Assembly: GCA_016744535.1 (NCBI GenBank)
Contig: JADGEE010000013.1
Location: 1 to 39,393, forward strand
Origin: Campylobacteraceae bacterium
GTDB lineage: Bacteria > Campylobacterota > Campylobacteria > Campylobacterales > BB28
Direction of reading: 5' to 3'
Length of the DNA stretch: 39,393 nt
A model generated the notes under the pieces. It searched no databases, was not told the DNA's origin, and worked only from the letters and a program-made list of their open reading frames with translations. Made by a program: the position numbers and the translations under genes. Positions 1-39,393 of this stretch are shown here, in pieces (position 1 is the stretch's first letter; every line of letters begins with the position of its first letter).

Positions 1-19
1 TGTTAATTAAAAGTTAATT

Positions 20-838
20 TTATAGCCTTAAAATAGATATAAAGCTATTTGCATTATATTTAATATTATTATTATTTGATATAGATTTTAAATGTTCTAT
101 GTACTCTTTCTCAAATTTTGAATAGTTTGATTCAAGTTGATTTAGTAATCCTTGATAACCTGTACTATTTAGTAAATCCCACCATTCATTTATACTCATA
201 GGAAATTTTATATCTATATTTTTTATTTCTAAATTTTTATACTCAATTTGACTTGATAATTCTTTTATTTCATTTTCTGTTTTAAGTTGTTTTTTTTCTA
301 TTTTATTTGGTGGTTTAATACCATAATTTGTATCTAACATATCTAAAAATATTTTTGAATATGGTTCAAATGCAATATCTGTAAAAGTTGAAAATACAAA
401 TTTTCCATTATTTTTTAATTTATTACATATATTACGAAATACTTTATCCATATTTGGATAAAAAAAGAGACCATATCCACAAGTTATAAGATCAAATTTT
501 ATGCCATCAAATTTTAAATTTTCTACATCTTGCATTTGATATGTAATATTATTTATACTCTGTTTTTTTGTTTTATCTCTAGCAATATTTAACATTTCAT
601 TTGATATATCTACACCAAAAATATTTGCTTTAGGAAATTTTTTTGCTAACTCTATGGCAATATTACCTGTACCAGTTGAAAGATCTAATATATATAAATC
701 ATCACTATCCAACTCTATTAGTTTTACCATTTTTTGAGCAGATATTATAAATTGCTTATTTCTATCATAACTCTTCGCTACATCATCAAATGTATTTTTA
801 ATATTATTTTTTATTTTTAAATCTTCTTTTTTATCCAT
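20..838 (-). CDS. class I SAM-dependent methyltransferase (UbiE-like)
   Basis: A 272-residue class I methyltransferase. The SAM-binding motif I is clear at about residues 51-58 (DLSTGTGN), followed by the acidic ribose-binding residue in FGVDISNEML (about 75-84), motif II in DLITCGYGLFF, and a post-motif strand (NGKFVFSTF). The N-terminus (NTFDDVAKSYDRN) resembles the UbiE/COQ5 group. That group methylates quinone precursors, but the C-terminal 100 residues are not diagnostic, so the substrate is left open. The ATG at 838 has an AAGGTG ribosome site upstream. The gene follows the tRNA cluster on the same strand and could be read through from its promoter. It is too divergent to call ubiE/menG; a generic methyltransferase is safest. 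Confidence 0.8.
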   Translation of the reverse strand: MDKKEDLKIKNNIKNTFDDVAKSYDRNKQFIISAQKMVKLIELDSDDLYILDLSTGTGNIAIELAKKFPKANIFGVDISNEMLNIARDKTKKQSINNITYQMQDVENLKFDGIKFDLITCGYGLFFYPNMDKVFRNICNKLKNNGKFVFSTFTDIAFEPYSKIFLDMLDTNYGIKPPNKIEKKQLKTENEIKELSSQIEYKNLEIKNIDIKFPMSINEWWDLLNSTGYQGLLNQLESNYSKFEKEYIEHLKSISNNNNIKYNANSFISILRL

Positions 839-910
839 TCTTATAACACCTTGATTTAATATTTAGTTTGTATAACAAAGTTTTGATTTTATATTGTAAT
901 GGAGAATTTT

Positions 911-986
<76 letters not shown>

Positions 987-1026
987 TTAATAATATGAAG
1001 TAACCATAAATTTTATTAAAATTTTT

Positions 1027-1102
<76 letters not shown>

Positions 1103-1129
1103 TTAATAATATGAAGTAAGTGTAAAACT

Positions 1130-1204
1130 TGGCTGGGACAGAAGGATTCGAACCTACGAATACCAGTACCAAAAACTGGTGCCTTACCACTTGGCCATAT
1201 CCCA
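1130..1204 (-). tRNA. tRNA-Gln (TTG)
   Basis: 75 nt with encoded CCA. Acceptor stem TGGGATA pairs with TGTCCCA apart from a G-U. The anticodon stem CCAGT/ACTGG encloses loop TTTTGGT, giving anticodon TTG. The T-arm loop TTCGAAT is canonical. It is the first gene of the tRNA cluster, just downstream of a consensus promoter. Confidence 0.95.
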
Positions 1205-1237
1205 ATAATTCAACATCACTATTGAATGTGAGGTCGA

Positions 1238-1266
1238 ATTATATCAGAGTTTCAACATATTGTCAA
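1238..1266 (-). promoter_or_regulatory. consensus sigma-70 promoter of the tRNA cluster
   Basis: On the minus strand, TTGACA (1266-1261) is followed by a 17-base spacer and TATAAT (1243-1238), a perfect housekeeping promoter. The tRNA-Gln gene starts 33 bases further on. Perfect -35 boxes are uncommon in Campylobacterota, which fits a highly expressed stable-RNA operon. Confidence 0.9.
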
Positions 1267-1276
1267 TACTTTTTGA

Positions 1277-1282
1277 TATAAT
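1277..1282 (+). promoter_or_regulatory. -10 box upstream of ribBA
   Basis: A plus-strand TATAAT lies 30 bases before the ribBA start codon. There is no convincing -35 element, as usual in this phylum. It lies next to the divergent tRNA promoter at 1238-1266, so the two polymerase sites largely exclude each other. Confidence 0.55.
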
Positions 1283-1312
1283 TTTAAAAACTTTTAAAGA
1301 AAAGGGAATTTT

Positions 1313-2347
1313 ATGCCAATAAATAGAGTATTAAAAGCGATAGAAGAGATAAAAAAAGGCAATATGGTTATTATGGTTGATGATGAAGATAGAGAAAATG
1401 AGGGAGATTTAGTCTATGCTGGAATTTTTTCAACTCCTGAAAAAGTTAATTTTATGGTTAGTAAAGCAAAAGGTTTAGTTTGCGTTTCTATTTCAAAAGA
1501 GAGTGCTAATAGATTGAATTTAACGCCTATGGTTGCTAAAAATGATGCACAATACGAAACTGCCTTTACAATTTCAGTAGACCATAAAAATTCAACCACA
1601 GGAATTTCAGCTTATGAAAGAGATGAAACAATTAGAGAGTTAGCAAATCCAATGTCAAACTCTAGCGATTTTGTAAAACCTGGTCATATTTTTCCACTTA
1701 TTGCAAAAGATGGCGGAGTTTTAGTTAGAACAGGACATACAGAGGGAAGTTTAGATTTATGTCGTTTAGCTGGGCTTAGTGACTCTGCTGTAATTTGTGA
1801 AGTTATGAAAGAGAACGGTGAAATGGCTAGAAGAGATGATTTAGATAAATTTGCAAAAGAGCATAATTTAGTAACTGTATATATCTCTGATATTGTAGAA
1901 TATAGATTAAAAAATGAATCACTAGTTAAGGAGATAAGCAAAGAAGAGTCACTTTTACTTAATGAAAAAGTTCAAAAAGTTGAATTTATAGACCATTTAG
2001 AACATAAACATTTTGCTTTTATATTTAATAAAGAGAATATTAATAAAACATCTTTTGTAAAATTTCATAATATCGCAAAAGATATTGAACTATTTTTAAA
2101 ACCTAAAAAATTTAACTCTCTACTATCTTCAATTGAATTTTTAAAAGAGAATTCAGGAGTATTGATTTTACTTGATAATAAACTTGAAGATAGCGATAGT
2201 ATTAAAGATTTTGGAATAGGGGCTCAAATTCTTAAAAAACTAGGGATTGAAAATATTAAATTAATTACAGCACACTCTCATAAAGAGTTTGTAGGAATTA
2301 GTGGATTTGGACTTAATGTAGTTGAGGATGTGGAAGTTGAAGGTTAG
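1313..2347 (+). CDS. ribBA: 3,4-dihydroxy-2-butanone 4-phosphate synthase with degenerate GTP cyclohydrolase II domain (RibBA)
   Basis: 344 residues. The N-terminal 200 residues form an intact DHBP synthase, which converts ribulose 5-phosphate to the four-carbon riboflavin precursor. DDEDRENEGDL (about 23-33) is the metal and substrate loop, and GHTEGSLDLCRLAG (about 141-154) carries further active-site residues. The C-terminal 140 residues correspond to GTP cyclohydrolase II only in part: DFGIGAQILKKLG and GFGLNVVE match its end. The three zinc-binding cysteines are absent (no cysteine after residue 200), so the second activity is presumably lost. A separate ribA would be needed elsewhere. 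AAGGGA precedes the ATG. The gene is followed by overlapping ybgC. Confidence 0.92.
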   Translation: MPINRVLKAIEEIKKGNMVIMVDDEDRENEGDLVYAGIFSTPEKVNFMVSKAKGLVCVSISKESANRLNLTPMVAKNDAQYETAFTISVDHKNSTTGISAYERDETIRELANPMSNSSDFVKPGHIFPLIAKDGGVLVRTGHTEGSLDLCRLAGLSDSAVICEVMKENGEMARRDDLDKFAKEHNLVTVYISDIVEYRLKNESLVKEISKEESLLLNEKVQKVEFIDHLEHKHFAFIFNKENINKTSFVKFHNIAKDIELFLKPKKFNSLLSSIEFLKENSGVLILLDNKLEDSDSIKDFGIGAQILKKLGIENIKLITAHSHKEFVGISGFGLNVVEDVEVEG

Positions 2348-2702
2348 AGTCTATTATGAAGATACTGATGTAGGCGGAGTTGTCTATTATGCAAATTATC
2401 TGAAATTTTGTGAAAGGGCTAGGAGTGAAATTTTTTTTAATAAAAGTTTAACTCCTGTTAATAATAAATGTCATTTTGTAGTTAAAGAACTAAAAGCCTC
2501 TTATTTTAAACCTGCTAAATTTGCAGATATTTTAGATGTTAAAACTACACCTTTAGAGATAAGAAAAGCTTCAGTTGTATTACTACAAGAAGTTTTAAAA
2601 GCTAAAGATATTATTTTTGAGATGCAGATAGAGTTAGTATTTGTATGTGGTGAAAAAATTTCAAAAATACCAAAAGAGTTTGAGGGAATATTTAAAAATT
2701 AA
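2328..2702 (+). CDS. ybgC: YbgC-family acyl-CoA thioesterase
   Basis: About 124 residues of hotdog fold. VRVYYEDTDVGGVVYYANY near the N-terminus is the YbgC signature, with the catalytic Asp in YEDTD and the Y-x-N-Y motif. ERARSE follows. The family hydrolyses short- or medium-chain acyl-CoA or acyl-ACP and is often linked to Tol-Pal or phospholipid metabolism. The reading frame overlaps the end of ribBA, implying translational coupling. I place the start at ATG 2328; TTG at 2322 or TTG at 2337 (with GAGG nine bases upstream) are alternatives. It converges on the histidine kinase gene with a 4-base overlap of stop codons. Confidence 0.9.
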   Translation: MWKLKVRVYYEDTDVGGVVYYANYLKFCERARSEIFFNKSLTPVNNKCHFVVKELKASYFKPAKFADILDVKTTPLEIRKASVVLLQEVLKAKDIIFEMQIELVFVCGEKISKIPKEFEGIFKN

Positions 2703-4723
2703 TATAAGGGTAGCTCTATAATAAATCTAGCCCCTTTTTTCTTATTATTAAACTCTATATTTTTAGCAAATAAATTACCATTTAAGTTTTTCTCAACAAT
2801 TACTTTTGACATATAAAGTCCTATTCCCGTTCCTTTGCCCTCATCTTTTGTGGTAAAGTATGGCTCAAATATTTTATTTATATATTTATCTTCAATACCA
2901 CCTGCACTATCTGATATTTCTATGATTATTTTATTATCTATTTTTTTTGTTAAAATCTCTATTGATGCCTTTTTAATATTATGTTTTAATATCTCATCTT
3001 TCGCATTAGATAAAATATTTACTAAGACTTGTGAAAATTCATTTTTAACTCCTAAAATTTTAATATTTTTTGATAAATTAGTTTTAATTTCTATCTCATA
3101 AAATTTAAAACTTGCATTAAAAATATTGAGAGTCTCTTTTATTATTTTATTTAAATCAAAAGTTTCTTGTTTTTTATCACTCTTAAAAAAATTCCTAAAA
3201 TCATCTATTGTATGTGACATCTGTTCAATTATACTTCTTGCCTCTCCATAATAAGAGTCTAATTTTTCTTCACTTAATTTTTTTTCAAAAAACTCTTCAT
3301 AAATTACATATAATAGTAAATTCAGAGTATTAAGAGGTTGTCTCCATTGATGAGCGATATTTCCTATCATCTCTCCCATTGCAACCATTTTTGATTGGCT
3401 AATTAATATCTGTTCTTGTTTTCTTTTCTCTTCAGTTAATTTAATCTGTTTTGAAACATCTTCAATATTAAAGATTGCCCCTTCAAAAAGTTTATCTTTA
3501 TTAAATAGAGGAGCTCCGTGAATAGATAGAAAAACCTTTTCTTCATTTTTTTTACAAACAGCATAACAGATATTATGAATAGCTTTTTTTGCATATTCTA
3601 TTTTATTAAAAGGTAAAATATTCTCTTTAACGCAAGTTTCACAATTTTTAATATCTTCTTTGCAATTACTTAAAATTCCATTAATACTATTTGACATTTT
3701 CTCTTTTTTTAAATCAAAAAAACCTTTTGACATCTTATTTGCAAATATAACTCTTCCATTTAAATTAACCATAACAATCCCAAGAGGACTACTATCCATC
3801 ATAGATGTAATTAAATTTTGTTTTTGCTCTAATATAATATTTACTTTTATAACTTCATTTAATCTCTCTCTTAAATTTTCTTGAAGAGCAAAATTCTCTT
3901 TTTTTAATAATTTTTGATAATCTTCAATATCACTAATATCAGTAAAAGAGACTATATACTCTTTTTCATTTATTGAAGATTTATTATAGTTAATAATAAA
4001 AACTCTATTTATATTTTTATCTACATCATACATTTTCACTTTAGAATCTATACTGATTTCTCTATTTCTAATAATTTTTTTAAGCCATTTTTCATCTTCT
4101 TCATCATAAATAAATCCATCTTCTTCTGTAAATTTTTCACATACACAATTATGCTCTTCTTTAAACGCTTCAAATGAGTTGTATCCTAAAAAATCTAAAA
4201 ATTTTTTATTACAATTAACTGCTTTGTATGAATCTGTAATAACTATTAAATTTGATTGTGAATCTAAAATATCTTGAATATAAGTCTGTTTAATTTTAAG
4301 CTTCTCTTCCATCTCTTTATGTGATTTTTCAAAAACTATATTTTCACCTATTTTATGTATAGTTTCAAATAATTTCTCTTTTTTAAATGGTTTTAAAATA
4401 TATCCATCAACTCCAATATCAATAGATTCAATTAAATACTCTTTATTGTTAAAAGCTGTAATAATTACAATTGGACACTTCTTTATCTTTTTAATCTCTT
4501 TTATCATTTCAAGACCATTAATATCTGGCATTTCAATATCACTTATGACTAAATCAATATCATTAAATTTAAATACTTCAACTCCATCTTTTGCATTATA
4601 AGCTTTAAAAAACTCTTTACAATAGATTCCTATATTTCTTTTTATTATCTCCATATTAAGTTCATCATCTTCAACACATAAAATATTTAAATTTTTTAGA
4701 GTATTTTTTAATTTTGTTTTCAT
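2699..4723 (-). CDS. hybrid sensor histidine kinase: REC-PAS-PAS-HisKA-HATPase
   Basis: 674 residues with no membrane segment, so cytoplasmic. Order: receiver domain (1-125; phospho-acceptor D62, K111); linker coiled coil; PAS 1 (about 150-268); coiled coil; PAS 2 (about 303-425); kinase core with H458 in IAHQWRQPL; N-box NILSNAKDE (569-577); G1 DSAGGIED (605-612); F-box EPYFTTK (620-626); G2 GTGIGLYMSK (631-640). A receiver at the N-terminus of a soluble kinase suggests a phosphorelay input rather than an output. PAS 2 carries a cysteine cluster (C354, C361, C364, C387, C390), possibly for metal or redox sensing. The gene lies downstream of a kinase remnant and a REC protein on the same strand. 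Confidence 0.93.
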   Translation of the reverse strand: MKTKLKNTLKNLNILCVEDDELNMEIIKRNIGIYCKEFFKAYNAKDGVEVFKFNDIDLVISDIEMPDINGLEMIKEIKKIKKCPIVIITAFNNKEYLIESIDIGVDGYILKPFKKEKLFETIHKIGENIVFEKSHKEMEEKLKIKQTYIQDILDSQSNLIVITDSYKAVNCNKKFLDFLGYNSFEAFKEEHNCVCEKFTEEDGFIYDEEDEKWLKKIIRNREISIDSKVKMYDVDKNINRVFIINYNKSSINEKEYIVSFTDISDIEDYQKLLKKENFALQENLRERLNEVIKVNIILEQKQNLITSMMDSSPLGIVMVNLNGRVIFANKMSKGFFDLKKEKMSNSINGILSNCKEDIKNCETCVKENILPFNKIEYAKKAIHNICYAVCKKNEEKVFLSIHGAPLFNKDKLFEGAIFNIEDVSKQIKLTEEKRKQEQILISQSKMVAMGEMIGNIAHQWRQPLNTLNLLLYVIYEEFFEKKLSEEKLDSYYGEARSIIEQMSHTIDDFRNFFKSDKKQETFDLNKIIKETLNIFNASFKFYEIEIKTNLSKNIKILGVKNEFSQVLVNILSNAKDEILKHNIKKASIEILTKKIDNKIIIEISDSAGGIEDKYINKIFEPYFTTKDEGKGTGIGLYMSKVIVEKNLNGNLFAKNIEFNNKKKGARFIIELPLY

Positions 4724-4734
4724 CTATTTTTTAA

Positions 4735-4931
4735 CCTCTTTTAATTTAATTTTAAAAATAGTTCCATATTTGATATTTTTAATAATTACTTTTCAAACAC
4801 TATACCTGTTCCTTTATTCTCATCTTGAGTGCTAAAGTATAGTTAAAAAATTTTATCTATATTTTTTTTATAAATTCATATTTTGCATTAGAAATTATAT
4901 TTGTAATTACTTGTGAAAACTCGTTTTGAAA
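4735..4931 (-). pseudogene. decayed histidine kinase C-terminal remnant
   Basis: Translating the minus strand gives three pieces that line up, in order, with the C-terminus of the kinase at 2699-4723. They are NEFSQVITNIISNAKYEF (cf. NEFSQVLVNILSNAKDEI), LYFSTQDENKGTGI (cf. PYFTTKDEGKGTGI) and GTIFKIKLKE. Stop codons interrupt them (TAG after the N-box, TAA just before LYF, TAA after GTGIVFEK). The segment holding the G1 box, about 35 residues, is deleted. It begins directly after the stop of the REC gene. It is non-functional and is probably the leftover of a duplicated kinase. Confidence 0.85.
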
Positions 4932-4935
4932 CCTT

Positions 4936-5967
4936 TTAAAAAAACTCTATATCTCCATCTATATCTTCTAATTTATTCTCTAGTGTTAAAACAATGGTAT
5001 CTACATCACAACTTATAGAGTTATCATATTTATTTGGATTTTCCATTCTCTCTCCAAAAATTTCTCTTCTCCATTTTATCAAAGTAAATACTAAACTCTC
5101 AAGATATTGTAATACATTTCTTTGAGTCTTTTCATCTATCTCTCTATCTTTAGATAGCTCTTTTGATAGAATTAATATAGAATCTCCAAGATTTGAAAAA
5201 ATTGGATAACTTCCTAGAAGTTGACCATATCTCTCAAGACAATATATACTCTTATTTAACTCTTTTTCAGTCAATTTTGCTTTTAAAAACATAATAGAGG
5301 TTGATGCGTCAATTTCACCTTCTAGCTCTATTAACTCTTGAATATGGTCATCTAGTATAGATTCTTTTATATGAACTTGTTTAAATTCATCTTTTTTAAC
5401 TTTTTTTACTGGTTCAGTTGATTTACACGCAGGAGTTGAAATTTTTATTAAATTGCTCTGCTTTATTTTAGTTTCAAAAATTCTAATAACTTTTTTTAAT
5501 TTTTCATTCTTATTTTTTAACTCTTCATTAATATTCTCTAACTCTATTTTCTGTTTTTTTATAAGGTTATCACTATAAATAATTTTAGCTATCTCTTTTA
5601 AAATTTTAAGTAATTTTAATGGATAAAGAGGTTTTAAAAGAAATTTTTCTATACCAATATTTAAAAGTTCAATAATAGATTCACTGTCGCTATGGGCTGA
5701 AACTATAATCATAAATTGTTTAGGATTAATTTTTAAAATTTCTCTAGCTAATGAAACACCATCTACATTTGGCATTCTAATATCACTTATTACTATATCA
5801 AAATCTCTTTGCTTGTAAATTTCTAATGCCTTCTCTCCATCTTCAGCATCTTTTACCTCATTACATTTAGTAAAAAGTATCTGTTTTAAAAATCTTCTAG
5901 CATCTGTTTCATCTTCTACAATTAATATACTTAAGTTATTTAAATAATTAGTACTTTCCATTTTCAA
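4936..5967 (-). CDS. response regulator with coiled coil and uncharacterised C-terminal module
   Basis: 343 residues. Receiver domain 1-125 with acidic pocket EDE (18-20), phospho-acceptor D62 in SDIRMP, S90 and K112. A coiled coil follows (about 132-165: many E, N and K). The C-terminal 130 residues are helical, with no DNA-binding or enzymatic motif that I recognise; the NSISCDVDTIVLTLE stretch is notable. Its position directly before a kinase remnant and an intact REC-kinase suggests it once acted, or still acts, with such a kinase. The start ATG at 5967 follows AAAAGG. Upstream lie an 8-base G tract and a direct repeat. Confidence 0.85.
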   Translation of the reverse strand: MKMESTNYLNNLSILIVEDETDARRFLKQILFTKCNEVKDAEDGEKALEIYKQRDFDIVISDIRMPNVDGVSLAREILKINPKQFMIIVSAHSDSESIIELLNIGIEKFLLKPLYPLKLLKILKEIAKIIYSDNLIKKQKIELENINEELKNKNEKLKKVIRIFETKIKQSNLIKISTPACKSTEPVKKVKKDEFKQVHIKESILDDHIQELIELEGEIDASTSIMFLKAKLTEKELNKSIYCLERYGQLLGSYPIFSNLGDSILILSKELSKDREIDEKTQRNVLQYLESLVFTLIKWRREIFGERMENPNKYDNSISCDVDTIVLTLENKLEDIDGDIEFF

Positions 5968-6002
5968 ACCTTTTATTTTAATATTATCTATTAAAACATA
6001 AT

Positions 6003-6038
6003 GTTTCTTAAATATTAAAAATATAAAGTTTCTTAAAT
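6003..6038. repeat. 11-bp direct repeats upstream of the response regulator gene
   Basis: GTTTCTTAAAT occurs at 6003-6013 and again at 6028-6038, 25 bases apart, 36-71 bases before the REC start codon. Twin sites of this kind are typical of regulator binding, but AT-rich chance repetition is possible. Confidence 0.4.
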
Positions 6039-6051
6039 GAAATTTTTTTAA

Positions 6052-6059
6052 GGGGGGGG
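6052..6059. repeat. G8 homopolymer tract
   Basis: Eight consecutive G (C8 on the minus strand) in a region otherwise almost free of GC, 85-92 bases upstream of the REC gene start. Poly-G tracts of this length mediate phase variation in Campylobacter and Helicobacter. Here it would act at promoter level, since it is outside any reading frame. Confidence 0.8.
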
Positions 6060-6093
6060 TGAGAAAAAGAAAAATATTTATTTAATAATTTTG

Positions 6094-6158
6094 AAAAAAG
6101 GAGGTTATGAAAAATTTTAAGCTTCAACAGCTTTTGCTAACAGTAAAATTATAACCTC
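6094..6158 (-). terminator. rho-independent terminator of kdsD
   Basis: Outer stem GAGGTTAT (6101-6108) pairs with ATAACCTC (6151-6158). It is continued by inner stem AATTTTA (6113-6119) with TAAAATT (6144-6150), and on the minus strand it ends in CTTTTTT (6100-6094). It lies about 115 bases past the kdsD stop. A small alternative hairpin sits in the loop. The plus strand has a weaker T run, so it may work in both directions. Confidence 0.65.
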
Positions 6159-6273
6159 TCTTTTATAATGAAAATTAAACAGAATGTTAATGAATGTTAA
6201 TAAAAAACTGTTATATTGCTTCTTTATATTTTAAAATCTATATAATAATAGAAATTATATTTTTTTCATTTAA

Positions 6274-7236
6274 TTACTTTATTCCAGCTTCTACTAAATC
6301 GTGAATATGTAAAATTCCTTTTACTTTTTGTTTCTCATCTGTTACAACTAATAATTGAATCTTAAAATCTTCTATAATTTTTATAGCGTCACTTGCTAAA
6401 ATATGTCTATTATTAACTGTTTTTGGCTCTAGTGTTGCATACTCTATCGCTTTTTTATCAAGCGAAAAATTCTCTTTTAAAATTGCTCTTCTTAAATCTC
6501 CATCACTCAAAACTGCGATTAATTTTTCATTTTCATCTAAAACCAAAGCACAACCAACTCGCCCCTCTGTTATTACTAAAATAGCATCTTTAAGTAGTGC
6601 ATCTTTTTTGATAATTGGTAAATTATCCCTTCTCATTAAATCATCAACTTTTATAAATAACTTTTTTCCAAGTGAACCACCTGGGTGAAATGATGCAAAA
6701 TCTTCTTTTGCAAAATCTCTCTTTTTCATCAAACATACAGCAAGCCCGTCACCTAAAGCTAGAGTTAAAGTAGTAGAACTCGTAGGTGCAACATTTAATG
6801 GACACGCCTCTTTTTGAATATTTGTAGAGATAAAAACATCTGCATATTTTGATAAAGTTGAGTTTTTTTCACCTGAAATTGCAATTAAATTAATATCAAA
6901 TCTTTTAATATGTGGAAGTATTTTTATTAACTCTTCACTCTCCCCTGAATAACTAATTGCAAGTAAAACATCATCTTTTCCTATCATTCCTAAATCACCG
7001 TGCATAGCCTCTGTTGGATGAAGAAAAAAACTACTCGTTCCAGTTGATGCAAAAGTAGCAGCTATTTTTGCCCCAATTAAACCAGACTTTCCAACTCCTG
7101 TAATAATCAATTTACCTTTTGTATTAAATATTAATTCAACTGCTCTCTCTATCTCTTCACTTATGTTTTCACTAGCTCTTATTAACTCATTAGCTTCAGT
7201 AATTAAAACCTCTTTTGCAATTTCTATAAAATTCAT
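6274..7236 (-). CDS. kdsD: D-arabinose 5-phosphate isomerase (KdsD/KpsF)
   Basis: 320 residues, the family's usual length. The SIS domain covers about 1-200, with GVGKSGLIG and SYSGESEE as sugar-phosphate binding loops and HPTEAMHGDLGM as the active-site segment. Two CBS repeats follow (about 205-262 and 270-320). The enzyme converts ribulose 5-phosphate to arabinose 5-phosphate, the first step of Kdo synthesis for lipopolysaccharide. Start ATG 7236 is preceded by AAAGAGG. The gene stands 41 bases after the small PD-(D/E)XK-like gene on the same strand, so it may be read through from the mraY operon. Confidence 0.94.
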   Translation of the reverse strand: MNFIEIAKEVLITEANELIRASENISEEIERAVELIFNTKGKLIITGVGKSGLIGAKIAATFASTGTSSFFLHPTEAMHGDLGMIGKDDVLLAISYSGESEELIKILPHIKRFDINLIAISGEKNSTLSKYADVFISTNIQKEACPLNVAPTSSTTLTLALGDGLAVCLMKKRDFAKEDFASFHPGGSLGKKLFIKVDDLMRRDNLPIIKKDALLKDAILVITEGRVGCALVLDENEKLIAVLSDGDLRRAILKENFSLDKKAIEYATLEPKTVNNRHILASDAIKIIEDFKIQLLVVTDEKQKVKGILHIHDLVEAGIK

Positions 7237-7277
7237 TTTTGCCTCTTTACCTCTTTAAAATATATAATTTAAAACTT

Positions 7278-7811
7278 TTATCCACAATTTAATATCCAAT
7301 TATTTAAAAACTTATCACACTCCATTGATAGAGTATTTTTAAATATAAATTTATATCTTGTTAATTTATTATTTAAATGTCTATGTATTCTATCTCTTGA
7401 GTTTTGTGCTTTATATACAAATAAAAAACTCTTTTTTATAGATTCAAAATTATCTAAAGATATATTTTTTTCTTTTTTTAAATATGAACTAAGTAATAAA
7501 ATAGAATCTGTAGCTTTTAAGTAAATACTATTTTGTTTCTCTTTATACCATTTTGATAAATCTTCTATCTCTTCGAGGTTTTTAAACTCTATAAAAACTA
7601 TATGTTTTTGTTCTTGATTGAAATATAGCATATCATAAGAAGAGAGAGTGTCACGTCTATTTGTTAAATTATTTTTACAATTTAATTTAAATTCATCAAA
7701 ATCTATAAATTTTTTATCTTCAATATTTGGACAACAATTGTCGCTTACTTTATCTAAAGTTTTTAAAAAATCAGGATTTGATAAAAATATACTTTCTATG
7801 TATTTTACCAT
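7278..7811 (-). CDS. small PD-(D/E)XK nuclease-like protein, partner of the adjacent ATPase
   Basis: 177 residues, no recognised family. A nuclease-like core is visible: D60 in SSYDMLYF, then E75 and K77 in IVFIEFKN. This is the spacing and hydrophobic context of a PD-(D/E)XK site. An amphipathic helix (LKATDSILLLSSYL) follows. A cysteine pair lies at 26-27. The start codon overlaps the end of the ATPase gene by 7 bases (ATGGTAA), so the two are translationally coupled and probably act as a complex. Such ATPase plus small nuclease pairs are frequent in anti-phage defence. The nuclease call is inference from motif geometry only. Confidence 0.6.
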   Translation of the reverse strand: MVKYIESIFLSNPDFLKTLDKVSDNCCPNIEDKKFIDFDEFKLNCKNNLTNRRDTLSSYDMLYFNQEQKHIVFIEFKNLEEIEDLSKWYKEKQNSIYLKATDSILLLSSYLKKEKNISLDNFESIKKSFLFVYKAQNSRDRIHRHLNNKLTRYKFIFKNTLSMECDKFLNNWILNCG

Positions 7812-8833
7812 TTGAAATTATCTATCTCTTCTTTTTCAAGTCTATCAAATGGTTCTGATAACTTTTCAAATATAGGTTCTAAATTGTTTGTTATATCTTG
7901 TATAGTTGAACTTATCCCATCTTCACTCTCTGCTAAATAAAAATTTGTTTTATCTGCTAAATTCTCTTTATCACTATAAACTTTTAAAGCTTCAACAATA
8001 TAAGGACTATGTGAAGTTACTAAAACTATAACACCACTCTTTACTAATTCGACTATTATTTCAGTATATTTTAATTGCCATTTTGGGTGCAAATGAACTT
8101 CAGGCTCATCAAGAATTAAAATAGAGTTCTCTTTTATAGTCTCATTTGCTATAAGTATTTGAAGCAATCCAAACATTTTAATACCATTTGAAGTGTTATG
8201 TATATTTACCTCTTTATCTAAATTATCTTTTTTAAAATAAAAATCATCTCTATCACCATCATAATAGACTTCACCGTGTATTATTTTAGATATTTTTTTA
8301 TAAATTTCATTCTCTTTATTTGTAATAATATCTTGTGAGAGTCTAAGTATTAAATCACTTACTTGATGAGGAATAAAAAATCTTAAATTATTTTGAGACA
8401 TTAAAAATTCTGCATTTTTAATATATTTTGATTTTGTTAAAATGTCTGGGGTGTCAATAAAAAGAATATTTTTTTGATGTATTTTTTCAATATATTCAGT
8501 TAAATGAATTTTTTTATTTACTTCTCTATTTAATGATTGTTTACTATATTCAATTATTACTTTATGGTATTCATCTTGTAAAGATATACAAGCTTCTAAT
8601 TTTTCATCTCTTATAACATCTTTAGTATTAAAAATAAAAGCATTATATTCATCATCATTTATATTGAAGTTATCTTTTTTATCTATTATTTTATTTTTTA
8701 AAACTAATAAATAATATAACATTTTTCCTATAGTCGTTTTTCCACTATCATTCCAACCTGCAATAATAGTCAAACCATCTAATTTAATTTCAGCTTTGCT
8801 AATCATTCCAATATTTTCAAGTTTTAAAAGCAT
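7805..8833 (-). CDS. AAA ATPase, SMC/OLD-like (AAA_21 type)
   Basis: 342 residues. Walker A GWNDSGKT (26-33) lies in the ABC/SMC-like N-terminal strand context (LKLENIGMISKAEIKLDGLT). A signature-like NTSNGIKMFG is at 213-222, Walker B ILILDEPEVHLHP at 238-250, and the switch histidine in TSHSPYIVEA at about 275. This is the architecture of the ATPases of OLD, Septu, PARIS and related defence systems, without a fused TOPRIM. It starts 20 bases after the mraY stop with a TAGGA ribosome site, so it is co-transcribed with mraY. It overlaps the nuclease-like gene by 7 bases. Confidence 0.85.
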   Translation of the reverse strand: MLLKLENIGMISKAEIKLDGLTIIAGWNDSGKTTIGKMLYYLLVLKNKIIDKKDNFNINDDEYNAFIFNTKDVIRDEKLEACISLQDEYHKVIIEYSKQSLNREVNKKIHLTEYIEKIHQKNILFIDTPDILTKSKYIKNAEFLMSQNNLRFFIPHQVSDLILRLSQDIITNKENEIYKKISKIIHGEVYYDGDRDDFYFKKDNLDKEVNIHNTSNGIKMFGLLQILIANETIKENSILILDEPEVHLHPKWQLKYTEIIVELVKSGVIVLVTSHSPYIVEALKVYSDKENLADKTNFYLAESEDGISSTIQDITNNLEPIFEKLSEPFDRLEKEEIDNFKW

Positions 8834-8853
8834 AAAAAATCCTATTTATTTGA

Positions 8854-9915
8854 CTATCTAATTTTAAGCGTAATTAACGCTAAAATATTTGACATAAGTG
8901 CAATTATCCAAAATCTTATAATTACTTTATTTTCAGCCCACCCTTTCATCTCAAAATGATGATGAATTGGTGCCATTAAAAATATTCTTTTTTTTCTTGT
9001 TTTATAACTTATAACTTGAAGTATTACCGAAAATGTTTCTATCACAAATATAAATCCGATTAGTAGAAGTAAAATTTCACTCTTGCCTAAAATTGCCATA
9101 TATCCGATATATGCACCTAGTGTTAGACTCCCACTGTCTCCCATAAAAACTTCAGCAGGGTGGCAATTATACCAAAGAAAACCCATTAAACTCCCAGCTA
9201 GTGTTGCTCCTATTATCGCGACTTCTCCAACTTCTGTAATATAAGGAAGTAGTAAATATTTACTAATTACAATATTTCCAGTAACATAAACAAGTGTTGA
9301 GAGCGAAGCTAATGCAAAAATCGAAGGAACTGTGGCTAAACCATCTAATCCATCGGTTAAATTTACAGCATTACTTGAAGCAACCATTACCAATGCCCAA
9401 AAAACCACGGAGAAGAGTCCAAAATCAATAATAGGATATTTATAAAATGGTATATAAAAATTTGTGTCAAAATTTGCAAAGATTAAAACACTACCAACTA
9501 TAAGACCGAATATAAATTGTAAAATAAGCTTTGTTTTAGGAGATAATCCAAACTCATTCTTACCATTTAAAATTTTGCCTAAATCATCAATTAATCCAAT
9601 AGCCCCAAAAAAAGTGATTGTTAAAATCCCTCCAATTATATAATAGTTATTAAGCTTTACAGTCAATATGGTAGCTATTAAAGTTGAAACTAAAAATACA
9701 ATTCCACCCATTGTTGGAGTATTTGATTTTGACTTATGTGAATCTGGAGCGAGTGAGTAAATTGGTTGATTTGCTTTTCTTTTTTTTGCCCAAGTAATAA
9801 ACTTTGGCATTAAAAAAATTGTTAAAAGAAAAGCTATTGTAAAGCCGATTCCTGCTCTAATTGTAATATATTGAAAAATATTTATATCTAAGTGTCTATA
9901 AATCCAGTAAAACAT
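8854..9915 (-). CDS. mraY: phospho-N-acetylmuramoyl-pentapeptide transferase (MraY)
   Basis: 353 residues with about ten membrane segments. It makes lipid I from UDP-MurNAc-pentapeptide and undecaprenyl phosphate. Signature motifs: [29 protein letters not shown], and the cytosolic loop APIHHHFE before the last helices. It is divergent from gpmI. In many related genomes murD follows mraY directly. Here an ATPase plus nuclease-like pair occupies that position, and no murD is visible in the window. Confidence 0.97.
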
Positions 9916-9942
9916 AAATTATCCTAAAAGTTTTTAATTGCT

Positions 9943-9948
9943 ATTATA
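9943..9948 (-). promoter_or_regulatory. -10 box upstream of mraY
   Basis: A minus-strand TATAAT lies 28 bases before the mraY start codon; no -35 consensus is present. The complementary AT run could also serve gpmI on the other strand. Confidence 0.5.
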
Positions 9949-9979
9949 TCTAAATTAAAAAAATTTTAGAGAGGACTTT

Positions 9980-11458
9980 ATGAAAAAAAAAGTTGTTTTA
10001 ATAATTACTGATGGAATTGGTTATAAAAAGTGTAATAAATATAATGCGTTCGCCCAAGCTAAGAAGAGGGCTTATAATTATCTTTTTGATAAAGTCCCAC
10101 ACTCTTTTATTAAGAGTTATGGTTTAAGTGTTGGTCTTCCTAATGGACAAATGGGAAATAGTGAAGTCGGGCATATGAGTATTGGAAGTGGAAGAGTTTT
10201 ATATCAAGACTTAGTTAAAATTTCGATGGCAGTTGAAAATAAAACTTTAGCTAAAAATGAAGTTTTAGATACTCTCTTAAGTGAAACTAATAATATTCAT
10301 ATAGTTGGACTTATGAGCGATGGTGGAGTTCACTCACATATCACTCATTTAATTGAAGTTGCTAAAATTGCTGAAATTAATAATAAAAAAGTATTTTTAC
10401 ACTTAATTACAGATGGTAGAGATGTAAGCCCAACAAGTGCAAAAATATATATAGAAGAGATTGAAAAAAATATAGATAAAAAAAATATAAAGATAGCTTC
10501 AATTAGTGGACGATTTTATACAATGGATAGAGATAATAGATGGGAGAGAGTAAAAGAGGGTTATGACGCTATAATTAACGCAACTCCTAAAACTAACTTA
10601 ACACCTAAAGAGTATATCAACAGCTCTTACTCAAAGGATATTACAGATGAATTTATAAAACCTATTTCACTTAATAGTTATGATGGTGCAAAAGATGGAG
10701 ATGGATTTATATTTATTAATTTTAGAAGTGATAGAGTGCGTGAAATTGTAACTACAATAGGCGATAAAAATTTCACTGAATTTGAATCAAGTAAGAATAG
10801 TTTCAAAGTTATTACTATGACAGAGTATAATAAGAGTTTTAACTACCCTGTTATGTTTAAAAAAGAGCCACCTAAAAATACACTAGCTGAAGTTGTAAGC
10901 AATGCTAACTTAACTCAACTTCACACCGCAGAGACTGAAAAATATGCTCACGTTACATTTTTCTTAAATGGAGGAGTTGATGAGCCATTTAAAAATGAAG
11001 AGAGAATTTTAATCCCTTCACCTAAAGTTAAAACTTATGATTTACAGCCTGAAATGAGTGCAAAAGAGGTTGGAGAAGTTGTATTAGGAGCGATGGATAG
11101 CGATAAAGATTTAATTATAGTAAATTTTGCAAATGGGGATATGGTTGGTCATACTGGAAATATTGAAGCTGGAATTAAAGCAGTTGAAACAGTAGATAGT
11201 GAACTTGAAAAAATTATAGCAAAAGCTAAAAAAAGAGATTATTCATTAGTAATAACTAGTGACCACGGAAATTGTGAACAGATGAGAGATGAGAATGGAA
11301 AAACTCTCACAAATCATACAGTAGGAGATGTTTGGTGTTTTGTGATGGATGAGCGAATAAAAAAGTTAAAAGATGGAGGACTTGATAATATAGCCCCAAC
11401 AGTGCTAAAATTAATGGGCTTAGAGATACCAAGTGAAATGAATGAAACTCTATTTTAA
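9980..11458 (+). CDS. gpmI: 2,3-bisphosphoglycerate-independent phosphoglycerate mutase
   Basis: 492 residues, slightly shorter than the E. coli enzyme. It interconverts 3- and 2-phosphoglycerate using two manganese ions. ITDGIG (9-14) carries the first metal aspartate. S61 in [12 protein letters not shown] is the phospho-serine. DGRDVSP, the FRSDR-type motif NFRSDRVRE, and the C-terminal metal motifs [13 protein letters not shown] and [10 protein letters not shown] are all intact. GAGAGG precedes the ATG. It is followed by a membrane-protein gene that starts 31 bases later. Confidence 0.97.
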
Positions 11459-11489
11459 AATGATTTTAATAAAAGGAAGTGAAAAAAAT

Positions 11490-12347
11490 ATGGAACTTAT
11501 TGGATTAGAAAAAAAAGATTTTACACTACATTGGATTGTTATAGCTATTTTAACTCTTGTTTTAATTATCAGTTCAGTTATATTTTCTATCTACTCAAAT
11601 TATGATGGTGTTAATGCAGATACACTGCAAAAAGAGTATTTAAAAAAAGAAAATTTAACATTTAATAAATTACCAACTAAAGAGAAAGAGATATATATAA
11701 CAAAAGAAGAGTTTACTTCTTTAGAAGAGAGATATGGTTATTTAAAAGAGGAAAATATGATTCTTTCAAAAGAGGCTGAAAAGTTAGGAAATGAAAATAG
11801 TCCTAGAGTATCAGTAGATTCTAAAGCTCAAAAAATTTCATCTTTAGAGAAAAGTAAGAAAAAATTAAAAGATAATAATCATAAACTAAGAATAGAGATA
11901 GATTCACTTAAAGCTAAAGTTACTAAATTAGAAAACAGTGTTTTGCTTGAGAGTTCAAAAACAGGTATAAAAAGTAAGAGTAGTACAAAATATTATGATA
12001 AAGATAGTTTAAAACAGATTGGATTTGTGAGTTGTAAAGATATGGCATTAGGTAGTTATGAAGTTACTACAAATTGTAGAAAAAAAGTTGAAAAATATAT
12101 ATCTAATAAACCTAAAGACGCAATTTATGAAATAGTAGCTATGGTTAGTAAAGACGATGCAAAAACAATGAGTGATTTAAGTAGTAATGTTGATAAATTG
12201 GCAACTTCAGGGCTTGGAAGATTTAGAATGAATGAAGCTAAATGGTTACTTATAAAATATATTGGTAAAAACGCAAAGTTTAAATTAGTTACTTATGATA
12301 CAAAGACAAATGAGAGTAGAGGATTTGTAATTAAAGTTTATAAATAA
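11490..12347 (+). CDS. single-pass membrane protein with coiled coil
   Basis: About 285 residues from ATG 11490, which has AAGGAAG 10-16 bases upstream. An earlier in-frame ATG at 11442 would overlap gpmI and has no such site. One membrane segment at about 15-36 is followed by a long K/E-rich coiled coil (roughly 50-145). A C-terminal globular domain of about 110 residues contains two cysteines (SCKDM, TTNCRKK) that may pair. The layout implies an inner-membrane anchor with an extracytoplasmic domain. No family is recognised. A distant OmpA-like or periplasmic structural role is possible but not supported by a motif. Confidence 0.8.
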   Translation: MELIGLEKKDFTLHWIVIAILTLVLIISSVIFSIYSNYDGVNADTLQKEYLKKENLTFNKLPTKEKEIYITKEEFTSLEERYGYLKEENMILSKEAEKLGNENSPRVSVDSKAQKISSLEKSKKKLKDNNHKLRIEIDSLKAKVTKLENSVLLESSKTGIKSKSSTKYYDKDSLKQIGFVSCKDMALGSYEVTTNCRKKVEKYISNKPKDAIYEIVAMVSKDDAKTMSDLSSNVDKLATSGLGRFRMNEAKWLLIKYIGKNAKFKLVTYDTKTNESRGFVIKVYK

Positions 12348-12373
12348 AATGGAATAAACATATAAAATAAATA

Positions 12374-12382
12374 TGATATAAT
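12374..12382 (+). promoter_or_regulatory. extended -10 promoter of the DUF2892-purM operon
   Basis: TGATATAAT is an extended -10 element 42 bases before the DUF2892 start codon; no -35 is seen. A strong AAGGAG site precedes that ATG. Confidence 0.6.
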
Positions 12383-12423
12383 TCGGCAAAAATTAATATT
12401 TTTATAAAAAAAGGAGTAGATTT

Positions 12424-12636
12424 ATGTGTAGTGAACGAATGCAAAGAATTTTAATGGCAATAGTAATTGGAATAATGATATTTTTATTTAATTCAGGTTA
12501 TATGTTAATTGGAAATATTATAGGTGCAGTTGTAATATTTATGATTACAGCTTGGGCTTTTACAAATTTTTGCCCATCAATTTGGATATTTGGAAAATTT
12601 TTTAAAAAATGTGATTGGGATAAAAAGAGTGAGTAA
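12424..12636 (+). CDS. DUF2892 (YgaP-like transmembrane) protein
   Basis: 70 residues. Two membrane helices (about 9-24 and 27-45) are followed by the NFCPSIWIFG motif typical of DUF2892, the membrane part of YgaP-type rhodanese proteins. Here no rhodanese domain is fused. The gene has a strong AAGGAG ribosome site. Its stop overlaps the purM start (GTGAGTAA, 8 bases), so it is coupled to purM. Function is not known beyond the membrane location. Confidence 0.85.
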   Translation: MCSERMQRILMAIVIGIMIFLFNSGYMLIGNIIGAVVIFMITAWAFTNFCPSIWIFGKFFKKCDWDKKSE

Positions 12637-13621
12637 AATAAGTTATAAAGATAGTGGTGTCGATATAGATGCAGGAAATAATTTTGTATCAGAAATTAAG
12701 CCTTATGTAAAAGAGACATTTAATAAAAATGTAATTGGTGGAATTGGTTCATTTGCTGGGGCTTATGCACTTCCTAGTGGTTATAAAAACCCTGTTTTAC
12801 TCTCTGCAACTGACGGAGTTGGTACAAAACTAAAATTAGCAATTGATGCAAAAAAGTTTGATACAGTTGGAATTGATTTAGTTGCAATGTGTGTAAATGA
12901 TTTAATTTGTAGTTTTGGAGAACCTCTATTCTTTTTAGATTATTATGCCACTTCAAAACTAATAGTAGATGAAGCAAAAGATGTTGTTAAAGGAATAGCT
13001 GAAGGCTGTAAACTAAGTGAGTGTGCATTAATTGGTGGAGAAACTGCTGAAATGCCAGGAATGTATCAAAAAGGTGATTTTGATTTAGCAGGGTTTGCTG
13101 TTGGAATTGCAGAAGCTAATGAGATGAATAAAAATAGTGTAAAAGAGGGTGATGTTTTAATTGCACTTAAAAGTAGTGGTATTCACTCAAACGGTTATTC
13201 ACTTGTTAGAAAATTAATGTTTGAGAAATTAAATCATAAATTTGATGATGAAATTGATGGTCAAAAATTAATAGATATTTTATTAACTCCAACTAAAATT
13301 TATGTAAAAGATTTTAAAAAAGTAAAAGATAAAGTAAATGCTTTAGCACACATAACTGGTGGTGGAATAGTTGAAAATTTACCTAGAGTTTTGCCTGATG
13401 GTTTAAAAGCTATGGTTAAAAAAGATTCAATAAATATTTTACCAATTTTTAAATATATGTCAAAACATATTGAAGAATCTGAAATGTTTAAAACTTTTAA
13501 TATGGGTGTAGGTATGATTTTAGTAGTTGATAAGTTAAATGTTAATGAAGTTATCTCAAAAACTAATGGATATGTGATTGGTGAAATTACTAAAGGTGAA
13601 AAAAAGGTAGAATTAATTTAA
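12629..13621 (+). CDS. purM: phosphoribosylformylglycinamidine cyclo-ligase (AIR synthetase)
   Basis: About 331 residues. It closes the imidazole ring of AIR in purine synthesis, using ATP. SYKDSGVDIDAGN is the conserved N-terminus, and DGVGTKLKLA, CVNDL, GGETAEMPGMY and HITGGGI are intact family motifs. I chose GTG 12629 because the family begins a few residues before SYKD. A longer frame from ATG 12590 would add 13 residues lying inside the upstream gene. Coupled to the DUF2892 gene by an 8-base overlap. It converges on the zinc operon. Confidence 0.95.
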   Translation: MSKISYKDSGVDIDAGNNFVSEIKPYVKETFNKNVIGGIGSFAGAYALPSGYKNPVLLSATDGVGTKLKLAIDAKKFDTVGIDLVAMCVNDLICSFGEPLFFLDYYATSKLIVDEAKDVVKGIAEGCKLSECALIGGETAEMPGMYQKGDFDLAGFAVGIAEANEMNKNSVKEGDVLIALKSSGIHSNGYSLVRKLMFEKLNHKFDDEIDGQKLIDILLTPTKIYVKDFKKVKDKVNALAHITGGGIVENLPRVLPDGLKAMVKKDSINILPIFKYMSKHIEESEMFKTFNMGVGMILVVDKLNVNEVISKTNGYVIGEITKGEKKVELI

Positions 13622-13727
13622 ATCCTAAAAAGTTAGTTTATTTCTATCTCTTTTAGTACTTTATTTTATATTTTTAAATTAATTTAGCTGTTCTTGTAAC
13701 AAACCCATTTCTATCTAATATACATAG

Positions 13728-15107
13728 TTAAAATGCAAAAAATAGTATAATTCCAAGAGATAATATAAAAATTAAACTCGCGTAATCTAAAAATTTAGTT
13801 AAGTGTTTAAATTCTCTATTACTTTTTTTTCTAATAGTTAAACTAAGTAGTGCTGAAAAAAGTATAATAAGACTCATTCCAAGACTCATAAAAAGAGCTG
13901 ATAAAAATCCTACAAAATATAACCCCATAGATAGAGTAAAAATAAAAATCGTAACAGTTCCAGGGCATGGAATAATTCCAGCAGAAATTATTACTCCCAA
14001 ATCAGTTGTAGTGCTATTACAAGAACTACAACCGCAACTACTTGTATGAGTGGTTGAAGACCATTTAGTAATTTTTTGTTTTTTTGGAATCTTTTTATAT
14101 AAGAGATATAGTGCAATAGAGATAATAATTACTGCTGAAATTTTAGAAGTATAAAATGTTACATCTCCTAAAAAATTTGATAAAAAAGTATCTACCAAAA
14201 AGTAAATTATTAATGTAAAAATAAATGCTGAAAATGTATGTATTATGCCTATTAAACTTGAAATATAGGTAGCTTTTAAGTATGATTTATCATTTGCTAA
14301 AAAGTAACTTGCTACTAAACTTTTGCCGTGTCCTGGTCCTAATGCGTGGATTATTCCATAAACTAGAGAAAATATTAAAAGCCACATAAGAGAGATAATA
14401 GAGTTAGTCTCTTTTATATCATTTAAGTTTATTTTAATTTTATCTATTAACTCTTTTAAATTTATTTCTAAAAATGAATTTATAGAACTTTTAGGCTCTT
14501 CTTCTATTATATTCATATTCATATTTATATTTGGTGTTATTAATGGAGTTGATTTTGGTTTTATATCACTATCTAAATTTAAAAAAATTATATTTGAAAC
14601 TATATTTGAATAAACTTGAGGATTTTTAAATTTAACTTTTACATCATTTATCACAAAATTAAAAAACTCTTCCTCATCTTTAAATATTATAGATAAAACA
14701 TCGCTATTTATATTTAAATTAATGTTGATTTGATAGTTAAAAAATAGTTGATTATTTAATGATTTAAAATTTGAATTAATAACTTTAAATTTAATAGGTT
14801 GAGATTCTTCATTAGAATCATAATATGAAAAATAAGTTAAATAGTTATTTGGTATTAAATAATCAGTTAAACTTTTTTCTATCTCTTGTAACTCATTTGT
14901 ATTGAATTTTTTATTATTATCTTTATCGTAGCTAAGCATAAGTTCATCAGTAAATTCCTTAGAAAATTCCCAAGTAATATCTCCATAACTCTCATTAATA
15001 TCTATACTTATTTTTGCTGTTGGAGTCTGTAATTGACACAAGGCACAAGCAAAAAGAGAGTTTGAAAATATGAAAAAAATTATTAAAAATTTAAAGTTTT
15101 TTATCAT
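13728..15107 (-). CDS. DUF1007-NicO/RcnA-family metal transporter fusion
   Basis: 459 residues. Signal-like hydrophobic N-terminus (1-20, ending SLFACALC). A periplasmic DUF1007-type domain follows (about 21-225). Then there are six or so membrane helices of the NicO/RcnA family (about 240-459), with the HALGPGHGKSLVASYFL motif. A cysteine- and threonine-rich loop (THTSSCGCSSC) may bind metal. NicO proteins move nickel or cobalt, but here the gene is third in an operon behind zur and znuA and overlaps znuA by 17 bases. Zinc is therefore the likelier substrate (inference). Direction of transport cannot be told from sequence. No znuB or znuC is present. Confidence 0.85.
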   Translation of the reverse strand: MIKNFKFLIIFFIFSNSLFACALCQLQTPTAKISIDINESYGDITWEFSKEFTDELMLSYDKDNNKKFNTNELQEIEKSLTDYLIPNNYLTYFSYYDSNEESQPIKFKVINSNFKSLNNQLFFNYQININLNINSDVLSIIFKDEEEFFNFVINDVKVKFKNPQVYSNIVSNIIFLNLDSDIKPKSTPLITPNINMNMNIIEEEPKSSINSFLEINLKELIDKIKINLNDIKETNSIISLMWLLIFSLVYGIIHALGPGHGKSLVASYFLANDKSYLKATYISSLIGIIHTFSAFIFTLIIYFLVDTFLSNFLGDVTFYTSKISAVIIISIALYLLYKKIPKKQKITKWSSTTHTSSCGCSSCNSTTTDLGVIISAGIIPCPGTVTIFIFTLSMGLYFVGFLSALFMSLGMSLIILFSALLSLTIRKKSNREFKHLTKFLDYASLIFILSLGIILFFAF

Positions 15108-15975
15108 AACTAGAGGCTACTATTTCGGCTAAATCTATTAAATTTTTACCCCAATTAGCTGATAGTGGTGATATAGCTTTAACTTTTGCACCAACTTCAC
15201 TAGCTATCACTTTAGCTGATTTATCTGAAAATTCAGGTTCAGTTATAATGACTCTTATTTTCTCCTCTTTTGCCTCTTTTATCATATAAGCTAACATTTT
15301 AGGTTTTGGCTTTTTGCCCTCAAACTCTATTGGAAATTGTATTAAGTTATAATCTCTCGCAAAATATCCAAATGCTGGATGAAAAACCATCATTTTAGTA
15401 TTTTTTGGTATATTTTTTAAAATATTTTTAACTTTTTTATCAACTTCATCTATCTCTTTTATAAACTTTTTATAATTTTCTTGATAACTCTTTTTATGTT
15501 TTACATCATAACTACTTAACACATTAAAAATATTTTTAGCAATATTTTTAACCTCTTTTGGACTCATCCAAATGTGTGGGTCTTCTCCCTCGTGATGATG
15601 TTCACTTTCGTCTTTATGATGTTCATCGTGATGCTCTTCTTCTTTTAAAGTCATATGATTAGCATTTTTAGCACTGTTTTCTAATTTCATATTTCTGTTT
15701 TGTGCTAAAAGTTTTGAAAGCCAAGGTTTTTCAAACTCCTCTAACTCTATTTTCATATAGATATCAGCTTTTGAAATAGCTATCATTTGAGAAGGCTTTG
15801 GTTCATAACTATGTGGATCAGCTCCAATTGGTACCATTACATCAACATTTACAAATTCTCCACCTATTTTTTCCACAAAACTTTTTTGAGGAACTACTGT
15901 AACCACAATATTAACTTTTGCAAATAAGCTAATGCTCAATAACAAAATAGCAATAATAATTTTATTTAATCTCAT
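15091..15975 (-). CDS. znuA: zinc ABC-type substrate-binding protein (ZnuA)
   Basis: 294 residues with a signal peptide (about 1-19, ending SLFAK). Cluster A-I metal-binding fold: ligands H55 (GADPHSYEP), H134 (EDPHIWMSP), H199 (FHPAFGYFA) and an acidic residue in TEPEFSDKS. The histidine- and acid-rich loop at about 112-130 is characteristic of zinc, rather than manganese, binders. It hands periplasmic zinc to a permease. The usual permease (ZnuB) and ATPase (ZnuC) genes are missing, and a NicO-type transporter follows instead. It starts 19 bases after the Fur-family gene. Confidence 0.93.
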   Translation of the reverse strand: MRLNKIIIAILLLSISLFAKVNIVVTVVPQKSFVEKIGGEFVNVDVMVPIGADPHSYEPKPSQMIAISKADIYMKIELEEFEKPWLSKLLAQNRNMKLENSAKNANHMTLKEEEHHDEHHKDESEHHHEGEDPHIWMSPKEVKNIAKNIFNVLSSYDVKHKKSYQENYKKFIKEIDEVDKKVKNILKNIPKNTKMMVFHPAFGYFARDYNLIQFPIEFEGKKPKPKMLAYMIKEAKEEKIRVIITEPEFSDKSAKVIASEVGAKVKAISPLSANWGKNLIDLAEIVASSYDKKL

Positions 15976-15994
15976 AACTTAACCCTTTTTATTT

Positions 15995-16411
15995 TTATTG
16001 ACAAGTTTGACATAAACCACTAAAAGTGATATTAATATCTTTAATAGTATGATTCTTTACCATATTTGAAAAATATAATCCATCTTCAAAACTTAATTCA
16101 CCTAAACAGTAAACTTTTTGGCACTCTTTACACTCAAAGTGTGGATGTTGAGCTTTACCCTCTATATATTCATAATTAATAACTCCTTTGTTATCTAAAA
16201 ACTCTTTTACGATACCTTTTTCTTTAAATTGAGAGAGTGTTCTATATATCGTAGCTATATCTACAAACAGTTTATCCAAACATATTTTATGCAATTCATT
16301 TGCATTTATTGGTTTAGATATATTTTTCAATATACTTAAAACTAGCCCTTTTTTTGGAGTATTTTTTATTCCATAACTATGTAATATTGTTTCTATTATT
16401 TTATTTTTCAT
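15995..16411 (-). CDS. zur: Fur-family zinc regulator (Zur)
   Basis: 138 residues. A winged-helix DNA-binding domain covers about 1-80, with the recognition helix in DIATIYRTLSQF. A dimerisation domain carries the metal motif HPHFECKEC and a C-terminal CQTC, which together supply the structural zinc site. The short length and the position at the head of a znuA operon support Zur over Fur. A palindromic operator lies 5 bases upstream of the start codon, so it probably represses its own operon when zinc is plentiful. Confidence 0.88.
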   Translation of the reverse strand: MKNKIIETILHSYGIKNTPKKGLVLSILKNISKPINANELHKICLDKLFVDIATIYRTLSQFKEKGIVKEFLDNKGVINYEYIEGKAQHPHFECKECQKVYCLGELSFEDGLYFSNMVKNHTIKDINITFSGLCQTCQ

Positions 16412-16415
16412 AATT

Positions 16416-16437
16416 TAATTGTAATTAATTGCAGTTA
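16416..16437 (-). promoter_or_regulatory. probable Zur operator
   Basis: A 22-base imperfect palindrome with 9 of 11 positions matching between half-sites: left TAATTGTAATT, right AATTGCAGTTA. It lies 5-26 bases before the zur start codon, where a bound dimer would block the operon's transcription start. The AT-rich Fur/Zur-box style fits the family. Confidence 0.65.
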
Positions 16438-16545
16438 AAGATATGCTTAATTTTTTTAAAAAGTGAAATTATGCTAATATTATAGTTATAAAAAAATAAG
16501 ACAAACTATTCTGAATTTAGTATAAATTATATAAAAGGCTAAAGA

Positions 16546-17307
16546 ATGTTAAATATTTTAATAGTTGATGATTCAATGATAATCAGAAGAAATATTAGAA
16601 AAATTTTTGAAGAGGTTGGAGATAAAATTGTAGCAGAAGCTAAGAATGGGATAGAGGCTTGTAGCCAATATAAAAACACTCTTCCTGATTTAGTCACAAT
16701 GGATATTACAATGCCTGATATGGACGGAATAACTGCTGTTAAAAAAATTATAGAAGAGTATCCAAATGCAAAAATTGTAATGATAACTTCTCACGGTCAA
16801 GAAAATATGGTTATTGATGCTGTTAAAGCTGGAGCAAAGGGGTATATTTTAAAACCACTTAGCAAAGATAAAATTTTAGAGAGTGTTGAGTCTATTTTTG
16901 GGGTTAAGCGTAAAGATATTGAAGAGGTTAAAAAAGAAGAACCAATAAAAACAAAGAAGAAAGATAAATTAGATTTTTTTAGAATAGAAAATAGAAGTGG
17001 AATTTTTATTGTAAGAGTTAAAACTGCTTATAAGAGTATTGATAAAGAGATTATGTTAGAGATTGAGGAGTATATAGAAAATCTTTTTATAATAAAGCCT
17101 CTGAATATTGTATTTAATTTTGAAGGAATTCTTGAAATGAGTAATGGGGCTATGAATACTATGTTTGGGTTGATTAAAAAATTAAATAAATTAGAAGTAA
17201 CTGCAAAGCTTTATATTCCATCAGTAGAGTTAAAAGATGCACTTAAACTCTCTTATCAAAACAACCATAAAAGTGCAAAACTTAAACTTGTGAACTCTAT
17301 TAATTAA
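16546..17307 (+). CDS. CheY-like receiver fused to STAS-like domain
   Basis: 253 residues. Receiver domain 1-120: DDS (8-10), phospho-acceptor D53 in TMDITMP, T81 and K103 in ILKPL. A charged linker (about 121-145) leads to a C-terminal domain of about 105 residues. Its pattern (alternating strands and helices, NIVFNFEGILEMSNGAMNTMFGLIKKL) resembles STAS anti-sigma-factor antagonists. Such fusions usually control a partner-switching module, in which the STAS domain binds an anti-sigma or kinase-like protein. It is divergent from zur, 134 bases away. The STAS assignment is by pattern, and its phosphorylatable serine is not certain. Confidence 0.8.
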   Translation: MLNILIVDDSMIIRRNIRKIFEEVGDKIVAEAKNGIEACSQYKNTLPDLVTMDITMPDMDGITAVKKIIEEYPNAKIVMITSHGQENMVIDAVKAGAKGYILKPLSKDKILESVESIFGVKRKDIEEVKKEEPIKTKKKDKLDFFRIENRSGIFIVRVKTAYKSIDKEIMLEIEEYIENLFIIKPLNIVFNFEGILEMSNGAMNTMFGLIKKLNKLEVTAKLYIPSVELKDALKLSYQNNHKSAKLKLVNSIN

Positions 17308-17326
17308 TTGTAAATCAAGAGAAAAA

Positions 17327-18397
17327 TTAAGCTAATATAGAATCACATAATTTTTCAATATCAACTTCCATTTCACTTAAAAAACCTTTTATTTTTTCAT
17401 CATTTCTCATATTTAACATCTCTAAACTTTTATCAATTAATTCATTTTTATTATTTATCCAGACCATTACACCTTTATCTATTTGATATTTATCATAATG
17501 ACTTATAAAACTTCTTGTAGAAATTGTAGGAGTTCCTAAAAAACAAGCTTCAGAGTTTAAAGTTCCACCGCCTCCAATAAATAGATGAGCAAAGGCGAGT
17601 AAGTGTTGAATTTCTATTTTTTCCTCAATTACATAAGCAAAAGGAAACTCTTTTTTTAAATACTCACTCTCATATCTAGGGATTATTATAACATTAGCCC
17701 CACTCTTTTGCTGAATTTCTTCTAGGGCATCATATAAAAATGGATACTTTTTATCTACATAACTAGATTTATACTCCTCTTCTCTGATTACAATAGTTGG
17801 TTTATTTAAATTAATATTATATTGTAAATAGATATTTTTTACATATTCAAAGTCAGGTTTAAAATCTTTTAACCAAATTAGCGGATCTATAAATTTATAA
17901 TCAAAAATCTGTTCTCTTTCTAGTGAAAATCTTAAAAATATCTCATCAGGAACTACAAAAGGCTTAAACATTTTAGTAGCAAGAGGAATTGTAAGCCTCG
18001 CTTGTGGAAGTGCTTTTTTAAAATCCTCTTTACAATCAGATAGAGGAATATCATAAAAGTTCATAATAGGTATTCCAAGCCCAAAAGCAACACGACTGGC
18101 ATCAACACTAGATAAACAAACTAATCTATCTATATCCTCATTTGCAATAAACTCCATAAAGTGAAATTGTCTATCTAAAGAGGCTTTGAACTTTGAAAGC
18201 AAGCAACTTCCACCAAAGTTTCCTATATTTGTAAACTCTAAATCATGAAGTTTTAAAAGTTCAATTGTCTCTTTATAGCCCTCTCCACCTCGCGTTGTAA
18301 TCAATATTTCTAAACCTCTATTTTGTAAATTTAAAATCATAGGTTTAAAAAACAGAATACTTTTAGGAGTTACCAAATCAAACCAAATTTTACTCAT
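17327..18397 (-). CDS. DUF354 protein, GT-B-like glycosyltransferase/epimerase fold
   Basis: 356 residues. It has the N-terminal pattern of DUF354 (IWFDLVTPKSILFFKPMI, then LITTRGGEGYKET) and a C-terminal GT-B-like nucleotide-sugar site (FIGGGGTLNSEACFLGTP, about 272-289) like that of UDP-GlcNAc 2-epimerases and MurG. DUF354 genes are common in surface-polysaccharide clusters. It is the last gene of a minus-strand run, 9 bases after the DUF3226 gene. A sugar-transfer role in the cluster is inference. Confidence 0.8.
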   Translation of the reverse strand: MSKIWFDLVTPKSILFFKPMILNLQNRGLEILITTRGGEGYKETIELLKLHDLEFTNIGNFGGSCLLSKFKASLDRQFHFMEFIANEDIDRLVCLSSVDASRVAFGLGIPIMNFYDIPLSDCKEDFKKALPQARLTIPLATKMFKPFVVPDEIFLRFSLEREQIFDYKFIDPLIWLKDFKPDFEYVKNIYLQYNINLNKPTIVIREEEYKSSYVDKKYPFLYDALEEIQQKSGANVIIIPRYESEYLKKEFPFAYVIEEKIEIQHLLAFAHLFIGGGGTLNSEACFLGTPTISTRSFISHYDKYQIDKGVMVWINNKNELIDKSLEMLNMRNDEKIKGFLSEMEVDIEKLCDSILA

Positions 18398-18406
18398 TTT
18401 AGTCCT

Positions 18407-19087
18407 TTAATTAAATTGATGTAGAAAATTTTTTAAGTCGTTTAAGTTTTCGTGATTAAAATCATAAATATCTTTATAAAGTGAAGCTCTATTATTACAT
18501 TTCTTACCAGCTTGTTTTTTATCTTTAGAGTTACAATTATCATATCTTTGATATATCTGTATCCAAAATTTATCAAAATCTTTTGGTTTTATATTTTTAT
18601 TTTTCTCTTTTAAACACTCTTGCCAACTATCCAAACAATCGGCATAAGTAGAATCTTTACAAGCTAACTCTTTAAGTAGTGTTTCAAGTTCTCCAACACC
18701 TTCTAAATTTGTAATATAACAATTAAATTTTACATTATATTTTTTATCTTTTACAAATTCATTTATATTTTTTAAATCACTCTCTAAATCAAATAATTCT
18801 TTTAAAACTCTATTTATTAATTCTATTCTTTTATTAATTCCAACACTATCAGCGTCTAAAATTATTCCTACTTTTTCAACATCTCTTTTTTCAAGTTCAA
18901 TATCATTTTTTAATTCATCCAATTTATTAAATAATTGTTTTTCACTAAATCCACCTTCACATTTATCATCATCTACAAGACATTGAGTTTCTATTTTTAA
19001 ATCTACATTATTATTTAAATGAGCTAATAAAGCTTTTATAAAATATTTATCATTATCACTTTCAACTATTAAAATATTTTTACTCAC
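18407..19087 (-). CDS. DUF3226/TOPRIM-like protein, partner of the adjacent ATPase
   Basis: About 226 residues from GTG 19087, which has GGGAG suitably placed upstream. A GTG at 19102 would add five residues but has no ribosome site. TOPRIM hallmarks: E9 in ILIVESDND at the N-terminus and the D78-x-D80 pair in VGIILDADS, as in OLD, AriB and DUF3226 nucleases. The C-terminal half is rich in C and K and shows no further motif. The start overlaps the ATPase stop by 8 bases (GTGAGTAA). An ATPase plus stand-alone TOPRIM protein is the arrangement of PARIS (AriA/AriB); this is a DUF3226 variant. A role in defence is inference. Confidence 0.75.
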   Translation of the reverse strand: MSKNILIVESDNDKYFIKALLAHLNNNVDLKIETQCLVDDDKCEGGFSEKQLFNKLDELKNDIELEKRDVEKVGIILDADSVGINKRIELINRVLKELFDLESDLKNINEFVKDKKYNVKFNCYITNLEGVGELETLLKELACKDSTYADCLDSWQECLKEKNKNIKPKDFDKFWIQIYQRYDNCNSKDKKQAGKKCNNRASLYKDIYDFNHENLNDLKNFLHQFN

Positions 19088-20078
19088 CTCTAAATCTCCC
19101 ACCGTGACTAAGTGAATACTCTAATCGCTCTTTATCTCTTTTTGAAACTCTTATTTTTCCACTCTTAATACTTCTAGCAAACTCAAAATAAGCCGTGTTT
19201 TCTTCATTTAATTCAAATTGCACTCTATTAAAAGCTTCGATTGTTTCTCGTGAATGAGTTGTTGCAAAAACTTGACAATTAGCCTCTTTTGAAGTTTTAA
19301 AGATTATTTCCCAAAGTTTAGGTAGTTTTGTGTAGTGTATTCCATTTTCAATTTCATCAATAAATAGAGTTCCATCTTTACTAGCCCAAATTGAACATAT
19401 TATTGTTATAAATCGTTTTAAGCCATCGCCCAATTCACTTAAATCTTGCCAATCATTCAGAGGTGTTAAAAAGCATTTTGGAGTGTTATCTATAATATCA
19501 AACTCTTCTATTCTACTATCAAAGTAATTAATCAATTCATTTAAAAATGGCTTTTTTCTATTCAGTTGAATAACAGAATAATAAATAGGTAGTCTATGTT
19601 TTAAAAATCCATTTGTATAAATAAAATTTGAAACTTCTTTTGTCATAACTGCACTTAAAATATTATTATTTTCAACTTTATAACTATTATTATTTAATTT
19701 TAAGATAGTTATTTTTTTTAAATTTATATTTTCAGCTTTAAAGATGGATATAAATTTATTTGATTCAATATTAAAATTTTTAAAATAATTATTAAAATCT
19801 ATTTTTTCAGTATATCTATTAAAAAATTTTTCTTTTACTTCTTTAATATAATTGAAAATATCTCTTTGCATAATAGTATGTTCTAATGCTTTTGCAAATT
19901 GTTCTAATTCTTGCGAATGCCAATTTAAAAAAACAGCCTCCATAAACGCAGTTTTACCTACATTATTTTCACCACCAATTAAATTAACTCTTTCAAGTCC
20001 TTCAACTTTTAGCTTATCAAAACATTTGAAATTTTCTATCTCTATCCACTCTAAATGCTCATCTTTTTTATAACTCAT
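19080..20078 (-). CDS. AAA ATPase (AAA_15/AAA_21, PARIS/OLD-like)
   Basis: 332 residues. N-terminal strand WIEIENFKCFDKLKVEGL, then Walker A GGENNVGKT (35-43). Signature-like LGDGLKRF is at about 216-223, Walker B GTLFIDEIENGIHYT at 236-250, and the switch histidine in ATTHSRETIEAF at 275. These are the marks of the defence-associated ATPases that act with TOPRIM effectors. The start overlaps the asnB stop by four bases (ATGA), so it is translated with the glycan cluster. Unrelated in detail to the ATPase at 7805-8833, though of the same superfamily. Confidence 0.85.
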   Translation of the reverse strand: MSYKKDEHLEWIEIENFKCFDKLKVEGLERVNLIGGENNVGKTAFMEAVFLNWHSQELEQFAKALEHTIMQRDIFNYIKEVKEKFFNRYTEKIDFNNYFKNFNIESNKFISIFKAENINLKKITILKLNNNSYKVENNNILSAVMTKEVSNFIYTNGFLKHRLPIYYSVIQLNRKKPFLNELINYFDSRIEEFDIIDNTPKCFLTPLNDWQDLSELGDGLKRFITIICSIWASKDGTLFIDEIENGIHYTKLPKLWEIIFKTSKEANCQVFATTHSRETIEAFNRVQFELNEENTAYFEFARSIKSGKIRVSKRDKERLEYSLSHGGRFRGE

Positions 20079-21745
20079 AAATACTCCCTTTCATACCATC
20101 TACAAAATATATATAGACTCCATACATTTTGTTTTAATCTTCTCTTTTTACCTTCATTATATAAAAACTTTAAAAATTCAGAATTAAAAAGGTTTGTTTT
20201 TTTATTTACTCTATTAAATAGATTTAATATTTCATTGCCATACTCATCATAAAGCCACTCTATAAAAGGCGAACTAAACCCTTTTTTATCTCTGTGAACT
20301 ATCTCTCTTGGCAGATATTTTTCAGCAATTTTTTTAATTAAATACTTATTTGTATTTCCTCTTTTTATCTTTTCATCAATTTTAAAACTAAGTTCAACTA
20401 AATTATAATCTAAAAAAGGGGTTCTAAGCTCAAGTGAATTTGCCATTGACATTTTATCTAATTTACTCATTAAAACTTCAGCTATCCAAATTTTTAAGTC
20501 TATATAACTAAGCCAATTTGTTGAACTGAAATTTTTATTATCATAAGGAAATTTAAAATCTATATTTTTTTTTAAAAGTAAATTTTGATAATTTTGACTT
20601 AAATGATTCGCCATAGATGAGTAATTTTTACTATATTTTAAAACATTGAAATAGTAATCATATCCTAAAAACAGTTCATCGCTTCCTTCGCCACTTAAAG
20701 CAACTTTAATATATTTATTATGAATATATTTTGATAAAATATATGTAGGAATTGAGGCACTATCACTCATTGGCTCATCAAAATTAATTAGGGTGTTATC
20801 AATAGTTTCAATGAAATCTCTCTTTGAGATAGAAATTTCGTGATGATTTGAATTTATATGTTTTGAGACTATTTTTGCATAACTTAACTCATCATAGTGT
20901 TTATACTCATCATAACCAATAGAAAAAGTATTTATTTTTTTATTTGAAAATTTTGTGTACATTGCGGAAATTAAAGAGGAATCAACTCCACCAGATAGAA
21001 GTGAAGCAACTTCTACATCTGAAGTTAATCTATATTTTACAGATTTTAAAAGAGTCTCTTTTATTTTAGATATAGCCTCTTTTTCATCAAAAATAGTAAT
21101 CTCTATATTATCTACATCATAATATTTTTCTAATTCTATTTTTCCATCTCTGAAAACTCCACCATATCCAGCTTTTAACTTAGAAATACCCTCATAAAAT
21201 GTATCATTTAACGGAGTCATAAATGAAAGATATTCACTAAAAGCATTTAAATTTAAATTAGGTTTTTTGTCTAATAATTTTAATATAGATTTGATTTCAC
21301 TTGAAAAAATAAAATTACCATTTTTATGATAGTAATAAAATGGTTTTTTTCCAAATCTATCTCTTGCAAAAAATATCAATTTTTCTGTTTTATCAAAAAT
21401 AGCAAAAGAGAACATTCCATTTAAATATTTTAAAAATTCAAATCCAAATTTTTGATATAGTCTTATTAAAACTTCTGTATCACTTGTTGTAGTACAATTT
21501 AAATCAAACTCTTTTATTAACTCTTTATAATTATAAATTTCTCCATTAAAAACTATGACAATATTATCAAACTCCATTGGCTGATTAGCCTCTGTTTCTA
21601 AATCTATAATTGCTAATCTGACATGACCAAAGAGAAAATTATCTACTCTCTTATATTCTATATTATCAGGTCCTCTATGCTCGATTATTTTTAAGGCATC
21701 AAAAAAGTTATCTCTATTTACATTACTTCCTAATATCCCGCACAT
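20075..21745 (-). CDS. asnB: asparagine synthetase (glutamine-hydrolysing) type amidotransferase
   Basis: 556 residues. The Ntn glutaminase domain (1-190) has nucleophile C2 (MCGILG), HRGPD and FNGEIYNY. The synthetase domain (about 225-556) has the pyrophosphatase loop SLLSGGVDSSLIS and ALSGEGSDELFLGYD. Both halves look intact, so it could make asparagine. But its place between a radical SAM gene and other glycan genes suggests it amidates a sugar acid or similar substrate, as asnB-like genes in O-antigen loci do (inference). Stop and start codons touch its neighbours on both sides (TAATG with the radical SAM gene, ATGA with the ATPase). Confidence 0.88.
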   Translation of the reverse strand: MCGILGSNVNRDNFFDALKIIEHRGPDNIEYKRVDNFLFGHVRLAIIDLETEANQPMEFDNIVIVFNGEIYNYKELIKEFDLNCTTTSDTEVLIRLYQKFGFEFLKYLNGMFSFAIFDKTEKLIFFARDRFGKKPFYYYHKNGNFIFSSEIKSILKLLDKKPNLNLNAFSEYLSFMTPLNDTFYEGISKLKAGYGGVFRDGKIELEKYYDVDNIEITIFDEKEAISKIKETLLKSVKYRLTSDVEVASLLSGGVDSSLISAMYTKFSNKKINTFSIGYDEYKHYDELSYAKIVSKHINSNHHEISISKRDFIETIDNTLINFDEPMSDSASIPTYILSKYIHNKYIKVALSGEGSDELFLGYDYYFNVLKYSKNYSSMANHLSQNYQNLLLKKNIDFKFPYDNKNFSSTNWLSYIDLKIWIAEVLMSKLDKMSMANSLELRTPFLDYNLVELSFKIDEKIKRGNTNKYLIKKIAEKYLPREIVHRDKKGFSSPFIEWLYDEYGNEILNLFNRVNKKTNLFNSEFLKFLYNEGKKRRLKQNVWSLYIFCRWYEREYL

Positions 21746-22704
21746 TAAGCCTCCAATTTATGAACACAAAGCATACCGCAAGGCTGACACTTTTTGTTTT
21801 TTATAATTTCAATTACATTTAAAGCTTTTTGAGAATCTAATAATTTATCTAAGTTTCCATCAAACTCTTTTATATTTCCCATTTTTAACATATTATTTGT
21901 CTCTAAACAGGGATAAATTTCACCATAAGGATTCATAATAACTGCTTCATTTCCCATATTACAACTAAATATCTGATTATTGCCTCTATAAATACTTTTA
22001 GCCCTTTGCCATTTAATCGCTCTATCACTTCTATTAATAAAATTTATTTTATTTAAAATTTTTTCTATATGCTCTATTTCATCTTCATTAAAATCCATAG
22101 AATCTGAAATTTTACCACTATTATTTAAAAAATCACTCTCTCTTGCAAATTCAAAATATATATCTATTTCCATCTTTTTTGCAAAATCTATTGCCCACTG
22201 CATATCCATAAAATTTTGTTTATAAATTGTAAATACAAATCTTAAATTATTAGTTATCTCTTTTAATCTATTTACAGTATCAATCACTTTTGTAAATCCA
22301 TTTTTTACTAAACGAATTTTTGAGTAAGTCTTCTCTTTTCCATCTAATGAAATATCTATTCTAAAATTTTCTTTTTTTATATATTTAAGTGACTCTTTAG
22401 TTACATCGTAATGAGTTTTTGGATACCACCCACTTATATTTGTATGAATAAAGGCATCTTTTTTATATTTAGAAATTATTTCAACTGCTCCAATATATTT
22501 AGGTGAGAGTTGAACTTCACCACCTGTTAATTGAATATAATTTGCATTTTTAAGATAATTAGCTTGTATTACTTTTTCAAATAGATTTAAATCTATTTCA
22601 TTTTTCGTGATTTCATCTTTAGAATATCTCCAAATACCACAATTAACACACTCCCCTGGGCAATAAAGAGATAGCATATATTGAAAATCAGTTATATTGT
22701 ACAT
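21745..22704 (-). CDS. radical SAM/SPASM-like enzyme (paralogue A)
   Basis: 319 residues. The [4Fe-4S] site is C15-x3-C19-x2-C22 (CPGECVNC), followed by the SAM-binding LTGGE at 59-63. C-terminal cysteines C248, C266, C306, C309 and C313 (CQPCGMLC) form a SPASM/twitch-like auxiliary-cluster motif. The substrate is unknown. A close paralogue lies at 23557-24537, beyond an oppositely oriented sulfotransferase gene. The position with glycan genes suggests radical chemistry on a sugar or nucleotide sugar, but peptide modification cannot be excluded. It couples to asnB by a TAATG overlap. Confidence 0.88.
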   Translation of the reverse strand: MYNITDFQYMLSLYCPGECVNCGIWRYSKDEITKNEIDLNLFEKVIQANYLKNANYIQLTGGEVQLSPKYIGAVEIISKYKKDAFIHTNISGWYPKTHYDVTKESLKYIKKENFRIDISLDGKEKTYSKIRLVKNGFTKVIDTVNRLKEITNNLRFVFTIYKQNFMDMQWAIDFAKKMEIDIYFEFARESDFLNNSGKISDSMDFNEDEIEHIEKILNKINFINRSDRAIKWQRAKSIYRGNNQIFSCNMGNEAVIMNPYGEIYPCLETNNMLKMGNIKEFDGNLDKLLDSQKALNVIEIIKNKKCQPCGMLCVHKLEA

Positions 22705-22725
22705 TAAAAACCTTTTAGTAAATTA

Positions 22726-22734
22726 TGCTAAAAT
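22726..22734 (+). promoter_or_regulatory. extended -10 promoter of the sulfotransferase gene
   Basis: TGCTAAAAT is 46 bases before the TTG start codon, in the divergent gap with radical SAM paralogue A. No -35 consensus is seen. Confidence 0.4.
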
Positions 22735-22780
22735 ATATGCAATTATAACTTAAAATATTAAAAATAGAGGAGAAAAAGAG

Positions 22781-23560
22781 TTGAATTTAAAAGTAAATAT
22801 ACCTTTGAGTGATGAATTTTTAGCAGGTCAAATTAAAAAAGATAGAAAGCACTTATGGCATCTATCAGCACCTAGGTCTGGTTCTACTTGGGTAACAACG
22901 ATGTTAGGAAATATATTAAAATATAAAATAGTTCCATTAGTTCCATCATTTGATAGAAGAGAACAAGAGATTGATTTAAGAACTCTTACAGCTTTTAATG
23001 ATGATAATATTTTTTCTCCACATCAACACTGCCGTGCTTCACAGATGACTATAACTATTATGCAGAGATTTAATATTAAACCAATAGTTCAAATTAGAGA
23101 TATATTTGACACAGTTATAAGCTTAAAAGAGTATATAGCAAAGGGAAATACGAATTTAGCTATGGCATATATAAATAGAGAATATAACTATTTGAGTGAT
23201 GAGGAGCAATTAAATTTTGTAATTGATATGGTTTTACCTTGGTATTTTAACTTTTTAGGAACTTGGTTTGAGTATCAACATCCAAATGATAATAAAAATA
23301 GAGTAAAGTATGTTATATATGATGATTTAGTAAAAGATACTCTAGGAACTATAAAAGGTATTTTAGAATATATTGGAGAGAGCAGAGAAGAAGAGGAGTT
23401 AAATCAAATAATAGAGACAGTTGGCAAAATGAATACCGAAAAAAATATCGCAAAAGCTGGAAGAGGAAAACAGTTAAGCCAAACTCAAAGAGATAAAATT
23501 ATAAAAATGAGTGAGTATTACTCAAACATAGATTTTTCACCAATAGGGATAGAGTATTAA
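22781..23560 (+). CDS. sulfotransferase-family protein
   Basis: 259 residues. The PAPS 5'-phosphosulfate loop is SAPRSGSTWVTTML (about 29-42), and the 3'-phosphate binding segment is PIVQIRDIFDTVIS (about 106-119). It would transfer sulfate from PAPS to a carbohydrate hydroxyl. The start codon is TTG at 22781, with a GAGGAG ribosome site eight bases upstream; no ATG fits. It is the only plus-strand gene inside a long minus-strand cluster, has its own promoter, and its stop overlaps that of radical SAM paralogue B by 4 bases. Sulfated surface glycans are rare in Campylobacterota. Confidence 0.82.
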   Translation: MNLKVNIPLSDEFLAGQIKKDRKHLWHLSAPRSGSTWVTTMLGNILKYKIVPLVPSFDRREQEIDLRTLTAFNDDNIFSPHQHCRASQMTITIMQRFNIKPIVQIRDIFDTVISLKEYIAKGNTNLAMAYINREYNYLSDEEQLNFVIDMVLPWYFNFLGTWFEYQHPNDNKNRVKYVIYDDLVKDTLGTIKGILEYIGESREEEELNQIIETVGKMNTEKNIAKAGRGKQLSQTQRDKIIKMSEYYSNIDFSPIGIEY

Positions 23561-24537
23561 TCTATAAGACCACTCTGTTTTCCCCACGGAAACTCTATCT
23601 TATGAGCACATAACATACCGCAAGGTTGGCACTTTTTATCTTTTACAAATTTAACTACTTCCATTGCTTTTTGAGAGTTTAATAACTTATCTAAATCTCC
23701 ATCATAATCTTTAATATTTCCCATAAAAAGAGAGGGCATTAACTCATTACAAGGATAAACATTTCCATAAGGGTCGATTACAATATGTCTCTCACCCATT
23801 AAACACTCAAAATATGGAGTATTGTTTTCATAAGTACTTTTTGCCCATAACCAATTGGCTATGCGTCTCTCATTTAACCAACCAATCTCTTTTAATTTAT
23901 TTTCTATCCACTCTATTTCATTTGAATTAAAATAATCTATTTTTGAATCACTCTTAATATAATTTGCACTAGCTCTAGGATAACCGATATAATAACCAAT
24001 ATTCATCTCATTACAAAACTCTATAAACCAATCTAAATCTCGATAAGTCTCTTTATAAAGTGTCATAATAAATCTAACTTGAATACCCAACTTTTTTAAA
24101 ATTTTTGCACTCTCTATCGCCTTTTTAAAACCATTTTTTACTAATCTTACTTTAGAGTAATTCTCTTCTCTTCCATCAAGTGCAATATCAATTCTAAAGT
24201 TTTTAGGAGTTATATATTTAAGTGCCTCTTTTGTTACTTTATAGTGTTTTTTAGGATACCAGCCACTTATATTTGTATGGATAAAAGCATCTTTTTTATA
24301 TTTAGTAATTAATTTTATAACTTCAATATATTTAGGCGATAATTGCGATTCACCAGCTGTCAAATCAAAATAATTTGTATCTTTTAAAGTATCACTTTGC
24401 AAAACTTTTTCAAATAAATTTAAATCTATCTCGTTTTTTGTAATTGATTTTTTATCCTCTTTCCAAATAGAGCAATTAACACACTCCCCCGGGCAATGAA
24501 GAGAGACCATATATAGCAAATCTTCTATTTTATACAT
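23557..24537 (-). CDS. radical SAM/SPASM-like enzyme (paralogue B)
   Basis: 326 residues, colinear with the enzyme at 21745-22704. C15-x3-C19-x2-C22 is intact, and the C-terminal CQPCGMLC matches. The normally conserved GGE that holds the SAM amino group reads AGE (LTAGESQ, 59-65). It may therefore have an altered substrate preference, or the change may simply be tolerated. The C-terminus is extended by a few residues. It starts 9 bases after the HepT gene. The pair probably arose by duplication before the sulfotransferase gene was placed between them. Confidence 0.87.
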   Translation of the reverse strand: MYKIEDLLYMVSLHCPGECVNCSIWKEDKKSITKNEIDLNLFEKVLQSDTLKDTNYFDLTAGESQLSPKYIEVIKLITKYKKDAFIHTNISGWYPKKHYKVTKEALKYITPKNFRIDIALDGREENYSKVRLVKNGFKKAIESAKILKKLGIQVRFIMTLYKETYRDLDWFIEFCNEMNIGYYIGYPRASANYIKSDSKIDYFNSNEIEWIENKLKEIGWLNERRIANWLWAKSTYENNTPYFECLMGERHIVIDPYGNVYPCNELMPSLFMGNIKDYDGDLDKLLNSQKAMEVVKFVKDKKCQPCGMLCAHKIEFPWGKQSGLID

Positions 24538-24546
24538 TTTATTTTC

Positions 24547-24984
24547 CTAATCATATAATTCTTTATTAAAATAATCTAAGAATAGTATAGTTTTATGACT
24601 AAAACTATTATCCTTTTTTGCAGACTCTATCGCTTCACTTAAATCAATATTTTTATATTTTACAACTTTTAATAATGCTACTCTAAACTCTGGAATATAA
24701 CTATTTATAACTTCCCAAACTATATTTTCATCAATTCCAAAATATCCGTGATTTATTTGATTTCTAAAATCCACAATTATTCTATACTCTTTATTTAATG
24801 TATTTAATTTTAAAAGATTATTTGTAGCTTCTCCTATTATCTCTAATTCTCTTATTGTAGCATCCCATTCAAGGTCACTATGAAGAAGTTCCTTACCTGT
24901 ATCAAATTTTTGTGAGTATCTAATTATCTTATCAATTGCTATAAATATATCAACTATATAAAATTCTATCTCTCTTTTAGACAT
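24547..24984 (-). CDS. hepT: HepT toxin of a type VII toxin-antitoxin pair
   Basis: 145 residues of the HEPN superfamily. The catalytic R-x4-H-x-Y motif is seen in DFRNQINHGYFG (R-NQIN-H-G-Y). HepT is a ribonuclease neutralised when MntA adenylylates the tyrosine of this motif. Start ATG 24984 overlaps the MntA stop by 8 bases (ATGTCTAA), the usual coupled arrangement. At 145 residues it is of normal length, with no sign of damage. Confidence 0.85.
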   Translation of the reverse strand: MSKREIEFYIVDIFIAIDKIIRYSQKFDTGKELLHSDLEWDATIRELEIIGEATNNLLKLNTLNKEYRIIVDFRNQINHGYFGIDENIVWEVINSYIPEFRVALLKVVKYKNIDLSEAIESAKKDNSFSHKTILFLDYFNKELYD

Positions 24985-25291
24985 ATAATATATCTTTTTC
25001 TATTCTATTCTTTATAAAAGTTCTAATAGTATGAAGCATACCTAAATCTACTTTTTTATTAAAATGAGATTCCAAAGAATTTTTAAGAGCATAATAGTTT
25101 TTAAATGAAGATGGCATATCTACAATTAAATCAATATCACTATATTGTGTGGCACTATCGTTTACATAGCTACCAAATAAGCCTATTTTATTTACTTGAT
25201 ATTTTGATTTAAATTCATCTTTATGCTCTCTAAGATAATTTAAAATATATTCTTTGTTTAGATTACTCACGACTTTTTTACCTTTATACAT
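24977..25291 (-). CDS. mntA: MntA minimal nucleotidyltransferase antitoxin
   Basis: About 104 residues. The family signature G-S-x10-D-x-D is complete (GSYVNDSATQYSDID), and a further acidic residue in VDLG follows. MntA transfers AMP to HepT and so silences it. I chose ATG 25291 because GAAGGT lies just upstream. A longer frame from 25324 would overlap the preceding gene by 29 bases and add an unconserved stretch. Confidence 0.87.
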   Translation of the reverse strand: MYKGKKVVSNLNKEYILNYLREHKDEFKSKYQVNKIGLFGSYVNDSATQYSDIDLIVDMPSSFKNYYALKNSLESHFNKKVDLGMLHTIRTFIKNRIEKDILYV

Positions 25292-25295
25292 TTTT

Positions 25296-26522
25296 TTACC
25301 TTCTAGTTTGTCTTTTAAGTGCAATAATGAAGTGATAAGTAATAAAGCTAGAAATTATCTTATGAATTAACCAAAAATGATAAAAAGTTTCATATTTAAT
25401 ATCTGCTCTTTTAGATAAAAGATTTATAAATTGAGCAAAACTTTGCAAACTAAAATCAATATAAGCATATCCACAAATATATGTAGAAAATGGGAAATAG
25501 AAGATACAACTAATTATAAAAAACCAAACAAGAGGTAAAAACCAACTTTGACCAAAATTAGATACTATTTTATTTAATAAAAAAATTAATTTATCTTGCC
25601 AATCACTGCTAAACCAACTTTTTTCTTTTAACTCTTTTTTATACTCCCTCATCTCCATTGAAAAAAATCTATTAGCTACAATATAGTTTCCTTGAGAATC
25701 ATTTGCTACTTTTAATTGTCTGAAAGTATCCCTATCAGCTTCAATTTTAGAAATATTACCCCATTTGGTATTATTTAAAGTTATATTTTTAAATAATATT
25801 GTTGCATTTGAAATATCTAAATCATTTATCTCTAAATAACCTAAATTTGTTTCTTTTATGTTTAATTCTTTGTTTATTGTTAAATTTGAAATTTGAAATA
25901 TAAAATCACTACTTCTTGATAAATCTATATCATCTATTTCAAATTTATTTGCATTTATTTTTTTAATATAAAGTTTACTATCTTTTAAATGATTTGTTTT
26001 TAAAAACTTTAATATTTTAATATTACTATTTATGATGTGAAATTCATTTTCAAATTTACAATTATTAAAACTCAATTTATTTATATGTAAATTTAATTTA
26101 AATATATCTTTAAAAATCACTTCATTAAAATCTAATGTTATATTAGTTTCTTTTTCAATGTTGATTATTTCTCCATCTCCTAAAAATTTGCATTTACTAA
26201 AAGTTAAACTTAGTAATTTTTTTACATATCTGTTATCCAAAAAACTATAAAACCCTATTACATCAAATAAAACTCCATTTGTACTCATATTTCGTTTAAA
26301 AGTTGGAAAGATATATTCACTAAATATTGTTTGATTAATTGCAATGGTTGGTTTATGTTCTTTAAACTCTTCCCAAAATTTTGCAACTAACTTTTTATTC
26401 CATATTTTTTTATCATTTACCTCTTCATACCAATCATCTTTTTTACAATGGAAAATACATTTATCTGTACCACTAAATGTTTTAATTTCACAATCTGAAT
26501 GAGAACATTCTTTATTACTCAT
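25296..26522 (-). CDS. Cys-rich N-terminus, pentapeptide-like protein with C-terminal membrane segments
   Basis: 408 residues, family not firmly recognised. The N-terminus holds a likely zinc site (C6, C11, C22, C26 in CSHSDC and CIFHC). The middle (about 90-275) has a repetitive alternation of hydrophobic and N/D residues, like degenerate pentapeptide repeats (LSFNNCKFENEF, LEINDLDISNATI). After a charged segment (RFFSMEMREYKKELKE) there are probably two membrane helices with W and F-rich edges (about 325-350 and 380-405). This resembles pentapeptide-repeat membrane proteins. The adjacent toxin-antitoxin pair and glycan genes do not settle a role; a membrane-acting defence effector is possible. 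Confidence 0.6.
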   Translation of the reverse strand: MSNKECSHSDCEIKTFSGTDKCIFHCKKDDWYEEVNDKKIWNKKLVAKFWEEFKEHKPTIAINQTIFSEYIFPTFKRNMSTNGVLFDVIGFYSFLDNRYVKKLLSLTFSKCKFLGDGEIINIEKETNITLDFNEVIFKDIFKLNLHINKLSFNNCKFENEFHIINSNIKILKFLKTNHLKDSKLYIKKINANKFEIDDIDLSRSSDFIFQISNLTINKELNIKETNLGYLEINDLDISNATILFKNITLNNTKWGNISKIEADRDTFRQLKVANDSQGNYIVANRFFSMEMREYKKELKEKSWFSSDWQDKLIFLLNKIVSNFGQSWFLPLVWFFIISCIFYFPFSTYICGYAYIDFSLQSFAQFINLLSKRADIKYETFYHFWLIHKIISSFITYHFIIALKRQTRR

Positions 26523-26543
26523 TTATAAACATCCCCTCTAAAA

Positions 26544-27809
26544 TTATTTATCTTTATAACTTCTTTCTGATTCTTTCACAATTTCAAAACATTCTTTATC
26601 TTTCAATATTTCTATTATTTCTTTCTCTTCTTTTTTACTTGTTGCATTTATATGAGGATATTTATCTAATTTCCCTCCCCAAATATTCATAATTTTCACA
26701 TCACTAAACTTAGAATTTATATTACTTTTCATACTTTTTATAATATTTCTGTTTGAGCTACATAAAATAAATAGATAATTATTTTCTCTTTTTAAATTAT
26801 TAAAATCAACTATTTTATGATTTAAAATTTTTTTACCTACTCTTAATTTTGAGTTATCAGCTATGGTAATGTTTTTTAAATTCATATATTCACTCATTAA
26901 ACTATATGCCCAAATAAATAGATTACTTGCTCCATAAAATACAATTTTATTTTTTCTTTTAGATTTTTTAATTAAATCTATACTCTTTTTAATATCTTTT
27001 AAATACTCTTCTAATATTGGAGTAATATTTTCTCTTTTTAAATTTATATTCTCTCTTTTATTAGAAACTATCATATAAAGAGGTTTATTATCGCTATCTA
27101 TAAAATATTCTACTTTTAAATTTGAGGAATGAATTAAATTTGAGAGTGAATTTAGAGTAAAGTAATTTACGTGGTCAGGTGTAAAAACTTCAACTCTATC
27201 TTTAAAATCTCTAATTGTATTTGGAACTTCAATAAATACTTTTGCATTTTTATTTAAAATAGATTTTACATCTTTTAAAAAAGATAAAGGATTTTTAATG
27301 TGTTCTAATACATTTCTAATAATAATTAAATCAAATTTATTTAAAAATAGTTCTTTATCAAAAAAAGCTTTTATTGTAGGTATTCCAACAAAATTTAAAT
27401 TTGATGGTTCTAAACCTAAGATATTTAAGTGTCTAAATTCATCTTTTAAGTGATATAAAAAATCTCCTCTACTTGAGCCTATATCTAAAACGCTATTTAT
27501 ATTTTTAAAATTTATATTCTCTTTTAATGATTTAAGTTGAGTATTGAAATTTTTTTTATTAATTGGAAAATTTTTATTCATATCTCCAACAACAAAATAG
27601 TTATTATATATTTTACTCATTATTTTACTGTATTTTTTTTTATAAGCTGAAGCTTGAAATAGAAAATCGCAATCACTACACTTTGCAACTTTTAAATTTA
27701 GTGTAGGTAAATTATCATCTTTCCAAAATATACTATAAGGGCGATTTTTAAAAGTTAAAACTATTTTTATATTTTTACTTTTACATATAGGACAATTATA
27801 ATTATACAT
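26544..27809 (-). CDS. Zn-finger SAM C-methyltransferase (paralogue 1)
   Basis: 421 residues. An N-terminal zinc ribbon (CPIC at 6-9, CSDC) is followed by a class I methyltransferase domain with SAM motif DIGSSRGDFLYHL and LGLEPSN. The C-terminal Rossmann-like domain includes VFYGASN. This three-part architecture (zinc finger, Methyltransf_23-like, C-terminal domain) is that of sugar C-methyltransferases acting on keto-deoxysugars. It overlaps paralogue 2 by 8 bases. The C-terminal tail is strongly charged. Sugar C-methylation is inferred from architecture and context. Confidence 0.82.
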   Translation of the reverse strand: MYNYNCPICKSKNIKIVLTFKNRPYSIFWKDDNLPTLNLKVAKCSDCDFLFQASAYKKKYSKIMSKIYNNYFVVGDMNKNFPINKKNFNTQLKSLKENINFKNINSVLDIGSSRGDFLYHLKDEFRHLNILGLEPSNLNFVGIPTIKAFFDKELFLNKFDLIIIRNVLEHIKNPLSFLKDVKSILNKNAKVFIEVPNTIRDFKDRVEVFTPDHVNYFTLNSLSNLIHSSNLKVEYFIDSDNKPLYMIVSNKRENINLKRENITPILEEYLKDIKKSIDLIKKSKRKNKIVFYGASNLFIWAYSLMSEYMNLKNITIADNSKLRVGKKILNHKIVDFNNLKRENNYLFILCSSNRNIIKSMKSNINSKFSDVKIMNIWGGKLDKYPHINATSKKEEKEIIEILKDKECFEIVKESERSYKDK

Positions 27810-28962
27810 TATTTAAACTCCAAGGGATTATAATATCTGTAAAACTATCATCTTTAATATTTGAATATAATTTTTTTGCTAATTCTAAATTTGCAATTGA
27901 GATAATTACTATATATTGAGAGTTATCTTCACTCTTAAACTCTTCTCTATTGATTATTTTTATATTAAAACTTTTAGTGAATTTTGGAGGATTTTTATTA
28001 TCATCAATTACTAAATATACAAAATCTTTTAAATTTAAATCTAATTTTTTTAACATTATATTTAGTGTATAGTAGTTCCAAATAAACATATTACCACTTC
28101 CATAAAATATAATTTTTTTACCACTTTTTATATAATTTACTATTTTTTTGACTATTATCTCTTTAGATTCAAAATAGTTTTTTAATATATTTGATTTAGA
28201 GTTCTCTTTTTGTATAGTTTTTATATTATTATTTATAATTTTTTTTGCTATTAAATATATGGTATCTAATGAGGTATCAATTTTAATTAACTCAAATTCT
28301 AAATTTATAAGTAAATTTTCTATTGATATTTTTGAAAAGTAATTTATATGCTCTGGACAAAACTCATTTATATAGTTTTTAATATAAAAATCTACATTTG
28401 GAACTTCTATATATAAATATCCACTATCACTTATAACGCTTTTTAAAGTTTTTAAAAATTTATGGGGGTATTTAATGTGTTCTAATACAAATCTAGCGAT
28501 TAGAATATCAAATTTGTTTGAGAATAATTTTTCTGTAAAAAAAGCATTAATAGTCGGAATAAAACTCTCTTTAGTTGATGGCTCACACCCTAAAATATTT
28601 AAGTGAGGATTCTTCTCTTTTAATAAATATAAAAAATCTCCTCTACCTGAACCAACCTCTAAGGCACTATTTAACTCCTCTAAATTTAAATTATCTTCTA
28701 AAAATTTTAAAGATTTTTTTTTTAATAAATCTAAATTTGGAAATGAAGTGTGAGTCATATCATAATCAATATATGCACTATTTGAAATTTTATCAAATTC
28801 AAAATTACTATATGCAGAAGATTGAACTATGAAACCACAATTTTCACATATAGAAATTTCAAAATTTAATTTCTTTTTATCATAATCCCAAAATACGCTA
28901 AAAGGAATATTTTTTAATTTAAAAATATCTTTTAATTTAGAATTACAAATAGTACAATTCAT
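27802..28962 (-). CDS. Zn-finger SAM C-methyltransferase (paralogue 2)
   Basis: 386 residues with the same plan as the gene beside it: zinc ribbon (CTIC at 3-6, CENC), SAM site EVGSGRGDFLYLL, motif EHIKYPHKFLK, and a C-terminal Rossmann-like domain with FYGSGNMFIW. Divergent in sequence from paralogue 1 except in motifs, so the duplication is not recent. Two copies imply either two methylated carbons or a heteromer. The start ATG at 28962 is 2 bases after the glycosyltransferase stop. Confidence 0.82.
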   Translation of the reverse strand: MNCTICNSKLKDIFKLKNIPFSVFWDYDKKKLNFEISICENCGFIVQSSAYSNFEFDKISNSAYIDYDMTHTSFPNLDLLKKKSLKFLEDNLNLEELNSALEVGSGRGDFLYLLKEKNPHLNILGCEPSTKESFIPTINAFFTEKLFSNKFDILIARFVLEHIKYPHKFLKTLKSVISDSGYLYIEVPNVDFYIKNYINEFCPEHINYFSKISIENLLINLEFELIKIDTSLDTIYLIAKKIINNNIKTIQKENSKSNILKNYFESKEIIVKKIVNYIKSGKKIIFYGSGNMFIWNYYTLNIMLKKLDLNLKDFVYLVIDDNKNPPKFTKSFNIKIINREEFKSEDNSQYIVIISIANLELAKKLYSNIKDDSFTDIIIPWSLNNV

Positions 28963-28964
28963 TT

Positions 28965-31004
28965 TTAATCCTCTATAATTTTATCAAATATTTTAACTAT
29001 TGATTTTGCACTCTCATCTAAATTAGCATAATTTAACGCACTATTTTTACATAATTTTGATAATTTATTATAAGTTTTTCTATTACTAATCGCTTTTGCG
29101 CTTAACTCTTCATACTCATCTATTGAATTTATTATAGATTCTTTTGGAACTAATTTATTTATCTCCTCCCAATCTTTTAAATACATTGAAATTACTACTT
29201 TTCCTTTTGCCATAATTTCTAGTAGAGATGTTCCTTGAGATTGTGGAAAAGTATTTAAAAATATATCTATTATATTTCCATAAATATGGGCATTAACTAA
29301 ACCTGTAAAGATAAATCTATCTTCTAAATTTTCTAAAGATATCTCTTTATTTACTTCTTGAATTAACTCTTTAATATTACTCTCCCCGCCAATACCACAA
29401 GCAAGATAGACTGTATTTGAATACTTTTTTAATAAATTTAAAACAATTTTTATATACTCTCTATTGTCTAATTTTACTAATCTACCAATAGTTCCTAAAT
29501 AAATTGTATTTTTAGGATAATTATTTTTAATATCTTTAATCTCTTTTAACTCTATCTCATTTAATACAGGGTTTAAAAAGTCTATATCTACAATATTTTT
29601 ATAAACTTGAACTTTAAAACCTTCAATTATTTGCTCTTGTGCTTCATCTACACTTCCCATAGTCATTCTATTATCAATTCCATCTATATTAAAATGTAAT
29701 TCACCGTGTCCAAAATATACTTGTTTTGTGGCACATCTATTTGCGAGTAAAAAAGTGTTAATACCTTGACCATTCATATTAGTAATTAAAATATCAATTT
29801 CATCATTAATTAAAGTCTCTCTAATTTTTAATGATTTATCTAAATGTGAATTATAATATCCTAATTTCATAAATTCATTAGCTGGACTATAAAAATTAAT
29901 ATTCAACCCTTTTATTGATTCTATTAATTCAATATTATCCATACTTTTTTCAAAATAATTTGCTGAATATATTGCTATCTCATATTTTTTATTAAACTCT
30001 TCATTTAAACTTAATGCTTTTAAGATAGAAAATTCGACTTTAAATTGTGAATTAAAAGATATTCTATCCATTAAAAGAGCAATTTTTATCTTTTTATCTC
30101 TATTAATTTTCTCTTTTGGTTTTATTAAAGAGTTATCTTCTCCCCATTTTTTATAAACTCTACTTGCAGGAATATTTATCTCTTCATTAAAAACTTTCCA
30201 TTCACTATTATCTTGAAAACTATTTCCCATAAAATGATATATAAAAAATTGAAAATATAAAGCCCTATCAACCTCTTTATCTTTTAAATATTTATAAAAT
30301 ATCTCTTTCCATTTTGGATAAAAATTTGCCCATTTTGAAGGTGTAAAGAAATTATTTAAATTATATATTACATGTAAAGACCAATTACAAATTGAGCGTT
30401 GTTTCTCATAAGATAGATTTAAATAAAAATCTTTTTCAAAAAGTTCACTTAAAAGTGACTTAATATCTTCAAAATTTAAATTTAATAAATAAAAAAATTC
30501 AATTATAAACTCTCTTGTAGATTCAATATCAGTTAAATTAGATTTAAATATCAGAATCTCTTTTAAGTAGTTTTCAAATCCATTTTTAGTATTTGTATTT
30601 AAAATTTCAATTAAAAATATAGTTTCATTAGTAATTATTTTCTCAATAGAGTTATCTTCTAAGTGATTTAAACTATCTTTTAATATAGGAATTTGAGAGT
30701 TAAGCCCTTCGTCAATATCTATTTCTAAATTATTAAATATAACATATAAATATAGATAATCTCTATCAGGTAAATTTCCTCCAAAAATAACACTTTTTAT
30801 AAAACCTCTAAGAGTTAAAGCTATATCTTTATAAATATTATTATCATCTCTATGAAAGTATTTATATTTTTTTTCAACTGATATAATTAATTTAACAATA
30901 TCATCTAACTCTATTTTTGTTTTAACCTCATTTAACATAGAAGTAACTACTTTTAAATATTTATCTATATTATCTAATTTATTTAAATCAATTGTAATAG
31001 ACAT
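28965..31004 (-). CDS. large GT-B glycosyltransferase
   Basis: 679 residues. The N-terminal half (about 1-290) is helical and repeat-like with no clear family. The C-terminal half is a GT-B glycosyltransferase. GTIGRLVKLDNREYI, ENLEDRFIFTGLV and the donor-binding TSLLEIMAKGKVVISMY (E-x7-E type) are visible, as is the acceptor-side FGHGELHF. The layout resembles protein-glycosylating enzymes of the HMW1C/OGT style and flagellin-modification transferases of this phylum. A role in glycosylating flagellin or another surface protein is a reasonable guess. It begins the minus-strand glycan run downstream of ilvA. Confidence 0.75.
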   Translation of the reverse strand: MSITIDLNKLDNIDKYLKVVTSMLNEVKTKIELDDIVKLIISVEKKYKYFHRDDNNIYKDIALTLRGFIKSVIFGGNLPDRDYLYLYVIFNNLEIDIDEGLNSQIPILKDSLNHLEDNSIEKIITNETIFLIEILNTNTKNGFENYLKEILIFKSNLTDIESTREFIIEFFYLLNLNFEDIKSLLSELFEKDFYLNLSYEKQRSICNWSLHVIYNLNNFFTPSKWANFYPKWKEIFYKYLKDKEVDRALYFQFFIYHFMGNSFQDNSEWKVFNEEINIPASRVYKKWGEDNSLIKPKEKINRDKKIKIALLMDRISFNSQFKVEFSILKALSLNEEFNKKYEIAIYSANYFEKSMDNIELIESIKGLNINFYSPANEFMKLGYYNSHLDKSLKIRETLINDEIDILITNMNGQGINTFLLANRCATKQVYFGHGELHFNIDGIDNRMTMGSVDEAQEQIIEGFKVQVYKNIVDIDFLNPVLNEIELKEIKDIKNNYPKNTIYLGTIGRLVKLDNREYIKIVLNLLKKYSNTVYLACGIGGESNIKELIQEVNKEISLENLEDRFIFTGLVNAHIYGNIIDIFLNTFPQSQGTSLLEIMAKGKVVISMYLKDWEEINKLVPKESIINSIDEYEELSAKAISNRKTYNKLSKLCKNSALNYANLDESAKSIVKIFDKIIED

Positions 31005-31026
31005 CGTTTAACCTTTTAAAATCTTT

Positions 31027-32235
31027 TTAATTAATCTCTTTAAATTTAAGCTTATACGCTTTTAATTTTGTCCGTACCTCATCTTGATGGCTTTCACCTT
31101 TTGTTTCAACTGCTATTGTTACATTTGCATCACCGTAAGCCAAGCTTGTTGAAGTTCTATCATATCCAATTTGGACAATATTTGCTCCACAATCTCTTAG
31201 TATTTCAGTCAATTCAGTTAATGCCCCTGGTTTATCAATTAGAGTTACTTGAAGTTTCATTTTTCTAAATGATTTTAAAAGCCCTTTTTCTATAATAATA
31301 GAGAGCATTGTTACATCTATATTTCCGCCACTTAATAATATTGCTACTTTTTTATCTTTAACATCTATTTTATTATGTAAAATTGTGGCAACTCCGACAG
31401 CCCCAGCTCCCTCAACTACTAATTTTTGCTTTTCTAATAAAAATAGAATTGCATTTGCTATCTCCTCATCACAAACTTCAATAATATCATCTACTGACTC
31501 TAAAATATATTTTAATGTAAATTCAGATGTATCTCTAACGGCAATTCCATCAGCAATAGTTCGCACATTAAGTGAATCTATCGGTTTTTTAGCAATAAAT
31601 GATTCTTTCATAGCGGGAGCACCTTTTGCTGTCACACCAATAATTTTTACTTTAGGATTTTTATGTTTTATTGCACTTGAAATTCCACTAATTAATCCGC
31701 CACCTCCCACAGGAACTATAACTATATCAATATCTTCAATATCTTCTAAAATCTCTAATCCTATTGTGCCTTGACCTGCGATTATCTCATTATCTGCAAA
31801 TGGGTGGATAAATGCTAAATTATTCTCTTTTGCATATTTAACTGCATAAGCGTAAGCTTCATCATAATTTGAGCCTTTTAATATAACTTCACTTCCATAA
31901 TCTTTAACACCATTTACTTTTGTAAGAGGTGTAGCTTCAGGCATAATAATAGTAGCTGGAATATTAAAGTGATTTGCACTAAACGCGACACCTTGAGCGT
32001 GATTTCCAGCACTTGCAGCTGTTATTCCTCTTTTCCTATCTGCTTCACTTAATGATGCTATTTTATTAAAAGCACCTCTTAATTTAAAAGCTCCAGTAAG
32101 TTGTAAATTATCTTTTTTTAAATATATTTTAGCTTCTGATAATAGGCTTAAATTTGGTGCTAAAGAGAGAGGAGTTTTAACTACTATATCTTTTATTCTC
32201 TCTCTTGCCTCTTCTATTAAATTAAATTTTAACAT
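31027..32235 (-). CDS. ilvA: threonine ammonia-lyase (threonine dehydratase)
   Basis: 402 residues. A PLP enzyme converting threonine to 2-oxobutanoate for isoleucine synthesis. The PLP lysine is K51 in TGAFKLRGAFNK, and the glycine-rich phosphate loop PVGGGGLISG is intact. A C-terminal ACT domain (about 326-402, LQVTLIDKPGALTELTEIL) supports allosteric control by amino acids. This is the short, single-ACT form. Its start abuts the stop of the CoA-binding protein gene (TAATG). Confidence 0.95.
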   Translation of the reverse strand: MLKFNLIEEARERIKDIVVKTPLSLAPNLSLLSEAKIYLKKDNLQLTGAFKLRGAFNKIASLSEADRKRGITAASAGNHAQGVAFSANHFNIPATIIMPEATPLTKVNGVKDYGSEVILKGSNYDEAYAYAVKYAKENNLAFIHPFADNEIIAGQGTIGLEILEDIEDIDIVIVPVGGGGLISGISSAIKHKNPKVKIIGVTAKGAPAMKESFIAKKPIDSLNVRTIADGIAVRDTSEFTLKYILESVDDIIEVCDEEIANAILFLLEKQKLVVEGAGAVGVATILHNKIDVKDKKVAILLSGGNIDVTMLSIIIEKGLLKSFRKMKLQVTLIDKPGALTELTEILRDCGANIVQIGYDRTSTSLAYGDANVTIAVETKGESHQDEVRTKLKAYKLKFKEIN

Positions 32236-32672
32236 TAAAGTGAACCTTTTAATATTTGATGTTCTATTTTTGTACAGTGATTCTGAACTACTTTCATCCC
32301 AGCCTCTTTAGCTTTTGCACTAGCTTCATTATTTACGATTCCTAGTTGTGTCCAAATTACTTTTATATTGCCTTTAGTAATAGCTTCATCTACTATTTGA
32401 TTTACAATTTCTGGTTTTCTAAAAATATTTATCATATCAACAGGCTCTTTTATATCTGCTAGTGAGCGATAAACTCTCTCGCCTAAAATATAATCCTCTT
32501 TTGGATAAATTGGAATAATTTTATATCCAGACATTTGTAGGTATTTTCCAACTCTATGGCTATCTTTTTGAGGATTTGGAGAAAGACCTACAATAGCGAT
32601 AGTTTTAGTCTCTTTTAATATCATTTCTATCTCATTACTATTTGAGTTTACACTTGGAAATTCGCATTCCAT
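32235..32672 (-). CDS. CoA-binding domain protein (YccU-like)
   Basis: About 145 residues from ATG 32672, which has AAAGGA upstream. A longer frame reaches 32747 but overlaps the divergent promoter of the lipoprotein gene and has no ribosome site. The Rossmann-type CoA-binding domain is clear: TIAIVGLSPNPQKDSHRV, IPIYPKEDYILGERVY and WTQLGIVNNEA. The family is widespread and of unknown function. It heads the ilvA operon. Confidence 0.88.
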   Translation of the reverse strand: MECEFPSVNSNSNEIEMILKETKTIAIVGLSPNPQKDSHRVGKYLQMSGYKIIPIYPKEDYILGERVYRSLADIKEPVDMINIFRKPEIVNQIVDEAITKGNIKVIWTQLGIVNNEASAKAKEAGMKVVQNHCTKIEHQILKGSL

Positions 32673-32730
32673 TACAATCCTTTGTTTTCTATTAATGTAA
32701 CAAAAAAGAGTTTTGAAATTAATTAACTTG

Positions 32731-32739
32731 TGATATAAT
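32731..32739 (+). promoter_or_regulatory. extended -10 promoter of the lipoprotein gene
   Basis: TGATATAAT, an extended -10, lies 29-37 bases before the lipoprotein start codon. TTGAAA at 32713-32718 could serve as -35, although the spacer is only 15 bases. Confidence 0.6.
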
Positions 32740-32767
32740 AGTCTCAAAAATCAAAAAAGGAACTCAA

Positions 32768-33214
32768 ATGAGACAGTTATCTTTTTTATCTATTTTAGCT
32801 TTAGTTTTTACAGGATGTATAGGAAGTACAGGGTATAACTATTCACAATCTAGTTATCAACAAGTTCAAACTATGGTTTATGGTTTGGTAACGGAAGTTA
32901 GGCAAGTAGAGATTGGTGATAGTGGAGTTGGTACTGGTTTAGGTGCAGTATTAGGTGGAGTTGCAGGTCATCAAGTAGGAGGTGGAAGAGGTAAAGATTT
33001 AGCTACTGTTGGCGGTGTACTTCTGGGAGGATTTGCAGGAAACCAAATGAATAAAGATACAGGTCAAGAGTTAGTAATAAAACTTGATAATGGAAGTTAT
33101 ATAACTACTGTAAATAAAATAGACACTAATCGTCCTATTATATATAGAGCAATGGATAGAGTTAGAGTAATTTTAAATGGTAATCAAGTTAGAAGAGTTG
33201 AGTTAGTTAGATGA
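32768..33214 (+). CDS. glycine-zipper outer membrane lipoprotein (SlyB/17-kDa antigen-like)
   Basis: 148 residues. A type II signal peptide has lipobox VFTGC, so C17 is lipidated. A glycine-zipper 2TM segment (about 56-98: GTGLGAVLGGVAGHQ and GGVLLGGFAGNQ) is of the Rick_17kDa_Anti/SlyB family. The C-terminal part is a small beta domain (ITTVNKIDTNRPI, VRVILNGNQVRRVELV). It likely stabilises the outer membrane. Its stop codon overlaps the start of the next gene (ATGA). Confidence 0.9.
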   Translation: MRQLSFLSILALVFTGCIGSTGYNYSQSSYQQVQTMVYGLVTEVRQVEIGDSGVGTGLGAVLGGVAGHQVGGGRGKDLATVGGVLLGGFAGNQMNKDTGQELVIKLDNGSYITTVNKIDTNRPIIYRAMDRVRVILNGNQVRRVELVR

Positions 33215-33798
33215 TTTTAGAGTTTAATAAACTTGAACCTGCAAAAAGATATAAAGTTATGTCACAAAGCATTATTCCTCGCCCTATCGCTTGGATAGTA
33301 ACTAAATATAATGGAGTTATAAATATTGCTCCATTTAGTTATTTTATCCCAATTTCAAGTGAACCGGCAACTATTATTGTATCAATTGGACATAAAAGCA
33401 GTGGCGAAAAGAAAGATACACTCTTAAATATTTTAGAGACTAAAAAAGCTACAATATGTTTAATAGATGAGGCACATTTAGAGAAGATGCACTTTAGCTC
33501 AAAAGAGTTAGAAAAACATATAAGTGAAGCCGATAGTTTTGATATTGAAACAAAAAATATTTTAGATAATTACCCTCCAATAGTTAATGGAGTAAAGTCA
33601 GCAATATTTTGTGATTTTTATAAAGAGATAGAACTTGAAGATAGTAAAACTATACCAATTATATTAAAAGTTAATAGTTACTTTTTTGAAGATAATGTAA
33701 TTGATGAAAAATTAAATATAAATTTAAATAACATAGGTCGCTCGGGAAAAGAGTATTTAAAAGATTCTATAAAAGTAACTCCACCAGCTTTAAAATAA
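33211..33798 (+). CDS. flavin reductase-like (FMN-binding) protein
   Basis: 195 residues of the DIM6/NTAB split-barrel family. The N-terminal VMSQSIIPRPIAWIVTK motif is typical, as is NIAPFSYFIPIS and a C-terminal NNIGRSGKEYL. It is expected to bind FMN and use NAD(P)H; the physiological acceptor is unknown. Coupled to the lipoprotein gene by an ATGA overlap and followed by the REC-kinase gene 22 bases later. Confidence 0.85.
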   Translation: MILEFNKLEPAKRYKVMSQSIIPRPIAWIVTKYNGVINIAPFSYFIPISSEPATIIVSIGHKSSGEKKDTLLNILETKKATICLIDEAHLEKMHFSSKELEKHISEADSFDIETKNILDNYPPIVNGVKSAIFCDFYKEIELEDSKTIPIILKVNSYFFEDNVIDEKLNINLNNIGRSGKEYLKDSIKVTPPALK

Positions 33799-33820
33799 TT
33801 CAACTCTATTTAGGAATTTT

Positions 33821-35368
33821 ATGGAAAGTAATTTAGAAAAATTGAAAAATACAACCCTTTTACTGGTTGAAGATGAAGATTTAATTAGAACCTTTATGCA
33901 TAAAATGGTAATTAGACACTTTAAAAATGTATTTGTAGCTAGAGATGGAGCAGAGGGGTTAGAGCTATTTAAAAAAGAGAATCCTGATATGGTTCTCACA
34001 GATATTAATATGCCCATTATGAGTGGACTTGAGATGTCAAAAGCCATAAAAGAGATAAATTTAAATACACCAATTGTAATTGCGTCAGCTTATTATGATC
34101 AAGATATATTATTAAAAGCTATTGATGTAGGTGTTGATAAATATTTAACGAAACCTATCAAAAAAGAGACATTACTTAATACTTTAGTTACAGCTACTGA
34201 TTTTATTCTAAAAACTAAAATCCTAGAGGCAAAAAATTTATATATTAAAATACTTTTTGATGCAAATCCTGATATTGTAATTGTAAGTAATGGGACGTAT
34301 TTAATTAATGCAAATAAATCTTTTTTTGAATTTTTTAAAGAATTTAATAATGTTAAGAAATTTAGAGAAAAATATAGTTGTATCAGTGATGTTTTTGTTA
34401 AAGTTGATAAATATGGATATGTATATAAAGATATAAATAATCAAAATTGGATAGAGTATATTTTAAATGGAAAAAGAGAGAATTATAAAGCTGTAATAAA
34501 GAGAGATAAAAAATATTTTGTTTTTGTTTTAAGTGTGAAAAAAATTGAAACTATGGGAAAAATAGAGTATATTGTAAATTTAACTGATATTACAAGTATA
34601 GAAAATTATAAAAAGAAATTAGAGCAAAAAATTCAAAAAGAGATAGAAGAGAATAGGGCTAAAGATGAATTGATGTTTCATCAATCAAGACTAGCACAAA
34701 TGGGTGAAATGATAAATATGATTGCACACCAATGGAGACAGCCTTTAAATGTTATAACTTCAGTTACTATTGATATTTCACTAGAGAGTGAACTTGAGAG
34801 TTTAACACCAGCAATTTTAGAAGAGGGACTTAAAAATATTGAGATGCAATCTCAAAAAATGAGCTCAACTATTGATGATTTTATGAATTTTTTTAAACCA
34901 AATAAAGAGAAAGAGAAATTTAAATTTATTGATTTATTTAATGATATAAAAAACTTAATAGATGCTCAATTTCAATATAGAGAGATTGAATTTATAGTTG
35001 AAGTTGATGAGAATTTAGAGTATTTGGGGCATAAAAATGAGTTAGAACAAGTTTTACTCAATTTAATTAATAATGCCAGAGATGCTTTTGATGATAAAGA
35101 GATAGAGAAAAAAATAGTTAAAGTTTTAATTAATAGAGTAAAAGATAAATTTTTTATATCTATTGAAGATAGTGCAGGTGGAGTACCAAAAAATATAATT
35201 GATAAAGTTTTTAATCCATACTTTACTACAAAAGAGGAAGGGAAAGGGACTGGAATAGGTCTTTATATGTCAAAAAATATATTAGAGAGAAGTTTTAATG
35301 GTAGTATTGAAGTTGAAAATAGTAAAAATGATGGTGGAAATGGAGCTAAGTTTACAATTATAATTTAA
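33821..35368 (+). CDS. hybrid histidine kinase: REC-PAS-HisKA-HATPase
   Basis: 515 residues, no membrane segment. Receiver domain 1-125 (EDED 17-20, phospho-acceptor D61 in TDINMP, K111). PAS-like region about 140-262, ending in LTDITSIENY, then a coiled coil (262-285). Kinase core: H303 in IAHQWRQPL, N-box NLINNARDAF (414-423), G1 DSAGGVP (450-456), F-box NPYFTTK (465-471), G2 GTGIGLYMSK (476-485). Together with the following gene it forms a tandem REC-kinase pair. No DNA-binding output regulator lies beside them. The ATG is preceded by AGGAA. Confidence 0.92.
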   Translation: MESNLEKLKNTTLLLVEDEDLIRTFMHKMVIRHFKNVFVARDGAEGLELFKKENPDMVLTDINMPIMSGLEMSKAIKEINLNTPIVIASAYYDQDILLKAIDVGVDKYLTKPIKKETLLNTLVTATDFILKTKILEAKNLYIKILFDANPDIVIVSNGTYLINANKSFFEFFKEFNNVKKFREKYSCISDVFVKVDKYGYVYKDINNQNWIEYILNGKRENYKAVIKRDKKYFVFVLSVKKIETMGKIEYIVNLTDITSIENYKKKLEQKIQKEIEENRAKDELMFHQSRLAQMGEMINMIAHQWRQPLNVITSVTIDISLESELESLTPAILEEGLKNIEMQSQKMSSTIDDFMNFFKPNKEKEKFKFIDLFNDIKNLIDAQFQYREIEFIVEVDENLEYLGHKNELEQVLLNLINNARDAFDDKEIEKKIVKVLINRVKDKFFISIEDSAGGVPKNIIDKVFNPYFTTKEEGKGTGIGLYMSKNILERSFNGSIEVENSKNDGGNGAKFTIII

Positions 35369-35383
35369 AAATTAGGGTATAAA

Positions 35384-37468
35384 ATGGTAGATATGAAAAA
35401 ATTGAAAAATTTAACTAAAGAGTTATCTATTTTGTATGTAGAAGATGATTATGATATAAGAGTTCAAATGGAAAATATTTTTAACAAATTTTTTAAAAAA
35501 GTTATAATCGCTGAAAATGGTAAAGAGGGGTTAGATACTTTTAATAAAAATAGATTAGATATAGTTATAACTGATATTAGAATGCCTATAATGGACGGGC
35601 TAGATATGATTAGTGAAATAAAAAGTTTAGATCAAAATATTCCTATTATAATAACTACAGCTTTTAATGATACAGATTATTTAATGAAAGCAATTGAGCT
35701 TGGAATTGATAAATATATTGTAAAACCTGTAGATAGAACTTTAACTCTTAATACACTCTATTTTGTTTCTAAATTAATTAATGATAGAAAAAAAGCTAAA
35801 GAGTATGAGCAAAAACTTACACAAGAGAGAATAAATGAGACGACCACAGATACATTAAAAGAGATTACAAACGCTTATCCAAATCCATCAGTATTATTTA
35901 ATTTAGATGAGGTGAAATTTATAAATTCAGCTTTTAGAGATATGTTTGAAGCAACTTTATTAAAAAAAATATGTGATAAAGAGATAAGTTTAAATGAACT
36001 TTTTATAAAAAAAGATAGTTTTTTAAATAATTTAAATGATATAGATGAAGATTTATCTAAAAATAGAGTTTTAATAGAGACAAAAGGTGAAGAGAAAATA
36101 TATAGAGTTATATTAAAAGAGATAGAGTTAAATAGTATTAAACATAAATTATTTACTTTTAATGATATCACTTTAATAGAGAAGCAAAAAGATAAGATAA
36201 AAGAGTTAAATCAACTTAGTATAGCACTTAGTTTAGAGAGTGATTTAAATAAGCTTTTAGAGAGAATTTTAAGTGATGCAAGAGAGTTTACTTTAGCTGA
36301 CGGTGGTACTATTTATTTAAAAGACAGGTCAAAGCTTAGCTTTATAGTTGTTCAAAATGATACTCTTAATATCCATTTGAATAAGAGAGAAGATATAAAT
36401 TGGACTCCAATTGAGCTTTTTGATGAATATGGAAGAGAGAATATAGGTATATTATCTGCTAATTCTGTTTTACATAAAAAAGTTATAAATATAAAAGATG
36501 TATATAAAAATGAAGAGTTTGACTTAAGAGGAGTAAAAAACTTTGATAAGAGTACAAATTATCATACAAAATCCATTTTAACAGTTCCAATGAAAGATCC
36601 TAAAGGTGAATCAATAGGAGTTTTACAATTAATAAATAAAATAGAAAACTCTAAATTAGGTTCATTTAACTTAGATGATAAAGAGGTTGCAAACTCTCTC
36701 GCCTCTTTAGCTACTATTGCTATTTTAAGAATAAATCAAGAGAGACTTTTAATAAAACAGTCAAAAATGGCAGCAGTTGGTGAAATGATAGATTCAATAG
36801 CTCATCAATGGAAACAACCTCTATCAATTTTAAGTCTCTATGCAATTGAGATTCCATTTAAATTTGAAGTAAATGAGATGGATTTAGAATATAGTAATGA
36901 TGTTTCAAAAAAAATTCTATCCCAAATTCATCATATGACAAATACATTAGATGAGTTTAGAAGTTTTTTTAGACCAAATAAGGAAAAAATTGAATTTAAA
37001 ATAGTTGATGTTATAAATTCAACACTACTTTTGGTTAAAGATGATTTTATAAAAAGTAAAATTCAAGTTAATGTAGATATAGATGAAAATATAAAAAACT
37101 GTGGTTATCCAAATGAGTATAAACATGTGATATTAAATATTATAAATAATGCAAGAGATGCTTTTAAAGAGAGAAATATAAATCACTTAAATAGGGAAAT
37201 TATTTTTAAACTAGAAAAAAATGAACATATTATACTCTATATAATAGATAATGCAGGTGGAATCAAAGATGAGATTTTACCACATATTTTTGATGCAAAT
37301 TTTACTACTAAAGATGAAGGTAAAGGGAGTGGTGTAGGACTTTATATGTCACAAACTATTATACATAATATGAGTGGTGAAATTGAAGCAAAAAATATTT
37401 TAAATGATAAAAATGAAAAAATAGGAGTAGAGTTTAAAGTATCTATTCCTAAAATGGAGTGTAAATGA
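35384..37468 (+). CDS. hybrid histidine kinase: REC-PAS-GAF-HisKA-HATPase
   Basis: 694 residues, cytoplasmic. Receiver 1-128 (EDD 20-22, D64 in TDIRMP, K114). A PAS-like region follows (about 155-268), then a GAF domain (about 285-455) with the typical HTKSILTVPMK and GVLQLINK strands. Kinase core: H474 in IAHQWKQPL, NIINNARDAF N-box, DNAGGIKDE G1, DANFTTK F-box, GSGVGLYMSQ G2. Start ATG 35384 is 15 bases after the previous stop, with TAGGGT upstream; an internal ATG at 35393 is possible. GAF ligands are not predictable. It shares the layout of its neighbours at 33821-35368 and 2699-4723. Confidence 0.92.
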   Translation: MVDMKKLKNLTKELSILYVEDDYDIRVQMENIFNKFFKKVIIAENGKEGLDTFNKNRLDIVITDIRMPIMDGLDMISEIKSLDQNIPIIITTAFNDTDYLMKAIELGIDKYIVKPVDRTLTLNTLYFVSKLINDRKKAKEYEQKLTQERINETTTDTLKEITNAYPNPSVLFNLDEVKFINSAFRDMFEATLLKKICDKEISLNELFIKKDSFLNNLNDIDEDLSKNRVLIETKGEEKIYRVILKEIELNSIKHKLFTFNDITLIEKQKDKIKELNQLSIALSLESDLNKLLERILSDAREFTLADGGTIYLKDRSKLSFIVVQNDTLNIHLNKREDINWTPIELFDEYGRENIGILSANSVLHKKVINIKDVYKNEEFDLRGVKNFDKSTNYHTKSILTVPMKDPKGESIGVLQLINKIENSKLGSFNLDDKEVANSLASLATIAILRINQERLLIKQSKMAAVGEMIDSIAHQWKQPLSILSLYAIEIPFKFEVNEMDLEYSNDVSKKILSQIHHMTNTLDEFRSFFRPNKEKIEFKIVDVINSTLLLVKDDFIKSKIQVNVDIDENIKNCGYPNEYKHVILNIINNARDAFKERNINHLNREIIFKLEKNEHIILYIIDNAGGIKDEILPHIFDANFTTKDEGKGSGVGLYMSQTIIHNMSGEIEAKNILNDKNEKIGVEFKVSIPKMECK

Positions 37469-38337
37469 AAATAGCATTAATTCAACAAAAATTTCATAAA
37501 ACTAGAAAAAAAACTATTCAAAAAACCATTAATATGATAAAAGAAGCTAAACTAAAAGGGGCTAAGCTTGTATGTCTTCAAGAGTTACATACAAGTGAGT
37601 ATTTCTGTCAAAGTGAAGATGTAGAAAATTTTGAGTTAGCTAAAAATTGGCAAAAAAATAAAAGAATCTTTTCTAAAGTTGCAAAAGATAATGAAATTGT
37701 ACTTGTTACAAGTCTATTTGAAGAGCGAACAGCAGGGCTTTATCATAATACTTCAGTTGTATTTGATAGTGATGGAAGCGAAGCTGGAATGTATCGTAAA
37801 ATGCACATTCCTGATGACCCAGCTTTTTATGAAAAATTCTATTTTACAGAGGGTGATTTAGGATTTAAACCAATTCAAACAAGTGTAGGAAAATTAGGTA
37901 TTTTAATCTGTTGGGATCAATGGTATCCAGAAGCTGCGAGACTTATGGCATTAGCTGGGGCTGAAATTTTAATTTATCCAACTGCAATTGGTTGGTTTGA
38001 CGAAGACCTAAAAGAAGAAAAAGAGAGACAACTAGAAGCGTGGGTAACAATCCAGAGAGGACACGCTATTGCAAATGGTATCCCAGTAATTGCAATTAAT
38101 AGAGTAGGTTTTGAGAGTGATAAGAGTGGTGTTTTTGATGGAATTAGATTTTGGGGAAATAGCTTTGTAGTCGGCTCACAAGGCGAATTTTTAGCTAGAG
38201 GAAGCGATAACAAAGAGGAAGTGATAATAGTTGATATAGACAAAAAGCGAAGTGAAGAAGTTAGACGAATATGGCCTTTTTTAAGAGATAGACGAATTTG
38301 TGCATATAGCAATATAACAAAGAGGTTTGTGGATTGA
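37465..38337 (+). CDS. aguB: N-carbamoylputrescine amidase (AguB)
   Basis: 290 residues, nitrilase superfamily. Catalytic triad E40 (QELHTSEYF), K112 (YRKMHIPDDP) and C149 (GILICWDQWYPEAAR). The enzyme releases putrescine from N-carbamoylputrescine, the last step of the arginine-agmatine route to polyamines. Motifs and length match AguB closely, although some family members act on other omega-carbamoyl substrates. The ATG overlaps the kinase stop by 4 bases, so it is in the same transcript. The rest of the route (agmatine deiminase) is not in the window. Confidence 0.93.
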   Translation: MKIALIQQKFHKTRKKTIQKTINMIKEAKLKGAKLVCLQELHTSEYFCQSEDVENFELAKNWQKNKRIFSKVAKDNEIVLVTSLFEERTAGLYHNTSVVFDSDGSEAGMYRKMHIPDDPAFYEKFYFTEGDLGFKPIQTSVGKLGILICWDQWYPEAARLMALAGAEILIYPTAIGWFDEDLKEEKERQLEAWVTIQRGHAIANGIPVIAINRVGFESDKSGVFDGIRFWGNSFVVGSQGEFLARGSDNKEEVIIVDIDKKRSEEVRRIWPFLRDRRICAYSNITKRFVD

Positions 38338-38390
38338 TGGAAATTACTTGAAAAAGTAGTGAATTTTAAATATAAATTATAAGGATAAAA

Positions 38391-38657
38391 ATGCCTGTAA
38401 TATCATATTTTTTTGGTATTTATATTAGAATGTATCATGATGACCATAACCCTCCACATTTTCATGTTGAGTATCAAGGTTTTGAAGCTTATATTTCTAT
38501 AAATACAGGTGAAATTATAGAGGGAAAGTTACCCAAAAAAGCACTTAAAATAGTTCAAGAGTGGATAGATGAACATAGAGAAGAGTTACTCTCTAATTGG
38601 GAAAAAGCTATATCTTTAAAACCTCTCGATAAAATAAAAGGAGCAGATAATGATTAA
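38391..38657 (+). CDS. DUF4160 protein
   Basis: 88 residues. The family motif is plain: RMYHDDHNPPHFHVEY, with conserved D and H residues, followed by a helix (KALKIVQEWIDEHREELLSNW). An AAGGA ribosome site precedes ATG 38391. DUF4160 and DUF2442 genes are regularly paired and behave genomically like toxin-antitoxin modules; the biochemical activity is not known. Overlaps the DUF2442 gene by 8 bases. Confidence 0.88.
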   Translation: MPVISYFFGIYIRMYHDDHNPPHFHVEYQGFEAYISINTGEIIEGKLPKKALKIVQEWIDEHREELLSNWEKAISLKPLDKIKGADND

Positions 38658-38919
38658 AATTATTGAAGCAAAATATAAAAAAAATTACTCAATAGAAGTT
38701 ATATTTTCTACAAATGAAAAAGGTTTAATTGATTTTTCATATCTTTTATCAAAAGAGACGGAATTAACAAAACCTCTAAAAGACATCTCTTATTTTAAAG
38801 ATTTTTTTATAGAACTTGGTGCTTTAGCTTGGAAAAATGGTTTAGAGTTTAGTCCTAAATCTCTTTATAAAAAATTACAAGATAAACAAGCTTTATGTAG
38901 AATTGAAGTATCAGCTTAA
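38650..38919 (+). CDS. DUF2442 protein
   Basis: 89 residues. IDFSYLLSKETELTKPLKDI and the C-terminal GALAWKNGLEFSPKSLY (W followed by G-x-D/E-x-SP) are DUF2442 hallmarks. It begins within the last codons of the DUF4160 gene, implying coupled translation. It is probably the partner or antidote of that protein, by analogy with similar pairs. Confidence 0.87.
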   Translation: MIKIIEAKYKKNYSIEVIFSTNEKGLIDFSYLLSKETELTKPLKDISYFKDFFIELGALAWKNGLEFSPKSLYKKLQDKQALCRIEVSA

Positions 38920-38938
38920 TACATAAAAAAGGTAATTT

Positions 38939-39393
38939 ATGAATGATTTAAAAATTTTAGAAGAGTTAGAAAAAAAGTTAAACACCAAGTTTGAGCAATT
39001 AGATATAAATGCAGAAAATAAAAATACTTGGAATAAAAGAGGTTATAAATTAAATAATAATAATCAAGTTGTAGGACTCTTCTTATATGACTTATTTTTA
39101 AATAAAATACCTAATGAAATTTTTGAATTTAAAAGTTTAAATGAGTTAAATTTAAGAAGAAACCTCATCAAAAATATAGAACCTTTATTAGATTTAAAGA
39201 GTTTGCAAACTTTAGATTTAAGTTATAATCCTCAAATAAGTGATATTTCAATTCTAAAAGATTTAAAGAGTTTGCAAACTTTAGATTTAAATTCTAATCC
39301 TCAAATAAGTGATATTTCAATTCTAAAAGATTTAAAGAGTTTGCAAACTTTAGATTTAAATTCTAATAAAATAAGTGATATTTCAATTCTAAA
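38939..39393 (+). CDS. leucine-rich-repeat protein, 3' end beyond window
   Basis: The first 151 codons of a leucine-rich-repeat protein that continues past the window. ATG 38939 has AAAAGG just upstream. There is no signal peptide (MNDLKILEELEKKLN), so it is probably cytoplasmic. A divergent N-terminal cap and repeats (FKSLNELNLRRNLIKNIEPLL) lead into near-identical 22-23 residue units of the form SLQTLDLxSNPQISDISILKDLK, the bacterial internalin-like class. Repeat units from 39191 are almost identical in DNA, so the copy number is likely to vary between strains. Ligand and function are unknown. Confidence 0.85.
   Translation, partial: MNDLKILEELEKKLNTKFEQLDINAENKNTWNKRGYKLNNNNQVVGLFLYDLFLNKIPNEIFEFKSLNELNLRRNLIKNIEPLLDLKSLQTLDLSYNPQISDISILKDLKSLQTLDLNSNPQISDISILKDLKSLQTLDLNSNKISDISIL
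39191..39393 (+). repeat. near-identical 69-bp LRR-coding tandem repeats
   Basis: Unit 1 39191-39259 and unit 2 39260-39328 (69 bases each) differ at only a few bases. Unit 3 begins at 39329 and is cut by the window end; it uses a 3-base shorter form. Each begins GATTTAAAGAGTTTGC. Such identity at silent positions indicates recent expansion. Confidence 0.95.

Follow-up and report, generated by a model that had tools for sequence, protein, structure and literature searches.

A mosaic ATPase and a putative nuclease form a candidate two-gene immune system within core operons of Campylobacterota

The window analysed here, a 39,393-nucleotide stretch of DNA from a Campylobacteraceae bacterium, holds an ATPase gene and a small companion gene that follow mraY where relatives usually carry murD. 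Both lie on the reverse strand: gene A (7805..8833) encodes an ABC/SMC-type ATPase of 342 aa and gene B (7278..7811) a putative PD-(D/E)XK nuclease of 177 aa. The upstream operon partner of A is mraY (8854..9915, reverse strand; Glycos_transf_4 and MraY_sig1), with gpmI divergent from mraY on that side of the pair. Downstream of B, where murD would be expected, lies the gene for a SIS-CBS sugar-phosphate isomerase (KdsD/KpsF-like; 6274..7236, reverse strand; SIS and CBS domains). The original prediction described an insertion into an essential operon, and the pair indeed adjoins mraY on the same strand. The predicted layout also agrees with the ORF coordinates, with A 20 bases after mraY (gap 8834-8853) and an A/B overlap of 7 bases (7805..7811, reverse strand; AAATGGTAA, read as K-W-stop in A and M-V in B). 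An overlap of 7 bases is present in 14 pairs of the family and one of 8 bases in 39 (together 53 of ~80). As homologous A/B pairs from dozens of genomes share the same overlap, the A and B of the window are not a chance ORF pair, and the arrangement is likely to couple translation of the two genes. The murD gene was said to hold the site behind mraY in many relatives, and in an order-wide sample of 30 mraY loci it was found directly downstream in 24, usually no more than 25 bases from mraY (tblastn). A occupies this position in three loci (the window genome, its congener G001 and G409), and neither gene in the other three. The murD of the window genome is located on a separate contig (L201; G000 contig C32), beside IS200/IS605-like tnpA/tnpB.

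The assignment of A as an SMC/OLD-type ATPase was upheld by both sequence and fold comparison. A resembles AAA_21/AAA_15/SMC_N of Pfam (AAA_21 8e-18), and Foldseek places Septu PtuA and Rad50 as the best PDB matches of its AF2 model (pLDDT 89.1; E 2e-13). Sequence profiles of the PDB likewise rank PtuA first (5e-11), followed by AriA and OLD. The fold match to PtuA corresponds to 12-13% identity, and the PADLOC PtuA profile yields 51 bits, lower than that of HEC-02A discussed below. The head of A (residues 1-34; 8732..8833, reverse strand) carries Walker A (GWNDSGKT), is conserved and follows the host lineage. It is succeeded by a hypervariable middle (MID, residues 35-181; 8291..8731, reverse strand), our proposed sensor, which spans most of the Walker-A helix, a beta arm and a helical part. 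A signature region with near-invariant columns (residues 182-241, N213...G217-K219; 8111..8290, reverse strand) leads to Walker B (DEPEVHLHPKWQ, 242-253), the H-loop SHSP and the C-part, our proposed effector dock (7808..8110, reverse strand).

B had been described as a 177-residue PD-(D/E)XK-type protein with D60, E75 and K77. All three residues are present (codons 7632..7634, 7587..7589 and 7581..7583, reverse strand; ORF and homologue alignment), and all 72 B homologues, a set gathered by position beside A and not by motif, share an unchanged D39, D60, E75, K77 and K99. A structure prediction, suggested at the outset, was made with AF2 from 32 sequences (pLDDT 90.9, pTM 0.87) and has a nuclease-like topology that fits a PD-(D/E)XK core. 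The top Foldseek matches in the PDB are mostly PD-(D/E)XK nucleases, among them Shedu, the cap-snatching nucleases of bunyaviruses, MunI and HamA, though these matches are weak (best E 0.019, all >0.001) and have unrelated proteins mixed in. Taken with the invariant residues, the model makes a nuclease fold likely for B. As originally claimed, B falls in no known family, searches of Pfam, NCBIfam and PADLOC yielding nothing above cut-off; neither an HNH profile nor a Toprim/DUF4435 (AriB-type) match was obtained for B and its homologues, and a single homologue displays a sub-threshold NERD match. A Cas_Cmr5 Pfam match to B was disregarded (E 0.26), and low-scoring B matches (L006, L026, L029 and L032) correspond to unrelated proteins, mostly coiled coils. 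In three genomes B is damaged next to an intact A, having lost its catalytic core in-frame (G316), persisting as a similar remnant (G016) or being frameshifted (G209), as would be expected if B is costly.

Identity was determined per segment (head, middle, signature, post-Walker-B part and B) over 72 non-redundant A/B pairs. Median identities are 79% for the head, 23% for the middle, 40% for the signature region, 49% for the post-Walker-B part and 25% for B. The Mantel correlation with B reaches 0.74 for the post-Walker-B part, 0.38 for both signature and head and 0.11 for the middle (null sd 0.05-0.08); the overlap with the start of B limits how the final residues of A can vary, but the C-part, at ~89 residues, is far longer than this overlap. 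Where B is at least 70% identical, the middle is only 17-36% identical in 22 of 33 comparisons, near the family median, i.e. pairs with B 70-96% identical frequently carry background-level middles. Profiles of DNA identity place the breakpoints close to Walker A and ahead of Walker B. Between G654 and G653, DNA identity is 81% upstream, 95% in the head, 47% in the middle, 86% in the C-part and 94% in B (middle vs rest, Fisher 4e-72). The reverse case is seen for G601 and G555 (middle 91%, C-part 63%, B 45%), which led us to reject the idea that the middle had diverged rapidly without exchange. Furthermore, G303 (pair between mraY and murD) and G178 (pair before glyQ) share 81-82% identity over C-part and B, while their flanks are unrelated and their middles at background. 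At least six middle-region clusters each combine with two or more B classes. For 39 glyQ-site pairs, the head correlates with host GlyQ (Mantel rho 0.65) and the middle does not appreciably (0.14, p 0.10). Swapped middles retain detectable homology in nearly all pairs (z 5-23; one z 2.0), hence they represent divergent alleles of a single domain rather than unrelated sequence. Read from these alignments, A is a mosaic in which the middle is exchanged independently of B and the C-part travels with B. Such swapping of the middle is expected of a mix-and-match immune receptor.

A profile search of an even sample of 399 genomes of the order recovered 40 copies of A in 35 genomes (~9%), applying a cut-off of >=246 bits, with the next ATPases at 143 bits. 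Within the family of G178, A is present in 42 of 175 genomes. Among the named relatives are those in Sulfurovum, Sulfuricurvum, Sulfurimonas, Sulfurospirillum and Arcobacteraceae, as well as in the gammaproteobacterium Candidatus Halobeggiatoa. Flanking genes were assigned by ORFs and tblastn against reference neighbours; GlyQ, MurD, MraY, PurE, glutaredoxin, GuaA, SIS-CBS and SspA-like GST were checked with Pfam, and other names stem from reading the sequences. The pair lies directly before glyQ in 17 of the 35 genomes (or 19, if two cases interrupted by contig ends are included), across several families. In five it lies in the mraY-murD interval or, as in the window, behind mraY. Other sites are hemC/ubiD, nuoC/nuoD, rsmG/guaA, rho/murI-murD and upstream of lepA, with petC/sspA in Halobeggiatoa. 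At core sites A-B is co-directional with the host operon, and in many cases it overlaps the start codon of the following gene (ATGCTAA at the junction of B and glyQ). A further 14 loci fall outside the classified core sites, some in polysaccharide loci and one beside a transposase (G400). In two Sulfurimonas/Helicobacteraceae MAGs the pair is divergent from nifEN-type genes (L122, 3968-5537; L123, 3971-5543), among the few cases out of line with a core operon.

Among 30 glyQ loci of the G178 family, 16 hold A-B, 10 are empty (glyQ there follows Grx or PurE directly), three hold another ATPase pair and one is at a contig edge. Empty sites are intact both at glyQ and at mraY-murD. A-B stands in tandem with a further A-B in G650 and G570, and adjoins a second pair type in G401 (L093, 6031-7601). 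The occurrence of A-B, empty sites, tandems and a second ATPase/small-protein pair at glyQ marks this site as a small hotspot. The second pair seen there combines an ATPase with a small D..ExK-like protein (L145, 980-1489; L155, 941-1489; L156, 944-1489). In G647, A is followed by a 137-aa ORF unrelated to B (L185, 2163-2576), which perhaps encodes an alternative partner or marks replacement of the effector.

Patchiness, horizontal movement and sharing of a hotspot with similar pairs are thus all observed for A-B. The survey of gene neighbours that had been proposed for defence-island links gave a divided answer: homologues lie mostly in core-gene contexts, with no classical defence island, but empty sites, tandems and a second pair are found there. 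The core-site hotspot, its empty sites, tandems and second pair, the broken effectors and the mosaic exchange point to defence rather than housekeeping. Hence, we infer, with a probability of about two in three, that A and B constitute a two-gene immune (abortive-infection-like) system with an exchangeable sensor and a nuclease effector; an anti-phage function is plausible from the sequence evidence. Against an immune role stand the core-gene flanks in place of a classical defence island, and the searches of phage, plasmid and IMG/VR collections, in which neither A nor B was found. Single-protein scans of genome contigs and viral contigs likewise returned no match, and an alignment search with B classes matched genome contigs and no viral contigs.

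In the proposed mechanism, A would keep B inactive, the C-terminal part docking and restraining it, and would release or activate B upon an infection cue, by analogy with Septu and PARIS. The middle of A would sense a phage- or plasmid-derived trigger, the ATPase would change state, and B would cut nucleic acid, so that infection is stopped. A sensor role for the middle and a dock role for the C-part are suggested by the exchange pattern. Placement in an essential operon could keep the pair steadily expressed with no need for its own promoter, and homologous recombination in the conserved flanks or Walker regions could move whole pairs or single modules. We tentatively extend this, at somewhat less than even odds, to a combinatorial immune receptor: a variable sensor cassette of the ATPase would be recombined between a fixed head and a docking end, shuffling sensors and nuclease effectors independently of each other, with essential operons serving as expression platform and recombination anchor, in Campylobacterota and at least one gammaproteobacterium.

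Systems of this kind are known; the A-B variant was not found described in the literature searched. Septu (PtuA-PtuB) and the retron Ec78 PtuAB likewise unite an SMC/ABC-type ATPase with a small nuclease, and PtuA is nearest to A by fold. However, PtuB is an HNH protein whereas B has PD-(D/E)XK residues, and A, at 342 aa, is smaller; no retron or ncRNA was noted in passing next to the pair. PARIS (AriA-AriB) and AbiL/PDC-M38 also pair an AAA_21/AAA_15 ATPase with a small effector. AriB of PARIS is of the Toprim type, and the AbiL partner is a DUF3226 protein, in contrast to the PD-(D/E)XK residues of the window B. In Lamassu, the SMC-like ATPase LmuB is accompanied by varied LmuA effectors, and a docking domain has been proposed (PMC10586767). 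There it is the effector activity that varies, whereas in A-B the kind of effector seems constant and it is the middle of the ATPase that is exchanged. With respect to location, the cDHS1/2 loci of Pseudomonas aeruginosa hold immune systems flanked by fixed core genes, in the absence of any single mobile element (PMC10250203); A-B differs as a compact 1.5-kb pair within one operon, co-directional, overlapping the next gene and spread over many genera.

It could be argued that A-B is plain HEC-02, a PADLOC candidate comprising an ATPase and a ~170-aa protein. HEC-02A is the best PADLOC profile for A (113 bits, 4.7e-33), gene order, sizes and A/B overlap are the same, and the small HEC-02 protein also has a D..ExK motif (FLEAKSS). 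However, genuine HEC-02A members score 432-508 bits, and by profile the two small proteins are unrelated: the HEC-02B profile gives 158 bits for a true member, 14 bits (E 0.008) for the window B and nothing for 10 other B homologues. We consider the window match to be due to chance, as it is not present in those 10 homologues. True HEC-02 with the same architecture is found in G110 and G415, at loci separate from the A-B that these genomes also hold. Identity with HEC-02 is therefore improbable, and A-B is best read, from sequence, as a sister of HEC-02. Antiviral activity of HEC-02 was not found confirmed in the literature searched. In G415 (L135, 491-3276), a reverse-transcriptase-like ORF (2266-3276) follows HEC-02 and, by reading of the sequence, is possibly another defence gene.

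A selfish addiction module, with B as toxin and A as ATPase antitoxin, free of phage sensing and retained by killing on loss or by its seat in an essential operon, appears unlikely. It is in keeping with the Pfam description of AAA_21 as 'putative AbiEii toxin, Type IV TA' and with the genomes in which B is broken or deleted beside an intact A, but an independently exchanged variable middle and a conserved dock would be pointless for a pure antitoxin; moreover, most relatives lack the pair, and plasmid or phage carriage was not found in the collections searched. The position within core operons, co-directional and with tight overlaps such as ATGCTAA, might instead indicate a housekeeping role linked to the neighbouring genes, whether of cell-wall operons, of tRNA-synthetase operons or in DNA repair. 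We regard this as very improbable, given that ~9% of genomes of the order have the pair, at several unrelated core sites whose flanks are cleanly joined elsewhere, and that its mosaic exchange is fast. Just as improbable is a homing-type element, in which B would cut empty sites for the pair to be copied in. While this would explain the precise recurrent positions before glyQ and at mraY-murD and the clean empty sites, it does not sit well with the many unrelated sites, the insertion between genes with start/stop overlaps, the strong coupling of B to part of the ATPase, or a B about as divergent (median identity 25%) as the middle, unlike a homing enzyme tied to one target.

If A-B is indeed an immune system, its habits bear on how such systems are found. 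Defence discovery relies on defence islands and mobile elements, and a family hidden in housekeeping operons would escape it. The natural recombinants split the ATPase into a region changing without the nuclease and one changing with it, and these chimeras of A offer ready material to test trigger sensing versus effector control in SMC/OLD-type immune ATPases. The same division of roles is at issue in Septu, PARIS and systems related to them. A-B is more notable than first described, owing to its mosaic ATPase and its habit of residing in core operons; neither the exchange of modules in A nor the relation to HEC-02 was part of the original prediction.

The window contains a further ATPase/effector pair (18407-20078, reverse strand) with a 23-base overlap, behind an asparagine-synthase-like gene. 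Its ATPase matches AAA_21, AbiLi (1e-50) and PDC-M38A (9e-47) and its partner DUF3226 and PDC-M38B (1.5e-11), so an AbiL/PDC-M38 system is likely on these profile scores. Together with A-B, this places two ATPase/effector pairs inside biosynthetic operons of the window genome. A HepT-like ribonuclease gene (24547-24984, reverse strand; Pfam 1.4e-15) is possibly part of a HepT/MntA toxin-antitoxin.
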